This document shows positions 1 to 64,000 of a stretch of DNA of 64,000 nucleotides, in pieces. The translations under genes were made by a program, and so were the position numbers. The notes under the pieces were generated by a model, which was not told the DNA's origin, ran no database searches, and worked only from the letters and a program-made list of their open reading frames with translations. The stretch spans positions 1,922,001 through 1,986,000 of the forward strand of contig NZ_CP041235.1 of assembly GCF_014905115.1 (NCBI RefSeq), given 5' to 3'. Origin of the DNA: Sulfurimonas sediminis (GTDB taxonomy: Bacteria; Campylobacterota; Campylobacteria; Campylobacterales; Sulfurimonadaceae). Position 1 is the first letter of the stretch, and the number at the start of each line of letters is the position of its first letter.

Positions 1-293
1 TAACCAAGATTTGATCCGATATACGATCCTAAGTATTTTGTATCTCCATCCAATGCCATAATACTTAGTACAATATTGTTAAAATCTAATATATCATTTT
101 CTTTCATTATATAATTGTATGTAAGCTCAACACCTGTTAAATCACTGAGTCGGGAAGATTCACTGTCTAAAAGTTTTCCGTCTTTGTACTCATTATAATC
201 CATACTCATACCAACTGCACTTATGGAATACTCTATTTTTGCAAAGAGCATTACGCTGATAACAGATATTCCTACGAAAACTTTTTTTAACAT
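1..293 (-). CDS. Exported protein of unknown function (C-terminus outside window)
   Basis: An open frame runs leftward off the window edge from an ATG at 293, giving the first 97 residues. It starts MLKKVFVGISVISVMLFAK, a typical Sec signal peptide with a likely cut after FA. The mature part begins IEYSISAVGMSMDYNEYKDG, a polar, aromatic-alternating sequence of the kind seen in outer-membrane beta strands, so an envelope or outer-membrane protein is likely. It lies 9 bp downstream of the DUF89 gene and is probably the last visible gene of that operon. The family is not recognised from this fragment. Confidence 0.7.
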   Translation of the reverse strand, partial: MLKKVFVGISVISVMLFAKIEYSISAVGMSMDYNEYKDGKLLDSESSRLSDLTGVELTYNYIMKENDILDFNNIVLSIMALDGDTKYLGSYIGSNLG

Positions 294-302
294 TTTGATC
301 CC

Positions 303-1160
303 TTATGCAAGTTTACAAATTATATCACCGATTTCTTTGCCCAATGAGTTGGCAACAACATTGCATTTTACCTTGAGTAAAAAACAGATGTTTTTTCTGT
401 GACTCGGACTGAGACATTCATAATTTCCCATGCCTTTGCTGATTATCAAATCTGCCTCATCAAAAAGCTTTTGCGCCTCTTTTGTTGCACGGTTATATAC
501 AAATCCCGGCGTATTAACACCACTGTCAACCAAATTGCAAAGTTTGTCAAAACCCGCTTCTTTTGCCTCTTTACATGTAACGTCATTGATTATAGGATTA
601 CCCCGTACCATATAGGTACATGTGAGTTTCGGATAGAGTTCCTGTAAAGTCTCTATAAACAAAGAGTCAAAAATATGTTCTCCGACATTATCACCAAGAA
701 CAACAATGTTTTGTGCAGTTTGCAATACTTTTGCAAATGCTTCAAAATCATTATGAGAAAATTCTGTATGAAAAATTTTCTCAAGTTCTTCCTGTAAATC
801 AAATTCTACCTGAGCAGCCAAATCTATCACATTGCCTGCTACGGCAATTTTTGTGGCTGTCAAAAGTTTGTCATTACATGTAAAGAGTTTTTCTTTTAAA
901 AACGGAATAAAGGAAAGGGCTTTTTTTGTTGAGAGTTCTTTGACCTCTGCATATAAATCTTCTTTCTCTGCAATCTCTGACATTTTTTCATACACATCTG
1001 CAGCAATTTCCGGAGGCGTTTTTGAAAAAGAAAAATCTTTACTCATGCTTTCCACAGTTGTTCTGAGTCTGTTTTTTAAAGTTTCATCTGCACCAATTGC
1101 ATCAGCGACTTTCACACTTTGGTTAATGATACATCCGACACATTCATTATCTATGGTCAT
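303..1160 (-). CDS. DUF89 / ARMT1-like metal-dependent phosphatase
   Basis: This 285-residue protein matches the DUF89 (damage-control phosphatase) fold family. Visible signatures are the N-terminal CxxC (C7, C10), GNVID (109-113), GDN with a following Glu (156-161), a downstream FD pair, RGNPIINDVT (186-195) and SKGMGNYE (241-248); the Asp and Asn residues in these motifs bind the catalytic divalent metal in characterised relatives. Family members remove phosphate from damaged or unwanted sugar and cofactor phosphates, but the substrate here is unknown. Its ATG overlaps the stop of the DUF3972 gene (ATGA), so translation is probably coupled. It contains two of the window's iterated TTACATGTAA sites (571 and 874). 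Confidence 0.85.
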   Translation of the reverse strand: MTIDNECVGCIINQSVKVADAIGADETLKNRLRTTVESMSKDFSFSKTPPEIAADVYEKMSEIAEKEDLYAEVKELSTKKALSFIPFLKEKLFTCNDKLLTATKIAVAGNVIDLAAQVEFDLQEELEKIFHTEFSHNDFEAFAKVLQTAQNIVVLGDNVGEHIFDSLFIETLQELYPKLTCTYMVRGNPIINDVTCKEAKEAGFDKLCNLVDSGVNTPGFVYNRATKEAQKLFDEADLIISKGMGNYECLSPSHRKNICFLLKVKCNVVANSLGKEIGDIICKLA

Positions 1161-1642
1161 GCTTTTCCAGTATGTTCATCAATAGCCTTGTTCCACATAA
1201 GTTTATATTTGCGGCGCATAAATTCAACTTCCTGCTGTGAAAGTTTGAGCTGTTCTTGCAGAGTATGAATGGTTTTTCTGTCTTCATCATACAGTTCCTG
1301 CAAAGAAGCCAATGCTTCGCGTAAAAACTCATTTTCCACCCGTACAGCTTCGAGTGTTTCATCTTTTGCATCCAAAACTTTTTCATGCAGATTAATGATA
1401 GTTCCGATGGTTTTTTCAACGAACTCAGGCTGGACAAGCATTTCATGGGTGTTTTTTTTCGCAAGTTCCTTAAGTTTGGCAGGCACAACGGCTTCTGTCG
1501 CACCTTTTGACGGATCAATGTAACGAATGCCGTCTTCAATTTTTACACTTAATTTACCCCTCTCAATCAAATCTTCAATAGAAGTTATATCCAATCCCGT
1601 CAGTTGACTATATTCCTCATCGCTCATCCACTTCATTGCCAA
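1157..1642 (-). CDS. DUF3972 family protein
   Basis: A 161-residue soluble protein that looks like DUF3972, a family largely confined to Campylobacterota. The N-terminus (SDEEYSQLTGLDITSIEDLI, about residues 7-26) resembles a winged-helix or MerR-like helical segment. Residues about 75-150 form a long heptad-rich, Glu/Lys/Leu-rich coiled coil (for example LREALASLQELYDEDRKTI). No enzyme motif is visible and no function has been assigned that I know of. It sits 18 bp after purE and overlaps the DUF89 gene. Recognition of the family is from memory of its composition and layout, so confidence in the function is low, but the gene itself is clear. Confidence 0.75.
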   Translation of the reverse strand: MAMKWMSDEEYSQLTGLDITSIEDLIERGKLSVKIEDGIRYIDPSKGATEAVVPAKLKELAKKNTHEMLVQPEFVEKTIGTIINLHEKVLDAKDETLEAVRVENEFLREALASLQELYDEDRKTIHTLQEQLKLSQQEVEFMRRKYKLMWNKAIDEHTGKA

Positions 1643-1660
1643 ACCTCTCTTTTGCTGTAG

Positions 1661-2158
1661 CTATTTTATAATAGTCTCTATCTCTAAAGAATCCATCTCT
1701 ACTTTTTTTGCTTTTGCAATACGATCTTCTTTTAGTTTTATACTGAGTTCTTCATTGTCTAGTGCGAGTATCTGCATAGCAAGATACGCAGAGTTTATCG
1801 CTCCTGCTTTGCCTATAGCAACAGTAGCAACAGGCATTCCGGCAGGCATTTGAACAGTTGAGAGCAGTGCATCTATGCCTGCGAGTGCAGATGCTGACAT
1901 CGGTACACCTATAATGGGTTTGATTGTTTTTGAGCTCAAAACTCCTGCAAGATGCGCGGCCATTCCTGCTGCGGCTATAAAAACCTGAGCCCCTTTTTTC
2001 TCAGCCTCTTCTATGTACTCTTTTGTACGCTCAGGGGAACGATGCGCTGATGAGATAACCATCTCATAGCTCACGCCAAATGCTTCAAATGTGTCAGAAC
2101 ACGACCGCATTACCTCATAATCACTTTTTGAGCCTATTACTATAGATACAAATTTCAT
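1661..2158 (-). CDS. purE: N5-carboxyaminoimidazole ribonucleotide mutase
   Basis: PurE converts N5-CAIR to CAIR in de novo purine synthesis. The 165-residue length is standard for class I PurE. The ligand-binding signatures are present: GSKSDYEVM near residues 9-17, SAHRSPER (37-44, with the catalytic His) and AAAGMAAHLAGV (62-73). It lies 31 bp after the U32 gene and 18 bp before the DUF3972 gene. No purK is adjacent; purF is in the same window at 49 kb but not linked in an operon. Confidence 0.97.
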   Translation of the reverse strand: MKFVSIVIGSKSDYEVMRSCSDTFEAFGVSYEMVISSAHRSPERTKEYIEEAEKKGAQVFIAAAGMAAHLAGVLSSKTIKPIIGVPMSASALAGIDALLSTVQMPAGMPVATVAIGKAGAINSAYLAMQILALDNEELSIKLKEDRIAKAKKVEMDSLEIETIIK

Positions 2159-2189
2159 ATTCGTTTACCCTTCTTGTTAATTTTTAAAT

Positions 2190-3488
2190 TTACTTTTTTG
2201 GAGCTGTATTCATATCAGCACTCGCCGGTATTCTAAAGAATGTATAGGGTGGAAATTTTGTCGGCAACTCTATCGGGTTGACATTGCCACTGTGAATCTC
2301 TTCCCAGATTTTTCCGTTTTGTGCTTTGAGCTGTTTGAGTTTCACAAAAATTTTTCCGTCTCTTTCATATGTCGAGCCTATATCGTTATCAACCTTTTGC
2401 ACTTCACTGCCCAAAGGAAAAACAACTTCCATCTCATCCCCTGGAAATGTTTTATATTTACATAAAAAATGTGTGCCATCGGCAGTGACAACACCACTGA
2501 CCTGATGCGTGCCAAGCTGCATCGTAAAGTCCAGACTCTGTGTGTCATGTTTTTCAAACGGCCGTGATACAAGATAGGCATCTGTGTATCCGCGATTTTG
2601 CAAAGAGTGCAGTTCATACTGATAGCGTGCAGTGTCCATCTTTCCGGCATAGTAGTCATCTATTGCCATTCTGTATGCTTTTGCTGTAGTGGCCGCATAA
2701 TAGGCAGTTTTTGTACGCCCTTCAATTTTAATGGAATCCACAGCACCACTGTCTAAAATCTCTTTTATATGCGAAGCCAGATTCAAATCTTTTGAGTTCA
2801 TAATATAGGTACCGATACCCGCCTCTTCTTCAAGCTTAAAAAGTGTACCTGTTTCAGGATTTGCTGCATAAATTTCATAAGGAAACCTACAATCGTTAGC
2901 ACAACTGCCACGGTTGGGAACACGCCCGCTTTGCAGTGTCGAAATCAGGCAGCGTCCGCTGTAGGCAAAGCACATAGAACCATGCACAAAAACTTCAAGT
3001 TCCAAATCAGGTAAAGCCGCTTTAATCTCTTTTAAATCACGCAAAGAAATTTCTCGTGCAGTAATAATGCGTGTCGCACCCATTTCATGGTAAATCTGTG
3101 CATCAAGTACATTCATGACATTTGCCTGTGTTGAGAGATGCAGAGGCATATCCGGTACCAAATCATGGCACAGTTTCAACACGCCCGGTGTTGCCACGAT
3201 GAAAGCATCAGGCCCAAGCTCACCCATTTTTACAATATGTTTTTTCAGTAAGTTAAGCTGGGAATTAAACGGAAATCCGTTTATCGTTGCATAGACTTTT
3301 TTTCCGCGTTCATGAGCATATTTTATACCCTCTTCAAAATCTTCAAAGCTAAACTCTTTTCCTGAGCGAATACGCAGTGAGAAATGACTGACTCCGCCAT
3401 AAACAGCATCTGCGCCAAAATCAAGTGCAATTTTTAGTTTTTCCAGAGTTCCCGCAGGAGACAGCAATTCTACTTTTTTCTTATTCAT
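2190..3488 (-). CDS. U32-family protein, TrhP/YegQ-like
   Basis: A 432-residue U32 'peptidase' family protein. The family signature is clear: EVFVHGSMCFAYSGRC (165-180) followed by NRGSCANDCR (192-201), giving four cysteines (173, 180, 196, 200) expected to hold an iron-sulfur cluster. Characterised bacterial relatives of this length (TrhP) act in prephenate-dependent 5-hydroxylation of tRNA wobble uridine rather than as proteases, so tRNA modification is the more likely role. The N-terminal TIM-barrel-like part includes LLSPAGTLEKLK and GADAVYGG. Its ATG overlaps the cheZ stop by 4 bp (ATGA). Confidence 0.88.
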   Translation of the reverse strand: MNKKKVELLSPAGTLEKLKIALDFGADAVYGGVSHFSLRIRSGKEFSFEDFEEGIKYAHERGKKVYATINGFPFNSQLNLLKKHIVKMGELGPDAFIVATPGVLKLCHDLVPDMPLHLSTQANVMNVLDAQIYHEMGATRIITAREISLRDLKEIKAALPDLELEVFVHGSMCFAYSGRCLISTLQSGRVPNRGSCANDCRFPYEIYAANPETGTLFKLEEEAGIGTYIMNSKDLNLASHIKEILDSGAVDSIKIEGRTKTAYYAATTAKAYRMAIDDYYAGKMDTARYQYELHSLQNRGYTDAYLVSRPFEKHDTQSLDFTMQLGTHQVSGVVTADGTHFLCKYKTFPGDEMEVVFPLGSEVQKVDNDIGSTYERDGKIFVKLKQLKAQNGKIWEEIHSGNVNPIELPTKFPPYTFFRIPASADMNTAPKK

Positions 3489-4174
3489 TGTTTTCCAAAC
3501 TGTTCTAAAAGCGCTTCTATATCATCTGTAGAAGCCAGCTCATTGTGCGTATCCCCGGCTATGTGCGTTGCGGAAGAGACACGTTTCTCATCATCAATTT
3601 TCCCCTCAAAAAGTGTATTCATATACTTTGACAATGCACGCATTACATTTATAACCCTTTCGATTTTCTGTCTGTGAATATCCTGATACTGCATGATATC
3701 CATAACACTCATGATGGAATCTCCACTCTCCTGTAAAACCTCAACAACACCATTGATTTCATTTAAAGCTGTTTCATTTTTTTCCAACTGTGTTTGAAAA
3801 GTTTCTACATCAGGAAATTTTTCAGATAATTTTGTAAACAATTCTATATTTGAATGAAGAATTTCACTCACTCTATTGAGACTTTCCTCTTTCTCCATCA
3901 AATTACTGCTGATATTCTCGATAATATCAAAAATCTCACTCGCTTTTTCTTCACTCTCTTTGGTAACATCGTCAAGCTGATGCACCATTTTGTTTTCATT
4001 TGTCGCAGGAAGAGGAAGTTCGGCTGCTTCAATGCCTGCTGTTATCGGGTCTTTGGAAGGTTCATCTTCCCTGTCCTGCGAATTTTCATCCTCTTGGGTA
4101 TGCTCATCCTCTTCAGACATATCATCCATATCCACACCACCGCTCATTAAGGCATCCAGTTCTTCTTGCGTCAT
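3485..4174 (-). CDS. cheZ: Chemotaxis phosphatase CheZ (epsilonproteobacterial type)
   Basis: A 229-residue acidic helical protein resembling the divergent CheZ of Campylobacter and Helicobacter. The long-helix core contains QDIHRQ (164-169), matching the CheZ active-site pattern in which a Gln positions the water attacking CheY-P. The C-terminus, STDDIEALLEQFG (215-227), resembles the CheY-binding tail of CheZ. The N-terminus, TQEELDALMSGG (2-13), resembles the FliM N-terminal CheY-P-binding peptide. Between these is a very acidic linker (residues 14-45). First gene of the leftward operon. Assignment rests on motifs rather than a full alignment. Confidence 0.8.
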   Translation of the reverse strand: MTQEELDALMSGGVDMDDMSEEDEHTQEDENSQDREDEPSKDPITAGIEAAELPLPATNENKMVHQLDDVTKESEEKASEIFDIIENISSNLMEKEESLNRVSEILHSNIELFTKLSEKFPDVETFQTQLEKNETALNEINGVVEVLQESGDSIMSVMDIMQYQDIHRQKIERVINVMRALSKYMNTLFEGKIDDEKRVSSATHIAGDTHNELASTDDIEALLEQFGKQ

Positions 4175-4247
4175 AAACAGTCTCCATAATTGAATAATTT
4201 ATTAATTCACACTATAATAGCATAAATTATATAATACGAGAACAAAT

Positions 4248-5027
4248 ATGAAAGTAGACCTCCATAACCATACACCACTGTGTAACCATGCCCAGGGCAC
4301 AATAGACGAATATATCAATGCTGCTATCAATAACAATACAAAAATATTTGGTTTTTCCGACCATGCGCCTATGGACTTTGATCCAAAATACAGAATGTCT
4401 TTTTCAGAGATGCAAACATATGAAAAAGAGATTTTGGATGCAAAGAAAAAATATGCTGACACCATCACTGTTTTACTTGGCTATGAAGTTGACTACCTTG
4501 AGGGGCATATGGACGAAAGAGTACTCAATGCCGATGTTGACTATCTGATTGGGTCTGTGCATTTTATAGACGAGTGGGGTTTTGACAATCCGGAGTTTAT
4601 AGCAGAATACAAAAATGAAGATATCAATGTAATATGGCAGAAATACTTCAATGCCATCGAGGCTATGGCCAACAGCAGACTATTTGACATTGTCGGACAT
4701 CTGGACCTTATAAAAGTATTTAAATTTATGCCGACGCAAGACATCAAAGAGATAGCAAAAAATGCTTTGCATGCCATAAAAGATGCCGACATGGTCTTGG
4801 AAATCAATGCGGCCGGCTACAGAAAACCCATCAAAGAAGCATATCCTTCAAGAGAACTTTTAGAAGAAGCCTTCAAACTGGGTATTCCTGTTACCTTCAG
4901 CTCTGACGCCCATAAACCGGAGCAGGTAGCTATGTTTGACAAAGAAGTCACACAGCTTGCCAAAGATATCGGCTACTTGGAGTGTGCTTACTTTATAAAC
5001 AGAGAGCGAAAGTTTTTAACTTTTTAA
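4248..5027 (+). CDS. PHP-family histidinol-phosphatase-like hydrolase
   Basis: This 259-residue PHP-domain protein resembles HisJ/HisK histidinol phosphatases. Metal ligands expected for the family are visible: DLHNHTPLCNH (H6, H8, H14), SDHAPMDF (near 37-44), GYEVDYLEGH (near 82-91), GSVHF, GHLDL and the C-terminal SSDAHKP. It could supply histidinol phosphatase for histidine synthesis (hisIE is at 52.4 kb), though other phosphoesters are possible. It is transcribed away from cheZ across a 73-bp gap and its last 4 bp overlap the end of the convergent globin gene. Confidence 0.85.
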   Translation: MKVDLHNHTPLCNHAQGTIDEYINAAINNNTKIFGFSDHAPMDFDPKYRMSFSEMQTYEKEILDAKKKYADTITVLLGYEVDYLEGHMDERVLNADVDYLIGSVHFIDEWGFDNPEFIAEYKNEDINVIWQKYFNAIEAMANSRLFDIVGHLDLIKVFKFMPTQDIKEIAKNALHAIKDADMVLEINAAGYRKPIKEAYPSRELLEEAFKLGIPVTFSSDAHKPEQVAMFDKEVTQLAKDIGYLECAYFINRERKFLTF

Positions 5028-5467
5028 CTCTTCGTATTTACCACCCACATAGAAAAAAGATCCAGATAGTTCCAAAAAGACTCTATATACTTGGGAGAAA
5101 CACCTTCTTCTGCAAGCGCACTCAAAAGCGGAATGTAAAGTTCCAGCCAGACTTTTCTCGCATTTTCATCTATGCGGAAGGGCGCATGACGCCCAACCAT
5201 TTGATGTTCTCCCCTGCTTTGTGTAAAATAATCAGGACCGCCTGAAATTTCTATCAAAAAATCTGCTGCATGTTTTTGTGCCTCTGCAAAATCATCATCA
5301 TCAAATACAGGAAATAAAAAAGCAATATCACTGCTCTTGATGGATTCATAATGCTCAAACACCAGTTTTCTAAACCTTTCTTCTCCCACTTCATCAAAAA
5401 AACCCGGATGAGGCTTTGCCACAGGAGGCCGTACATCAATTTTTCCCGCTGTAATTTCTAACTTCAA
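5024..5467 (-). CDS. Truncated haemoglobin
   Basis: A 147-residue single-domain globin of the 2/2 type. The proximal histidine lies in GRHAPFRI (His94), followed by Trp107 in a RKVWLELY helix, as in group II truncated haemoglobins; an E-helix region is marked by QKHAADFL around His66. Such proteins bind oxygen or NO and often protect against nitrosative stress or help at low oxygen. The start is TTG at 5467: there is no early ATG, and an AAGGAAAAAG ribosome-binding site sits just upstream. An iterated TTACATGTAA site (5479-5488) lies immediately upstream, near this binding site. Confidence 0.88.
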   Translation of the reverse strand: MKLEITAGKIDVRPPVAKPHPGFFDEVGEERFRKLVFEHYESIKSSDIAFLFPVFDDDDFAEAQKHAADFLIEISGGPDYFTQSRGEHQMVGRHAPFRIDENARKVWLELYIPLLSALAEEGVSPKYIESFWNYLDLFSMWVVNTKS

Positions 5468-5557
5468 AACTTTTTCCTTTACATGTAATCAATTACGGCT
5501 AATTATACAAATTATTGCTATAACTAAATTTAAAGTTTGGATTAATGATAGCACTTG

Positions 5558-5563
5558 TATAAT
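5558..5563 (+). promoter_or_regulatory. Probable -10 box for trxA
   Basis: TATAAT preceded by TTG, with no good -35 hexamer at standard spacing; Campylobacterota promoters often lack one. It lies about 35 bp before the trxA ATG, in the AT-rich gap between the divergent globin and trxA genes. Confidence 0.5.
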
Positions 5564-5598
5564 ACTTTTATAACAAACAAAATAAAAAGGATTTACTA

Positions 5599-5919
5599 AT
5601 GGGTAAATATATAGAACTAACTGGTGCAAATTTTGAAGCAACTCTTGCGGAGGGTGTATCTCTGGTAGACTTTTGGGCGCCATGGTGTGGGCCGTGTCGT
5701 ATGATTGCTCCTGTTATTGAAGAATTGGCAGAAGATTATGACGGAAAAGCTAAAATCTGTAAAGTCAATACTGATGAAGAGCAGGATATCGCTGTAAAAT
5801 TCGGTATTCGCTCAATCCCTACTATTATGTTTTTCAAAAACGGTGAAATGGTAGACCAAATCGTAGGCGCACAGTCCAAACAGGCTCTTGCAGAAAAGCT
5901 TGACGCTCTTTTAGCGTAA
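5599..5919 (+). CDS. trxA: Thioredoxin
   Basis: A 106-residue cytoplasmic thioredoxin. The WCGPC active site is at residues 29-33 (C30, C33), and the cis-proline loop is RSIPTIMFF (Pro74). It reduces protein disulfides and is re-reduced by the thioredoxin reductase encoded two genes downstream. The AAAAAGG ribosome-binding site is 8-9 bp before the ATG. First gene of a rightward block that continues through trxB. Confidence 0.97.
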
Positions 5920-5936
5920 TCACAGGGACTTCAAAA

Positions 5937-6419
5937 GTGGCCGGAAAGGGAGGCAAAAGCCTCTTTTCTCTTTCCACACTTCTGGCATCTTTCTTTGGTG
6001 CTGCAATGATAGCAGGCGCTTTTGCCTACTTCAACTACAAATTTTCAGAGTATAAGTTTATTAATTTTAAAGAGTTCGTTTATTATGAAAAAAATGATGT
6101 TTTCACGCCTGTAAGTGAAGAGTATATAGTCATTTTCTATTCTTCAAGAGAAAAAAACACAATGAACAGACTTGCAAATTTGGATTTAAATTTGCCTATA
6201 CTTGCCATTGACTACTACAACAGGGTCCGAACAAACACAAAAACAACTACTTTTTTAAGAAGCGGAACCAATACATCTTTAAAATTCATACAGCGCTTCA
6301 ATATCTACAACTCACCATCTATTTTTTTCATAAAGAGAATAAAAGATTCCCTTTATAAGCAAAATAGTATGATACGGAAGCTTGACAATTTAGACCAATT
6401 AGAGGAGATAAAATCATGA
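5937..6419 (+). CDS. Membrane-anchored thioredoxin-fold protein lacking CxxC
   Basis: A 160-residue protein encoded between trxA and trxB, starting at GTG 5937 (no ATG before the membrane segment). Residues about 8-31 form one transmembrane helix. The rest resembles a thioredoxin fold: a beta strand IVIFYSS (64-70) at the place of the active-site strand, but followed by REKNTMN instead of WCxxC, and later [14 protein letters not shown] (121-134), which parallels the thioredoxin cis-proline strand (compare [13 protein letters not shown] in TrxA). There are no cysteines at the active site, so it cannot be a disulfide oxidoreductase; a chaperone-like or structural role is possible. The thioredoxin-fold call is an inference from motif order. 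It overlaps trxB by 4 bp. Confidence 0.7.
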
Positions 6420-7357
6420 CTTTAGACTGTGCAATTATAGGCGGAGGACCGGCTGGTCTTACTGCAGGATTATACACTACACGCGGCGGACTTGAAAATG
6501 TAACAATGTTTGAAAAAGGTATGCCGGGCGGGCAGATAACACAGAGTTCCGAAATAGAAAACTATCCGGGTGTAACAGGTGAGATAACCGGAATGGATTT
6601 GATGATGCCATGGCCACAGCAGTGTCAAAAGTTCGGACTCAAACATGATATGGCAGAAGTAAACCGTATAACAAAAGATGGCAACCTCTTTCATGTACTC
6701 AAATCAGACGGAACAAGCATTCAGGCACACAGTGTAATTGTCTGTACCGGTTCCTCTCCGCGCCGTGCAGGTTTTAAGGGAGAAGAGGAGTTTTTTGGCA
6801 AAGGGGTCAGTACCTGTGCAACCTGTGACGGATTTTTTTATAAAGGAAAAGAAGTGGCAGTGATAGGCGGAGGGGACACTGCTCTAGAAGAAGCCTTATA
6901 CCTTGCAAAAATATGTACAAAAGTTTATCTTGTTCACAGACGTGACAGCTTTCGTGCAGCACCAAATACGGTAAAAAGAGTCAAAGAAAATGAAAAAATA
7001 GAGCTTGTACTCAACTCTGTGCCTGATGAAGTTTATGGCGATGCAAGCGGAGTAAACGGATTGAAAGTCAAAGACAAAGATGGAAATATAAAAGATATAC
7101 AGGTTCCTGGTGTTTTTGTATTTGTAGGGAACGATGTCAACAATCAGACACTCATTCAAGAAGACGGCACTTATCTGTGTGATGTGAATGAACAGGGACA
7201 GGTTATTGTAACCTTAAGCATGAAGACTTCTGTTCCTGGACTGTTCGCTGCAGGTGACATACGGATAGAAGCACCAAAACAGGTTGTTTCAGCAGCCGGA
7301 GACGGCGCTGTTGCTGCGCTTTCTGCCATCTCATATGTCGATGAATTACTAAACTAG
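6416..7357 (+). CDS. trxB: Thioredoxin reductase
   Basis: A 313-residue FAD- and NADPH-dependent thioredoxin reductase. The FAD-binding GGGPAG is at 9-14, the redox pair is CATC (134-137), and the NADPH-binding loop is [10 protein letters not shown] near 152-161 followed by HRRDSFRA. The C-terminal FAD contact GLFAAGD is also present. It recycles TrxA using NADPH. Length is standard. The start overlaps the end of the preceding thioredoxin-fold gene (ATGA), indicating one transcript for trxA, the fold protein and trxB. Confidence 0.95.
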
Positions 7358-7367
7358 GAGTGCCGAT

Positions 7368-7808
7368 ATGACTATAAAAGACTTTATGACAAGTAAACAC
7401 AGAGAGTGTGACCATCTTTTGACACAGGCAGAAGATTTTCTTGAAAGCGGAGAATTTGACGAAGCTCTTTGCAAATATGCAGCCTTTAAAAATGAAACTC
7501 TCCTGCATTTTACAATGGAAGAGGAGTATCTTTTTCCTATGCTTGAAGAAAAATCAGGGATGGGAAGTATGGGACCGACAAATGTTATGCGAATGGAGCA
7601 TGCACAGGCAAAATCACTCTTTGAAAAAATGGATGAAGCCTATAGTACAAAAGACAAAGAAAGAGCTTTTTCTCTTGGAGAATCCATGAATATTCTCCTG
7701 CAACAGCACAACCTCAAAGAAGAGCAGATGCTCTATACCATGATGAACAGTGCTCTGGCAGAAGATGCCCAAGAAATCGTTCAAAAACTACAAAACTATG
7801 GAAACTAA
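7368..7808 (+). CDS. Hemerythrin-like di-iron protein
   Basis: A 146-residue four-helix HHE-type protein. Candidate di-iron ligands are H11, H16, H47 with E51, H78, and H114 with E118, E119, in the order expected for bacterial hemerythrin-like proteins (for example LHFTMEEEYLF and QQHNLKEEQM). Such proteins bind oxygen or NO or repair iron-sulfur damage. It starts 10 bp after trxB, overlaps the DUF2249 gene, and is followed by a haem-copper-like membrane protein, so a role in NO or oxygen handling is a reasonable inference. Confidence 0.85.
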   Translation: MTIKDFMTSKHRECDHLLTQAEDFLESGEFDEALCKYAAFKNETLLHFTMEEEYLFPMLEEKSGMGSMGPTNVMRMEHAQAKSLFEKMDEAYSTKDKERAFSLGESMNILLQQHNLKEEQMLYTMMNSALAEDAQEIVQKLQNYGN

Positions 7809-8022
7809 CAAAGAGATTATTCTCGATGTCAGTGAGCTTGAGGCTCCTTACCCTCTGGTAGAAGCCATCAATGCTCTAAATATTTTACAGGATGATGAAG
7901 TGCTGATATTTAGACATCGAATGAACCCTCAAATGCTTTTTCAAAATATCTTAGCTTTGGGTTTAAAGTATGAAATCACAAAAGAGGATGCAAATGAATT
8001 TGAAATGAGGATCTATAAATAA
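7798..8022 (+). CDS. DUF2249 (TusA-like fold) protein
   Basis: A 74-residue protein starting at ATG 7798, within the last codons of the hemerythrin gene, and ending in the first base of the next gene. It has the DUF2249 pattern: an N-terminal strand (EIILDVSELEAPYPL), a helix, DDEVLIFRHRMNP in the middle and a final strand EFEMRIYK, a SirA/TusA-like fold. The Cys used by TusA for sulfur transfer is absent. DUF2249 proteins are often encoded beside hemerythrin and denitrification genes. A longer reading from 7750 in the same frame is possible, but it would overlap the hemerythrin gene heavily. Confidence 0.78.
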   Translation: METNKEIILDVSELEAPYPLVEAINALNILQDDEVLIFRHRMNPQMLFQNILALGLKYEITKEDANEFEMRIYK

Positions 8023-9275
8023 TGTTTCAGGGTCTGAGTCTGGAACAGGCACCCCCTTATGCTGTTCCCATAAAATTTTATCTCAGTGGCGCCTTTTATC
8101 TTATACTTCTTTCAGCAGCCATTATAGTCTACGGATTTTCTGTAAGTTCACGATTTGATTATGAAGTCATCGCCTTAACCCATCTGCTGACTCTGGGTTT
8201 TATCACGCATGTCATGTTCGGCTCACTCTTTCAAATGTTGCCTGTCATGCTTGGCACACCCTATACCAATGTAGTAAAAAACGCAACAATCATTCACATA
8301 GCCTTAAATGCCGGGGTGCTGAGTTTTGTTGTCGGATTTCTTACCAACACAGCTCTCTTGTTGTATTTTGCAGCAATACTCCTGACAGGAACATTTTTCT
8401 ATTTTGCAATACTCTCTTTTAAAACAATTTTACTCTCTCAGGAAAAAAACACCCTGGTACAGAATTTTGCAGCTTCTTTTATAGCTCTTTTTGCAGCAGC
8501 TCTGTTTGGAGCTTTGGCACTGCTTGGACATTTTGGATTTGTTGATACACTGCGTTATGGAAATACGCATATTGCTTTTATGCTTTTTGGCTGGGTCTTT
8601 TTGCTTATAGTCTCCGTATCATATAAAATTATTCCTATGTTTTTTGTTGCGAAAGAATTTCCGATATTTGTACAAAAAAGACTCTATCCTGTGCAACTTG
8701 TACTTCTTTTTTTATTTGCCTATGCACAGCTTCAAGAAAAAACCCTGCTTCTCACTCTGACACAGTTCCTGCTTTGCGCATCAGTCATCCTCTTTGCTCT
8801 TTTGAGTATACTGATTTTACGAAAAAGAAAACGGGCAAGAAAAGATGCCAGCATCCAGCTTTGGTATTTTGCCATGGGCAATGCCATTCTTGCGTCTCTT
8901 CTTTTTACAGGTGCAGATATTTTACATGTAAACCTCTCTTTTGCTATTGGTTTTTTTGCTCTTTTTGGCGCTGTATATGCCTTAATCAATGCGATGCTTT
9001 ATAAAATCATCCCTTTTTTGACCTGGTTTCATTTAAGTTCAAATATGGTTTTTGATGCAGAAATGGGTGATGTCATTCCAAAGAAAAAGATGAACATGCA
9101 GATAAATCTGTACTATCTCGCATATTTCTTTTTTTTATGCACAGTTTTGTCACCTGCTTTTATCATACCCTCGGCAACACTCTTTTTGTTTTCATCTCTT
9201 TTGCTCCTGCTCAATATACTCAAAGCGCAAAAATATTACCGTGAGTATATGAAAAAGAAAGTAGTATTTGAGTAA
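8022..9275 (+). CDS. Polytopic membrane protein, haem-copper oxidase subunit I-like
   Basis: A 417-residue protein with about twelve hydrophobic segments and short loops. Histidines lie inside membrane segments in patterns like those of haem-copper oxidase subunit I proteins: LTHLLTLGFITHVMFGS (near 63-79), NTHIAFMLFGW (near 184-194), YKIIPMFF and, near the end, YKIIPFLTWFHL. It lacks the full oxidase ligand set that I can recognise, so it is more probably a haem-binding or NO-related relative than a working oxidase. It is coupled by 1 bp to the DUF2249 gene and lies in the hemerythrin cluster. Function unassigned. Confidence 0.6.
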   Translation: MFQGLSLEQAPPYAVPIKFYLSGAFYLILLSAAIIVYGFSVSSRFDYEVIALTHLLTLGFITHVMFGSLFQMLPVMLGTPYTNVVKNATIIHIALNAGVLSFVVGFLTNTALLLYFAAILLTGTFFYFAILSFKTILLSQEKNTLVQNFAASFIALFAAALFGALALLGHFGFVDTLRYGNTHIAFMLFGWVFLLIVSVSYKIIPMFFVAKEFPIFVQKRLYPVQLVLLFLFAYAQLQEKTLLLTLTQFLLCASVILFALLSILILRKRKRARKDASIQLWYFAMGNAILASLLFTGADILHVNLSFAIGFFALFGAVYALINAMLYKIIPFLTWFHLSSNMVFDAEMGDVIPKKKMNMQINLYYLAYFFFLCTVLSPAFIIPSATLFLFSSLLLLLNILKAQKYYREYMKKKVVFE

Positions 9276-9312
9276 TATTTTGCTATTATAAGAAAAAAAA
9301 TGAGGATATATT

Positions 9313-10080
9313 ATGATAAAAGTAGGCGTATTCGGTGCGAGCGGTAGAGTTGGCAGACTTTTAATAGAAGATTTAAAAACAACAGATGCAATGAGTTTAA
9401 GTACGGTTTTTGTAAGAAACTCACTTGATTTTTCAATAGACCCCTCAGTTTTGGTTACCTCCGATATGCAGGCATTTCTGCATGCAGCAGATATAATTAT
9501 AGATTTCTCACTCCCGGATGCCTGTGAAATACTTTTGGAGGAGGCGATGAAAACTCCCAAACCGTTAGTCATCGGAACAACAGGACTCAATACACATCAA
9601 CTCAATCTTTTAAAAGAAGCAAGTGAGCGTATGCCAGTGCTGTATGCCACAAATATGTCGCTGGGTGTAGCACTTCTGAACAAACTTGTTTATCAGGCTT
9701 CAGCAGCCCTGGAGGGATTTGATATAGAAATTGTAGAGATGCATCACAGACATAAAAAAGATGCACCAAGCGGTACTGCATTGACACTCAGTCAGTCAGC
9801 AGCAGCCGCAAGAGGACTGGATCTGGACAAAGTCCGAGTCAGTGGCAGAGACGGGAACATCGGAGAAAGAAGCAAAGATGAAATAGCTGTTATGGCTCTG
9901 CGTGGCGGGGACATCGTAGGACGCCATACTGTCGGCTTTTACAATGACGGAGAATTTATAGAACTCAACCATACCGCCACCTCAAGAAATACTTTTTCTA
10001 AAGGGGCGCTTCGTGCCGGAAAATGGCTTGCTGACAAAGAAGCCGGCCTCTACAGTATCAGTGACTGTCTGGAGCTTTAA
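9313..10080 (+). CDS. dapB: 4-hydroxy-tetrahydrodipicolinate reductase
   Basis: DapB reduces the dihydrodipicolinate precursor with NAD(P)H in lysine and diaminopimelate synthesis. The 255-residue protein has the Rossmann motif GASGRVGR (8-15), the substrate-binding [15 protein letters not shown] (142-156), and GTTG (88-91). Its ATG follows a GAGGATAT ribosome-binding site. It ends in LEL, encoded inside a palindrome shared with the convergent pflA-like gene. Confidence 0.97.
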
Positions 10081-10104
10081 TTTAAACCCGGGTTAAAGTT
10101 CCAG
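10069..10104. terminator. Bidirectional terminator-like palindrome between dapB and pflA
   Basis: An inverted repeat with 12-bp arms, CTGGAGCTTTAA (10069-10080) and TTAAAGTTCCAG (10093-10104), has a single mismatch and surrounds a 12-bp centre. Each arm carries the stop codon and last codons of one of the two convergent genes. It lacks a long poly-T tail, so it is either a weak intrinsic terminator or a 3'-end stabiliser. Confidence 0.6.
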
Positions 10105-12447
10105 GGCACTTTTTGCCAGTTTGGCCCAGGAAGATTTTGGGTCAGCGGCTATTGCTTCCTTATATGCTTTTTTCGCTGCATCATCTCTCCATAGTTTATC
10201 AAGTACACTGCCCAAAAGATATTTTTGCCGCGCACGCAATGTAGGGCTTAATGCCAGTTTATCCAATGATTTTATAACTTCCAAAGCCCTGTTGTACTCT
10301 TTTTTATCCATATATGCCTGATACAGTGCAAATTCTACATAAGGACTCTGCGCATAGGAGTTTGATTTGTTTTGTATCTGCATTACTTTTTTTGCATATT
10401 TTATTATCAGATTGTCATCATGTCGTTCGTTTCCGAGTGTTACCATTGCAACATAACGCTCTGTATCTTTATAATCAAGTCCAAAAAGTTCTTCGATTTT
10501 TGCCATTGCATCAATCATCTTCTCTTTTTGCTCTAATCGTTCATATGTATCAAACAGATATCTGTAAACCTCTTTGTATTTTGAATTTTTGTCATCTTCT
10601 ATCAAAGTGATTAAATCTTTGGCTGCATCCAGTACATCACTGTAATTTCCCGTAGCAAAATCAACTTTGATGTAGCGGTAAAGCCATTTTTTCCGCTCAT
10701 CCAAATCTTTGGATTTTAAATTTTTCCCTGCTATACTTTTTGAAAGCTGGAAATCTCCGCCTTTCATCGCACATTCATAAATACCGTCATCCCATTTATC
10801 CGAAAGCGTAATATTGTATTCATTCGATATGATTAAAACCTGTTTGCAGTTTTTCTTACGAAGAGACTGTTTCATCTCTCCGATAGCAGCATCCTGTATA
10901 ATTTTTTGGATATCTTTATACTCTGTCTTATCCAAAGCTTCCAGGGATTTTTTTAAAGAGAGCACCTCTTTGTATTTTCCCTCTTCTAAAAGTAATTTTG
11001 CTTTTTCATACAGTGCGCGTTTGCCTATAGTGTCATTTTGATACTCTTGAATAAGCTTGTCAAATTCTGCCAGTTTTGCAGTAGCATTTAAATCAGAAAC
11101 TTCAAAAAAGAGTGCGTCTTTGGCAACCTGAACAGCATCCACATAGTCTCCATCAGGAAACTTTTTCAAATACTCATTTAGAGCGGCCAAAGCCTTTTTC
11201 TTCTCTTTTGTTTGGGCAAGCCATAAAGCTTTGTTCTTGAGCAACTCTTCATATTCATCATATGTGGCATCAATCTCCTGCAGCAAAGTATCTGCTATAG
11301 CTGCTGCAACTTTATAGTATCCCTGATTTGCAAACTCCTCCATCATCTTTTGTGATGCTTTAAAATCTTCCATAAAAAAGCCAGGATCTGCCTGAATAAT
11401 TTTCATTGCATACTTCGAAGCCTCTTTTGGCTTGAAAGAAAGATACAAAGAGGCTAAATGGTATGCGGCATTTGCTGCAACCTCTAAATCTTTCGTCTCA
11501 TACAATGCTTTTTTATAATACTTTAACGCCTGTTTTGTGCCACCTGACTCTTCAAGCATCTCTCCCTTGTATATATATCCGAGTTGTGTAAATTTACTTT
11601 GTGGATGTTCTGTAAACAATCGGTCATAAAAGTAGTCGGCATTCGAATTTTCGCCGAGTTTGGCATATGCTTTTGCTACCAGGGAAAGGACCTCTGCAAC
11701 ATTCTCATCAGAAGAGTATTCTCTTAAAAACTCTTTTGCCACACTTACTACATTATCCCAGTCTTTTATTTTTGCATACACTTTAATTTTATAATAGAGC
11801 AGTTCTGCTTTAAAAAGCGTATTTGGATAATCATTCAATATATCATCTATACTTTCAAGACACAATTCATACTCTTTGTGTTTGTAATACTTTTTTACTT
11901 TCAAGTACTCTTTCACATCTTCTACATTTTTGATATAGACCGGGTTTCCCTGCAGATCGAGACTTCCTACATAGGGCAGTTTGTCTTTGTCAAGGTAAAA
12001 AGGAAAATCTAATGCAAGGGGAGAGGCTTCCTCCTGCTTAAACAAAGGAAATGTTTTTTTGTACCCTAGTACACTCCAATGGTCTGAATAGGTCACATTT
12101 GCATCAAAAACTTCATTGTCTTTGGTAAGATCAAATATTTCCGGAATCAATTTTATTTTGTAAAATGGCTTGATTGTAACAATAAATTTCTCATCTTTAA
12201 AAACTGTATTTACTTTAAAAAAATCATTTTGAATATGCTTGAGTTTTCGCACTGGTCTTTTTAAAAAAATACATTGAACTTCCAAAACCGTGTCAAGATC
12301 ATTTTTAATCTCTTTACATGTAAAGCGTTCAGTGTTTCGAATATCAAGTGTGGAGTATTTTATGAAATTGTCTTTTGCACTCTCTATGGAAATTTCAAGT
12401 GCAAAAGAATTTGTAAGAACAAAGGCCAGGAGTATCCATTTTAACAA
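10093..12447 (-). CDS. pflA: TPR-rich periplasmic protein, PflA-like flagellar motor component
   Basis: A 784-residue exported protein. It starts at TTG 12447 (LKWILLAFVLTNSFA signal peptide, AAGGGGGAGAG ribosome-binding site); the nearest ATG is out of frame. Residues about 20-190 form a beta-rich domain, and the rest is a solenoid of tetratricopeptide-like helical repeats (for example ALKYYKKALYETKDLE, AYMDKKEYNRALEVI). Length, order of domains and N-terminal FALEIS resemble PflA, the Campylobacter/Helicobacter protein needed for flagellar rotation as part of the periplasmic motor disk. The match is from recall of the family, not an alignment. It lies 32 bp after nuoN and may be read by nuo transcripts. 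Confidence 0.65.
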   Translation of the reverse strand: MLKWILLAFVLTNSFALEISIESAKDNFIKYSTLDIRNTERFTCKEIKNDLDTVLEVQCIFLKRPVRKLKHIQNDFFKVNTVFKDEKFIVTIKPFYKIKLIPEIFDLTKDNEVFDANVTYSDHWSVLGYKKTFPLFKQEEASPLALDFPFYLDKDKLPYVGSLDLQGNPVYIKNVEDVKEYLKVKKYYKHKEYELCLESIDDILNDYPNTLFKAELLYYKIKVYAKIKDWDNVVSVAKEFLREYSSDENVAEVLSLVAKAYAKLGENSNADYFYDRLFTEHPQSKFTQLGYIYKGEMLEESGGTKQALKYYKKALYETKDLEVAANAAYHLASLYLSFKPKEASKYAMKIIQADPGFFMEDFKASQKMMEEFANQGYYKVAAAIADTLLQEIDATYDEYEELLKNKALWLAQTKEKKKALAALNEYLKKFPDGDYVDAVQVAKDALFFEVSDLNATAKLAEFDKLIQEYQNDTIGKRALYEKAKLLLEEGKYKEVLSLKKSLEALDKTEYKDIQKIIQDAAIGEMKQSLRKKNCKQVLIISNEYNITLSDKWDDGIYECAMKGGDFQLSKSIAGKNLKSKDLDERKKWLYRYIKVDFATGNYSDVLDAAKDLITLIEDDKNSKYKEVYRYLFDTYERLEQKEKMIDAMAKIEELFGLDYKDTERYVAMVTLGNERHDDNLIIKYAKKVMQIQNKSNSYAQSPYVEFALYQAYMDKKEYNRALEVIKSLDKLALSPTLRARQKYLLGSVLDKLWRDDAAKKAYKEAIAADPKSSWAKLAKSALEL

Positions 12448-12479
12448 ACTCTCTCCCCCTTGTTTAAGATTTTAGACTA

Positions 12480-13988
12480 TTAATATCCACTGTTATATAC
12501 AAAAGCTGTAATAAACTCTAAAAGCGGATTTATAGCAACAAAAGCAAATATAGTTCCTACTGCTGCTATACCGATAATAGTTTTGAGGGCCAGTGTCGCA
12601 TTGGCAACATATATATGACCATTTGCTCCGACAACAGGCTCTTTCATAAACATATATACTATAAGTTTTAAATAATAATACCCTGCTATTGCTGAGTTAA
12701 GCGCCATAATAAGCGCAAGGATTGTGTAACCGCTTGTTACCGCAGAACTGATCAGATAGATTTTACCCCAAAAAAGAGCGAATGGCGGAATTCCTGCCAA
12801 ACTCAACATAAACAGTCCCATAATCATTGCAGGAACCGGTGCGGTTTTAATCATACCTGCAAACTTGTCATAGGAATGGTCTGACATTTGATGTTCCGGC
12901 AGACTTTTTTGACGTGATATCCATAACATTGTAAATGACCCAAGGTTGGTAAATGTAAACAGAACCCAGTATAAAAAGAGTGCACTGTTTGCCTGTGTCG
13001 TCCCTATTAATATAGCCGCCATTACAAAGCCCGCATGAGAGATAGAACTGTATGCCAGCATACGTTTTACATCCGTTTGCACCAGTGCCCACATATTTGC
13101 CACGGTCATCGTAATAATGACAAAGGCATATAAAACAATGTCAAGCCAAATGATACCACTGTGCACCAAAAATTCAAAAAATCGCATAGCCACTACAAAA
13201 GCAGCTATCTTTGGTACAATTGACATGTATCCTGCCATCGGGGCAGAAGAACCTTCATACACATCAGGTGCCCATGTATGAAACGGAATAAGTGATAATT
13301 TAAAGGCAAAAGCCGCCAGCATAAATGAGACGCCTACAAGGACATATCCGATGTCAGCATATCCGTTTGCAGCAAGAACCAACGCAATTTTATTAATCTC
13401 TACAGAACCGGTCAGGGCATAAAAGACCATGGCACCGAAACTGAAGAAACCTGCGGCCAAAGCACCCATTGTAAAGTATTTCACAGCTGCTTCAAAAGAT
13501 TTGTCACGGTTATGCATAGCTATGAGCGTATACAATGCCAAAGACGCTGTTTCCAAACCGACAAATATCAAGATCAGATTATCAGTAGCAACCATAAACT
13601 GGAAACCTGCAATCATAAATAAAAAGAGTGCAAAAAACTCAGGATAGGAAAACTCATGAAAGCGTTTGTTTGTCAAAGCCAGTGGAATAAAAAGCATTGA
13701 TGCTATAACGATAATAAACTGAGCCAACAAGGCCAGACCGTCTATCAGCATTACATCAAACATACCCAGCACTGTGCCGTTTTGGGTAAAAATCTCTGAG
13801 GCATCAAGCAAAGAGAAAAAGTCCATTGCCAAAAAGAGCAGGCTCAGTACGACGTAGAGTGATTTGTGAAGCCCACCCTTGATAACATCAATCACTAAGA
13901 TTAACAATGCACCTACTACCGGTATCAGCATAGGCGCCAGAGTCATTACATTTAACGACTCCATTGAAATATTTATCGGCGCTAACAT
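12480..13988 (-). CDS. nuoN: Complex I subunit N (antiporter-like)
   Basis: A 502-residue membrane subunit of NADH dehydrogenase-type complex I with about 14 hydrophobic helices. The proton-channel signatures of the Mrp-antiporter family are visible: a Glu in LIFVGLETASLALY, KLSLIPFHTWAPDVYEG, and a Lys-rich VKRMLAYSSISHAGF. It pumps protons at the inner membrane. Last gene of the nuo operon, overlapping nuoM by 1 bp. Confidence 0.96.
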   Translation of the reverse strand: MLAPINISMESLNVMTLAPMLIPVVGALLILVIDVIKGGLHKSLYVVLSLLFLAMDFFSLLDASEIFTQNGTVLGMFDVMLIDGLALLAQFIIVIASMLFIPLALTNKRFHEFSYPEFFALFLFMIAGFQFMVATDNLILIFVGLETASLALYTLIAMHNRDKSFEAAVKYFTMGALAAGFFSFGAMVFYALTGSVEINKIALVLAANGYADIGYVLVGVSFMLAAFAFKLSLIPFHTWAPDVYEGSSAPMAGYMSIVPKIAAFVVAMRFFEFLVHSGIIWLDIVLYAFVIITMTVANMWALVQTDVKRMLAYSSISHAGFVMAAILIGTTQANSALFLYWVLFTFTNLGSFTMLWISRQKSLPEHQMSDHSYDKFAGMIKTAPVPAMIMGLFMLSLAGIPPFALFWGKIYLISSAVTSGYTILALIMALNSAIAGYYYLKLIVYMFMKEPVVGANGHIYVANATLALKTIIGIAAVGTIFAFVAINPLLEFITAFVYNSGY

Positions 13989-15547
13989 TAGTGAACCTCC
14001 TCTATAATAGTTTTTTCTATAATTACAACTTTAGGTTTCACTAAATCTGGAATTCTTTCTTTACCTAATTCTGTTGTAGCTTTATTGTGCATTAACTGTA
14101 CAATTGATTTCACGCTGTTGTTAATCGGTTCCAACACAGGCTTAGGATATATACCCAGCCATATAGTAATGATTCCAAGTGGCAAAAGGGCAACCCATTC
14201 TCTTTTATTGACATCTTTAAGATTTTTGTTCTCTTCTTTTGTTACCTCACCAAAAAACATTTTTTTGTATGCTGCCAACATATAGATGGCACCGACAATA
14301 ATTGCTGTTCCGGCTAAAAGTGTCAAGATGTGAGACTGTTGGTAAAATCCGAGAAGTGATAAAAATTCACCTACAAAATTGATTGTCAAAGGCATTCCGA
14401 CAGAAGCCATTAACATAAGACCAAATATAGTAGCGTATCTTGGCATCACCTGTGCCAAGCCGCCAAACTCACTCATCATCTTCGTATGGCGTCTGTCATA
14501 AATAACACCTACGAGCAGGAACAGAGCCCCTGAAACAACACCATGCGCTATCATTAAAAAGATTGAACCGGAGATACCTTCAACATTTAATGCAAATGTT
14601 CCCAGGATAATGACACCCATATGTGAGATTGAGGAGTAAGCGACAACCTGCTTCACATCTTTTTGTGCATAAGCAACCATTGCAGTATACACAATCATGA
14701 TAATTGCGATGATTGCAATCGGAACCATAAAAAATGCCGAAGCATCCGGAAACATCGGTAAGGAGAATCGAATGAACGCATATGTTCCCATTTTTAACAA
14801 AATTGCTGCAAGTATTACAGAACCGATAGTCGGTGCCTGTCCGTGTGCATACGGTAACCATGTATGAAATGGAAACATTGGTACTTTAATAGCAAACCCA
14901 ATAAAAAATGCTGCAAATAACCAAAGCTGGAATGACTCTGGTAAAATCAGTCTGTACCAGTCTAAAATAGCGAAACTCCAAACACCTGTTGCCTGATAAT
15001 AAAAATATGCCATAAAAAGCATACCGACAAGCATCACAAGCGAACCTGTGAAAGTATAGAGGAAAAATTTTACTGAAGCATATATTCGCAACGGTCCACC
15101 CCATGCCCCGATAATATAGAGCATAGGCACAAGTGAAAGTTCCCAAAAAATGTAAAAGACTATTGCATCAAGTGCCACAAAAACACCGACCATCGTCATT
15201 TGTAAAAACAACAATGTAATAATCATATATTTTACATTAGGCGTATCTGTTAAACTGGCTATTCCTATCATAGTAAAAAAGGCTGCAAGAATAACAATAA
15301 ACAAAGATATACCATCCACTCCAAGTATATAATTGATTCCAAAAGAAGGAACAAGTGGCAGACTTTCCATAAACTGCATTCCGGATACATTGCCGTCAAA
15401 CACATACCACAGCCATAATGCCAGTGCAAACTCAATCGCAGAAACTGCAACACCGTATGCACGCATACTCTCTTTTTGTATCATAAAACCAAATACAGCT
15501 GCGAGTGCCGGAAAGAAAATTAATAACGATAAAATATGATCTAACAT
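13988..15547 (-). CDS. nuoM: Complex I subunit M (antiporter-like)
   Basis: A 519-residue proton-pumping membrane subunit. Characteristic motifs are FYIFWELSLVPMLYIIGAWGG (first conserved Glu helix), KVPMFPFHTWLPYAHGQAPT and DVKQVVAYSSISHMG. Length and order match NuoM rather than NuoL or NuoN. It ends in a charged cytoplasmic tail. It follows nuoL by 3 bp and overlaps nuoN by 1 bp. Confidence 0.96.
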   Translation of the reverse strand: MLDHILSLLIFFPALAAVFGFMIQKESMRAYGVAVSAIEFALALWLWYVFDGNVSGMQFMESLPLVPSFGINYILGVDGISLFIVILAAFFTMIGIASLTDTPNVKYMIITLLFLQMTMVGVFVALDAIVFYIFWELSLVPMLYIIGAWGGPLRIYASVKFFLYTFTGSLVMLVGMLFMAYFYYQATGVWSFAILDWYRLILPESFQLWLFAAFFIGFAIKVPMFPFHTWLPYAHGQAPTIGSVILAAILLKMGTYAFIRFSLPMFPDASAFFMVPIAIIAIIMIVYTAMVAYAQKDVKQVVAYSSISHMGVIILGTFALNVEGISGSIFLMIAHGVVSGALFLLVGVIYDRRHTKMMSEFGGLAQVMPRYATIFGLMLMASVGMPLTINFVGEFLSLLGFYQQSHILTLLAGTAIIVGAIYMLAAYKKMFFGEVTKEENKNLKDVNKREWVALLPLGIITIWLGIYPKPVLEPINNSVKSIVQLMHNKATTELGKERIPDLVKPKVVIIEKTIIEEVH

Positions 15548-15550
15548 ATA

Positions 15551-17470
15551 CTAAACTCCTAGAGCTGATAAGAATATAACAATCTCATCAGAATATCTTG
15601 CTGCAAGCCCAAACACCACAGCGAGTGAGAGCAGTCCAACTAAACCTGCTACCATCCATTTAAGCATAGTAGATAAGTTACCACTTTGCATTTTCCTAGT
15701 TTTCTTACCGGTACCGTACACAATACCTGCAATCCCGTCAACAGTAGCATCCACAATTTTCATATCTACTTTTGTCCAGAAAAGCTCAGAAGCTTCTCTG
15801 TATGGTTTTACAATGTACTCTTCGTAAAAATACGGAATATAGTACTGATTAAACAGCAGTTTATAGATAAATGAATTTTCTATCGGACTTGTACCATCCG
15901 GAACACTGCTCCATGAAGCATATTTTTTATATGCATACAAAATAGCAAGTGCTACAAAAAGCTGTGTACCGACCAGCATAATCCAGAGTGTTGTATGGGA
16001 GTGAATATGATACTCATGCGCACGTAAAATTTCTTCTATCATGCCAAAGAACGGTTCTTGAAAAATTCCGGCTATCATCGCAAGAATAAGCAGCGGACTC
16101 ATTGCAATGAGCATAAATCTATACGCTTCATGAGGATGAATACCAAATATCTTGTAACGCTCCTCACCGTGAAAGATCAGTGCCACAAGTCTGAATGAAT
16201 AAAATGCTGTCAGACCTGCTGTAAAGAGCAGTACTCCGTAAATTACAAAGTGATGCTCTGCAAATGCCGCTTCAAGAATCGTATCTTTGGAAAAGAATCC
16301 TGCAAACGGAAAGATTCCCGCCAAAGCCAATGAGGCAATTGTCATCATAATCCATGTCCACTTCATTACTTTTTTCAGTCCACCCATCTTAAACGGATCA
16401 AGTTCATCATGCATCGCATGCATAACATTTCCCGCACCAAGGAACAAGAGTGCTTTAAAAAACGCATGTGCCATCAGGTGAAACAGTGCAACCCAGTAAG
16501 CGCCAAGGCCTGCTGCGGCAAACATATACCCTAACTGTGAAAGCGTAGAGTAGGCAATGATTCTTTTCATATCACGGTTGACAAGGGCCATAGAAGCTGC
16601 AAACAGGGCAACAAAAGCACCAAGTGAAGCAATAAACAATCCGACATGAGGAATAAGACTATAAAGCTCATTCGAACGCACTACCAGATAAACACCCGCT
16701 GTAACCATCGTTGCCGCATGAATAAGAGCCGATACAGGTGTAGGCCCCTCCATCGCATCTGCAAGCCATGTATGCAGAGGAAACTGTGCTGATTTACCCA
16801 TTGCACCGATAAATAAAAATATACCTATCCATGTCAATGTGGCAGTGTCCAGCAGTGGCATAACGGCAAATGCTTCATCATACTGCAGTGTACCGGTATT
16901 CCAGTAGACCAAAAAGATACCGATAAGCATACCAAGGTCGGCGATACGGTTCATTATAAACGCTTCATTCGCTGCCCATGTGGCAATTTGTTTATGATAC
17001 CAAAAACCGATAAGACCCCATGAACACAGACCAACACCTTCCCAGCCTATAAAGAGTCCTACGAAGTTGTCACTCATAACAAGAACCATCATCGAGAACA
17101 CAAAGGCTGACAGCCATGCAAAGAATCTATTAAAACCTTTGTCGTGATCCATGTAACCGATAGAGTAAATATGTACGATAGTTGAAACCAGTGTAACAAC
17201 CATCATCATGGTTACCGAAATCTGATCAACAACAAAACCAAAAGGAATGTAGAGGTCTCCAGTTGCCATCCATGTCATCATCTCTACATGTACAGGCTCT
17301 CCGCCTTTGAGTATATAAATCAACAATACTGTACTTGCTGCAAATGATGTCAATATCATAAGACTCGCAACAATACCCGTAAACAGTTTCTTTGGTGTCG
17401 CTGTAAACAACGCTGAGAACAAAGAACTAACAAGGGGAGCAAAGAGTGCTATATATAAATATTTTTCCAT
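15551..17470 (-). CDS. nuoL: Complex I subunit L (antiporter-like)
   Basis: The largest proton-pumping membrane subunit, 639 residues. Family motifs include LFIGWEGVGLCSWGLIGFW, GKSAQFPLHTWLADAMEGPTPVSALIHAATMV (in two stretches) and DMKRIIAYSTLSQLGYMF. The C-terminal part carries the amphipathic lateral-helix region ending in a final membrane helix (VAGLVGLLSLAVVFGL). Three bp separate it from nuoK upstream and nuoM downstream. Confidence 0.97.
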   Translation of the reverse strand: MEKYLYIALFAPLVSSLFSALFTATPKKLFTGIVASLMILTSFAASTVLLIYILKGGEPVHVEMMTWMATGDLYIPFGFVVDQISVTMMMVVTLVSTIVHIYSIGYMDHDKGFNRFFAWLSAFVFSMMVLVMSDNFVGLFIGWEGVGLCSWGLIGFWYHKQIATWAANEAFIMNRIADLGMLIGIFLVYWNTGTLQYDEAFAVMPLLDTATLTWIGIFLFIGAMGKSAQFPLHTWLADAMEGPTPVSALIHAATMVTAGVYLVVRSNELYSLIPHVGLFIASLGAFVALFAASMALVNRDMKRIIAYSTLSQLGYMFAAAGLGAYWVALFHLMAHAFFKALLFLGAGNVMHAMHDELDPFKMGGLKKVMKWTWIMMTIASLALAGIFPFAGFFSKDTILEAAFAEHHFVIYGVLLFTAGLTAFYSFRLVALIFHGEERYKIFGIHPHEAYRFMLIAMSPLLILAMIAGIFQEPFFGMIEEILRAHEYHIHSHTTLWIMLVGTQLFVALAILYAYKKYASWSSVPDGTSPIENSFIYKLLFNQYYIPYFYEEYIVKPYREASELFWTKVDMKIVDATVDGIAGIVYGTGKKTRKMQSGNLSTMLKWMVAGLVGLLSLAVVFGLAARYSDEIVIFLSALGV

Positions 17471-17473
17471 TCT

Positions 17474-17782
17474 TTATCCTTTCATCGTTGTTAATGCATC
17501 TAGGTCAATTGAACTATGGCGTTTATACCATACTATCAGAAGTCCAAGACCGACTGCAACTTCTGAAGCTGCAATAGCGATTACAAAAAATGCAAACATC
17601 TGACCAGTCAAATCACCATAATAGTGTGAAATTGCCGCAAAAGCAACATTAACTGCATTTAAGAGTATTTCCGTTGCAAAAAACAGTAAAAGAAGGTTTT
17701 TTCTACGCATAACACCTACTAAACCAATAGCAAATAAAATAGTAGATAAAACAAGATAATGATTTAAACCTATTTCCATCAT
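17474..17782 (-). CDS. nuoK: Complex I subunit K
   Basis: A 102-residue subunit with three membrane helices. It has the conserved intramembrane glutamates of NuoK in LLLFFATEILLNAVNVAF and IAASEVAVGLGLLIVWY, which form part of the central proton path. Its ATG overlaps the nuoJ stop by 4 bp. Confidence 0.97.
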   Translation of the reverse strand: MMEIGLNHYLVLSTILFAIGLVGVMRRKNLLLLFFATEILLNAVNVAFAAISHYYGDLTGQMFAFFVIAIAASEVAVGLGLLIVWYKRHSSIDLDALTTMKG

Positions 17783-18345
17783 GAAAGTACCTTTGTGTTA
17801 TTTTGTTCTTCAATTTCAGCATCATTCATCAGTGTAATTGAAAGATCCATTTTCTTGCCTGCAAGGACAATACCTGCCACCATTGCAACAAGCAGCATAA
17901 TTGCAGCCACTTCAAACGGTACTAGATATTTTGTAAATAAAATCAGTCCTACTTCTTGAGTATTGCCTACTCCTTCAATTGCCGGATAAAGAGCAACAAT
18001 ATTTTCAGATACCATCGGCGCTGCAAAAATAACAACTACCAGAACTGCTGCCAGTGTTGAGAGTCCGACGATAATGTATTTGTTTCCCTGTTTCTCTTTA
18101 ACTTCTCTTGTCGTGTCAAAAAACATCATACCAAAAGCATATAAAGCCATTACTGCACCAGTGTAAACAATTATTTGCACTGCACCTAAAAAATCAGCAC
18201 CCAGAATAAAGAAAAATGCTGATATGAAAATCATTCCCGCTGCCAATGCACTTAATGCATATAACGCCTGTGATGTTGTCACTGTGATGAAAAACATCGT
18301 AATCGTTAAAAATGCAAACAAGTAAAATGCTACCGCTTCAAACAT
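17779..18345 (-). CDS. nuoJ: Complex I subunit J
   Basis: A 188-residue subunit with five hydrophobic helices. The helix GAVQIIVYTGAVMALYAFGMMFF matches the NuoJ TM3 region containing the pi-bulge. Its C-terminal tail (residues about 168-188) is polar and cytoplasmic. It sits between nuoI (12 bp upstream) and nuoK (4-bp overlap). Confidence 0.95.
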   Translation of the reverse strand: MFEAVAFYLFAFLTITMFFITVTTSQALYALSALAAGMIFISAFFFILGADFLGAVQIIVYTGAVMALYAFGMMFFDTTREVKEKQGNKYIIVGLSTLAAVLVVVIFAAPMVSENIVALYPAIEGVGNTQEVGLILFTKYLVPFEVAAIMLLVAMVAGIVLAGKKMDLSITLMNDAEIEEQNNTKVLS

Positions 18346-18357
18346 AATCCAAACTCC

Positions 18358-18975
18358 TTAATATGCTAGAGGTGTTTTTTTAACACGCTCATCTTCATGT
18401 GGTGTAATCGCACCAAAACCTTCAAACTCCATTTGAGTTCCGGCTTTCATTTTGTCAAGTGGCGTTAACATATACGCATAGTCAACAAAATGCTCACGCT
18501 GTTCTGATGCCTGTTCATACTCTCCACCATGAGTAATAGCAAGTTCAGGACAAACTTCCGCACAGTAACCGCAAAAAATACAACGCCCTAAATTGATTGT
18601 ATACTCGGTTACTTCTTTTCGTGAGTTCTCATCTATCTTGGTATCCATACGAATACAGTCAGATATACAGATTTTTTCACAAAGTCCACACCCGATACAA
18701 CGTTCAGCATCACTTTCCCAAAGTCTTTTCATCTCATGCACGGCACGATAACGAGGACCTATAGGCAGTTTCTCCTGCGGATACTGTACCGTATGAATAT
18801 CAAACTTGATCATTTCACGAAGCACTACCCACAAACCGACAAACAGTTCGGCTCTGAAAGTTCTTTTTACCACACGTTTAAACTTACCCCAACCATCAGT
18901 AGGATAATCTTCAATATCAACTAAAAAGTAACCGTTGTCAGCTACATTTCTATCATTAAATTGTTCCATTTTCAT
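18358..18975 (-). CDS. nuoI: Complex I subunit I, 2x[4Fe-4S]
   Basis: A 205-residue ferredoxin-type subunit. Two CxxCxxCxxxC motifs are visible, CIGCGLCEKICISDC and CIFCGYCAEVCPE, which bind clusters N6a and N6b on the path to quinone. An N-terminal extension of about 30 residues and a polar C-terminal tail are longer than in minimal NuoI proteins. It lies 11 bp after nuoH. Confidence 0.96.
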   Translation of the reverse strand: MKMEQFNDRNVADNGYFLVDIEDYPTDGWGKFKRVVKRTFRAELFVGLWVVLREMIKFDIHTVQYPQEKLPIGPRYRAVHEMKRLWESDAERCIGCGLCEKICISDCIRMDTKIDENSRKEVTEYTINLGRCIFCGYCAEVCPELAITHGGEYEQASEQREHFVDYAYMLTPLDKMKAGTQMEFEGFGAITPHEDERVKKTPLAY

Positions 18976-18986
18976 TCATTATCCCC

Positions 18987-19976
18987 TTAAAACATCATCA
19001 CAAAGCCGGTGATTACAACATTAATCACGGCCAATGGCATTAGTACTTTCCAACATAACCACATCAACTGATCCGGTCTTACATCCGGCCAGGCAGCTCT
19101 TGTCCACAAAAAGAAGAAAAAGAAAAATGCCACTTTTGCTATAAGCCCCAATGCACCAAGCATACTTCCGTCACCATAACCACCCAAAAAGATAAGAGGA
19201 ATTACAAAGGAGATAAAGAACATATTTGCATACTCACCGATAAAGAACAGTCCCCATCTCATACCGGAATACTCTGTTCCAAATCCGTCAATAATCTCAT
19301 GGTCATTTGCTATCAGGTGAAACGGTGTACGTCCTGTTTCAGCAAATGCCGCTATCCAAAAAAGTACAAAGGCTACAGGCTGAGACCAAATAATCCAGTC
19401 ACTGATACCCCCTGCCTGGTAATTGTTAAAATCAATCAAAGACAAAGAACCAACCATCATAATCGGAGCTAAAATAGCCAATCCGCTTACAACCTCATAG
19501 GAAATAAATACCGCTGCAGTACGTGCTGCTGAAAGCAAAGAAAATTTGTTTGCCGAAGCCATACCGCCAAGCAACGGACCGTAAAGTCCGACAGCCATTA
19601 CACCAAGAATATACAAAATACCGATATTTAAATCGGCAACAATAGGATGTACCGTATAACCAAAGAGAGTAAACTGCGGGAAAAAAGGAATTGCCGCTGC
19701 TGCCATAAATGCAGTTGCCGCGGTAATTACAGGTGCAATTTTAAAAATTGGTCCTACTACATTCGTAGGAATAATATCTTCTTTTGTAAAAAGCTTTATA
19801 CCGTCTGCTGCCACTTGCAGTAAACCGTATGGTCCAACATACATTGGTCCTAAACGACGTTGCATAAATGCAAGTATCTTACGCTCAAAATATGTACCGA
19901 TACCTGCCAACGCAGAAAATATAAGTAGAATTACAACGACTTTTATGATCGTTTCAATTAAATATGCTGTATCCAT
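18987..19976 (-). CDS. nuoH: Complex I subunit H
   Basis: A 329-residue membrane subunit that helps form the quinone chamber. The signatures GTYFERKILAFMQRRLGPMYVGPYG (in parts), AETGRTPFHL and EYSGMRWGLFFIGEY are present. It has eight or nine hydrophobic helices. It is 3 bp from nuoG and 11 bp from nuoI. Confidence 0.97.
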   Translation of the reverse strand: MDTAYLIETIIKVVVILLIFSALAGIGTYFERKILAFMQRRLGPMYVGPYGLLQVAADGIKLFTKEDIIPTNVVGPIFKIAPVITAATAFMAAAAIPFFPQFTLFGYTVHPIVADLNIGILYILGVMAVGLYGPLLGGMASANKFSLLSAARTAAVFISYEVVSGLAILAPIMMVGSLSLIDFNNYQAGGISDWIIWSQPVAFVLFWIAAFAETGRTPFHLIANDHEIIDGFGTEYSGMRWGLFFIGEYANMFFISFVIPLIFLGGYGDGSMLGALGLIAKVAFFFFFFLWTRAAWPDVRPDQLMWLCWKVLMPLAVINVVITGFVMMF

Positions 19977-19979
19977 ATA

Positions 19980-22466
19980 TTACCCCTTTTGGATTGAAGC
20001 TGTACTAAAACGGTAGCCGTCAAAGAGTGCTTCTGAGTTTAATTTTTTATCAAATGTAGGTAAAACCACTATATCACCTGCAATTTTATTGTCACAAACA
20101 ACTTTTGCAGTCAGTTCACCTTTTTTAGTTTTCACTGTGACTGTATCACCCTCATTGTAATCAGTTTTGGATAAATACTCTTCACTCATGTAAATACCGC
20201 TTACTTCGTCAAGATTTGTTGTTTTGTAGGTAAATTCCGTAAACTGTCTTACAGGATTTGCTAAATAGATTATACACCCTTCTAACTTATCTTCACTGAA
20301 TTTTTCCACACTTTCATCTTCACTTGCCTCTACTGCTACATTTTCTAACACATAGCCACGCACTTCCGTACCGTCATTTTCATAATGATTTGGCAGGTTA
20401 TCGAACTCTTGGGCTTTAAATCCTGTTGCAACAGGAAGTTCTACAGTGTAGTCTATAATATTTTCTGCTTCAAAACCAAGCGCTTTTGCAATATCGTTTA
20501 ATTCATATCCCTCATATCCGATAGCCGCATTAGTAGGATTGACACGCTTGTTTACAGATGTCAATGTTCCTTCCTGCTGATTGATTGCAGGCATATCAAG
20601 ATCACCGTCACCAAGCCCGGAGAGTACAAAATCACCATCAGTGTTATACGCAACCGTATAGGAACCTTTTTCGTCATCAAGATCACAAATCAGCGCTACA
20701 CCCAATGAGTTTGTAAGTGTTGGAATCATGGTCACTTCAAAAGCTGAGTATTTTTCAAGCAAAGCTACCAGTCGAGCCAGGTTTTTTGCATTTGGATGCA
20801 TATATAAATCTGGACCGACCATAAGAGCAAAAGTCTCTTTTTTCTTCAGGTTTTTTTCAAGTGCCTGCATAAATGTGTCATCAAGACCAAGAATTTCTAA
20901 AAGTCTGTTCTCATCAACTTCCACTTCTTTTGCAACTTTGGTAGAAACCATCTTGGTTTTTTCTACTTCAATCTCTTCTTCTTCTCCAGTCTCTTCATTG
21001 ACTTTTGTCTCTTTGACAAGTTCCACAACTTTTTCTTTCACAACTTCTTCAACTGTAACGGTTTTTTGTGAATGAAAAGAAGCAAGGTATTCAACAATAT
21101 CAGAAGGCAGTTTCGATTTGTCTGCAAAAAGATCAAGCAAAAGGTATAAAGCTGCTTCTTCTTGGAGAGGAGCATGTGCAACTGTCATGATAGACTTCCC
21201 TATGCCCTCAATAATCGGATCTTTTACAGGATGAAAATAAATTCCTGCGCCTTTTTTTACTGTCAGCGAATTATTTAATGCATAACGTGCATTTGGATTG
21301 TCAGTTTTGAGTGCCGAACCGACAGAGACTATAAAGTTTGTACTATGTACTTTTTCCAAGTCACCTTTATAGAGTTTATGGCCACTGATTTGTGCATAAT
21401 TGTTTAAAAAATCCTGAAATGCTTTTGCTTCCGGATTGACAAGTCTGTATCCGAATTTTTCTTTCATTTTTTGAAGCAGGTAGGCTTCTTCATTGGTAAT
21501 TGTAGATGTAAAAGCTATTGTATCTGCCTTTTTAAAGGCCTCGAGTGCATTTGCAAATGCAGTCTCGTCTTTTATAACACCGGCATTTTGATAATCAAAC
21601 CCGTAACGGCCTGCACCACAAAGTGAAACATAATTCCATTCGTTCATCACACGGTATATTTTATCTTCCGGATTATCTATGCTTGTATGCTTCAGATCAT
21701 AGGTTATCTGACATCCGGCAGAACAGTGGCCACAGGTTGCAGGAACCTGTTTTAACTCCCATGCATTTGCTTTATACATAAACTGTGTATCAACAAGCGC
21801 TCCGACCGGGCAGACTGCTGCACATTCGCCACAGGAAGTACAGTCAAGTACATCCGTTCCGTTTGTCAAACCAATGACAGACTTGTTAAGTTTGTTCCAC
21901 ATTGCATATGCGTCTTTTGGCATGCTCTCTTTATACTCTGGATTCAGAGGGTCTGAACCTCGTGGAATTGTTTTAAGAGAATTGTCCCCTATCATATCCT
22001 TACAGGCAGTTACACAACGTTCACACACGATACAAAGACCCGGATCATAGTGTAAATGTCCCCAGTCATGAGAACTTCTGTCTACATCCTTAATGGAATA
22101 ATGTTGTGAATCAACACCCATCTCAAGTGTATAGTTTTGCAGTTCACACTCACCTGACTGATCACATACACCACATTGAAGCGGATGGTTCACATCGTAT
22201 ACTTCCATGATGATTCTGCGCTCTTTTTCTATAGACTCAGTCGATGTTACTACCTGCATTCCCTCTTTTGCTTTTGCATTACAGGCATATACCTGTTTTC
22301 CATTTGCTTCAACAAGACATATACGACAGGCTAGAGTCGGGCTACATCTTGTCAAATAACATATTGCAGGAATAAATATGTCATTTGCACGGGCAGCATT
22401 CAATAAATACTCACCCTCTTTTGTCTGAACATCTTTTCCGTCAATGTTTATGGTAATTTCGCTCAT
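19980..22466 (-). CDS. nuoG: Complex I subunit G, second copy (828 aa)
   Basis: Fe-S and molybdopterin-like subunit of complex I. The N-terminal [2Fe-2S] ligands are C36, C47, C50, C62; then HPLQCGVCDQSGEC (His/Cys cluster), LCIVCERCVTAC, CTSCGECAAVCPVG, and an N7-type set C245, C248, C252 and C283. The C-terminal half is a molybdopterin-oxidoreductase-like fold without visible cofactor role. Residues about 468-520 form an unusual Val/Glu/Lys-rich charged insertion absent from the neighbouring copy. It overlaps the first nuoG by 1 bp; the two are clear paralogues. Confidence 0.93.
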   Translation of the reverse strand: MSEITINIDGKDVQTKEGEYLLNAARANDIFIPAICYLTRCSPTLACRICLVEANGKQVYACNAKAKEGMQVVTSTESIEKERRIIMEVYDVNHPLQCGVCDQSGECELQNYTLEMGVDSQHYSIKDVDRSSHDWGHLHYDPGLCIVCERCVTACKDMIGDNSLKTIPRGSDPLNPEYKESMPKDAYAMWNKLNKSVIGLTNGTDVLDCTSCGECAAVCPVGALVDTQFMYKANAWELKQVPATCGHCSAGCQITYDLKHTSIDNPEDKIYRVMNEWNYVSLCGAGRYGFDYQNAGVIKDETAFANALEAFKKADTIAFTSTITNEEAYLLQKMKEKFGYRLVNPEAKAFQDFLNNYAQISGHKLYKGDLEKVHSTNFIVSVGSALKTDNPNARYALNNSLTVKKGAGIYFHPVKDPIIEGIGKSIMTVAHAPLQEEAALYLLLDLFADKSKLPSDIVEYLASFHSQKTVTVEEVVKEKVVELVKETKVNEETGEEEEIEVEKTKMVSTKVAKEVEVDENRLLEILGLDDTFMQALEKNLKKKETFALMVGPDLYMHPNAKNLARLVALLEKYSAFEVTMIPTLTNSLGVALICDLDDEKGSYTVAYNTDGDFVLSGLGDGDLDMPAINQQEGTLTSVNKRVNPTNAAIGYEGYELNDIAKALGFEAENIIDYTVELPVATGFKAQEFDNLPNHYENDGTEVRGYVLENVAVEASEDESVEKFSEDKLEGCIIYLANPVRQFTEFTYKTTNLDEVSGIYMSEEYLSKTDYNEGDTVTVKTKKGELTAKVVCDNKIAGDIVVLPTFDKKLNSEALFDGYRFSTASIQKG

Positions 22467-24709
22467 TATATTACTCTCGCTATTTTGGATTTTTCAAATC
22501 TATATCTGCTAAAATCCTGACCTAAATCGAAGGTAGGATTGAGTGCTATAGTTCCTTTTAGTTCTTCATCTTGTTTAAAAACTCTTTGTATTGTTCTTGA
22601 TGCAAAGCTTATTTCAACTACATCACCATCTGCAATCTTTGCAGCTGCCGCAAACTGAGCCGAGCCTCTTAATGTTGTATCTTTTTCCAACTGATGTGTT
22701 TTATTTGTAAACGCATTAAATTGCAAAACAGGGTTACAATTGTAAATTACACTTCCGTTAAACTCAGGCAACTCTTCAACAGGTGCAATTTCTGAATCTG
22801 TTTCACATACAACTTCATCTAAGATATAGCCCCTTTTGTCTTCACCGTAAGGTGTTAAAAAGTTTTCCAGATCATCAAAAGCAATTGCTTTAAAACCTTT
22901 TGAAGGATCGAGTTCTTTTGTATAGTCAATAGTATTTTCTTTTTTCAGACCAAGAGCATTTGCTATATCATTCAAAGTATATCCTTCAAAAGGAAGTGCC
23001 ACATTCAACGGAAGCACCTGATTGTCAACATTGACAACTGTTCCTTCCACTTGATTAAGTGCCGGCATCGCTAAATCTGAATCTTTTAAAGATGACATTA
23101 TAAAGTCACCTTCTGCATTATAGGCAACAATATTGCCTATATTTTCATCAGTGTCAAGTTTACATGTAAGGGCAACCCCTGCAGTGTTTACTTCTGTTGG
23201 AATAATCAGTAATGAAAATTCAGTATATTTTTCAATCAAAGCTGCCAGTTTTGCAATATTTTTTGCACGCTTGTGCGCAAATACATCACTGCCGATGATA
23301 AGTACATGTTTTTGTGCTCTTTTGAATGATTTTGTCATAAGCTTCAGTTCATCATCGCCTACATTACTTTCAGCTTCAAGATATCCTAAGTCCAACTCAT
23401 CCAAAAATGCTTTTGTATTTTCATCTATATCTCTGTTTTTCAGAAGTTCATGTACCAAAAGTGCCATAACACCCTCTTCTGTACCCACTTCATATTTCAT
23501 AAACTGTGTAGCCGTATTTTTCATAAGTGCATCTTCAAGCGGATGCGCATATACTATTTTTGCACCGTTATGCTGGGATGCTGTTCGCACGGCATAGCGT
23601 ACCATCGGATTATCCGTCGCCAAACGTGTGCCGATAATAATGATCGCGTCAGCCTGTTTGACGGCATCCATCGAAGCACTGTGATGCAGTTTACCGCTTA
23701 CTGAAGAATAAGCTTTCATAAATTCAGCATACAGTCTTGCATCCTCATTAAAAAGTTTTATCCCAAGTTTCTCTTTTAAAAGCTGTAAAATATGCGCCTC
23801 TTCATTTGTAATAATGGAAGAAAAGCGTATTGCGTTTGCATTTTGAATAGCTTCAACTGCCTTTTTAAATGCTTCTTCGTCTTTAGAGGCACGATTTTCA
23901 AAATCAAATCCGAAACGCCCTGCTCCACATAATGAATTGAATTCATAATTGTTTTTCACTCTGTAAATAGAATCTTCACCATTAATACCGACATGGCGTG
24001 TTTCATATTCCAAAGCACATCCTGCGGAACAGTGAGCACATGTTGAGGGAACACGGGAGAGTTCCCAGGCATTTGCAGAGTATTGAAAATCACTGCTTAC
24101 CAAAGCACCGACCGGACAGACTGCAATACATTCACCACAGAATGTACAGTCTAATGTTTGGGCATTTTTTGGGATAATGACAGAAGAATAACCACCGAAT
24201 TTTACTTCAATAGCATCATCCCCTATAACTTCATTACATACATGTACACATTTTTCGCACATAATACATAATGCAGGATCATAATTAATCAGTCCCCAGT
24301 GCTCCACTTTTCTGAGTTGGTCTTTTGCAGAAAACTCCTGTTGTGCTACGCCAAACTCCAAAGTCATATTTTGCAGATCACATTCACCTGATTTATCACA
24401 AACACCACACTCCAATGGATGATTTACATCATAGAGTTTCATGATATTTGTCCGTTCAAGCTCAAGCTCGGCAGAATTTGTTCTGACTTCAATACCCTCT
24501 GTCGGAGGTGTGTTGCAAGAGAGAACAAGCCCGTCTACACCTTCTACCTCGACAGAACAGATACGGCATGAGGCACAGGGTGTTGTTTTAGAAATATAGC
24601 ACATAGTAGGAATGTAGATGTCATTTTTTCTCGCAGCCTGAAGAATTGTCTCCCCTTTTACTGCTGTAACATCTTTGCCGTCAATTTTAAAATTTATAAT
24701 TTTACTCAT
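22466..24709 (-). CDS. nuoG: Complex I subunit G, first copy (747 aa)
   Basis: A second NuoG-type protein encoded directly upstream of the first. [2Fe-2S] ligands are C37, C48, C51, C65; HPLECGVCDKSGECDLQ, LCIMCEKCVHVC, CTFCGECIAVCPVG and an N7-type CAHCSAGC with a later LCGAGRFGF follow. All cluster-binding sites look intact, as in the other copy. It is shorter because it lacks the charged insertion. Which copy occupies complex I, or whether both do in one or in alternative complexes, cannot be told from sequence. It follows the flavoprotein gene by 12 bp. Confidence 0.92.
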   Translation of the reverse strand: MSKIINFKIDGKDVTAVKGETILQAARKNDIYIPTMCYISKTTPCASCRICSVEVEGVDGLVLSCNTPPTEGIEVRTNSAELELERTNIMKLYDVNHPLECGVCDKSGECDLQNMTLEFGVAQQEFSAKDQLRKVEHWGLINYDPALCIMCEKCVHVCNEVIGDDAIEVKFGGYSSVIIPKNAQTLDCTFCGECIAVCPVGALVSSDFQYSANAWELSRVPSTCAHCSAGCALEYETRHVGINGEDSIYRVKNNYEFNSLCGAGRFGFDFENRASKDEEAFKKAVEAIQNANAIRFSSIITNEEAHILQLLKEKLGIKLFNEDARLYAEFMKAYSSVSGKLHHSASMDAVKQADAIIIIGTRLATDNPMVRYAVRTASQHNGAKIVYAHPLEDALMKNTATQFMKYEVGTEEGVMALLVHELLKNRDIDENTKAFLDELDLGYLEAESNVGDDELKLMTKSFKRAQKHVLIIGSDVFAHKRAKNIAKLAALIEKYTEFSLLIIPTEVNTAGVALTCKLDTDENIGNIVAYNAEGDFIMSSLKDSDLAMPALNQVEGTVVNVDNQVLPLNVALPFEGYTLNDIANALGLKKENTIDYTKELDPSKGFKAIAFDDLENFLTPYGEDKRGYILDEVVCETDSEIAPVEELPEFNGSVIYNCNPVLQFNAFTNKTHQLEKDTTLRGSAQFAAAAKIADGDVVEISFASRTIQRVFKQDEELKGTIALNPTFDLGQDFSRYRFEKSKIARVI

Positions 24710-24721
24710 TTACGACTCCCC

Positions 24722-26764
24722 TTATGCCTGTACCATTGCTATATAATAACAACGCATACATCTGTCAGCTTCACTTAAAGCCTGCTCCTGTGTAAAGCCA
24801 AGGTTTACTTCCGCATTATTATGCTTTCGCACTTCAACATCCAAAACAGAAGAGTGCTCACGAGGAAGACCCGGCAGCCAGCCGGTAACTTTCTCTTTTT
24901 TATCATAAACTTTCAGTTTTACAAGATGATCTTCCATAATCTCATCATCAGTCAAGCTTATTTCACCGGTCTGCACATAACGAGCCATGACTGATGCTGC
25001 CCGCTTTGCCTGACCTACGGCATTGACAATCGTCATAGGACCATACTCACAGTCACCTGCGGCAAAAATACCTTTGCGTGATGTCATATAGTCTTTTCCG
25101 TTTGTCTTGATTGTAGCCCATGAAGTCATCTCTATTTCCCACTCTTCAGGCAGCAGATCCAAATCAGCCGACTGAGATACCGCAGGAATAAGATAGTCTG
25201 CTTCAATGGTATAAGACTCTCCTTCAATTTTTACAAGCTGCGCGCGTCCACCGTTTGGATCCGGAACAAGTTCAAACTTGTCAATCAGCAACTCTCTTAA
25301 AATATCATTTTCATCTGTCGTAATTTTATTTACAGCGGAGTGAAAAAGAAACTCAACACCCTCTTCAACCGCTTCATGGTACTCTTCATAAGTTGTATTG
25401 CGTATAATTGTCTTCTCATCACGACGGTAAATCATATAGACTTTTTTTGCGTTTGCCCGAATTGCACAACGCACAACATCCATTGAAGTAAATCCGCCAC
25501 CGACACAGACAACAGTTTTACCTGTCAAGTCTACATAATCGGTTGTCAGCAGATTCTCTTCCTGAACCTCTTTTGGAATGGTAATACCGTATTTTTCATA
25601 CAGATTGACACGGTCAAGAAAGTCAATTGCTCCCCAGTATCCCTTAATCTCAGGTCTCTCATTTTCACAACGCACCTTTTTGGAGATTCGGGTACCGACA
25701 GCTACCATTGTTGCATCATATTCTTTTTCAAATCTTCGCATATCATCAGCAGTAATTCTGGAGTTTGTGATAAAATTCACACCCATATCACGGACACATT
25801 CAATATCTTGATTATATTTGTCAACAGGCATACGGTATTCGGGAACACCGACAGCCACTTCACCGCCCAAGACAGGAAGGTCTTCATAAACATCAACTTC
25901 TATTCCCTCTGCAGCAAGATAATAGGCAGTTGTGAGTCCTGCAGGACCTGCACCGATAACAGCAACTTTTTTATCAATCGGCGGTTTTTTCTCCATAGGA
26001 TGAAAAAAGCTGTATTCATGATCGGTTTCCCAGTCTGCACCCAAACGTTTAAGCGCCATAATTGAAATAGGCTCATCAAGATTGGTTCTTCGACAGGCAT
26101 CTTCACACGGATGCGGACAAACACGCCCACATGTGTGTGCAAGCGGCATGGTCTGGCGTGTCGCTTCCAGGGAGTCGTCAAAACGCAAGTCTCTTACACC
26201 CTCAATATATCCGGGTATATCAACATGCGCAGGACAGGCATCCGTACACGGTGCCGTTATTTTTGCTATATAACCGATTTTTTCATCATAATGTTTTGAC
26301 TTTTTCTTTTCGTTAATACACTCCAGGAATGTATCTTCAAAATGATTCATCAAATCAAGTATAGGATTTGGAACTGTTTTTCCAATCTCACACTTAGAAG
26401 TTATCTGCATACTTTTACCGATCTCTTTTAAGTGGTCTAAATCAGCCAATTCACCTTCACCACGAGCAATTTTATCAAGCTGGTCATATAAAATACGGCC
26501 ACCCCATCTTCCAGGAGCACATCTTCCGCATGCTTCCGAATAGACTTGATACTGTGCAGCATATTCCATCGCAAGACGGATAACATCTACATCCTCATGA
26601 AACAACGAAACACCATCCCAGCCGATAAAAGCTTTTGAATCACGGTGATCATCATATTGTGCCGGTAAATTATAAGCTGATTCCTCCCACTCTTCTTGGG
26701 GTTTGCCAATATTATTAACAAGCTCACCATTCCAAGTAGAAAAATATACTTTGCTCACATTCAA
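24722..26764 (-). CDS. GltD-like flavoprotein with NuoF-type Fe-S domain, complex I input subunit
   Basis: A 680-residue fusion in the operon position of nuoF. Residues about 60-150 resemble the C-terminal N3-cluster domain of NuoF, but the usual CGxCxPCR reads CGRCAPGR (C79, C82, Gly85), with a later Cys125, so one of four ligands is missing. Residues 165-235 carry GltD-type cysteines (C173, C177, C212, C216, C220, C224). An FAD Rossmann motif (VIGAGPAGLTTAYYLA) and an NAD(P) motif (GGGFTSMDVV, then YRRDE) follow, as in glutamate-synthase small subunits. The FMN fold of NuoF is absent. It probably passes electrons from NAD(P)H or a ferredoxin-like carrier to NuoG. Confidence 0.88.
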   Translation of the reverse strand: MNVSKVYFSTWNGELVNNIGKPQEEWEESAYNLPAQYDDHRDSKAFIGWDGVSLFHEDVDVIRLAMEYAAQYQVYSEACGRCAPGRWGGRILYDQLDKIARGEGELADLDHLKEIGKSMQITSKCEIGKTVPNPILDLMNHFEDTFLECINEKKKSKHYDEKIGYIAKITAPCTDACPAHVDIPGYIEGVRDLRFDDSLEATRQTMPLAHTCGRVCPHPCEDACRRTNLDEPISIMALKRLGADWETDHEYSFFHPMEKKPPIDKKVAVIGAGPAGLTTAYYLAAEGIEVDVYEDLPVLGGEVAVGVPEYRMPVDKYNQDIECVRDMGVNFITNSRITADDMRRFEKEYDATMVAVGTRISKKVRCENERPEIKGYWGAIDFLDRVNLYEKYGITIPKEVQEENLLTTDYVDLTGKTVVCVGGGFTSMDVVRCAIRANAKKVYMIYRRDEKTIIRNTTYEEYHEAVEEGVEFLFHSAVNKITTDENDILRELLIDKFELVPDPNGGRAQLVKIEGESYTIEADYLIPAVSQSADLDLLPEEWEIEMTSWATIKTNGKDYMTSRKGIFAAGDCEYGPMTIVNAVGQAKRAASVMARYVQTGEISLTDDEIMEDHLVKLKVYDKKEKVTGWLPGLPREHSSVLDVEVRKHNNAEVNLGFTQEQALSEADRCMRCYYIAMVQA

Positions 26765-26767
26765 TCC

Positions 26768-26992
26768 CTATTTTTTCACTACGATAGTCCAGTCGACTTC
26801 GTTAAATTTTAATGAGTTATACAGTTCATACCCACACTCTTTTACCAAATCAGCACTTCTTTGAATTGGAGAAAAATCTCCTATTTCAAAAAGAAAAATC
26901 AAAGTCTCGGTAGGCTTGTGTTTCTCTTGCAAAATCTCTTTCATACGAGGTTCAAAATTATCTTTTAAGTGTCTTAAATCATATCTTTTCAT
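26768..26992 (-). CDS. nuoE: Short epsilon-type NuoE replacement subunit
   Basis: A 74-residue soluble protein in the nuoE position. It matches the small Campylobacter/Helicobacter subunit that replaces NuoE, with no cysteines and therefore no [2Fe-2S] N1a cluster. It starts [17 protein letters not shown] and ends VDWTIVVKK. It overlaps the nuoD stop by 1 bp and is 3 bp from the flavoprotein gene. The gene symbol reflects position and family naming, not classical NuoE chemistry. Confidence 0.85.
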   Translation of the reverse strand: MKRYDLRHLKDNFEPRMKEILQEKHKPTETLIFLFEIGDFSPIQRSADLVKECGYELYNSLKFNEVDWTIVVKK

Positions 26993-28233
26993 TATCTGTC
27001 AACCTCACCAAATACAATATTTGTTGTCCCAATTATAGAAACAACATCTGGAATGTAATGACCCGGTAACAAGTCGGTTAAAATTCCGGTGTGCCAAAAT
27101 GACGGCGCACGGAGTTTTAGTCTGTACGGATAAGGACCACCTTGGGAATTGATGTAGAATCCAAGCTCCCCTTTCGGTGACTCCGTCGGTACGTAGACTT
27201 CTCCAACCGGTGGTCTCATCCCCTGTGTTACAAGCACAAAGTGCTGCATCAAAGAGTAGTTTTGTGTCATGATGTCAATTTTCGGTGCGGAAATATACTT
27301 CGGAGCATGTGCCATCAAGTCAGTCTGTCCGTCTTTTTCACATTTTTCATACATTTCTATACATTGGTACAGAATCTTTGCACTTTGTCTCATCTCTTCC
27401 ATATAGATACGGTAACGGGCAAAGTTATCACCTTTGTCTGAAAAAGGAACATCAAACTCCACTTCATCATAGAGTTCATACGGCTCTTCTTTACGAATGT
27501 CCCATGCAACACCGGAAGCTCTGAGCATTGGACCTGTACAGCCCCATGAAAGTGCCATCTCTGTAGAAATCACTCCCACCTCTTCCATTCTCATCAGCCA
27601 AATACGGTTAGAGTCCAAAAGGTCTTCATAGTCTTTAATATTCTGCGGCAGTTTGTTTAAAAATACTCTCAACTGGTGCAAAAATCCATCCTGCAGATCA
27701 AGAGGGACTCCACCTATACGAATTGCCGCATGTGTCAAACGTGCACCACAATAGCCTTCGATAATATCCATCAGGTATTCTCTTTCACGGAAAGCAAAAA
27801 GAAAAACCGTCATAGCTCCGATGTCAAGTGCCGTCGTTGCCAACCAAAAAAGGTGAGACATTAAACGGTTGATTTCCAAAAGAAGCATACGAATGACTTT
27901 TGCACGGCGAGGCACTTCAAGCCCGATGAGTTTTTCAACAGCCAGAGCAAAGCCGTAGTTGTTTGAAGATGATGCAATATAGTCCATACGGTCTGTTGTC
28001 GGCATAAACTCGTTATAAATCATGTTTTCAGCCATCTTCTCCATACCACGGTGCAAATACCCGATATCAGGATGTGCTTTTACAATCTGTTCCTGTTGCA
28101 GATGCAGCATTAAACGCAACTGCCCGTGAGCAGACGGATGCTGTGGACCGAAGTTTAATATCAGTTCATTGTCATCTCTGTCAAATGTTATATTTTCAAA
28201 AAACGGTGTTAATCTGTTTTTTACCTGTGCCAT
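26992..28233 (-). CDS. nuoD: Complex I subunit D
   Basis: The 49-kDa-type subunit, 413 residues. Signatures include [19 protein letters not shown] (quinone-site His), [36 protein letters not shown] and the C-terminal [12 protein letters not shown]. It forms the quinone pocket with NuoB and NuoH. It is separate from nuoC, unlike the fused NuoCD of enterobacteria, and lies 13 bp after it. Confidence 0.97.
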
Positions 28234-28246
28234 ATTTTATACCACC

Positions 28247-29053
28247 TTATCTTTGCGGATCATCAATAACTACTGATGACTCTTTATCAAGTTTTTTGAT
28301 GAGGAAAACGCCGCCTTCTTCCTGATACGAATGCGTCACTGCCGGTTCGTCACCGGTAATTTTTGTACCCTTTGGAACTTCATGCCCAAGACGCGCAAAA
28401 CGCTCAGAATCATATCTGTCCACTCTTGCAGTATCACGAAGTTCAGGTCCTATGATGTCACGCGCTTCTTTTCCATAGATTTTATCTACTTCATACCATG
28501 CTGCAAATTCATCCCCTTCAAGAGGATAGGTTTTCAGCAACGGATGTCCTTCCCAGTCATACGGCATTAAAATTCTTTTCATAAACGGATGGTTGTTCGC
28601 TTCGATGCCAAACATATCAAACATTTCACGTTCACTCCAGTCAGCACTTCTGAAAAGCTTTTCAACACTGTCAACAGCCTCTCCGTTTTTAATGAAATAT
28701 TTCACACGGATACGCTTACGCTTTGTCATGGAAAGCATCTGATAAAAAATCTCAAATGTATCATCTTTTGCCAGCCAGTCAATGGCAGACATTTCTGAAA
28801 GCTGCGTATATGCCAACTCATCGCGCATCAATTCAAGCACACCGTAAATATCATGCGCATTGATGTATATAACCATTTGTTCCACTTGAATATAGGCCTC
28901 TTTGACTTCAAAATTTGCTTTAATAGCCTCTAAGTCTGCAGCAAAAACCTCATCTTCTTCTACCGCTGTTTTTGGTACCTGTGGTGCCACATAAAATCTG
29001 TCTGTATAGTAGGCTTTTGCCTGTACATTGTCTTTAGGTTTATACGCTCTCAT
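28247..29053 (-). CDS. nuoC: Complex I subunit C
   Basis: A 268-residue 30-kDa-type subunit. The family motif SEREMFDMFGIEANNHPFMKRILMPYDWEGHPLLKTYPL is present (in overlapping parts, near 140-180). Residues 1-60 are an N-terminal extension and about 60 residues follow the motif, so it is longer than many NuoC proteins. It is 2 bp from nuoB and 13 bp from nuoD. Confidence 0.95.
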   Translation of the reverse strand: MRAYKPKDNVQAKAYYTDRFYVAPQVPKTAVEEDEVFAADLEAIKANFEVKEAYIQVEQMVIYINAHDIYGVLELMRDELAYTQLSEMSAIDWLAKDDTFEIFYQMLSMTKRKRIRVKYFIKNGEAVDSVEKLFRSADWSEREMFDMFGIEANNHPFMKRILMPYDWEGHPLLKTYPLEGDEFAAWYEVDKIYGKEARDIIGPELRDTARVDRYDSERFARLGHEVPKGTKITGDEPAVTHSYQEEGGVFLIKKLDKESSVVIDDPQR

Positions 29054-29055
29054 AA

Positions 29056-29565
29056 TTACATTAACCTTTTAGCTTTTTGTGCATTTCCTGCTTTGTTCGC
29101 ACGAATTTTCTTTTGTAACAACATCACGCCGTACTGCAGTGTTTCAGGACGCGGCGCACAACCCGGAAGATACAGATCAACCGGAATAATTCTGTCACAT
29201 CCCTGTACTGTCGCATAGGTATTGAACATTCCGCCTGTATTTGCACATGAACCCATAGAAATAACCCATCTCGGCTCTGTCATCTGGTCATACAGACGTT
29301 TGATGAACTCTGCATGCTTTTTGGTAAGTGTACCGGCAACTATCATAACATCCGCCTGACGGGGACTTGCACGGAAAATTGTTCCGTAACGGTCAAAGTC
29401 AAATCGTGAAGCACCTGATGCCATCATTTCAATACCGCAACATGCAAGACCGTATGTTAATGCCCAAAGAGAATTGGAACGTCCCCAGTTTACAATTTTA
29501 TCCACACTTGTCAGTGCTATCGGTAAACCACCGTCCTGTGTATAATTTACTTTATGTTGTGCCAT
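29056..29565 (-). CDS. nuoB: Complex I subunit B
   Basis: The N2-cluster subunit, 169 residues from the ATG at 29565 (start MAQHKVNY). This start is preferred over an ATG 21 bp further upstream because AAGGAG precedes it by about 8 bp. The tandem-cysteine motif [11 protein letters not shown], the [10 protein letters not shown] region and [13 protein letters not shown] supply the four ligands of cluster N2, the direct electron donor to quinone. It overlaps the end of nuoA by 19 bp. Confidence 0.96.
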
Positions 29566-29936
29566 TCCAGCGCTCCTTTTTTCCATGCATATACAAAACC
29601 TATTGCCAATAACAATATAAACATTATCATTTCAGCAAAACCGAACCAACCAAGCACTTTAAAATCTACTGCCCAAGGAAACATAAATACTATTTCCACA
29701 TCAAAAAGCAGAAAAAGCAATGCAAACAGATAAAACTGCGGTGATACCCTGTTTGGCTGCTTAGTAATTTCAGGTCCACATTCATACACTGAAAGTTTGA
29801 TTTTTTCACTGTCTTTACGTGCCAATGCACGACTCGCCAATCGGGCGACGACAGTCGTTGTAATAAACGCACCAAATGTTATAACAAAAAGTACAAATAC
29901 CCCAAAATACGGATTTGAAGTCACTATATGCTCCAT
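29547..29936 (-). CDS. nuoA: Complex I subunit A
   Basis: A 129-residue subunit with three membrane helices. The conserved loop [14 protein letters not shown] and the helix [23 protein letters not shown] match NuoA. First gene of the 15-gene nuo operon, which runs leftward to nuoN with almost no gaps. Confidence 0.97.
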
Positions 29937-30068
29937 ATAACCTACCTTTTATTTTAAAAGTCATATTTATTAAAAATATAACTGGTTTTTATATTTGTTT
30001 TCTAACGATGAAAAACAGTTTTTGTTGCAAACCTATTTTCATTTGTTACTAGAAAAAACAGTTACTGC

Positions 30069-30077
30069 ACTATAGCA
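30069..30077 (-). promoter_or_regulatory. Candidate extended -10 promoter for the nuo operon
   Basis: Read leftward, this is TGCTATAGT, an extended -10 pattern (TGnTATAnT), about 130 bp before the nuoA ATG. No clear -35 is visible. The 248-bp gap 29937-30184 is AT-rich and holds no other feature that I can support. Confidence 0.35.
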
Positions 30078-30184
30078 AAATGAATATTAAAAAAAAGTTT
30101 TGTGGAAGATAACTCATACCAAATGTCACTTATCGCAACACTGATACGAGTAAAGATTTTGTTAGTTTAAAAGAAGCTTTAAAA

Positions 30185-31921
30185 TTATTTGTTTAAAAAT
30201 CCCATAGATTTCTCACTGTCGAAATTCGCATCTTTTTCACGCTTGATTTCATCAATAAAGTCATCAAGCGTAAAGAGCGGGTTCTCGCGTACAGCGACTT
30301 TATAGGCTGTGTTTTTGATTATGAGACTGATTTGTCCTCCTGTGAGAGAATATTCCGCAAGCGCTGCTACATTGAAGTTTTCCTCATAAGGTGCTTCTTT
30401 TGGCAACATTTTTTTCCAAAGTTGTACCCGTTGTTCTTTGTCCGGTTTTTTAAACTCGATTTTATAGTTAAATCTTCTGGAAAATGCTTTATCGATATTT
30501 TCAAGCAGGTTTGTCGTTGCTATGAGCATTCCTCTGAAGTTCTCAATCTGTTCCAAAAAGATATTTTGCATCTGATTATGCATTTGATCTGAACCTGTGA
30601 TATTGCCGCTGCTTCTTGCACCCAGAAACTGGTCTGCTTCATTGAGTAACAGTATCGGTTCTGTCTTTGTTTTTTCGCTGAGTTCATAAAAAGTATCAAA
30701 GATTTTACGGACATTTTTTTCACTCTCTCCAACATACATGGAGAGTATTTTTGAACAGTCAAATGCCAGTACCTGACGCTTTAATGATTTTGCCAGGGAG
30801 TATGCTGTCATGGTTTTTCCCGTTCCTGCCGGTCCGTAAAAAATTATTCTGGCATCTATACCGCTTTTTTTGTCTTTGATACCCCATTTTACAAGGCGAC
30901 TCACAACCTCTTTGTCCACCTGTTTCATCAGGTTTTCAAGCGTCTCTTTTGTTTTTACATTCAGTACCACATCATCCAAAGATGTGTCCGGCTCTACCAG
31001 TTCAAAAATATCCTGTTCTTCTACTAAAGCATTCAGTTTTAAGCGTGTTACTTTTTTTGTTTTCTGCGGATGAATAATTCTTTGCAAAACATCGTCTACT
31101 ATATAAAAAGAACGACTGATTCCGCCAAAAGGGTTCAGCATCTCTTCATAATCAATAATTCCGTTTTTGAGAAGATTTGATCCCTCTTCGAGTAAAGAAC
31201 GATTTTTAATACGCTCATACTCATCAAGCGAAATCAAATCTATCAGCGTATTCATTTCCCGCAGTGAGGAGTCAGTCGATCCGTATTCTTCGCGAAGCAG
31301 TGCAATAAAAATCACCTGCTCATAGTTGCTCATTTTCTTCTGTTTAAAAAATTTGTCCAAAACAAGATTCTCAGAACTCTGTTTGACCCGTTCTTCTATA
31401 CGCTTTTCAAGCAGTGTGAGTTTGTTTTGCAGTCTATCTATCCCCAGAGAGTGCTCATGCACATTTTGACGTATCACACTCATCTTCTGATAGAGTTCGA
31501 TTCGAAAAAACTGATCCTGCAGATACTCAAGATGGTCAGAATAGGGCTTCACTTCAGGCAAATCCAAATCCAGGGTTCCGTCTTGTAAAAGTTTTAAAAA
31601 AGCAGGAGTAAGCCCTACGGCAGTGTTTAAAAGTTCAAGGGGGGTTACATCTGCTATTTTTACAGGGGTAAAGCTTTGCTGATGCAGCCAACCAAGTTCA
31701 AGAAGACTTTTGAGTTCTCTCAAATGCTCCAGGTGTGCATAATTTTCACTCTCGTATAAATCCTGCAGTAAATCAAGCACCAAAACATCATCCTGCCCTT
31801 TCATATATCTGTGTGCGATATACTGCAGTATCTTCGCTTCATTGATACTGCATTTCAGATGGATGAATATCTCCGATTTTTCAATCTCTTTTTCGTTTAA
31901 AAAGTTAACTAATGTTTTCAA
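30185..31921 (-). CDS. AAA+ ATPase
   Basis: A 578-residue cytoplasmic ATPase. The N-terminal 330 residues are helical with no recognised fold. A single AAA+ module follows: Walker A GPAGTGKT (363-370), Walker B ILLLNEAD (423-430, with Asn instead of the usual first Asp), a sensor-1 region IATTNLLENIDKA, and SRRFNYKIEF as the likely arginine-finger or sensor-2 region. The NEAD variant occurs in some bacterial AAA+ proteins. Function unknown. It ends upstream of the nuo promoter region and lies 8 bp after the fadL-like gene, so the two probably share a transcript. Confidence 0.8.
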   Translation of the reverse strand: MKTLVNFLNEKEIEKSEIFIHLKCSINEAKILQYIAHRYMKGQDDVLVLDLLQDLYESENYAHLEHLRELKSLLELGWLHQQSFTPVKIADVTPLELLNTAVGLTPAFLKLLQDGTLDLDLPEVKPYSDHLEYLQDQFFRIELYQKMSVIRQNVHEHSLGIDRLQNKLTLLEKRIEERVKQSSENLVLDKFFKQKKMSNYEQVIFIALLREEYGSTDSSLREMNTLIDLISLDEYERIKNRSLLEEGSNLLKNGIIDYEEMLNPFGGISRSFYIVDDVLQRIIHPQKTKKVTRLKLNALVEEQDIFELVEPDTSLDDVVLNVKTKETLENLMKQVDKEVVSRLVKWGIKDKKSGIDARIIFYGPAGTGKTMTAYSLAKSLKRQVLAFDCSKILSMYVGESEKNVRKIFDTFYELSEKTKTEPILLLNEADQFLGARSSGNITGSDQMHNQMQNIFLEQIENFRGMLIATTNLLENIDKAFSRRFNYKIEFKKPDKEQRVQLWKKMLPKEAPYEENFNVAALAEYSLTGGQISLIIKNTAYKVAVRENPLFTLDDFIDEIKREKDANFDSEKSMGFLNK

Positions 31922-31929
31922 TTATTTCC

Positions 31930-33213
31930 TTAAAATTTATACCCTAAACCGGCTGACACAAGGAGCGCTCTAGAGTTACTGAATGTACCGTCTAGTCCAT
32001 TTATATTCGTAGGTGTAGTCACCGTTCTGTCTTTTTTTATGGAGTATAATGCCGATAATCCTACATCTATTTTATCATCTATTTGATAACGTCCGCCAAA
32101 TGAGAAAGAGTATGCATTGCTTCCCGGTGACTCAAAATTGAGTGTAGACTCCGGCGTTGGGGTATTGTCATAAATCGCACCTGCCCGTAAAGTCACCCTG
32201 TCCAATTCTTGCGTAATCCCCAAACGAAATGTATTTGTATCTTTCCAGTTTTTAGGTTTCGGGTTATCAAAAGCAGCAATCAAAACCGGGTTTGTCAGGG
32301 ATCCGTCATACTCAAAATCAAGAGATTTATAGGCGGACCAATATGTCTTTTCATAAACAAGTTCTACTGTTGTTTTTGTCTTTTCAAATGTATAGGCTCC
32401 GGCAAGCATCAATGTTGCAGGCAAAGGAATACTCACACTTGCCTCACCGCTATATGAACCTGCGGGAATGGCACCTCCCAATGCAGCAGTTGATGAAAGC
32501 ACAGCACTTCCTTCTACCGTCAAATTTACATTCGAGCGGTATGTGGCAGCCAACTCCAGTGCTTTTGTCGGGTGGTATGCCAGGGCAAGATTGTACCCGA
32601 AATCCAAAGAGCTTCCTTCAAGATCACGGCTGATATAGGATGTTGCCAAAGGAGATGCATTGACAATTGCGCTTTCACTGCTTTTTACAACCCCGTTTGT
32701 ATGCACCGCTCTAAAACCAAATGCAAAGGCCAGGGTATCTGTGATTTTATATGCAACACTCGGGCTCACTTCTACAATCTTTAATGTAAACTCCTGAGAA
32801 ACAAGTTTGGCAGAACCCTCTTCCCACTGTCTGCTCAGTCCGGCAGGCACAGTGATGCTTAAACCGACACGCACACCGTTTTCACCGAGCTTTGGAGAGA
32901 CATAATGAAGCGAAGGAAGAATAAAAGTCTGTTTTTCAGAATTTAACTCTTCGGCTCCTGTCAAAGTTTTGGCATAGGTCCCTTTGAAGTTTGTAGAACT
33001 CAGTCCCACATACATCAAATCTGCCTCAATATGCTGGGCATCCTCCATAAAAATCATATTTGCCGGATTGTCATATGCTGCATCCGCATTTTTTGTATGC
33101 GCAACATTTGCTCCGCCAAGAGCTACAGAGTTTGTAGAAGTTTCAGGGATTTTATATCCGCCCGCCATAAGGATTGAAGCTGTCACGAGTGACAGGAACG
33201 CTGTTTTTTTCAT
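31930..33213 (-). CDS. FadL/OmpP1/TodX-type outer-membrane transporter
   Basis: A 427-residue outer-membrane beta-barrel protein. It has a signal peptide (MKKTAFLSLVTASILMAGG) and the FadL-type N-terminal plug motif SVALGGANVAHTKNADAAYDNPANMIF (in parts). The C-terminus ends in VSAGLGYKF, an aromatic terminal residue suited to barrel assembly. Relatives import long-chain fatty acids or hydrophobic compounds; substrate unknown. The 104-bp gap upstream contains part of the dispersed repeat next to the nfo stop. Confidence 0.88.
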   Translation of the reverse strand: MKKTAFLSLVTASILMAGGYKIPETSTNSVALGGANVAHTKNADAAYDNPANMIFMEDAQHIEADLMYVGLSSTNFKGTYAKTLTGAEELNSEKQTFILPSLHYVSPKLGENGVRVGLSITVPAGLSRQWEEGSAKLVSQEFTLKIVEVSPSVAYKITDTLAFAFGFRAVHTNGVVKSSESAIVNASPLATSYISRDLEGSSLDFGYNLALAYHPTKALELAATYRSNVNLTVEGSAVLSSTAALGGAIPAGSYSGEASVSIPLPATLMLAGAYTFEKTKTTVELVYEKTYWSAYKSLDFEYDGSLTNPVLIAAFDNPKPKNWKDTNTFRLGITQELDRVTLRAGAIYDNTPTPESTLNFESPGSNAYSFSFGGRYQIDDKIDVGLSALYSIKKDRTVTTPTNINGLDGTFSNSRALLVSAGLGYKF

Positions 33214-33292
33214 ATTTTTCTCTTTTTTTGTATTTTTATACCGACAATACTATCTTATTTTTCCTCAAAAATCTATAAAGTATATTATTGAA

Positions 33293-33317
33293 TCCGGAAT
33301 CGGTACTTCAGTGCCGA
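33293..33317. repeat. Partial copy of the dispersed repeat: one hairpin arm
   Basis: This segment, ending at the nfo stop codon, contains CGGTACTTCAGTGCCG, a 6-bp stem with a TTCA loop. It closely matches one arm of the repeat at 54279-54303. It lies just downstream of nfo and could act as its 3' hairpin. Confidence 0.65.
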
Positions 33318-34208
33318 CTACTCACAAAACGAATACAAAAGCTTTATCTCCTCAGCCCATATCGTCTCATCTATTGTCTCAAGTATCAACGGAATATCAT
33401 TCATACGTTCATCATTCATTATAAAACGAAACGCATCCAGTCCTATTTCTCCTTTTCCCAGAGAGTGGTGTCTGTCCACTCTGCTTCCCAAAGGCGGTTT
33501 TGAATCATTCAAATGCATACCACTCAAATACTCAAAGCCGACAATCTCGCCAAACGCATCCCAGGTTTTATCATAGGCCTCTCGCGTACGAATGTCATAC
33601 CCTGCCGTAAACATATGACAGGTGTCTATGCAGACACCGATTCTTGATTTGTCTTCTACCTTATCTATGATATATGCCAGATGTTCAAATTTGTAACCAA
33701 GATTACTCCCCTGCCCTGCTGTATTTTCTATAACTGCTTTGACATTTTTCGTTTTATCGAGTGCAAGATTAATCGACTCGGCAATAACGTCAAGACATTT
33801 GTTTTCTATGGTCTGCAGCAAATCCGCATCCTCTTTTTGTTTCTTTGTCAGTTTTGTCAGATGACTGCCGGGATGAAAGTTAAGTTTGTCAAGACCCAAA
33901 GCATCACACCGTTGCAGTTCATCTATAAAAGCTGCTCTTGATTTTTCAAGTTTTTCAACTTCTGGATGCCCCAGATTTATCAGATAACTGTCATGCGGCA
34001 ATATATGTTTTGGTAAAATTCCACTCTCTTGCAAAGCAGTTTTAAATTTTTGTATCGTCTCTTCATCTAAAGATTTTGCAACCCACTGTCTCTGATTTTT
34101 TGTAAAAAGAGCAAATGCTTTTGCTCCAATCTCCTGCGCATTTTTTGGAGCATTATAAACACCTCCGCTTGCGCTTACATGTGCACCTACATATTTTTGA
34201 CCTGTCAT
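33318..34208 (-). CDS. nfo: Endonuclease IV
   Basis: A 296-residue AP endonuclease of the Nfo family, which cuts DNA at abasic sites in base-excision repair. The TIM-barrel metal-binding motifs are clear: [54 protein letters not shown] and [25 protein letters not shown] (in parts). Length is standard. Its start overlaps the end of the lipoprotein gene by 4 bp. Confidence 0.97.
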
Positions 34209-34675
34209 CTGTTGAGTTCCTTAATTTTAATAAGTATATGATTTTTTTTGTCTTTAAAATAAATTTCCTGAGAGTTTACCCTGTATTTTATATCTACATC
34301 TGAAGTTTTTATATTTTGTATAAATCCGTTATCTTTTTTTAAGCTGTTTTTACCATTGTATATTGCCCTGCCCAAAAGAATATTTTGCAGTAAAGAAGAG
34401 GGATATGCCCAGGAGAGATACTCTGCATTAAAACTGTTTTTACTCATACATCCCTCGTCCACACAAATCAAATGATTAATATGAATACGTTTGTACACAT
34501 GTCCTGCTACAAAAAGTTCTAATTCGATGGCATCTTCAGTATGTCGCAGATACCCAATATCTGAAAACTTCAGTTTCGGTGATTTGATTGTTACTATTTT
34601 TGCACTAGTATGCTGATAGTTTTTTATGCTGCAGGCAGAAAACAGGACAAGAAGAAGTATTAAAAAATATTTCAT
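34205..34675 (-). CDS. Lipoprotein of unknown function
   Basis: A 156-residue protein with a lipoprotein signal: [15 protein letters not shown], with Cys15 as the lipidated residue and Ser at +2, which favours the outer membrane. The mature part is mixed alpha/beta and includes [21 protein letters not shown]. No family is recognised. It starts immediately after the small Cys protein gene and overlaps nfo by 4 bp. Confidence 0.75.
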
Positions 34676-34834
34676 CTATTTTTGAAGAAATTTTCCGCAT
34701 TTTTTTGCTGCTGTTCCACCAAACTCTTTAATCTCACGTGCTGTGCCGTTTTTTGCAATGACCTGTCTTTTACACTCGTCTTTTGCAATGCATTCCTTGT
34801 TTTCACAGCCTATATCTTCCGGTACCTGTGCCAT
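34676..34834 (-). CDS. Small cysteine-containing protein
   Basis: A 52-residue protein from ATG 34834, with an AAGGAA ribosome-binding site upstream. An upstream reading in the same frame runs through the dispersed repeat and is not the start. It has four cysteines in a GCENKECIAKDEC stretch followed by AAKKCGKF. The Cys spacing (CxxxxCxxxxxC) suggests metal binding, but no family is recognised. It abuts the lipoprotein gene. Confidence 0.65.
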   Translation of the reverse strand: MAQVPEDIGCENKECIAKDECKRQVIAKNGTAREIKEFGGTAAKKCGKFLQK

Positions 34835-34861
34835 ATCTGCTTTCCTTATTAAGGGCACCTC

Positions 34862-34995
34862 CACTGCCATTAAGTTAAGCATTTTTTTTGGAACGCGGAC
34901 TTCAGTCCGGGCTGAGAGTGGCAAGAGTATTGCAACAGCCGGCACTGAAGTACCGGTTCCGAGAAAGCATTAATTTTATGACCATAATAGCAGTG
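34862..34995. mobile_element. Dispersed MITE/REP-like palindromic element, copy 1
   Basis: A 134-bp element with imperfect terminal inverted repeats, CACTGCCATTA on the left and TAATAGCAGTG on the right. It contains two internal hairpin arms (CGGACTTCAGTCCG and CCGGCACTGAAGTACCGG) joined by AGAGTGGCAAGAGTATTGCAA. It is highly similar over its length to copy 2 at 54252-54384. It carries no gene and lies between the small Cys protein and the polymerase gene. Confidence 0.75.
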
Positions 34996-35093
34996 AAGAG
35001 CACTTCTAAAAATAATTTGACGAAATTATAATATATTTTTGGCAATTTGCAATACTTCTAAAAAATTTCTTTTTTCTCTGCTACTGTTAAATT

Positions 35094-36362
35094 ATGAAAA
35101 TCCATATTGACATCGACTGCTTTTTTGTCAGTGCAACTCGTATAGTTGAGCCTTCTTTGGCACACAAACCTGTTGCCATCGGCGGAAGAAGCGATACAAA
35201 AATATTTACCAAAGACGCAAAGAACCAGAGAATCAATTTTGAAAATTCCGGTTCCTTTGTACCGACTTTTTATAAAGCCTATGAAAACGGGGATGACCTA
35301 AAAAGTTTTCAGGACGAAGACGGACGTATCCGCGGTATTCTCACAACTTCGAGTTATGAAGCCCGTGCCTATGGCATCAAAACCGCCATGAGTATTCGTG
35401 AGGCATTGCAACTCTGCCCGCAACTCATTATCAAAGCACCCAATATGTCTTTGTATCAGGAGCTTTCTCACAGACTCCATGACTTTCTTGCACGCAAAAT
35501 TCCGCTGGTTGAGCAGGCGTCTATTGACGAATTTTACGGAGATGTAAGCGGATGGGTCAAAGATGAGGAGATTCCCGAATTTATAGACGGTCTGAGACAT
35601 GAGATAAAAAAAGAGTTGCATCTGCCGGTCTCCATCGGTGCCGCATCCACACGCTACATCGCGAAACTCGCAACAAGCTATGCCAAGCCTTTTGGATGCA
35701 AAACGATTACAAAATACGAATTTGATAGATTTGTCAATCCCATCAAGGTAGAAGATTTCGCAGGCATAGGCAAAAGTATGAAAAACAAACTGCACAGTGC
35801 ACAAATCAAAACACTCGGAGAACTGCGAAAAAGACGGGGCACTCTGGAGTCATGGGGACCCTATGCAAAAGAGCTCTATAAACGTGTCAACGGAGAAAGT
35901 GATGCGCAGATTAAAACAACCCATCAAAGAAAATCCATCGGAATATCCAGAACTTTTGATCCGCTTTACGACAGAGCAGAACTGCTGAGACGGGTACACA
36001 TTCTTGCCAGACATCTCAGCTTTGCCATTATAAAGCTTCAGGTAATTCCCACTGTTTTTCATTTGGGTATTGCCTATGAAATGCATCAAAAATCTCACAA
36101 AAACATCTCTCTGGCAGAAATATTTACCGAAAAAAAGTTTGATGCCCTGTGTGTTTCTCTTTTTCATGCGGCTGACATTCACAAGCGCCTTTGTGTCATT
36201 CGTTTGAGTATCAACTGTTCAAGCTTTACGAGAGATTCAAAAAAAGAGCTCTCTCTTTTAGGCTTTGAAGAAGAAAGAAAAATGCATACACTTACATGTA
36301 AAACACAAAAACTGCGTGAAAAGTACGGTATGGATGCACTCAGATTTGCAAGTGAACTCTAA
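35094..36362 (+). CDS. dinB: Y-family DNA polymerase (Pol IV-like)
   Basis: A 422-residue translesion polymerase. Catalytic motifs are HIDIDCFFVS (4-13) and EQASIDEFYGDVS with the acidic pair. The helix-hairpin-helix region is VEDFAGIGKSMKNKL, and a little-finger domain follows. Compared with DinB there is an insertion of roughly 40 residues after the PVAIGG strand (about residues 36-78) before the TTSSYEARAYG motif. It copies damaged DNA with low fidelity. It is transcribed alone after the dispersed repeat; nfo is nearby but on the other strand. Confidence 0.88.
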   Translation: MKIHIDIDCFFVSATRIVEPSLAHKPVAIGGRSDTKIFTKDAKNQRINFENSGSFVPTFYKAYENGDDLKSFQDEDGRIRGILTTSSYEARAYGIKTAMSIREALQLCPQLIIKAPNMSLYQELSHRLHDFLARKIPLVEQASIDEFYGDVSGWVKDEEIPEFIDGLRHEIKKELHLPVSIGAASTRYIAKLATSYAKPFGCKTITKYEFDRFVNPIKVEDFAGIGKSMKNKLHSAQIKTLGELRKRRGTLESWGPYAKELYKRVNGESDAQIKTTHQRKSIGISRTFDPLYDRAELLRRVHILARHLSFAIIKLQVIPTVFHLGIAYEMHQKSHKNISLAEIFTEKKFDALCVSLFHAADIHKRLCVIRLSINCSSFTRDSKKELSLLGFEEERKMHTLTCKTQKLREKYGMDALRFASEL

Positions 36363-36552
36363 AATCAAAATCATAACCTGAACTTATATATTAAAAAACA
36401 AAAACTACTTCGAAAAGTAACAATTATCATTATTTTTTCTTATTTTGTACTAAATTTCATTGTTTTTCACATACTTCAAATTAATTTAAGCTTCTCTTCC
36501 ATACAATAGCTCAAATATCACAAAAATATCAAAAAAGAGTGTAGGGAATGTG

Positions 36553-36954
36553 ATGATTATATTTGTTTATTTTATAATTATTGCTTCTGTTCTCTCTTAT
36601 ATTGACAGTAAAAAAAGAGTTATTCCGGACAGAATTATACTTCCGGCATTTGCAGTATTGGTTATTTTAAAATGGTGGGATGCAGACTTGTCTGTATATG
36701 ATTTATATGCGGTCTTGATTGTACTTGTCATATTTATCATCCCTGTTATTTTAAATATGGCTTTTGGCGGCGGTGATTTGCGATTTGGTGCCTTTTGTGC
36801 CCTTTTTGTAGGTTTGCCCCAGGTCGGGTATTTTATCATATTTTCAGGGCTGATACATCTCGTGATTTTAGCTGCTCTGAAAAAGAAAAGCTATGGTTTT
36901 GCTCCGGCTATGAGCATTGCCGCAATACTGAGTTATACAATAGGAAAATTATGA
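36553..36954 (+). CDS. tadV: Tad prepilin peptidase
   Basis: A 133-residue A24-family aspartic peptidase, the short TadV/CpaA type. The catalytic aspartates lie in YIDSKKRVIPD and GGGDLRFG, matching the D(x6)P and GxGD motifs. It has six hydrophobic segments. It would process the prepilins of this locus. The start is ATG 36553, preceded by AGGGA; a GTG directly before it (36550) is an alternative. First gene of the tad locus after a 190-bp gap in which I see only AT-rich sequence and a small ACTTCGAAAAGT hairpin. Confidence 0.88.
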   Translation: MIIFVYFIIIASVLSYIDSKKRVIPDRIILPAFAVLVILKWWDADLSVYDLYAVLIVLVIFIIPVILNMAFGGGDLRFGAFCALFVGLPQVGYFIIFSGLIHLVILAALKKKSYGFAPAMSIAAILSYTIGKL

Positions 36955-37226
36955 GAAGAGGTTCTGCAGCACTAGTACCATTGTTCCTGGCAATTATGCT
37001 GCTGTTTTGGTTTATCTGGTTTATGGGCGGGGAGAGTGACAACCTGCACAAAGTCAACCAGTTGGAAAATCTGCAGCATACGCAGGAGCGTCTCATCATT
37101 GCAGCCTGTCAAAAGAAGCAGGAGCTTTATGACGCAAACAGAAGTCTCACTGATGCGCAGTTAAATGAAAAAGTGAGTCAATACATTCATAATATTATGG
37201 TGTTAAACAACATAGATGAAAACTAA
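36951..37226 (+). CDS. Small pilin-like membrane protein of the tad locus
   Basis: A 91-residue protein from ATG 36951, overlapping tadV by 4 bp. The N-terminus MRRGSAALVPLFLAIMLLFW resembles a prepilin leader (RRG followed by a hydrophobic helix), but there is no Glu at position 5 of the mature form. The rest is a helical region with one Cys. It is probably a minor pseudopilin or a related assembly protein. A longer upstream reading in this frame lies over tadV and is not supported. Confidence 0.6.
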   Translation: MRRGSAALVPLFLAIMLLFWFIWFMGGESDNLHKVNQLENLQHTQERLIIAACQKKQELYDANRSLTDAQLNEKVSQYIHNIMVLNNIDEN

Positions 37227-37239
37227 ACAAGGGGAAAAA

Positions 37240-39081
37240 ATGAAAAAAATCATACTTTTAAGTCTGTTTGTACTGACGCTGGTACTCTCGGCAAAGACAA
37301 CAACAAATGTAACGTTGCAGACACCGTATGAAGCAGAGGACATACAAAATGACTATGGTGACAAAATTATGTACCAGAATGTCAAAATCAATACGCAAAA
37401 TTTTAAAATCAACAATTTTTGGGGAAAATTTTCAGATGCCGCACAGGACCAGTCCAATTTTACAAACATTGCAACTGCCGCCAATGTCAAACTGACTATA
37501 GAAAATGTCTTTACATGTAAAGACGGCGGATTGCCGGAAGAAGGCTGTTCAGGACAAAAACCGTTTTTGATTAATGATGGAACTTTAGCTAATCCTGAAC
37601 TAAAAAAAGATGCCATGGGACAAGTTTTGCCTGCAGGGGAATACAGAATTCCTTTTGATTCCGCACAAAATTATGATGCTAACCATGATGATGCTTTTTA
37701 TGCTTTGGATGTATTTCGAGACGGCAAATATTATCAAGATGACGGCACAGATGATTATAACAATGAAAAACCAAAAACTTTTTTTGGTTATATGATACAA
37801 CTGATAAAGACCTATTTTTCTCCACAGAATGACACGACTGTTGTTTCTGCTTTGACACAAAATACCGTTGAAGCAAGAAACAGATATATGGCAAATATTG
37901 TTTTTGGTCTGCAGCAAGAGTACCGTATAAAAAAAGAATCTGCCATAGATACAAACAGCATCAATCAGGCTTCTGCTACGAAACAGCCTTCACTGCTTGA
38001 TTATAATGCCCTGATGATAAATGACACGACAGGATGCGACGGCATCTTTTTCACTTTTAATCCAGACAGCCTTACATGTAAGTTTCAAAATTTCTTTGGT
38101 ATGAGCCAGTGGATGCCTTTTTTTGGAAACGGCGCCAGTTTACTGGGTGAAAACTCTAACAAATCAAGCATACAGTCAGACTCTGTTTTAGAAGACACAG
38201 AAACAACCCTTCTGACACTTGCAAGCAAACTTGACAATACCAATTATGTACAGCCTAAAATTGATCAAAACACAGGAAGATTCCCTGTTCTTAGCGAGGT
38301 TTTTAAACCGATGATATTCATGGCAAAGTCCATGTTTCGCTTTTTCTTTGGAGAAAATTCAAAAACACTCACAGAAACTGTCAGTGTCAACTTTGATTTT
38401 ACAAATCATATGCCTTTAACTTTTATGCAGGTACAAAACGGCATAGTAAAAGGCTTTGAATATTTTAAACTTTTAGGTATTGAAAGTGTCTATGGTACAG
38501 AGGTGCAATCCTGTAAAGTAAAGCAAACAAAAAACTTTTTCTTTTTTCCGATTGGATGGGATAGTAAAACTTTTACAGAAGGTGTTGTGACAAATACAGA
38601 ATTTGACATGAATTCAGGCCTCTTTGGTTGGGCTACTGATTCAACTCAATATGATTTGTTAAATGTAACAACAGAAAGTAATTGGTATTGGTTTCCTAAA
38701 ACTACACATGATATTGTTAATCTTTCAACAGAAGATTGGTTAAACTGGTGTAAAAGAAATCAAGGCAGACAAAAGAAAGGTCTGTTTGGACGGTTCTTTG
38801 ATAGCGTTGGGAATATTGTCAGCTTTGTCCTGTATGGAAAACAATCAACAAAAGAATATGACGCACAGGTTGACAAAGTATTACGAGATGATGATTGGAG
38901 CGTTGTCGAATACAAAGAAAAAGTACACAAAGGTCTTATTCTCCACCTTAAAAAGATAGATATTGAAGATATTAACGCAACAACTCCTGGAACAACAACA
39001 GAGTTTGAAATCATTAAAGTCTCACGAGAACGTCAGAACAGGAATGATCAGAGTAACAGTCAAAACGGAGGAATGCATTAA
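37240..39081 (+). CDS. Large exported protein of the tad locus, family not recognised
   Basis: A 613-residue protein with a signal peptide (MKKIILLSLFVLTLVLSAK), start ATG 37240 after a GGGG ribosome-binding site (an ATG 24 bp upstream in frame is less likely). The mature protein is rich in Asn, Phe, Tyr and Asp, with two TTACATGTAA sites in the gene giving TCK codons. No VWA, secretin, TPR or pilin motif is visible, so it is not clearly TadG, TadD or RcpB. The end is polar and Asn/Gln-rich. Its place between the minor pilin and tadZ suggests an extracytoplasmic component specific to this pilus lineage. Confidence 0.7.
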   Translation: MKKIILLSLFVLTLVLSAKTTTNVTLQTPYEAEDIQNDYGDKIMYQNVKINTQNFKINNFWGKFSDAAQDQSNFTNIATAANVKLTIENVFTCKDGGLPEEGCSGQKPFLINDGTLANPELKKDAMGQVLPAGEYRIPFDSAQNYDANHDDAFYALDVFRDGKYYQDDGTDDYNNEKPKTFFGYMIQLIKTYFSPQNDTTVVSALTQNTVEARNRYMANIVFGLQQEYRIKKESAIDTNSINQASATKQPSLLDYNALMINDTTGCDGIFFTFNPDSLTCKFQNFFGMSQWMPFFGNGASLLGENSNKSSIQSDSVLEDTETTLLTLASKLDNTNYVQPKIDQNTGRFPVLSEVFKPMIFMAKSMFRFFFGENSKTLTETVSVNFDFTNHMPLTFMQVQNGIVKGFEYFKLLGIESVYGTEVQSCKVKQTKNFFFFPIGWDSKTFTEGVVTNTEFDMNSGLFGWATDSTQYDLLNVTTESNWYWFPKTTHDIVNLSTEDWLNWCKRNQGRQKKGLFGRFFDSVGNIVSFVLYGKQSTKEYDAQVDKVLRDDDWSVVEYKEKVHKGLILHLKKIDIEDINATTPGTTTEFEIIKVSRERQNRNDQSNSQNGGMH

Positions 39082-40274
39082 TGATAATCGCCTATGTATC
39101 AAAAATAGACAAAGAGTGCTACAACGATTTAAAAGACGAGTTTACAGATGTCAAAAACTTTAACTCCATCAATGACTTTATCAGCTTTTATGCAGCAAGC
39201 AAAAACCGTGATGTGGTACTGCTCTATCGTGTAGAAAACCTCGAAGATATAGAAAAAATCTCTGATATCCACTTTAACAATAATATCTATATGATAGTTG
39301 TCGGTAAAAATGATACAAAATTTTCTCTGCTTGCAGGAAAAATCGGTGTTGATGTCTACCTCAGCGAAGAAGAAGCCGACTCAGGGCTCATCACAAATCT
39401 CATCATAAAGTCGCAAAGCATTATAAAAGCGCGACGCGGCAACAGTAATATTTCTGTTTTTACCGGCATAAACGGTGGGGTCGGGACAACAACCATTGCC
39501 ATGAACCTTGCAAAAACACTGGCACAGGACCATCCGGAAAAAAATGTTCTTTTTTTGGATTTTGCCTATACAAAAGCGGTCTCAAACCTCTTTTTTAATT
39601 ACCCGCAGCCCAAAAAAACCATTGTAGACATCTCAAATGTGCAGAATCTTGATATGCAGGAACTCTTTGAAAACGGTCTGGAAAAATTAAATGACAACCT
39701 TTACTTTGTACCGGGTATGCAAAAACATACTGACAGAGAAGAGTTGGAGAAGCCTGAAAATATACAGATGTTTTTAAATTTCATCATGTTTATCAAAGAA
39801 AAATTTGATTTTATCATTATAGATGTAGGTGTTTTTGAAGATGTGGATTTAGAGGTGGATATACAGGAAATCGCCGACAATATTTTTGTCATTACAGAAT
39901 TTTCCATTCCCTCAATGTCTATTTTGAAAACCTATATCGACATTATAGACAAAAGCGGCTGGTATTCCAAAACACATATCATTGCCAACCGTTCAGACTC
40001 TTACGGAAGTGTTACACATGAAGAAGCGAGGAAAATACTCTCAAAAGGCTTAAAGCATAACTTTGAAATAGGCTTTGCTCTGCCAAATGATGCTTTGCAT
40101 CTGCGAGAGTGCTGGAATGAGGCACAACTTGTATGCGATGAATATCCCGATGCTCCTTTTATGCTCAAACTCAAAGAGTTTGGAGAACATTTTTTTATTC
40201 ATGACGGTGCCCTGTATGAAAATGCACACAAAAACAGAGAATCTTTCTGGAGCAGAGTAAAACAATGGCTTTAA
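39081..40274 (+). CDS. tadZ: Tad localisation ATPase-like protein TadZ/CpaE
   Basis: A 397-residue protein with a receiver-like N-terminal domain (1-120) and a MinD/ParA-like domain. The P-loop reads GINGGVGTTTIAMNLAK (near 129-145): it lacks the Lys of the usual GKT and the signature Lys before GG, a degenerate state known for TadZ proteins. It probably marks the polar site of pilus assembly rather than acting as an efficient ATPase. It overlaps the previous gene by 1 bp and tadA by 10 bp. Confidence 0.88.
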   Translation: MIIAYVSKIDKECYNDLKDEFTDVKNFNSINDFISFYAASKNRDVVLLYRVENLEDIEKISDIHFNNNIYMIVVGKNDTKFSLLAGKIGVDVYLSEEEADSGLITNLIIKSQSIIKARRGNSNISVFTGINGGVGTTTIAMNLAKTLAQDHPEKNVLFLDFAYTKAVSNLFFNYPQPKKTIVDISNVQNLDMQELFENGLEKLNDNLYFVPGMQKHTDREELEKPENIQMFLNFIMFIKEKFDFIIIDVGVFEDVDLEVDIQEIADNIFVITEFSIPSMSILKTYIDIIDKSGWYSKTHIIANRSDSYGSVTHEEARKILSKGLKHNFEIGFALPNDALHLRECWNEAQLVCDEYPDAPFMLKLKEFGEHFFIHDGALYENAHKNRESFWSRVKQWL

Positions 40275-41830
40275 AAGAAAAAATCAAAGAACGCTACAGC
40301 AATACAAAAGAAAAAACAGAAGTAAAAAGCAACACCTCCTCTGTCCATATTGAGGAAAACCTCTGTACTGAATTTTGTTTTCCTCTTATCTACAGAAATG
40401 AGGAGTATTTTCAACTTGCCTGCTCTATTTATGATGCTTTTGTAGAAAAACTCAATATTAACGGGCAACTCACAGAAAAAATGATACGTGAGGTGGTTAC
40501 CAAACACATATCTGATTTTACACTGCCAAAGCCTGCACTTAAAACAGAGATAGCCGACTTCATCATAGACAATCTGCTCTATTACGGTCCCATCTCAACA
40601 GTGATGCGTCTTGCCGGACAGGGGCTCAATGATATTTTGGTCAATACCAAAGACTACATTGATGTCATTTACAACGGACAGACCATAGCAACGCCTTTCA
40701 AATTCAGAAGCGAAGAAGACCTCCGCCGTTTTATCAACAGAATGCTGATGGTCTCCAACAGAAAAATAGACGAATCACATCCTATTGCCTCGGCAAAACT
40801 GCCGGACGGTTCCCGTATAGAGATACAGATTCCTCCTGTTTCTGCAAACCTTGACAGTGACGGGAATCCCGGCTCCTATGTAACTGTGAGAAAATTTCGC
40901 GAAATTCCTCTGCTTTTTGAAACACTTATAGACTCAAATATGATAAATTTAAAAATGGCCTATTTCCTCATAAAAGCAGTCAAAGGAAAACTCAATATTG
41001 TCGTCTCCGGCGGTACTTCAAGCGGAAAAACAACTTTTTTAAATGCTATAACCAGATTTATTGACGAAGGCGATCAACTCCTTACCATAGAAGATACAAA
41101 AGAGATGAAACCGCAAATGCCCTGCCATGCCATCCGTTCTTTTGAGGCGCGTCCGCCAAACGAAGAGGGTGCCGGTGCCATAACCATAGAGAGCCTGTTA
41201 CGTACGGCTTTGCGTTCAAGTCCAAGGCGTATCATCGTCGGGGAGTGTAGAGGTCCCGAGATTGTCACCATGCTCAATGCTATGAATACGGGACATCCCG
41301 GTTCCATGACAACCATTCATGCAGATGACACCAAAGAGGCAATTGTGCGTATTGAAAACATGTTTTTAGAAGCCCGTCCGACGGCAAATATGACCTTTGT
41401 GCGTTCGCAGATTATCTCTGCGGTTGACTTAATCATACAAATTGTCCGTTTTCCCGACGGAACAAGACGGATTGTAAAAATATCTGAGCCGGAAAAACGC
41501 ATAGAAGAAAACGGTGTCGTTTCCATGCTGGATCTGTTTGAATTTCAGCGTAATGAAAACAGTGACAATCCGATGGATTCAAGCGGAAACTTCAAAGCGG
41601 TTTCAGGCTCTTCACGAGCTATTTCCAAAATGATGCAAAACGGTGTGACTATGGAATCACGTATATTTGACAACGACTATGTGGTAAGCAAAGAGATGCT
41701 CACAGATGAGATTAATGCCTTTCATCCCAAAAGAATGTGCGGATGGAAACAGAATTATATGTCAGAGATTATTCAAGCTTCGTATATCTCAGGAAAAAGC
41801 ATATTAGAAAGATGGCCGAACTTAAAATAA
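40265..41830 (+). CDS. tadA: Tad pilus assembly ATPase TadA/CpaF
   Basis: A 521-residue type II/IV secretion ATPase that drives Flp pilus assembly. Visible motifs: Walker A GGTSSGKTT (249-257), the Walker B-like RRIIVGECRG (321-330) and the His box NTGHPGSMTTIHA (341-353). A C-terminal extension of about 100 residues follows the usual core. It ends in a TAATG overlap with tadB. Confidence 0.95.
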   Translation: MALKEKIKERYSNTKEKTEVKSNTSSVHIEENLCTEFCFPLIYRNEEYFQLACSIYDAFVEKLNINGQLTEKMIREVVTKHISDFTLPKPALKTEIADFIIDNLLYYGPISTVMRLAGQGLNDILVNTKDYIDVIYNGQTIATPFKFRSEEDLRRFINRMLMVSNRKIDESHPIASAKLPDGSRIEIQIPPVSANLDSDGNPGSYVTVRKFREIPLLFETLIDSNMINLKMAYFLIKAVKGKLNIVVSGGTSSGKTTFLNAITRFIDEGDQLLTIEDTKEMKPQMPCHAIRSFEARPPNEEGAGAITIESLLRTALRSSPRRIIVGECRGPEIVTMLNAMNTGHPGSMTTIHADDTKEAIVRIENMFLEARPTANMTFVRSQIISAVDLIIQIVRFPDGTRRIVKISEPEKRIEENGVVSMLDLFEFQRNENSDNPMDSSGNFKAVSGSSRAISKMMQNGVTMESRIFDNDYVVSKEMLTDEINAFHPKRMCGWKQNYMSEIIQASYISGKSILERWPNLK

Positions 41831-42765
41831 TGACTCCTTTACACATAGACATACTACTTATTTTTGTTATCACTTTCAGTGCCACTGCTCTGGGTTATAT
41901 TCTTTTTGTAGAATACCGACGTACAAAACACATCAACTACATTAAACATGTCATATCCCTTGTAGATGCTGATGAAGAAGATATTTTGCAAGAGAAGGAT
42001 CAAGAGAGCAGGAATACATTCAAAAACAAAATAACCGCACTGATGCTGCAAACAGGATTCAGCTTTTCTCCCTATATATTTGTGCTGATATTTATTGTAT
42101 TTTGTCTCTTTGCAGGTTCTCTTTTTGCACTTTTTTTACGTCATTGGAGTGGTTATGTGATAGGAATTCCTTTTGGTGCTTTTATATTTTACATGATTGT
42201 ACAGACAATTATAAGCAGCAGGAAAAAAAGATTTAATAAAGCCCTGGCTGTGGCTATTTCTGTGCTTGTAAAAATGATGAAAAACGGCATAGGATTTGAG
42301 CAGGCGCTCAGCAAGTCTGTTGCTGTATCCGGCTCAAAACTTTTTCGTGATATTTTTGCAAAATTCTTTCAGGAAAAAAACACTATCGGAGAGATGGAGG
42401 CCTTTACGAATTTATACCAGTTTGTACATTCCAAAGAGCTTCGTATCTTTGCACTTGCTATCAAAATAGGAAGAGAAAGCGGCGGACAGTTTTCAAATAC
42501 TCTGGAAAAAGTTGAAAAAACAATTACATACAGAGAAAAGATGCAGGAGAAAGTAGATGTTGTTACAAGAGAAGGCAGTGTGGGTTCCTATGTTGTTGTT
42601 CTCATTACCATCTTTTTGTATTTTTCACTCAACGGAAATTTTGACGGAAAACTGCACCACTACTTTATGGAGTCCGAATATGGAAGATTTCAGCTTTTAG
42701 GCATTGCTCTTTGGGTATTTACCGGAATTATGATTAACAAAATGCTGACAAAGGTAAATAAATGA
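41830..42765 (+). CDS. tadB: Tad inner-membrane platform protein TadB
   Basis: A 311-residue T2SF-type membrane protein from ATG 41830, which overlaps the tadA stop as TAATG. Further in-frame starts lie upstream inside tadA. It has an N-terminal helix, a cytoplasmic segment, central helices, and the T2SF domain with NGIGFEQALSKSVAVSG and GRESGGQFSNTLEKV. It pairs with TadC to form the platform on which TadA acts. Confidence 0.9.
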   Translation: MTPLHIDILLIFVITFSATALGYILFVEYRRTKHINYIKHVISLVDADEEDILQEKDQESRNTFKNKITALMLQTGFSFSPYIFVLIFIVFCLFAGSLFALFLRHWSGYVIGIPFGAFIFYMIVQTIISSRKKRFNKALAVAISVLVKMMKNGIGFEQALSKSVAVSGSKLFRDIFAKFFQEKNTIGEMEAFTNLYQFVHSKELRIFALAIKIGRESGGQFSNTLEKVEKTITYREKMQEKVDVVTREGSVGSYVVVLITIFLYFSLNGNFDGKLHHYFMESEYGRFQLLGIALWVFTGIMINKMLTKVNK

Positions 42766-43598
42766 TGGAAATATTTGCCACTGCCCTTTTAGTAATTTCG
42801 ATTGTTGTTCTTTTTTGGTATCTCACTTTGTATGTGTATGAACGCTATAAACACAACACATTTTTATCCGCTGTTTTTGCCACAGAAGATGACATCATTC
42901 TGAATGATAATTTCAGTGCAAAAAAAGCACAATTCAAGCTCAAACTGCAAAGAGCAGGACTCAAGAAAAAGCAGTTTAACGAAATTGTCTTTGCCAGTGT
43001 TTTAGCAGGTGCCTCTTTGATTTCTTTACTATTCTTTATAGATTTCAGTTTTTTAAACAAGTTTTTCTTGGTTGCAGGAGGGCTGAGTATCGCATTTTTT
43101 ATGCCTTACCTCTACCTTGAAGAACAAATCAAAGCAAGAATCAAAAGAATAGAAAATGATTTGCCTGTTTTTATAGATCTGCTCATCATCATTCTTGAAG
43201 GCGGCGGCGGTCTTAACAATGCCATAGACAAAGTCACCACAGAAGGAGAAAGTGTTTTGGGTCCGGACCTTTTGGCTGAATCAAAAAAGTTTAAAAACGA
43301 GTTTATAACCTACTCTAGTGATATAGCGTTTACAAATCTCGTCAACCGTACGGGCAGTGATGCCATAGCAACCATTGTCGGTTTTATGCGCCTCTCTGAG
43401 GAGACAGGAATCGGTGTGAAATCAATATTTGAAAATCAGGCACAGGAGCTTAAATCCATGGAGATGCTCAACATAGAGAAAAAAGCGGCAACAATGAATA
43501 TAGGCATTACATTTGTAATGTTTTTGTTCATCTTACCGGCAGTTATCGCAATGATAGCATTTCCAATGGCAGCAGATGCCTTAATGCCGGGATTTTAA
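42762..43598 (+). CDS. tadC: Tad inner-membrane platform protein TadC
   Basis: A 278-residue T2SF-type membrane protein. It has one N-terminal helix, a central helix pair and the motifs LPVFIDLLIIILEGGGGLNNAID and RLSEETGIGVKSIFENQAQELK. The C-terminal helix pair is hydrophobic. It overlaps tadB as ATGA and ends 11 bp before rcpC. Confidence 0.9.
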   Translation: MMEIFATALLVISIVVLFWYLTLYVYERYKHNTFLSAVFATEDDIILNDNFSAKKAQFKLKLQRAGLKKKQFNEIVFASVLAGASLISLLFFIDFSFLNKFFLVAGGLSIAFFMPYLYLEEQIKARIKRIENDLPVFIDLLIIILEGGGGLNNAIDKVTTEGESVLGPDLLAESKKFKNEFITYSSDIAFTNLVNRTGSDAIATIVGFMRLSEETGIGVKSIFENQAQELKSMEMLNIEKKAATMNIGITFVMFLFILPAVIAMIAFPMAADALMPGF

Positions 43599-43609
43599 AA
43601 GGGAGTAAT

Positions 43610-44506
43610 ATGAAAAATAGAAAAACAAGAATAATCATGGGAATCATGGTCGGATTGGTGCTTTTTAGCTCATCAGTAGCACTGCTTTTATACCTGAAAC
43701 AGGAAAAAATGAAAGAAGACAAAGGAACAAAAGTTGAAGTTTATGTTGCGGCAAAAAAGATACACAAAGGGGATGTCCTCAATGCAGACTCTCTCAAAAA
43801 AGCCACTCTTTCCAAAAACTATATCACTTTTAATCCTTTGACAGACGTGGAGATTATAGGCCGGTATGCCAATGTCGATATTTACAAAGGTGAGCCTGTT
43901 CGTCCTGAAAAGATTGTTGCGATACCACCAAAAACCAAGCAGAAAGCAGAAGCAACAAAGCAAAAGAAAAAAGAAAAACAGGCACAGCCTCAAAAGACAG
44001 AAGCACCACAGCAGGTCACCAAAGACACACTCTCAGTTGCACTCTCTCTTTTTAGAAATCAGGACACATCTCTGCGTTCGGGAGATTTTGTAGATATAGC
44101 CTGTGCCATTCCTTCTACAAACAAAAAAACTCCGGATCTCTTTTACACAAAATATGTCGCTTTACATGTAAAGATAGACAGCTTTGTCACCAACGGAAAC
44201 AGACAGACAAAACTTCTGAGCTACAATGAAAAGCAAATGGCTGTCAAAGCAGACAGTGTTATATTGCAAATGGTACCAAAAGAGATTAAAAACTTTTTGG
44301 CATATTACTACAAAACACAGGCACTCAACAGCAAGCGAGTCTATAACCTTCACAACTACGGAGGGCAGTTATGGATGATAAAAACACCCAAGGAGATCAA
44401 CACCAAACTGCAAAAACAAAAAGAGTTGCTCCTCGTAGACAGAAAAGTGTTTAAAAAACAGAGAAAAAAACATGTACAAAGAGTGAAAATATCTTATGAA
44501 AACTAA
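43610..44506 (+). CDS. rcpC: Flp pilus assembly protein RcpC/CpaB
   Basis: A 298-residue periplasmic protein anchored by one N-terminal helix (11-29). A SAF-type domain follows: VYVAAKKIHKGDVLNADSLKKATL and YKGEPVRPEKIVAIPP (about 45-105). After a Lys/Gln-rich linker comes the RcpC domain (LSVALSLF, RSGDFVDIACAIPS). Relatives act with the secretin to shape the outer-membrane channel. Its last codons overlap the next gene start by 11 bp. Confidence 0.85.
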   Translation: MKNRKTRIIMGIMVGLVLFSSSVALLLYLKQEKMKEDKGTKVEVYVAAKKIHKGDVLNADSLKKATLSKNYITFNPLTDVEIIGRYANVDIYKGEPVRPEKIVAIPPKTKQKAEATKQKKKEKQAQPQKTEAPQQVTKDTLSVALSLFRNQDTSLRSGDFVDIACAIPSTNKKTPDLFYTKYVALHVKIDSFVTNGNRQTKLLSYNEKQMAVKADSVILQMVPKEIKNFLAYYYKTQALNSKRVYNLHNYGGQLWMIKTPKEINTKLQKQKELLLVDRKVFKKQRKKHVQRVKISYEN

Positions 44507-44921
44507 ACATAATTTTCGCAATGCCTTCGGTATGGGTCAAATTATGGCGATGCTGCTTGTTGTTCTGCCGACTTTAGCCTTTATCATAACACTGATGATA
44601 GACTACTGGAGTGTGATGCAAGAGGATTACAAACTCAAACTCATAGCCAATCAGACCTCTACTGTGCTTGACAGTGAAAAGGATCTCAGAAGCAATACTC
44701 TCAATGCAACACTCAATACAGAAGTAGGAAGCAGACTGTGTCCAAAAGGAACAACCATAAGCTTTTCCGCTCCGGCAGATGCAACGCTGAGAGGACAGGT
44801 CATTGTCACAATAAAATATACCCATAACGGTCCCTATTTTAAAAACAAAACCTTAAGCACACAAATGCAAACCTATTCGTACCATGATCAAAACATATCA
44901 ATCACCGGCACCTGCCAATAA
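44496..44921 (+). CDS. TadE/TadF-like pseudopilin
   Basis: A 141-residue protein with a type IV prepilin-like N-terminus: FRNAFGMGQIMAMLLVVL, where cleavage after FG would leave a hydrophobic helix without Glu5. A globular domain with two Cys near the end (C at LCPKG and at GTCQ) follows. It is likely a minor pseudopilin exported by the Tad system. It overlaps rcpC and is 12 bp from rcpA. Confidence 0.72.
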   Translation: MKTKHNFRNAFGMGQIMAMLLVVLPTLAFIITLMIDYWSVMQEDYKLKLIANQTSTVLDSEKDLRSNTLNATLNTEVGSRLCPKGTTISFSAPADATLRGQVIVTIKYTHNGPYFKNKTLSTQMQTYSYHDQNISITGTCQ

Positions 44922-44933
44922 AAAGGGGAAAAA

Positions 44934-46694
44934 ATGAAAAAAATACTACTACTGTTGGGAATTTGTCTGCATCTTTTTGCAAATGATATCCTTGTCTTTA
45001 ACAATGAGTACCAGGTCCTACCCTTGCAAAAAAAGATCAAAAAACTCATAGTCGGTAATAGAGAAAATATTAACGTTTCTCTTTTGGAGAGTACGGCAAA
45101 AGGAAGTTTGCTTAAAATATTTGGCAAAAAAACGGGTAATACCTCTATTCTTATCATCTACAGGGACAACTCTATAGAAAATTATCATGTCTATGTGAAT
45201 GAGAATCTCGGCTATATTCAAAAAATGATCAATATCATTGAGCCGAATCTCTCTCTGAGCATGGTCGGCAATGACTCTACCGTCATCACCGGTGTATTTA
45301 AAGATCCGCATGACAAAAAAAGAATTTATGAGATTTTGAAAAAAGGCGGTGTAGATACAGACAAACTGATGGATTTGACAAAAACACGCAGAGTCAACAA
45401 AATGATTCGTACAAAACTCTACCTCATTTCCGTAGACAACCAAAGAGCAAAAGATTTGGGTGGTGTTACCGGACTGGGATTTTTCAACAAATATGTCAAT
45501 GCAACAGCCAATACGGGTGCTGCAAATTCTGCAACATTCAGTGGTTTTTTACTTGACAACCTGGGAAATTTTACAACAGCAACCGGCAAGTCCGTTCTTG
45601 CTACACTTAATTTTTTACAAAGTAAAGGAGTTGCCAATATACTCGATGACACGGTGCTCATCACAACAGAAGACAAAAATGCGACCTTTCGCGTAGGCGG
45701 GGAGCTTTATATCCCGACAGGTATTATACAAAACACTGGAACAGCACCTACCATTCAGGTGACAGAAAAAGAGTACGGTCTTAAACTTACACTCACAAGC
45801 AAGTTTATGCAAACGGAGGGCTATATGCACATCAATGTAGATATTCAAGACAGTGCCATAGATACCAACCCTGCCAATAATGTTGCTCTAGGAGCCGGTA
45901 TCTCCATTCCCTCTTTTATCAGTAAAAACATTCAGACAAATGTGGTTGTAAAATCTGAGCAGGTTATAGCACTCGGAGGTCGTCTGCACAGTGAAAATTC
46001 CAAAAGTGAAGAAAAAATTCCTTTGTTTGGAGATATTCCTTTACTGGGCGAACTTTTCAAGCATAAAGTTGAAAATTTAAATACAACAGATCTGATCTTT
46101 TTACTTGTCCCTGAGATTGTGGATGTCAATGAAGAGATAGACGACACCGACTTTTACAAAAATTTTAAAGCGCAAAGCAGTGTTTTTCATGCAAAGGTGA
46201 CTGATACTCCGAAAAAAACTCCCTATACAGAGCAAAAGACTATAGAAGCGGCACCATCTGAAGTATCACATATTTCATTTCCCGCTCCGATTATAATAGA
46301 TGAAGAAGAAAGTCTGCAAACTCCGCCGGAAGAGAATCCCACACAACAGACACAACAGACAGAGCAAAAGACAGCACAAAAGACACAAATAGCGGCACAA
46401 AAGACACATGAACTTACAATGACAATGCCAAAGAAGAAAGAAACAGAAGTAAAAAAAGAGACAAAACCTTCTCTTCAAACCTATGTAGTCAATACGAAAA
46501 AGATATTTCTCAGAAAAAAACCTGTTAACGGAAAGCGTGTCGATGTCTGGAAAGAAGGGCATAAATTTACATCAGACATCTCCAAAACAGTCAACGGTGC
46601 AAGCTGGTTAAAAGTAAAACAGGACTGTTACAGTACATGTAAAGATGTAAATGCAAGTGTATGGATTTCACAAAAATACACAAAAACACTATAA
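44934..46694 (+). CDS. rcpA: Tad secretin RcpA/CpaC with C-terminal SH3-like domain
   Basis: A 586-residue outer-membrane secretin. It has a signal peptide (KKILLLLGICLHLFA), N-terminal pilus-type domain with IKKLIVGNRENINV, and a secretin core (SVLATLNFLQSKGVANILDD, VALGAGISIPSF, ALGGRLHS, GDIPLLGELFKH, LIFLLVPEIVDV). After a Gln/Thr/Lys-rich linker (about 410-510) comes an SH3b-like domain (IFLRKKPVNGKRVDVWKEG). SH3-type domains in such proteins commonly bind peptidoglycan. It is followed by a 95-bp gap with the flp promoter. Confidence 0.9.
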   Translation: MKKILLLLGICLHLFANDILVFNNEYQVLPLQKKIKKLIVGNRENINVSLLESTAKGSLLKIFGKKTGNTSILIIYRDNSIENYHVYVNENLGYIQKMINIIEPNLSLSMVGNDSTVITGVFKDPHDKKRIYEILKKGGVDTDKLMDLTKTRRVNKMIRTKLYLISVDNQRAKDLGGVTGLGFFNKYVNATANTGAANSATFSGFLLDNLGNFTTATGKSVLATLNFLQSKGVANILDDTVLITTEDKNATFRVGGELYIPTGIIQNTGTAPTIQVTEKEYGLKLTLTSKFMQTEGYMHINVDIQDSAIDTNPANNVALGAGISIPSFISKNIQTNVVVKSEQVIALGGRLHSENSKSEEKIPLFGDIPLLGELFKHKVENLNTTDLIFLLVPEIVDVNEEIDDTDFYKNFKAQSSVFHAKVTDTPKKTPYTEQKTIEAAPSEVSHISFPAPIIIDEEESLQTPPEENPTQQTQQTEQKTAQKTQIAAQKTHELTMTMPKKKETEVKKETKPSLQTYVVNTKKIFLRKKPVNGKRVDVWKEGHKFTSDISKTVNGASWLKVKQDCYSTCKDVNASVWISQKYTKTL

Positions 46695-46727
46695 GGTAAG
46701 TTAATAATTGGTTTAAGTAAATATTAT

Positions 46728-46756
46728 TTGCTTTTCTTATATAAAAGTGATATACT
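46728..46756 (+). promoter_or_regulatory. Sigma-70 type promoter for flp
   Basis: TTGCTT (46728-46733) and TATACT (46751-46756) are separated by 17 bp. An AAGGAGAG ribosome-binding site follows at about 46778-46785, 4-5 bp before the flp ATG. It gives the major pilin its own promoter, downstream of the assembly genes. Confidence 0.7.
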
Positions 46757-46788
46757 TATCACAGATTTATCACAAAGAAGGAGAGAAT

Positions 46789-46983
46789 ATGATCAAAAAT
46801 CTATTCAAACGTATTAAGTCACAAAAAGGTATGAGCGGTGTTTTAGTTGCTCTTTTATTAGTAATCGTTGGTGTCGGTTTGGTTGCAGGGCTTAATACTT
46901 ATATGTCAAGTGCAAAAAGCAATATACTAGATGTTGTTGACCAAAATTTAACTAGCGCTGGTGTCGCTACCCCAACTCGTTAA
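46789..46983 (+). CDS. flp: Flp-type major pilin
   Basis: A 64-residue prepilin from ATG 46789. The leader MIKNLFKRIKSQKG is followed by MSGVLVALLLVIVGVGLVAG. The hydrophobic helix and the total size fit Flp pilins, but the usual Glu at position 5 and adjacent Tyr of Flp are absent. TadV would cleave after Gly14. It probably polymerises to the pilus shaft. It lies apart from the assembly genes and has its own promoter and strong ribosome-binding site. A longer reading beginning upstream is less likely. Confidence 0.85.
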   Translation: MIKNLFKRIKSQKGMSGVLVALLLVIVGVGLVAGLNTYMSSAKSNILDVVDQNLTSAGVATPTR

Positions 46984-47027
46984 TTAGATTTTAATCACAT
47001 AATTTCGAAATTTGAGTTTTAGTTTTC

Positions 47028-47128
47028 TTTCAACACCAGAAAGCCCGCCCTGCAGGAAAAAATTTAGTTTTTTTCTAAATTACGCTTTAGCGTTAGAAAG
47101 TACGGGTTCCGAAAAAAGTATTTCACTG
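47028..47128. repeat. Hairpin-rich segment after flp
   Basis: The 169-bp gap 46984-47152 holds small inverted repeats: AATTTAG/CTAAATT around a T-run near 47068-47088, and ACGCTTTAGCGT near 47090-47101. GGGTTCCGAAAAA near 47104-47116 matches the 3' flank of the dispersed repeat. One of these may end the flp transcript. Boundaries are approximate. Confidence 0.4.
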
Positions 47129-47152
47129 CTAATAATATGTTACAATTAACAT

Positions 47153-48070
47153 ATGACAAATACAAAACTTCTTGAGCAGTTTCGCTCTTTTTACTTCAAA
47201 AACTACCCCGATGATATGGAGACGCAGATCTCCTACTTCGCTGTATTTGGCGGACTTGACTGGGATATTGATACGACAAAGCCTATTGAAGAGCTGCTCC
47301 GGATTCTTGTATTGGACAATTTTGAAGCCATAGACAGACAGATGAGTGCACTTACACTGAACAACACCCTGCACAGAAAACTTCTCAAAGCGCTTGCAAC
47401 AGGTGACAGACGCATTTTTTCTGCTTTTAACAAAGCCGGACTCAATAATGCAAACGGTGGAGCAGCTCTCAATTTTTTACAGGAAAAGGGCTTGATTCAG
47501 CTGGAGTATTCACGGGAAGAACATCCAAGAGACAAGTATCCAAACACCAAACTTAAACGCGAAGAAGCACGCCACCGTATTTCTCACAAAGTCCTTTTTA
47601 CCCACCCTTTTGTCAGGTTTTGGTTTTACTTTGTCATACCCCATATCAAAGAAATTGAGGCACAGCAATATGATGCCTTTTTCAAAGATTTTACCCTGCG
47701 TCACAACAGTTATACCAGCCTGGTATACGAAGAACTTTCAGAGGTACTGCTGAACTATCATCTCCGTGATGCACATATACGCAGCAGCGGCAGTTACTGG
47801 GATGCAAAAATAGAGATAGACATACTCACAATCACTCAAAACGATCGTATTTATGTCGGAGAATGCAAATGGACAAACCATATCATCAACAAAAAAGAGC
47901 TGCATAAAATACGGGACAAATGCCAGAAACTTGGCATTGAACCGACCCAAATCGTTTTGTTCTCAAAACGGGGATTTTCCAAAGAGCTCACCCAGCTCAG
48001 CGGTGCAGGCCTGGCACTTTACAGCAGCGAGGATTTTCAGGCACTGCTTAAAAAACGCTCTCTAAAGTAA
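47153..48070 (+). CDS. DUF234-type protein with PD-(D/E)xK nuclease-like core, no ATPase domain
   Basis: A 305-residue protein. The C-terminal half has the restriction-nuclease-like pattern: YWDAKIEIDILTI (with the conserved Asp), then IYVGECKW (ExK). It matches the DUF234 region found at the C-terminus of archaeal-type STAND ATPases, but no P-loop ATPase domain precedes it. The N-terminal part (1-140) is winged-helix-like, as in that family. It might act in DNA processing or in a toxin/defence role. Function is unknown. Confidence 0.72.
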   Translation: MTNTKLLEQFRSFYFKNYPDDMETQISYFAVFGGLDWDIDTTKPIEELLRILVLDNFEAIDRQMSALTLNNTLHRKLLKALATGDRRIFSAFNKAGLNNANGGAALNFLQEKGLIQLEYSREEHPRDKYPNTKLKREEARHRISHKVLFTHPFVRFWFYFVIPHIKEIEAQQYDAFFKDFTLRHNSYTSLVYEELSEVLLNYHLRDAHIRSSGSYWDAKIEIDILTITQNDRIYVGECKWTNHIINKKELHKIRDKCQKLGIEPTQIVLFSKRGFSKELTQLSGAGLALYSSEDFQALLKKRSLK

Positions 48071-48080
48071 GAAGATATAA

Positions 48081-48884
48081 TTAACTGACAACACGCAGTG
48101 CCTGATATGCTTCTTGCAGTAACTGAAATTTTTGTGTGTAATGTTCTACAAGATAGGGGCTTTCATGGAAGATTTTGTCCGGATGATAGACTTTTGTCAG
48201 TTTTTTATAACTTTTTTTCAAAGCATCCTGAGAAGCCCCTATAGGACATTCCAGGATTGTATAAAAATGTTTTTTCTCTTCATCAAAAGAGGCTTTGCAT
48301 AAATCTCCGAAAGAAAAATTTGCAAAATCCGAGTAGAGTTTGGACATAAAATGGTTGTCATAGGTATACTGAATCTGATAATGCAAAATATGGCGCTTGT
48401 TTAAAGCACGTTCCAGTCTTGCTTTTGACTTAAAATCACTGACATCCACCACCAAAGAGATGTCTGTTCCCCGCTCCACATATACTTCAAGCTGTGAGCG
48501 CATATAGTTGAGTACCCATGAATTTGGACTGTCTAATGAAATAAGCACCGTATCTTTATCATACGCATAGAGGTGTACTTTTATAGTTTCAGGCTCTTCC
48601 ATCTTGTTGAGCTCTATTTTAATCGGCTGGTTACCAAACTTTAACATGGAACGCAAGAAGAATTCATGATTGAAATCATGTGTTTTTGCATGAAATTCAC
48701 TTAACTCTCTTATGAAATTTTCTCTGACCTGTGTTAGTGATTTATTTTGAAATACAAGGACAGCTTTAGGTAAAAAGAGCATACCACGGGCATGATGATT
48801 TAAAAATTCTCTCATCCAACTTGTATTTAAGGTATCAAACCCTGTAGTGATAAGAATAAGATTATTGCGCAAAACAATTTCCAT
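48081..48884 (-). CDS. Protein with C-terminal J domain
   Basis: A 267-residue protein whose last 65 residues form a J domain: FYTILECPIGASQDALKKSYKKL followed by YHPDK, with the HPD motif that stimulates DnaK ATPase. The N-terminal 200 residues carry no J-protein features that I recognise (no G/F or zinc regions), so this is a class III J protein that probably recruits DnaK to a particular target. The gene is convergent with the DUF234 gene and divergent from purF. Confidence 0.82.
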   Translation of the reverse strand: MEIVLRNNLILITTGFDTLNTSWMREFLNHHARGMLFLPKAVLVFQNKSLTQVRENFIRELSEFHAKTHDFNHEFFLRSMLKFGNQPIKIELNKMEEPETIKVHLYAYDKDTVLISLDSPNSWVLNYMRSQLEVYVERGTDISLVVDVSDFKSKARLERALNKRHILHYQIQYTYDNHFMSKLYSDFANFSFGDLCKASFDEEKKHFYTILECPIGASQDALKKSYKKLTKVYHPDKIFHESPYLVEHYTQKFQLLQEAYQALRVVS

Positions 48885-48996
48885 ATATCCTACCTTTTTT
48901 GAAAATATATAATTTATAGCAAAAACAGTTCCACTTTGAAAATAAATTATATCTGTTAATTAAGACAGCTTTGAGAATATTTATAGATATTTTGAG

Positions 48997-49002
48997 TATA
49001 AT
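48997..49002 (+). promoter_or_regulatory. Candidate -10 box for purF
   Basis: TATAAT, preceded by a TTGAGA at 20-bp spacing, which is longer than ideal. It lies about 39 bp before the chosen purF start. Confidence 0.4.
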
Positions 49003-49040
49003 TGCATCATAATTTAATTACAACTTATCAAGGAAAAAAT

Positions 49041-50396
49041 TTGCGCGAAAATATGAATGAAAAGTGTGCTGTTGTTGGGATTTTTGGTCATAAAGAGGCT
49101 TCAAAGTTAGCCTACTTTTCTCTTCATTCTCTCCAACACCGCGGACAGGAAGCAGCAGGTATCAGCTCATCTGATGGAGAAAAACTTCATACTATCAAAG
49201 ACCGCGGACTTGTTATGAGCGTTTTTAATGAAGACAAACTTGCTACTTTAAGCGGGTCAAGCGCTATAGGCCACACCCGCTACTCTACAGCAGGAAATGA
49301 TTCCATTCTTGATGCACAGCCTGTATTTGCAAGATATGATTTGGGTGAGATGGCAATTGTGCACAACGGTAACCTTACAAATGCTGATGAAGTGCGTGCC
49401 AGACTGATCAAACGCGGTGCAATTTTTCAGACATTTATGGATACTGAGAATCTTATTCATCTGATCGCCAAAAGTGAACAGGATAAACTGCTTGACAGAA
49501 TTATAGACGCTGTTAAAAAAATAGAAGGTGCTTTTTCTCTGGTCTTTTTAAGCAGAACCAAAATGTTCGCTATGCGGGACCGTTTCGGTTTTCGACCTTT
49601 AAGTCTTGGGCGTTTGGCAAACGGCGGCTATATAGTGGCAAGCGAAACCTGTGCCTTTGACCTTGTGGGAGCTACCTTTGTCCGAGATGTGGAACCAGGA
49701 GAACTTCTGATTTTTGAAGAAGGCAAAGCGCCGCAAAGTGTAAAAATCTTTGAGCCGACACCAAAGCACTGTATCTTTGAATATGTCTATTTTGCCCGCC
49801 CTGACTCTTCTGTCTTCGGGCAGTCTGTATATGAATGCAGAAAAGAGATGGGAAAAGAGCTGGCAAAAATCCGCCCTGTTGAAGCGGACCTGGTCATTCC
49901 TGTACCTGATGGTGGCGTACCTGCTGCCATTGGATATGCACAGGAGAGTGGTATTCCCTATGAAATGGGAATTATGCGCAATCACTACATAGGGCGTACC
50001 TTTATAGAGCCGACACAGGAGATGCGTGATTTAAAAGTGAAAATGAAACTCTCTCCTATGACAGACATTATCAAAGGCAAAAGAGTTGTCGTTATAGATG
50101 ACTCTATCGTCCGAGGCACAACTTCACGAAGAATCATCAGAATGCTTAAAGAAGCAGGGGCAAAAGAGGTCCATATGCGCGTCTCTTCTCCTCCGACTAC
50201 CGATCCGTGTTTCTACGGTGTTGATACACCAAGCAAAGAGAATTTAATCGCTGCAAATATGGGTGTGCAGGAAATTTGTGATTTTATAGAAGCCGACTCT
50301 TTGGCATATCTGGATGAAGCATCACTCTTAAGAAGTGTAAATGCGACACAGGATATCTACTGTACAGCCTGTTTTACTGGAAAATATATCGTTTAA
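49041..50396 (+). CDS. purF: Amidophosphoribosyltransferase, [4Fe-4S] propeptide type
   Basis: PurF catalyses the first step of purine synthesis (glutamine plus PRPP). The frame opens at TTG 49041 (start LRENMNEKC), preferred because AAGGAA lies 5-6 bp upstream; an ATG at 49053 is an alternative. The nucleophile Cys then lies at position 9 after a short propeptide, as in Bacillus PurF. Cys residues in KHCIFEYVYF, TDPCFYGVD and IYCTACFTGKY match the [4Fe-4S] ligands of the Bacillus enzyme. The PRPP loop VVVIDDSIVRGTTS is present. Confidence 0.95.
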   Translation: MRENMNEKCAVVGIFGHKEASKLAYFSLHSLQHRGQEAAGISSSDGEKLHTIKDRGLVMSVFNEDKLATLSGSSAIGHTRYSTAGNDSILDAQPVFARYDLGEMAIVHNGNLTNADEVRARLIKRGAIFQTFMDTENLIHLIAKSEQDKLLDRIIDAVKKIEGAFSLVFLSRTKMFAMRDRFGFRPLSLGRLANGGYIVASETCAFDLVGATFVRDVEPGELLIFEEGKAPQSVKIFEPTPKHCIFEYVYFARPDSSVFGQSVYECRKEMGKELAKIRPVEADLVIPVPDGGVPAAIGYAQESGIPYEMGIMRNHYIGRTFIEPTQEMRDLKVKMKLSPMTDIIKGKRVVVIDDSIVRGTTSRRIIRMLKEAGAKEVHMRVSSPPTTDPCFYGVDTPSKENLIAANMGVQEICDFIEADSLAYLDEASLLRSVNATQDIYCTACFTGKYIV

Positions 50397-51355
50397 TGGA
50401 ACAAATTTATACATACGGTAATTACTTAAAAAACAAATTTGGCGTAAAAGTACACAAGGTTGGCATCAATATCTCCGGTTTCACCTGTCCCAATATTGAT
50501 GGAACCGTGGCCAAAGGAGGCTGTACATTTTGCGAAAATGACTCTTTTTCAGCCAGCACGGATGCCGTTGTGGAATTGAAAGGATTTCACTTAAATCTTG
50601 AATCAAAAGAGAATCCTTTTTTGCAAAAACAGCTCAAACAGCTTGAACTGCAGTTTGATGCCATATCAAAACGCCAGACAAGAGAGTACGGTGCAAAAAA
50701 ATTTCTTGTATACTTTCAATCATTTACAAATACCTATGCCCCTTTTGAAACCCTCAAAGCACTCTATGAAAAAGCGCTCTCTTTTGACAATGTGGTAGGC
50801 TTAAGCATCGGCACACGTTCTGACAGCATCACGCAAGAGACACTCGCCTATCTCTCAGACCTTGCCAAAGACAAAGAGATCTGGATTGAATTTGGCATTC
50901 AGTCTGTATATGATGAAACACTGGAAAAAATCAACCGAGGGCATGACAGCGAAAATGTAAAAGAGTGGATTATCAAATCAAAAGAGGCAGGTCTGAATGT
51001 TTGCGGACACCTTATCTTTGGTCTTCCGGGAGAAACGCAGGAGATGATGCTTGAAACCTCCAAAGCCGCTTATTCGTGGGGAATTGATTCTGTAAAATAT
51101 CACCCTCTGTATGTTGTAAAACGCACTGCCTTGGCAAATGAGTTTAACCGTGGAGAGTTTACCCCAATCAGTGAGCAGGAATATCTTGATGTGCTTGTAA
51201 AATCTCTTCTGATGAAACCAAAAAATGTCAATGTCCAAAGAGTGACAGCAGGGATAGATGACGATTCTCTTTTGGCTCCAAAATGGTGCCGCAACAAGAA
51301 CCAACAGATAAAAAACATTAACGCGGCACTTAAAAAAGTCGGATTAAAATACTGA
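50396..51355 (+). CDS. YhcC-like radical SAM protein (TIGR01212 family)
   Basis: A 319-residue radical SAM protein overlapping the purF stop by 1 bp. The family cluster is CPNIDGTVAKGGCTFC (positions about 30-45), giving the three-Cys pattern with long spacing seen in TIGR01212/YhcC proteins. Further motifs: YFQSFTNTYAP, GTRSDSI and LIFGLPGETQEMM. Substrate is unknown. Confidence 0.88.
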   Translation: MEQIYTYGNYLKNKFGVKVHKVGINISGFTCPNIDGTVAKGGCTFCENDSFSASTDAVVELKGFHLNLESKENPFLQKQLKQLELQFDAISKRQTREYGAKKFLVYFQSFTNTYAPFETLKALYEKALSFDNVVGLSIGTRSDSITQETLAYLSDLAKDKEIWIEFGIQSVYDETLEKINRGHDSENVKEWIIKSKEAGLNVCGHLIFGLPGETQEMMLETSKAAYSWGIDSVKYHPLYVVKRTALANEFNRGEFTPISEQEYLDVLVKSLLMKPKNVNVQRVTAGIDDDSLLAPKWCRNKNQQIKNINAALKKVGLKY

Positions 51356-51358
51356 GGC

Positions 51359-51907
51359 TTAATGCCCGTACACTTTTGCAAATTCTGCCGTACTTCTAAA
51401 ATAGGGCGGATACCTGAAATAGACTCTAAAGGCTTTGGCCTGACCGGGTTTGAGATTTCTGGCAACAACAAATTTTTTCGTAACGGTTTGCGGTTTGTGT
51501 GATCCCATTCCGAAACCTCCGGAAAAAAAGTCCATAAAACCGCTGGGTTTATAAAAATTCCCGCCTTTTACATTTCCTGTTGCATGCCCTTTGTTTACAA
51601 GTTTTATTTCAAAAGTCACTTTTCCTATAGGAAATTTTCCGATATTTCTAACAATACCGTAATAGACTATCTCTTCCGTACTCAAGAGCCTTTTGTTGTG
51701 CAGTTTTTCCAATTGTACCTTTTTTGTATACTTATCAACAATCATAACAGAAAAAACAGCCATAAAAGCAGTCACCAAAATAATAGAAAATATCATAGAA
51801 TAGACTAGTTTTTTATTTTTTTGTTTCACTGCACTCACTATACCGCCAATACTCAGTAAAAAGATTACAAAGAAAACTATATAGTGCCAGTAATTAAAGA
51901 GTGTCAT
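51359..51907 (-). CDS. DUF2393-type membrane protein
   Basis: A 182-residue protein with two hydrophobic helices (about 8-26 and 36-55) followed by a beta-rich extracytoplasmic domain containing GIVRNIGKFPIGKVTFEIKL. It resembles the DUF2393 family common in Campylobacterota, of unknown function. It overlaps by 4 bp the end of the neighbouring gene, which encodes a protein of the same layout. Convergent with the radical SAM gene, 3 bp apart. Confidence 0.75.
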   Translation of the reverse strand: MTLFNYWHYIVFFVIFLLSIGGIVSAVKQKNKKLVYSMIFSIILVTAFMAVFSVMIVDKYTKKVQLEKLHNKRLLSTEEIVYYGIVRNIGKFPIGKVTFEIKLVNKGHATGNVKGGNFYKPSGFMDFFSGGFGMGSHKPQTVTKKFVVARNLKPGQAKAFRVYFRYPPYFRSTAEFAKVYGH

Positions 51908-52416
51908 TTACAATTTCCCTCCAGGGATACATTATAGTCTTTTTTATATACAAACGGTTCTATGATAATTTTAAACTCTCTAGTCTGCCCTTGTGGTATA
52001 TCAGGTTCTAGAATCGACATTTTTTGAAATGGTTTTAATCGTAAAAGATAGTTTTTGTACCTGTTCTTTGTGACCCTGTAGACTTTTGCAGTGATTTTAC
52101 ACTCGGAAAAATCAAATTTGGATTCATTTGTGATACTTCCTTTGACCACCAAAGCCTCTACAAAGTGAAGTCTTTTTTGCGAAAGTAACCGAACTGAATT
52201 TTTAAAAAGATATTTGTGCATCTCGATATAACCAAGCGTAGGTCCAAGGAGAAGTATTGCAAATCCGAAAAGAACAAAAAAGAGCGCAAGAATTATCTTT
52301 TTTCGAAGGAGCAGTGCAAGAATAATAAAAAGAAGAAAAAGAAGAAATGAGACACCAAATAGGATATAATCATACATAATCAATCCATGAATAAATGCCA
52401 ACAGCTTCTCTTTCAT
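51904..52416 (-). CDS. DUF2393-type membrane protein, paired copy
   Basis: A 170-residue protein with two or three N-terminal membrane helices (about 14-35, 38-62) and a soluble domain with VKGSITNESKFDFSECKITAKVY. The layout matches the adjacent gene, suggesting an old tandem pair that may form a heteromer. It lies 7 bp after hisIE. No function is known to me. Confidence 0.72.
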   Translation of the reverse strand: MKEKLLAFIHGLIMYDYILFGVSFLLFLLFIILALLLRKKIILALFFVLFGFAILLLGPTLGYIEMHKYLFKNSVRLLSQKRLHFVEALVVKGSITNESKFDFSECKITAKVYRVTKNRYKNYLLRLKPFQKMSILEPDIPQGQTREFKIIIEPFVYKKDYNVSLEGNCK

Positions 52417-52423
52417 ACCTTAC

Positions 52424-53104
52424 CTACTCTTTTCTTGCGTTTTTTTCAGCGATGCCACTCATGTCAAATCTACGGGCAAGTTCCTGTTTTATTCTGTCTG
52501 GCGATATATTTTTAGAAGCAAGTGCCACAAGCATATGGTAGGTTAAATCTGCCGCTTCATACACCATCTCCTTCTCATCATTGTCTTTATGTGCAAAACA
52601 GTACTCTCCGGCTTCTTCAACAACTTTTTTCAAAATTGTGTTTTCACCCTTGCTTAAAAGTTTTGCCGTCCATGAGGTTGCAGGATCGGCATTTTTTCTC
52701 TCTTGTATCGTATGATACAGTGTATCAATAACACCGTATGCTGCTTCGGTATTCACTTCTACTTCAGAAGTAATCTCACCGCTTTGCAGCTCTGTAAAAA
52801 AACATGATTTTCTACCAGTATGACAGGCTACCCCGTTTTGATTGACTTTTATCAAGAGGGTGTCATTGTCACAGTCAATAAAAAAAGAGACAATTTTCTG
52901 TATATGTCCACTGCTCTCACCTTTTTTCCATATACGCTGTTTGCTTCTTGAAAAATAGTGTGCCTGCTTTGTTTTAAGTGAAAGCTCCAGAGCCTCTTTG
53001 TTCATGTAGGCCATCATCAGCACTTCATTGGTCGTGTTGTCTTGAACAATGACTGGCAGAAGCTCCTGCTTCTGCCAGTCTACTCTATTGATTATTTCCT
53101 GCAT
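52424..53104 (-). CDS. hisI: Bifunctional phosphoribosyl-AMP cyclohydrolase / phosphoribosyl-ATP pyrophosphatase
   Basis: HisIE catalyses the second and third steps of histidine synthesis. Residues 1-115 are the cyclohydrolase: IVQDNTTNEVLMMAYMN, SRSKQRIWKKGESSGH and the zinc/Mg site VACHTGRKSC. Residues 125-226 are the pyrophosphohydrolase with KVVEEAGEYCFAH and EAADLTYHMLVAL. Fusion of the two is usual. It follows the SPFH gene by 2 bp. Confidence 0.96.
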   Translation of the reverse strand: MQEIINRVDWQKQELLPVIVQDNTTNEVLMMAYMNKEALELSLKTKQAHYFSRSKQRIWKKGESSGHIQKIVSFFIDCDNDTLLIKVNQNGVACHTGRKSCFFTELQSGEITSEVEVNTEAAYGVIDTLYHTIQERKNADPATSWTAKLLSKGENTILKKVVEEAGEYCFAHKDNDEKEMVYEAADLTYHMLVALASKNISPDRIKQELARRFDMSGIAEKNARKE

Positions 53105-53106
53105 CT

Positions 53107-54192
53107 TTATTTCGCCGTGGTTCTTTTTCTTGTATCTTTGGTGTCTATCCAGATATTTGGAGTCGAACCGCCCGGTGTCAAGAATATTTTTGCATCTTTG
53201 TTGACTCTGAGTGCATCATTAAACTTGTTTTGTACTTTCATCTGTTCAAGCTGCAAAAGCTTGTTGGTTAATGATTTTGCTATTAAAATATTTGCTTTGG
53301 CATTGGCATCTGCTTCAATTGTTACAGCGTCTGCTTTACCCTGTGCTTCAATTCTTGCCTTTTCTGCAATACCGCGAGCTTCTGCAGCACGTTTGAGTGC
53401 TTCTTGTTTTGCACGCTGTACTTCCTGTTCTGCCTGTTGTACCTGTTGTTTGGCAAGTTGTACTCTTTCAATCTGCTCTTTTACTTTTGCCGGAAGTAAA
53501 ATATCACGAAGCTGAATAGACTGTAGAATAACAGGCGAATTTTTCAAACTCTTAATACTTTCTCGTATACCCAGTTCAATAGCCGTTGCAATCGTGTTAC
53601 GCATTACAGGAATCGATTCGGCATCATATTTTCCGACTACATTACGAACAACATCACGCACAACCGGATTGATTATTTTGTCTTCCCAGCTGAATCCCCA
53701 GTTTGAAATTGTCTGTGCGGCAAACTGTGCATTGAGTCGGTACTGAACAGTCAATTCAATAGAGACCGGCAGACCCCGTTTATCAAGCACTGTAATGGCA
53801 GGCTTTGAAATAATCCCCGAAGCATTTGAGTTTGTCTCCATACGCGAAGCATAGTTTATAATACGCACTTTCGTATCTACCGTATATACTTTTTGAATCA
53901 CAGGGATAATAAAATGCAGTCCCGGAAGCAAAGCTTGATCTTGATACTTCCCGTTTGTACTTAAAATACCGCGTTCACCCTCTTGAATGATAATAAACGG
54001 CTTTGCCAAAATCAGCATAACAGCAACAGCAATCAAAAAATATGTCAGTGCTGCTTTTCCCCCGCCAAAATTAAAATTCAAATTTGGCATCTGAGGTCCT
54101 TTTGGACCACTGCCACCACCTGAGTTAGAGTTTTTAAATCCTCCGCCTTCACTTTTCTTCTTGTTAAAATAGTCATTCATATCTGATGCCAT
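53107..54192 (-). CDS. SPFH/band-7 (prohibitin-like) membrane protein
   Basis: A 361-residue protein with a Gly/Asn-rich cytoplasmic N-terminus (about 1-45), one membrane helix (47-65) and an SPFH domain (GERGILSTNGKYQDQALLPGLHF onwards, in parts). A long Ala/Gln/Glu/Arg coiled coil follows (about 230-300, QLAKQQVQQAEQEVQRAKQE), and a short polar tail. Family members form large membrane microdomain assemblies and regulate proteases such as FtsH. HflK/HflC are relatives. Confidence 0.88.
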   Translation of the reverse strand: MASDMNDYFNKKKSEGGGFKNSNSGGGSGPKGPQMPNLNFNFGGGKAALTYFLIAVAVMLILAKPFIIIQEGERGILSTNGKYQDQALLPGLHFIIPVIQKVYTVDTKVRIINYASRMETNSNASGIISKPAITVLDKRGLPVSIELTVQYRLNAQFAAQTISNWGFSWEDKIINPVVRDVVRNVVGKYDAESIPVMRNTIATAIELGIRESIKSLKNSPVILQSIQLRDILLPAKVKEQIERVQLAKQQVQQAEQEVQRAKQEALKRAAEARGIAEKARIEAQGKADAVTIEADANAKANILIAKSLTNKLLQLEQMKVQNKFNDALRVNKDAKIFLTPGGSTPNIWIDTKDTRKRTTAK

Positions 54193-54251
54193 TGTATTCC
54201 TTTTTTTTGTTATGTAAACTTTTTTGCCACTCTCAGCCCACCCTAAAGGAT

Positions 54252-54384
54252 CACTGCCATTAAGTTAAGCATTTATTTGGAACCGGTACTTTAGTGCCGG
54301 CTGAGAGTGGCAATACTATTGCAACAGCCGGCACTAAAGTACCGGTTCCGAAAAAGCATTAATTTTCTTCACTTAATGACAGTG
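54252..54384. mobile_element. Dispersed MITE/REP-like palindromic element, copy 2
   Basis: A 133-bp element similar to that at 34862-34995. The ends are CACTGCCATTA and TAATGACAGTG. Inside, two perfect 25-bp inverted arms occupy 54279-54303 and 54325-54349 around a 21-bp loop; each arm also folds alone (CCGGTACTTTAGTGCCGG). Outside the ends, TTGCCACTCTCAGCC at about 54227-54241 repeats part of the loop in reverse, and GGGTTCCGAAA recurs at about 54398-54408, making nested palindromes. It lies between ilvE and the SPFH gene. Confidence 0.8.
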
Positions 54385-54413
54385 ATCCTAAAGAATGGGT
54401 TCCGAAAGTCTTT

Positions 54414-55343
54414 TTAGTTTATCTCATCCACATAGGTAAGATAATGCTCATATTTTTTGTTTCGACCAAATACGATGTCAAAATATCCGCTCTGAATAAT
54501 TGCCGTAATCTCCCCGCGGGAACCTCTGCCTATCTCTCTCGCATCAACCAAAGCAACCGGTGTGATTTCTGCAGCCGTTCCTGTCAAAAATGCCTCATCC
54601 GCCACATATACCTCTTCTCTTGTAATACGGCGTCGAGTCACTTTGTAGCCCAGGTCTTCAGCCATTTCAATGACAGTTTTTTGTGTGATGGAAGCTAAGG
54701 CATTATCGCTTGGCGGTGTAATAATTTCGCCGTCTTTTATCATAAAAAACGAGGCCCCGCTTGCTTCTGCAACATACCCTTCATCATCCAAAAGCAAGGC
54801 TTCATCATATCCGCAGTCAATCGCTTCATATTTTGCCATTTGGGAGTTCAAATAGTTGGCCGTTGCCTTGGCTTTTCCCATATTGGATGTATTTGCCGGG
54901 CGTGTCATAGAGACAATTTTCAAACGAATGCCTTTACGCATCCCCTCTTCCCCAAGGTAAGCACCCCATTCCCAGGCGGCAACAGCAGTTTCAACCGGTG
55001 CGTCTTTATGGTAAAGCCCCATAATACCATAGCCCAAAAACGAAAAAGGACGAAGATAGACATTGTCCCCGGTAAATTCATTTCTTCGGATGAGTTCAAT
55101 CTGTGCAATGTTCAACTCTTCAACAGTATAAGGAATATTAATCAGTGTCATTTTTGCCGACTCTTTGAGTCTTTTGGTATGATCATTCAAACGAAATATT
55201 GCATACCCTCTGTCAGTTTTATAAGCTTTTGTTCCTTCAATTACACCGTTTCCATAGTGAATTGTATGTGTGAGTACATGTACTTTGGCATCATCCCATG
55301 CAACAAATTTTCCATTCATCCAAATATATTTGGCTGCGTCCAT
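54414..55343 (-). CDS. ilvE: Branched-chain amino acid aminotransferase
   Basis: A 309-residue fold-type IV PLP aminotransferase. Key motifs are IHYGNGVIEGTKAY, the YLRPF strand, the KATANYLNSQMAKYEA segment with the PLP Lys, and EASGASFFMIKDG. It carries out the last step of Leu, Ile and Val synthesis. The start is ATG 55343, with GGAG 8 bp upstream; a longer frame from a TTG at 55355 places the start within this ribosome-binding site. Confidence 0.95.
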   Translation of the reverse strand: MDAAKYIWMNGKFVAWDDAKVHVLTHTIHYGNGVIEGTKAYKTDRGYAIFRLNDHTKRLKESAKMTLINIPYTVEELNIAQIELIRRNEFTGDNVYLRPFSFLGYGIMGLYHKDAPVETAVAAWEWGAYLGEEGMRKGIRLKIVSMTRPANTSNMGKAKATANYLNSQMAKYEAIDCGYDEALLLDDEGYVAEASGASFFMIKDGEIITPPSDNALASITQKTVIEMAEDLGYKVTRRRITREEVYVADEAFLTGTAAEITPVALVDAREIGRGSRGEITAIIQSGYFDIVFGRNKKYEHYLTYVDEIN

Positions 55344-55394
55344 TAAAATCTCCAAATTGTTAATTGGTGATATTTTATCTAAATTGCTATTTAC

Positions 55395-56394
55395 CTAATA
55401 GGATTTGAGCACATTGTTTATCTGTACATACGCTTGCAACGGTGTTGTTTCAAAATAGGCAATACCGTTTTTCTCTGCAAATTCTTTTGTCATTTTTTGG
55501 ATTTTCAGCAGATTGAACCTGGGTGCTTTTGGGAAAAGATGATGCTCTATCTGGGTATTTAATCCTCCATAAAACCAGTGTACAAATTTCCCGCCTTTTA
55601 AAGAGCGTGAGGTACGCATCTGCAACTCCATCCATGAAAGTTTTTCACCTACTTCTTTGTCAAAAACCTCACATCCGAGATGATTGGTGATAAAACCGAA
55701 TGCCAGCCATGCAGAGAGTGTCAGGTTCAGAGTCAGATAAACCGTAAGCGCCTCACTCAAAGGTAAAAAATAAAAAACAGCTCCCCAAACCAAAGGCCAG
55801 TGCAAAAGCATTAAGCCAAGCTCAGCCCATTTTTTGCGTTTGAGCGCAAAATTATATGACTGCACGATAAAAGCCGGATACATAAAAAACATAGCACCCC
55901 AAAAAACAAGATATTTACTCCTGCGAAGCCATGTTTTATTGCCTTTTTTGTTTGTAAATGCCCCATCAAATGCCAGTATGTCAACATCTTTTTGGACAAT
56001 ATTGCACCAGGTATGATGATTGACATTGTGTTTGAAATCCCACCAGGAAGATGAGTTCGAAAGGATGAATGCCGAAAACGGATAGCTCAGTTTAAAAGAG
56101 AGACGCTTGTTTTTGAAATACTGTGTATGTAAAATATCGTGCGAAACAAAAAACAGCACGCGTAAAAACCAAGGCCATAAACAGACCAAGACCTATAGCG
56201 GCAATAGAAGAACTTTCAATAAGATGATTGTAATAAAAAAGTATCACATAGACAAGTCCCATACTCAAGAGGATTGCTACCATCTCTATACTTCCTCTTA
56301 GCGGAACACGCTTTAGCAAACCTAAAGAGCGTACTTGGGACTTTAGTTCATCAAAATCATAAGAAGTCTGTGTCTGTGGCATTTGTATACTCAC
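55395..56394 (-). pseudogene. Fatty-acid desaturase, frameshifted at an A/T homopolymer
   Basis: Two leftward reading frames join into one membrane desaturase. The first (56394 down to about 56150) gives MSIQMPQTQTSYDFDELKSQ, two helices, and ALVFTRAVF; the second (to 55395) continues FFVSHDILHTQYF. They meet at six T residues (top-strand A6, 56148-56153); removing one T would join the frames as RAVFVSHDILH. Three histidine boxes are intact: HDILH, HNVNHH and QIEHHLFP. It would insert a double bond in membrane lipids. The shift may be a true inactivation, phase variation or a sequencing error. Confidence 0.8.
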
Positions 56395-56463
56395 TTTATA
56401 AAAAATTTGTTGATTATAGCATAAAATAAATTTGTGATTGAAAGGAGAAATGTAGCACTAAGA

Positions 56464-56495
56464 TTACATGTAAAGCATCACCGCTTTACATGTAA
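56464..56495. terminator. Hairpin of two TTACATGTAA sites after the porin gene
   Basis: A perfect inverted repeat with 13-bp arms (TTACATGTAAAGC and GCTTTACATGTAA) around a 6-bp loop, 29 bp beyond the porin stop. Each arm contains one full copy of the palindrome TTACATGTAA, which is iterated through the window. It may act as a transcription terminator or mRNA 3' stabiliser, or it may be a protein-binding site. No long T-run follows in the porin direction. Confidence 0.55.
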
Positions 56496-56496
56496 A

Positions 56497-56527
56497 AAGG
56501 AGAAATGAAATTTGAAATTTGTTTTTA
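56497..56527 (-). repeat. 31-bp repeat at the porin 3' end (inverted copy at 59365-59398)
   Basis: Read in the porin direction this is CTAAAAACAAATTTCAAATT followed by TCATTTCTCCTT. An almost identical sequence, in the gene's own direction, follows pstS (59365-59398), with one inserted base. The porin stop codon lies inside. Confidence 0.7.
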
Positions 56528-57853
56528 GAAGAACCACTGAGAGGTAACTTTTATTCTACGCTCTTTTTCGTTCCCTATGTTTGCACCATATTCATCTTCT
56601 TGGAATGTCAATCCGGCTTTAATCGAGTTCCCCATAAGGTACCAGTTTACACCGACTAATTTAGATGTTAAGTCGTAACCGTCCAAATCTTTAAATTTAT
56701 CCCAAGATTCATATCTTACAAATGGAGCGATAAAACCATAATCTACAAAGCAGTATTCACCAGTTACATACCAACCGTTTGATTTTCCTCTTGTTGTGCT
56801 TGCCCAGTCTTTTGCGACACCATCAAAGTCAAAGTATTCTGCTTGAACAAAAGCACCTTTATAGTGTGCTGACATTTCAAGATTTAAGAGTTTGTGATCT
56901 ACAGAAGTAGCTACATTATTTGTTGTTGTGTACTGAATATCAGGACTTACCCAGTAACTTGCACCAATTTCAAAGTGTTTTCCCTGCCCAAAATAACTCT
57001 CAGTTCTTTTTTTCTCTTCCCAGCCATCAAATGGAGAAAGAACAATCTTTCCACCATAAAAGAAGCTTTTTTGTAAAAAGTCAGAACCATTGAAACTATT
57101 TCCTGAAGCATCTTTCAGTTTTCCAGAGTAAACACCATCACCTACAGCTATTTCATAGTGAATTTTTTTCTTCCAGTTACCATAAACCTGCGCATTTGTA
57201 CCACGACGGTTATGTGTAATATACTGTGCCGCTTCATCCGCTACATGAGGACGGTCAAAGTGAAGCACACGCGCTGATTTTACAGTTTCTGTACGGGAAA
57301 CATCAATTTTTGCACGAAAAAGCTTAAAATTTACAAGTGACGAATCAAAAGGTTTTTTGATTTTTACATAGGCATCACCGACATTGAATGACTGCTCTCC
57401 TTTGTCTTCAAAATTTGCTTTATCATTTCGTACATCCATTGTAAAAGAAGCATACTTGTTAAAACCCGCTGCTACTTCAAAACGAACACGTCTCAAATAG
57501 GCATCATAATAACTTGTTGTCGCACCTGTTGCCAAATCCTCAACACTTCTATTTTCAAATGTACCCTGAATACGCACACCTGCTTTTAGCCACATATCAG
57601 GATTGTCCTGTGCAACAAATTTCATATTAATATGCGTCTGCTTGCCCAATAAAAAGTTTGGAGATTTCTTGTCTACTATAGTAATATTTTGTTTTGTATT
57701 GCCAAGACTTTTTGTATCCAACAGTGTTCTGTTCGGTGCAGGTTGCGTAAACACTTGTCCGTTAGCATCTTGATATAATTTGATTTCATTAGCATTGGCA
57801 GTAACTGAGCTTAGAGTGAAAGCAGCTAAAGCTGATAAAACGATTTTATTCAT
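56525..57853 (-). CDS. OprP/OprO-type phosphate-selective porin
   Basis: A 442-residue outer-membrane porin of the Porin_O_P type. A signal peptide (MNKIVLSALAAFTLSSVTANA) is followed by a beta-rich barrel, starting with the family's opening region (KMKFVAQDNPDMWLKAGVRIQGTFE in parts) and ending ..VTSQWFF, a terminal Phe. Many Lys and Arg residues fit an anion channel. It is divergent from pstS and shares its regulatory region, which supports phosphate uptake over other anions. Its -10 TATACT and Pho-box-like sites lie upstream at 57884-57916. Confidence 0.85.
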   Translation of the reverse strand: MNKIVLSALAAFTLSSVTANANEIKLYQDANGQVFTQPAPNRTLLDTKSLGNTKQNITIVDKKSPNFLLGKQTHINMKFVAQDNPDMWLKAGVRIQGTFENRSVEDLATGATTSYYDAYLRRVRFEVAAGFNKYASFTMDVRNDKANFEDKGEQSFNVGDAYVKIKKPFDSSLVNFKLFRAKIDVSRTETVKSARVLHFDRPHVADEAAQYITHNRRGTNAQVYGNWKKKIHYEIAVGDGVYSGKLKDASGNSFNGSDFLQKSFFYGGKIVLSPFDGWEEKKRTESYFGQGKHFEIGASYWVSPDIQYTTTNNVATSVDHKLLNLEMSAHYKGAFVQAEYFDFDGVAKDWASTTRGKSNGWYVTGEYCFVDYGFIAPFVRYESWDKFKDLDGYDLTSKLVGVNWYLMGNSIKAGLTFQEDEYGANIGNEKERRIKVTSQWFF

Positions 57854-57883
57854 TTTGAAATTCCTTTTTGTTTTGTTGGCGGA

Positions 57884-57917
57884 AGTATAAAATATCTAGG
57901 TTACATAAAGGTTACAA
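57884..57917 (-). promoter_or_regulatory. Pho-box-like operator and -10 box of the porin gene
   Basis: Read leftward: TGTAACC (57910-57916) and TGTAACC (57899-57905) form an 11-bp direct repeat, then 9 bp, then TATACT (57889-57884). This is the arrangement of a PhoB-type activated promoter, where repeats replace the -35 box. The pstS promoter at 58016-58048 mirrors it exactly. The repeat is followed, away from the gene, by AAAACGGCAA, part of an 18-bp inverted repeat shared with the pstS side. Confidence 0.72.
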
Positions 57918-57988
57918 AACGGCAACAGGCAACAACCCTATACTATATTTATATCTGCTACAAAACAATTCAAGTGACAATACCTTTG

Positions 57989-58005
57989 AACTTTGTCACA
58001 AAGTT
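57989..58005. repeat. Perfect 7-bp palindrome between the two Pho-type promoters
   Basis: AACTTTGTCACAAAGTT has 7-bp arms around TCA. Near it, GTGACAA (57974-57980) and TTGTCAC (57993-57999) are also inverted repeats. It could be a binding site for a second regulator, or a boundary between promoters. Confidence 0.45.
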
Positions 58006-58006
58006 T

Positions 58007-58048
58007 TTGCCGTTTTGTAACCTTAGTGTAATAAAAAAAGTCTATACT
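58007..58048 (+). promoter_or_regulatory. Pho-box-like operator and -10 box of pstS
   Basis: TGTAACC (58016-58022) and TGTAATA (58027-58033) are 11 bp apart; TATACT at 58043-58048 follows after 9 bp. The block 58007-58024 (TTGCCGTTTTGTAACCTT) is the exact reverse complement of 57908-57925, upstream of the porin. A transcription start near 58055 is predicted. Confidence 0.75.
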
Positions 58049-58052
58049 TTCA

Positions 58053-58322
58053 TAAGTGCCTGACAAGAATAAATGACATATTTAACAACATACAAAGGAT
58101 TTAGTTTCAAGGCGAACTTTTGTTGGCGATGCTAGCATCGTTAACGGAAGTTCAACGCGGAAAATGAGTCCTTTGTATGTTGCCCTTCGGGTGAAGAGAG
58201 AAAAAACAATCTAACTTCGTTGAAAACCCTTGAAGCTACCAGTAGCTCTTGCGGATTTTCGCCTTGTATCTTGCATTTTCTCTCTTCATTAAATTATGTC
58301 ATTTATTCTTGTCAGGCACTTA
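58053..58322. other. 270-bp nested-palindrome element in the pstS leader (MITE or structured RNA)
   Basis: Terminal inverted repeats AAGTGCCTGACAAG... (58054-58080) and their 27-bp exact complement (58295-58321) enclose two hairpins, A (58086-58182; arm ends CAACATACAAAGGA, centre CGATGCTAGCATCG) and B (58193-58287; arm ends GAAGAGAGAAAA, centre AGCTACCAGTAGCT). Between them CCCTTCGGG can form a short UUCG-type hairpin. Many imperfect positions in hairpin A are wobble-compatible (T:G), which fits selection on RNA, though C-to-T decay of a transposable element would look alike. No target duplication is visible. It sits between the -10 box and the pstS ribosome-binding site (AAGGTG) and accounts for most of the 493-bp gene gap. 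It has no coding potential. Confidence 0.75.
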
Positions 58323-58346
58323 ACTAAAATTAAAAAGGTGTAACAG

Positions 58347-59351
58347 ATGACAAAAGTAATCAAGTTAGCTCTTGTAGCTTCAGTTCTTGCAGGCGGACTC
58401 AGTGCAAATGATGTACTCAAAGGAAGTGGTGCTTCTTTTCCGTATTCGGTATATCAAAAATGGACAAAAGCCTACTATAAAGCTACTGGTATCAAAGTTG
58501 ACTATATTTCAAAAGGTTCTTCAAAAGGGATCAAAGATGCAAAAGCTAGACAGGTTGATTTTGCAGGGACTGACAAACCTCTTTCTCCAAAAGTTTTGAA
58601 ACAAAACAATCTTTATCAGTTTCCGGGTGTTGTCGGTGCAATTACAATGGGTTACAACATTCCGGGTGTTTCCAACTTAAAACTCAGCAGAAGTGCAATC
58701 GTTGCAATCTCTGAAGGGAAAATAAAATACTGGGACAACAAGTTAATCACTGCTGCAAACGCAGGATTGAAACTGCCACATGAAAAAGTGACATTCGTTC
58801 ACCGCGCAGACGGCTCAGGAACAACATTCAACTATACATACTTTTTAAGTAAAGTATCCAAAGAGTGGCGACATACTTACGGTGCAAAAAAATCTTTGAA
58901 CTGGCCGGGAAACCAACATATCGGTGGAAACAAAAACACAGGTGTGGCAAGTCTTATCAAACAGACTCCCTACTCTGTCGGATACATCGACTATGCTGAT
59001 GCACAGAAAAACGGCATTGTGATGGCTTCGGTTGAAAACAGAGCAGGACACTACATCAAACCTGAATTAAAAGCATTTCAAATTGCCGCTGCAAAAGCAA
59101 ATCTGGATCCTAAAAAAGATTTTTACTCTATTATTGCCGATCCAAAAGGTGCCTACTCTTATCCTATCGTAGCTGCTACATTTATTCTGGTGCCTGCTGA
59201 AAAGCAAGAAACAAACAAAAAAGTAACAGCATTTTTTGACTGGTCATATAAAAACGGTCAAGAAATTGCAAAAAGTTTGGGTTTTGTTCCGTTACCGGAC
59301 GCACTTACAGACAAAATCAGAAAATACTGGGAAGAGAAAGGGATTAGATAA
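58347..59351 (+). CDS. pstS: Phosphate-binding protein of the Pst ABC transporter
   Basis: A 334-residue periplasmic phosphate receptor. Signal peptide MTKVIKLALVASVLAGGLSA; phosphate-binding loops GSGASFPYSVYQKW (28-41), AGTDKPL and HRADGSGTTFNYT (near 152-164). It delivers phosphate to PstCAB. Start ATG 58347 with AAGGTG 8-9 bp upstream. It is followed by a 113-bp gap before pstC that contains the 31-bp repeat. Confidence 0.96.
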   Translation: MTKVIKLALVASVLAGGLSANDVLKGSGASFPYSVYQKWTKAYYKATGIKVDYISKGSSKGIKDAKARQVDFAGTDKPLSPKVLKQNNLYQFPGVVGAITMGYNIPGVSNLKLSRSAIVAISEGKIKYWDNKLITAANAGLKLPHEKVTFVHRADGSGTTFNYTYFLSKVSKEWRHTYGAKKSLNWPGNQHIGGNKNTGVASLIKQTPYSVGYIDYADAQKNGIVMASVENRAGHYIKPELKAFQIAAAKANLDPKKDFYSIIADPKGAYSYPIVAATFILVPAEKQETNKKVTAFFDWSYKNGQEIAKSLGFVPLPDALTDKIRKYWEEKGIR

Positions 59352-59364
59352 TCTCTTTCTTCAA

Positions 59365-59398
59365 AAAAAAACAAATTTCAAATTTCATTCTCTCCTTC
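59365..59398 (+). repeat. 31-bp repeat at the pstS 3' end (inverted copy at 56497-56527)
   Basis: AAAAACAAATTTCAAATTTC and then ATTCTCTCCTT follow the pstS stop. The same sequence ends the porin gene 2.9 kb away in opposite orientation, so both phosphate genes share a 3' sequence. The rest of the pstS-pstC gap holds only AT-rich sequence. Confidence 0.7.
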
Positions 59399-59464
59399 AT
59401 GTAATCTCTTTGTAATGAAATTACAATATAATATCAAAATAAATTTACTCTAGGGTTTTCTTGT

Positions 59465-60418
59465 ATGGAAAAAATATTTCAAAAGCTCTCTTTATCAAGT
59501 GCTTCTCTTGTGCTCGTTATACTTATTGGCATATTTATCACTCTTTTTAGCGCTGCAAAGCCTGCCATTGAAGAGTTTGGGCTCCATTTTCTTGTTGATC
59601 CGACATGGAACAAAGAGGTTCCTGTGGAGGGTACTGCCGACACAATAAACACTGCCCTGAACAATGCAGATGAAGATATCATCGAGGATGAAGATGATAT
59701 GATTCTTGATGAAGATGAAGAGTCTCAGACAAAAACACTTTATGGCGGACTTGTTCCGATAGTCGGAACAATTCTTTCCACACTTATTGCCCTCTCTTTT
59801 GCACTGCCTATTGCTATGGGTATTGCTGTTTTTCTGGCTGAAATCGCTTCAAAAAACATCTCCAAGTTTGTCGGTATGGCCATTGAACTTTTGGCGGCAA
59901 TTCCGAGTATCATTTTTGGCATGTGGGGACTCTACTATTTTGCCCCCATTATCTCCGATGCATTTGGCGGTTATCAGGTCTCTTTACTGACTGCCGGACT
60001 TGTTCTTGGCATTATGATTCTTCCCTTTATGGCAGCCATCACCCGTGACAGTATGAATACAACCCCTGATGTACTCAAAGAGTCTGCCTATGCACTTGGT
60101 GCTACAAAATTTGAAGTGGTCAAAGATATTATATTTCCCTACTCAAAGGTTGGTATTATAGGCTCTATCATCTTGGCACTCGGACGCGCCTTGGGGGAGA
60201 CTATGGCTGTCGCATTTTTGATAGGAGCAGTCTATTCACTGCCTGAAAAGATTACCGATCCTACTATCTCCATTCCTGTTGCTATGGCTGTAAACTTTGG
60301 CGAAGCCAGCGGACTGGGAGAAAGTGCACTCTTTTATCTGGGTCTGATTCTCTTTGTCATGAGTTTTATCATCATTTCAGTTGCCAAATTTTACTTTTTG
60401 AAAAAGGTTAAGTTATGA
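59465..60418 (+). CDS. pstC: Phosphate ABC transporter permease PstC
   Basis: A 317-residue inner-membrane permease with six core helices. The EAA-type loop AYALGATKFEVVKDIIFPYS is clear, as are ALGRALGETMAV and the N-terminal membrane helix. The first periplasmic loop (about 60-92) contains a very acidic stretch, DEDIIEDEDDMILDEDEE, which is not typical of PstC. Coupled to pstA by a 4-bp overlap. Confidence 0.95.
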   Translation: MEKIFQKLSLSSASLVLVILIGIFITLFSAAKPAIEEFGLHFLVDPTWNKEVPVEGTADTINTALNNADEDIIEDEDDMILDEDEESQTKTLYGGLVPIVGTILSTLIALSFALPIAMGIAVFLAEIASKNISKFVGMAIELLAAIPSIIFGMWGLYYFAPIISDAFGGYQVSLLTAGLVLGIMILPFMAAITRDSMNTTPDVLKESAYALGATKFEVVKDIIFPYSKVGIIGSIILALGRALGETMAVAFLIGAVYSLPEKITDPTISIPVAMAVNFGEASGLGESALFYLGLILFVMSFIIISVAKFYFLKKVKL

Positions 60419-61221
60419 GACTTCTGTTAAACAAAATATTTTTGGCACTTTCGGTAACTTCTGCCCTTATAGGCATTGGTTTTTTAGGGTGGATACTTGC
60501 AGTCCTTTTTATCAAAGGGCTCTCTTCGCTTCATTTAAGCCTCTTTCTCAATGACCTTGTTGACGGGGGTCTTAGAAACCTTTTGGTGGGACAGCTTGTT
60601 CTTGCCTCTTTGGCAGGTGCCATAGGAATACCGCTGGGAATGCTTGCAGGTATTTATATACGCGAATACGGAAGAGGAAAATACCCGGAACTGATTCGGG
60701 ATTTGAGCGACATCATGATGTCCGCACCTTCTATCGTAATTGGTGCCTTTGTCTATGCCATAGCCGTTGCCCCTTATGGAGGAGCCAACGGATTTGCCGG
60801 TATTTTAGCACTTACCATTATGATGGTTCCTATCATCATCAACACAACAGACTCTATGCTCTCTCTTGTTCCCAAGGAGTTACGCGAAGCAGGTATTGCC
60901 CTTGGTGCATCAAAATACCGTGTTATCCTGGACATCGTTATAAAAGCCGCAAAAGTGGGAATCATGACAGGTATTCTTTTGGCATTTGCAAGAATTGCCG
61001 GTGAAACGGCACCGCTGCTCTTTACAAGTGAAACAAGTAACTATTTCAGTCTTGATCTCACACAGAGTTTTCCCTCTTTGACTGTCAGTATTTATAATCT
61101 TGCCAATGAACCGGAAGAGTCAAGTCGTGATCTTGCCTGGGCTGCTTCATTTATACTGACAATGATGGTTTTGGTTATCAACCTGCTGGGTCGATTTATC
61201 ACAAGAAACAAACACAAATAA
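60415..61221 (+). CDS. pstA: Phosphate ABC transporter permease PstA
   Basis: A 268-residue permease with six hydrophobic helices. The coupling loop [20 protein letters not shown] and [14 protein letters not shown] match PstA, and [13 protein letters not shown] is a typical segment. It forms the channel with PstC. It starts inside the pstC stop and ends 17 bp before pstB. Confidence 0.95.
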
Positions 61222-61238
61222 CGAAGGAAACAAAAATT

Positions 61239-62021
61239 ATGCCTGTAATGAATATTAAAAAATTCTCTTTTACCTATCCTGGGGTCGATGAGCCCTCTTT
61301 AAAAAATATAAATCTATCCATAGAGAAAAATAAAATTACTGCTCTTATCGGTCCGAGTGGCTGTGGAAAATCAACACTTTTACGCTCTATGAACCGTATA
61401 CATGACCTGTATCCCGGTAACAAATATGACGGAAAAATTGAGTTGCTTAATGAAGCAACAGGAAAATATCAAAACATTCTTGAAATTAAAAAAGAGAATG
61501 AATTTATAGAACTCCGCCAAAAAGTCGGTATGATTTTTCAAAAACCGACACCTTTTCCTATGAGTATTTTTGACAATGTTGCCTACGGGTTGAAAATTGC
61601 AGGCATCAAAAACAAAAGTGAACTTGCAGACCGTGTAGAGGCAGCACTCAAGGGCAGTGCCTTATGGAAAGAGGTCCATAACAGACTGAACAAGTCTGCC
61701 ATGGGACTCTCAGGCGGACAGCAACAGAGACTCTGCATTGCCCGTGCAGTAGCAGTCAAACCTGAAGTCATTCTTTTTGATGAACCGACTTCAGCACTTG
61801 ACCCTATCTCAACGAGTGCTATTGAAGAGCTGCTGGTGGAGCTGAAAAAAGATGTCAGCATCGCAATTGTTACACACAATATGCAGCAGGCTTCGCGTAT
61901 CAGTGACTATACTGCATTTATGTATCTTGGAGATTTGATAGAATTTGATAAAACAGAAAATATCTTTTTAAATCCTAAAGAGAAAAAAACAGAAGACTAT
62001 ATCACAGGTAGATTCGGATAA
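61239..62021 (+). CDS. pstB: Phosphate ABC transporter ATPase PstB
   Basis: A 260-residue ABC ATPase. Walker [10 protein letters not shown] (near 38-46), Q-loop [17 protein letters not shown], signature LSGGQQQR, Walker [14 protein letters not shown] and H-loop VTHNMQQA are all intact. It powers phosphate import by PstC and PstA. Confidence 0.98.
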
Positions 62022-62046
62022 ATTATAAAAAATTAAGGAGCTAAAT

Positions 62047-62706
62047 ATGTTACCAACATTTAGAACAAGCCTAGACGAAATAAGACAAAAACTTACACAT
62101 ATCGGAGAAAATCTGGTAACAGCCAACAGACTTATTCTCAAAGCGTTACAAAACTGCGATGAAACAACCTTTAATGAAGCAAGAAACAGTATCAAAAATA
62201 TTACGGCAAAAGCGGATGAAATCGACAATGCAATCATTAAAGTCCTTGCACTCTATACGCCAGAAGCAAGAGATCTGCGACAGGTTGTTGCCTACTTTAA
62301 AATAAGCAATGAACTCTCACGCGCATGTTCCAATACAAGAAGTTTCATACGGGGCTTTACAGATGTATGCAAAGACCTTGATGTCAAAGAGATTAACGAA
62401 TATGCAAGCCTTATGCAGACCTCAACGGTAAAAGCCATTACAACAACAGTAAAGATGATCAACGTTGATGATATGGATGAACTTCAGGAGATGTATGAAG
62501 AGGTACTTATAGAAGAAAACAAAGTTGATGATCTGTATGAAATGATAGAACGAAAGCTTGTAGAGCAGGCGGAAGGATCAAGTACCTTTGAAAAATATCA
62601 CAGGATGCTCAGAGCACTTCGAAAAAGTGAAAAAATCGCCAGCCGTGCAATCAGTGTTGCAAACCTGCTTGTTTATATCAAAATCGGTGGAAACATCCAC
62701 AATTAA
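62047..62706 (+). CDS. phoU: Phosphate signalling protein PhoU
   Basis: A 219-residue protein with two PhoU helical bundles (about 10-100 and 115-205). PhoU links the Pst transporter to the kinase PhoR and represses the Pho regulon when phosphate is plentiful. The repeats carry acidic patches, such as EIDNAIIKVLALYTPEARDLRQ. It has a GGAG ribosome-binding site 7-8 bp upstream. Its stop directly abuts the kinase ATG. Confidence 0.92.
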   Translation: MLPTFRTSLDEIRQKLTHIGENLVTANRLILKALQNCDETTFNEARNSIKNITAKADEIDNAIIKVLALYTPEARDLRQVVAYFKISNELSRACSNTRSFIRGFTDVCKDLDVKEINEYASLMQTSTVKAITTTVKMINVDDMDELQEMYEEVLIEENKVDDLYEMIERKLVEQAEGSSTFEKYHRMLRALRKSEKIASRAISVANLLVYIKIGGNIHN

Positions 62707-64000
62707 ATGAAAAAAATTTCCCAAATAGTATTAGAGAAGTTTTTAGCACTCTTTTTGGCACTCTTTTTAATAGTGAGTGCTATAGTCTACTATTGGGTAT
62801 ATGAATTTTATCTTCACTCTTCAAAAGAGGCACTTATGCAGGCTACCGAGCTTGTCTCTTTTACCATCAACAAAGATACAGACCTTGATACGCTTGCAAA
62901 GAAAGTAAAAAAACAGCTCCATTTGCGCCTAACGATTATAGATGAAGAGGGCAACATTTTGGCAGAGTCCGACAAAGACAAACATACTATGGACAACCAT
63001 AAATACAGAGACGAAATCATACAGGCAAACAGGGAAAAGCACGGCTATATCATACGCCACTCACATACCCTTGACAAAGATCTGCAGTATGTAGCAAAAA
63101 AATACACCATCGACGGCAAGGTCATCTTTGTACGGGTTGCCCGGGAAATCAAAGGTGTCCGCAGTGAAATCATCAACCTTGGCATTAAAATAGCCTTTGT
63201 TCTACTGCTCTTTTTTCTTATAGTGCTCTATATGTCTTATAAAATAAATATACAGATTCAGCATGAAACAAAAAGAATCGTAGACTTTTTAAAATCTTTG
63301 ACAAAAAAGAAAAAGAGCACCTACATAAAATCTGATTTTTCCCAGGAATTTTTTCACATAACAAATCTGTTGACAAAAGTCTCACAGATACTTGTCAAAA
63401 AAGAGAAACAAAAAACAAAATATACGCAAAAACTCCAAAAACTCAATGAACAAAAAGATGACATTATTTCTGCAATATCCCATGAGTTTAAAAACCCTAT
63501 CGCGGTTGTAAACGGCTACTCGCAGACACTTCTTGATGATGAAAACATCAACCCGAGCATACGAAAGAAATTTCTTACAAAAATATATACAAACGGTACA
63601 AAACTCAGTGAACTTATAGATACACTCAGACTCTCGATGAAACTCGATGGCGGGCACCAGGCTTTAAATACACGCAAAGTAAATTTATATAATCTGGTAC
63701 AAGAAGCAGCACAAAACCTCCGACTCCATTATAAAAACAAAAAAATTATTATCAACGGAGACAAAGCCCTGACAATAGACATTGACCCGACACTTTTTGG
63801 CATTGTCATTACAAACCTGATAGAAAATGCTTTTAAATACTCCGAAGATGAAGTCATAGTCAATATCAGTCAAAATTCACTCGAAGTTATTGATACAGGC
63901 ATAGGTATTTCTGAAAAAGATTTGCAAAACATTACAAACAAATTTTACAGAGTCCATTCGAACCGATGGAACAACTCTTTGGGTCTGGGACTCTTTCTTG
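62707..64000 (+). CDS. phoR: PhoR-like sensor histidine kinase (3' end outside window)
   Basis: An open frame from ATG 62707, directly after the phoU stop, runs off the window with 431 codons visible. Two membrane helices (about 11-30 and 160-178) flank an extracytoplasmic sensor domain. Residues 259 onward are the dimerisation box ISHEFKNPIAVVNGY (His259 phosphorylated), then NLIENAFKYS (N box), DTGIGISEKDL (G1) and SLGLGLFL (G2). It probably phosphorylates a PhoB-type regulator encoded beyond the window and thus controls the two Pho-type promoters at 57.9-58.0 kb. The gene symbol is by context; Campylobacter relatives are called PhosS. Confidence 0.88.
   Translation, partial: MKKISQIVLEKFLALFLALFLIVSAIVYYWVYEFYLHSSKEALMQATELVSFTINKDTDLDTLAKKVKKQLHLRLTIIDEEGNILAESDKDKHTMDNHKYRDEIIQANREKHGYIIRHSHTLDKDLQYVAKKYTIDGKVIFVRVAREIKGVRSEIINLGIKIAFVLLLFFLIVLYMSYKINIQIQHETKRIVDFLKSLTKKKKSTYIKSDFSQEFFHITNLLTKVSQILVKKEKQKTKYTQKLQKLNEQKDDIISAISHEFKNPIAVVNGYSQTLLDDENINPSIRKKFLTKIYTNGTKLSELIDTLRLSMKLDGGHQALNTRKVNLYNLVQEAAQNLRLHYKNKKIIINGDKALTIDIDPTLFGIVITNLIENAFKYSEDEVIVNISQNSLEVIDTGIGISEKDLQNITNKFYRVHSNRWNNSLGLGLFL

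Follow-up and report, generated by a model that had tools for sequence, protein, structure and literature searches.

Upstream of pstS, the 64,000-nucleotide stretch of Sulfurimonas sediminis DNA analysed here ("the window") carries a nested palindrome at 58053-58322, which takes up almost the whole of the gene's 5' leader. The preliminary description had set this palindrome about 5 bp behind the pstS -10 box, with the ribosome-binding site just beyond its other edge, and both placements agree with our reading: the element starts 4 bp past the putative TATACT, and an SD-like AAGG (58335-58338) and the ATG at 58347 follow its far edge. A consensus promoter scan detected no pstS promoter, and the -10 box was assigned by eye only. 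Further upstream, GTTAC/GTAAC repeats (e.g. GTTACATAAAGGTTAC) lie at 57880-58030, ahead of both pstS and a divergent porin-like gene (56525-57853); similar repeats were seen by eye in relatives too, and these are perhaps a phosphate-regulator box. The features of the locus, with the basis for each in brackets, are the following.

58043-58048, + strand: putative pstS -10 box TATACT, intact after the insertion (by-eye likeness to the pstS upstream regions of relatives)
58053-58054, no strand: left copy of the TA target duplication (single TA at the empty site in two relatives, G011, locus L047, and G073, locus L048)
58053-58080, + strand: left terminal inverted repeat including TA, TAAGTGCCTGACAAGAATAAATGACATA (sequence reading; genus-wide pattern search)
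58055-58320, + strand: 266-bp putative MITE, AGTGCC...GGCACT (sequence reading, ORF list, copies, empty sites)
58086-58182, + strand: hairpin arm A, with the conserved internal loop CAAGGC / AACG (folding, copies, covariation counts)
58183-58191, no strand: central mini-hairpin CCCTTCGGG (folding; 98.9% of cells paired in the order-wide core alignment)
58192-58288, + strand: hairpin arm B, inverted homologue of arm A (folding, covariation counts, model R1)
58208-58273, + strand: inner 66-nt module of arm B, the best conserved part (hit by model R1)
58295-58322, - strand: right terminal inverted repeat including TA (sequence reading, copies, pattern search)
58321-58322, no strand: right copy of the TA target duplication (empty sites in relatives)
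58347-59351, + strand: pstS, phosphate-binding protein, behind the insertion (ORF; identified from its resemblance and from the pstC/A/B/phoU-like ORFs after it)

The exact inverted ends reported earlier are present, at a length of 28 bp rather than 27 (58053-58080 pairs with 58295-58322 on reading the sequence). The nesting of the palindrome is real as well: the palindromic tips CGATGCTAGCATCG and AGCTACCAGTAGCT occupy 58127-58140 and 58234-58247, and the mini-hairpin between them lies exactly in the middle of the 270 bp (positions 131-139). The interior thus consists of a CCC-GGG mini-hairpin flanked by two hairpin arms that are homologous and inverted, and the ORF list holds no ORF of at least 60 aa inside the 266 bp. 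When arm A was aligned to reversed arm B, only 5 of 500 shuffles were as good. Folded as RNA, 58040-58345 reached -131 kcal/mol against -61.1 (sd 4.8) for shuffles (z -14.6), and folded as DNA it gave a z of -13.1; in neither case did any of 100 shuffles equal it.

Dispersed copies, empty sites and terminal repeats

The complete genome (2.32 Mb, one contig) holds five full-length copies of 81-100% identity, at 698, 1381, 1385, 1980 (pstS) and 2310 kb, all bounded by TA and with the same kind of ends, in addition to partial matches and five elements with other or broken ends. Across the genus, matches to the element were found in 65 of 135 genomes, S. sediminis included. Orthologous sites that lack the element were recovered for all five copies in G073, each with a single TA where S. 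sediminis reads TA-element-TA. The pstS site is also empty in G011, whose pstS is 97% identical, and in both relatives the promoter reads TATACTTTCA-TA-ACTAAAATT; for the other four copies, joined flanks were searched in six relatives. Some sites fit more poorly: G002 reads CA at pstS; at 698 kb G011 reads TG, and G002 and G092 carry a small deletion; at 1385 kb there is a 3-nt difference adjoining the TA in G073, and CA is found in G002, G092 and G011. Given its absence from the nearest relatives, the pstS copy would most likely have arrived after the split from them, precise loss in the relatives being a less simple alternative.

Around 55 elements, gene starts within 400 bp were counted 30 times on one side and 31 on the other, that is, with no orientation bias, and 52 of the 55 are clear of ORFs of at least 90 aa, the ORFs in both counts being called by length only. 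In one copy from G045 (L240), the mini-hairpin and a portion of arm A are missing. In G081 (contig C66:1984-2745) an element occupies the same intergenic place as the S. sediminis copy at 698426, a place that is empty in G073 and G011; this may be either a shared old insertion or a repeated target. The copies at 1385 and 1381 kb (L003 and L004), which lie 4 kb apart in opposite orientation, share an additional ~19 nt that includes a second CCCAAAGGG-type mini-hairpin, located at the tip of arm B. A composite transposon formed by these two was considered; between them, a histidine-kinase-like and a nucleoside-transferase-like ORF were recognised by eye. A phage or plasmid origin was rejected, as the pstS-type sequence had no match in phage and plasmid collections and the arm-tip pattern was absent from viral contigs.

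The common form of the 28-bp end, with at most 3 mismatches, was found in 26 of 135 genus genomes and its reversed-pattern control in none. Unpaired repeated ends in G127 led to an IS of 1065-1069 bp with such ends and TA on both sides; of the 28 bases in its ends, 24 are identical to the window copy and 25 to the common form. Two frames of one copy of this IS matched PF13358 DDE_3 (E 1.2e-32) and helix-turn-helix families including HTH_23, which is the make-up of an IS630 element. Relatives of IS630 type at E 1e-10 occur in 10 of the 135 genus genomes. S. sediminis itself has three intact, near-identical IS630 copies and one degraded match, and the encoded protein is 41% identical to that of G127. 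The better end of this IS630 is TAAGTACCTATCCAAAAATAAAACC (the opposite end differs at 4 of 31 bases), and its ends closely match those of sister cloverleaf elements at 599 and 2026 kb. A predicted transposase with matching ends is thereby found for two terminal-repeat types. For the pstS type, no IS with such ends was found in the S. sediminis genome, where the terminal repeat (at most 3 mismatches) is confined to the five MITE copies; its mover is therefore absent there or is a cross-acting relative. For a third type, a motif search of 15 stretches around TAAGTAAGAGGGC-type ends from five genomes gave no IS630-like ORF.

The three IS630 copies of S. sediminis, at 228113, 863392 and 1027671, are 99.7-100% identical over ~1.13 kb, which suggests recent activity. 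Miniature palindromes made of two terminal repeats back to back, with no interior, were also seen (L098:1366-1424; L099:1172-1218 in G072; L102:1158-1204 in G002), and these are either deletion remnants or minimal elements. In addition, a second and more abundant palindromic repeat of ~116 bp, CATTAAGTTAAG...GGAACCGGTACTTnAGTGCCGGC..., lies in the window at 54265-54378, 34875-34988 and 33296-33318. It gave 79 BLAST matches in the genome counting both strands, or about 40 places, and 40 of 87 candidates were scored. Cloverleaf elements have copies of it as neighbours at 344 and at 118 kb, and a sequence like it seems to interrupt a cloverleaf element copy in G069.

A cloverleaf core in many kinds of ends

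Model R1, built on the inner portion of arm B (66 positions, 35 sequences), gave 15 matches in the S. sediminis genome, corresponding to ten elements, in five of which arm A was matched on the opposite strand; the arms are therefore inverted homologues. Among 298 genomes drawn evenly from the order Campylobacterales and searched with stricter filters on, the core was matched at E 1e-4 in 21, belonging to 8 of 81 genera, the own genus included. The exact arm-tip pattern, run over the species genome collection, returned 49 stretches titled Sulfurimonas, Sulfurimonadaceae, Campylobacterales, Helicobacteraceae or Arcobacter. By eye, the core sits inside about a dozen terminal-repeat types, for example TAAGTGCC, TAAGTACC, TAAGTAAGAGGGC, TATACCAATCCC, TATTGCCATTTTAG, TATACACATCCC, TAACTGACCTTACG, TAAGTTCTTGATC and TAAGTCCTTAGTC; these were read from clean-ended rows of a local alignment (57 rows) that overshoots into the flanks in many others. 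Most elements fold to the same four-way plan, with exceptions: the elements at 344 and 1480 kb, taken with their flanks, form one long hairpin in which arm A pairs with arm B, as does one copy each of G348 and G167. Among 32 folded cores, three (L231, L141 and L167) do not follow the plan, and the mini-hairpin is missing in L166 and L244.

Of these 32 cores, 29 from different types were aligned, leaving out a near duplicate (L237), a partial core (L241) and one with an insert in arm A (L141). In this alignment 87.4% of cells are paired, against 65.2% when shuffled and 38-49% when slid, and both partners vary in 76 of 87 base pairs, with a covariation score of 0.572 against 0.186. Among 25 pstS-type copies (both ends at most 6 mismatches from the terminal repeat, 200-330 bp apart), 39 of the 101 predicted pairs vary in both partners. 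Each of the two structures comes from the very alignment on which it was counted, so that the counts are favoured, and relatedness inflates the contrast with shuffles. As for conservation, the inner arm B alignment covers 64 window positions, and 24 of these do not vary among the 35 sequences. Paired and unpaired positions are equally conserved in arm A (0.659 and 0.658), which speaks against strong loop constraint, and in arm B the unpaired ones score 0.761 versus 0.699 for the paired.

It had been proposed that many imperfect pairs in hairpin A are G:T-compatible, as for an RNA under selection. This holds on the + strand, but it is only half of the pattern, hairpin B being reversed, with A:C on that strand. 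When the count is limited to pairs predicted on both strands, G:T is the more frequent at 16 positions and A:C at 7 in arm A, against 4 and 15 in arm B. Since the arms are inverted homologues, both wobble biases favour the strand that reads CAAGGC...AACGAAG. With a structure derived from the minus strand, the preference in arm A vanishes (16 versus 12 positions, 75 versus 79 cells), while arm B keeps its own. For the element as a whole, the two strands are about equal in folding (alifold -115.1 and -121.2). These wobble counts, weak and non-independent hints, would point to each arm working, or having once worked, as a single strand.

Origin and upkeep of the element

A regulatory leader of pstS was among the options of the preliminary description, and such an evolved RNA (a riboswitch, a thermosensor or a protein-binding structure, with the cloverleaf controlling translation or transcript life) would suit several observations. 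The element begins at the expected transcription start and stops short of the ribosome site, its fold is very stable, and its pairs covary strongly across copies. However, pstS matches occur in 103 of the 135 genus genomes, and among the upstream regions taken from 30 of these 103 (one of them with only 132 nt upstream) the element is present in the window's own and absent from the other 29, which by eye mostly have a similar -10 box and ribosome site. Moreover, copies stand beside other genes without orientation preference (30 versus 31), and no Rfam family is matched: Rfam 15 gave no match at gathering score in 9 loci, and two sub-threshold matches in 57950-58400 scored 18.0 against 60 and 20.6 against 50 bits. 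Covariation among homologous leaders had been linked to an RNA role; covariation was found, yet it runs across dispersed mobile copies and not across pstS leaders. As an evolved feature of pstS, the leader has thus to be given up, and we regard it as very improbable. It is possible that the element at pstS now forms the transcript start and alters expression; the transcript would probably start within the first bases of the element, which would put a folded leader of ~290 nt on the mRNA.

Integron attC sites are folded hairpins with unpaired bases, an R/L box consensus and a partner integrase. Comparison of the element by eye with this consensus gave no fit.

The option that held is that of a MITE at the promoter: the copies are scattered and unlinked to pst genes, the TA duplication is found at five of five sites, and a transposase occurs with closely similar ends. 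The dispersed copies, the TA duplication, the IS630-like ends and the absence from the other 29 pstS upstream regions read together argue that 58055-58320 is a non-autonomous MITE of IS630 (Tc1/mariner-like) type that moved into a TA, the pstS copy being missing from the nearest relatives. We hold this reading, drawn from sequence comparison, to be highly probable.

ISNpu3 is an IS of the IS630 family. The Nezha MITEs of cyanobacteria, which are ISNpu3-like, resemble the present case, compared by description, in that their movement by a resident IS is proposed (PMC3049150). RUP of S. pneumoniae, a repeat of 107 bp, was proposed to be mobilised by IS630-Spn1 at TA targets, and it shares with the cloverleaf MITE a short, non-coding and dispersed nature, the TA target, IS630-like ends and a stem-loop fold (PMC2229807, PMC3049150). 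By these descriptions RUP is set apart as a simple 107-bp repeat of one species, whereas the element described here has 266 bp, two inverted arms and a mini-hairpin, with a core occurring in many end types of one order. By these descriptions, RUP is the closest known relative. The Caulobacter CIR likewise has two long hairpin arms with a linker and a structure conserved across species, but it is contrasted with end-pairing repeats (PMC2229807); in the present element the paired ends add a third long stem, and both insertion at TA and a partner transposase were found. The Correia/NEMIS elements of Neisseria are also MITEs with TA at their ends, and RNase III was proposed to cleave their transcripts and thereby to alter the mRNAs of neighbouring genes (PMC2229807); by description they differ from the cloverleaf MITE in ends and sizes. 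None of the matches listed in full-text searches on MITEs or IS630 in this genus or phylum, and on bacterial MITEs of cloverleaf or nested form, which leave subscription papers outside, describes the cloverleaf family, and it is apparently undescribed. The mechanism of the MITE is ordinary; its anatomy and breadth are new.

For the MITE at pstS, we infer mobilisation in trans by analogy with RUP. A full-size IS elsewhere would supply a transposase of the IS630 family, which would recognise the AGTGCCT... ends; the element would then move into a TA, with duplication of the TA, and one copy would have landed in the TA just behind the pstS -10 box in this Sulfurimonas lineage.

Within this IS630-type MITE, the cloverleaf might be kept passively, if template switching during replication re-copies one arm onto the other and so maintains complementarity without selection. 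Arm homogenisation by template switching was reported in yeast (PMC8604942); both stem sides change together, the end-only miniature palindromes are what slippage at palindromes would give, and in arm A conservation is the same for paired as for unpaired positions. Homogenisation should nevertheless erase asymmetry, and the internal loop remains asymmetric (CAAGGC versus AACGAAG); in 5 of the 29 order-wide cores it is gone from arm A and still kept in arm B. The preference for wobble on one strand in each arm also goes against passive upkeep, although it is modest and non-independent, and its arm A part is lost with the minus-strand structure. We give passive upkeep a chance clearly short of even. 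A structured interior that functions as single-stranded DNA or RNA, on either strand, and aids the element's own spread, e.g. by joining the ends or by binding a host protein or the transposase, comes nearer to an even chance, though still below it. It would agree with a core found in 8 of 81 genera and about a dozen terminal-repeat types, with change on both sides of 76 of 87 pairs while 24 of 64 inner arm B positions stay invariant, and with one arm being in sense on each strand in an element that shows no bias in insertion orientation. On the other side, no binding protein, transcript or activity is known for the core, unpaired positions show no greater conservation than paired ones in arm A, and only slightly greater in arm B, and the IS630 copies here, on reading, carry no such core between their ends. 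In addition, the conservation of the module is inflated because the tip pattern that fetched many of the 35 sequences was part of the module.

With less weight than for the mobilisation in trans, we infer that the cloverleaf interior is kept because it is used in transposition, in replication or by a host protein, and not by repair alone. Perhaps, and this we put forward tentatively at less than even probability, the core is a selected module: a pair of inverted homologous hairpins, one of which would be in its functional form on any strand that is transcribed or single-stranded. Such a module would have moved between many IS630-type ends across Campylobacterales, or have survived them. If this is true, the element would be a structured parasite of transposons and not a simple deletion derivative of one IS.

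The tempting reading of a riboswitch-like leader at pstS is thus removed, and in its place stands a mobile foldback element that lands in promoters and leaders of the genus. It poses the question of why the interior of a MITE, normally dead weight, keeps a four-way fold across bacterial families while the ends change.
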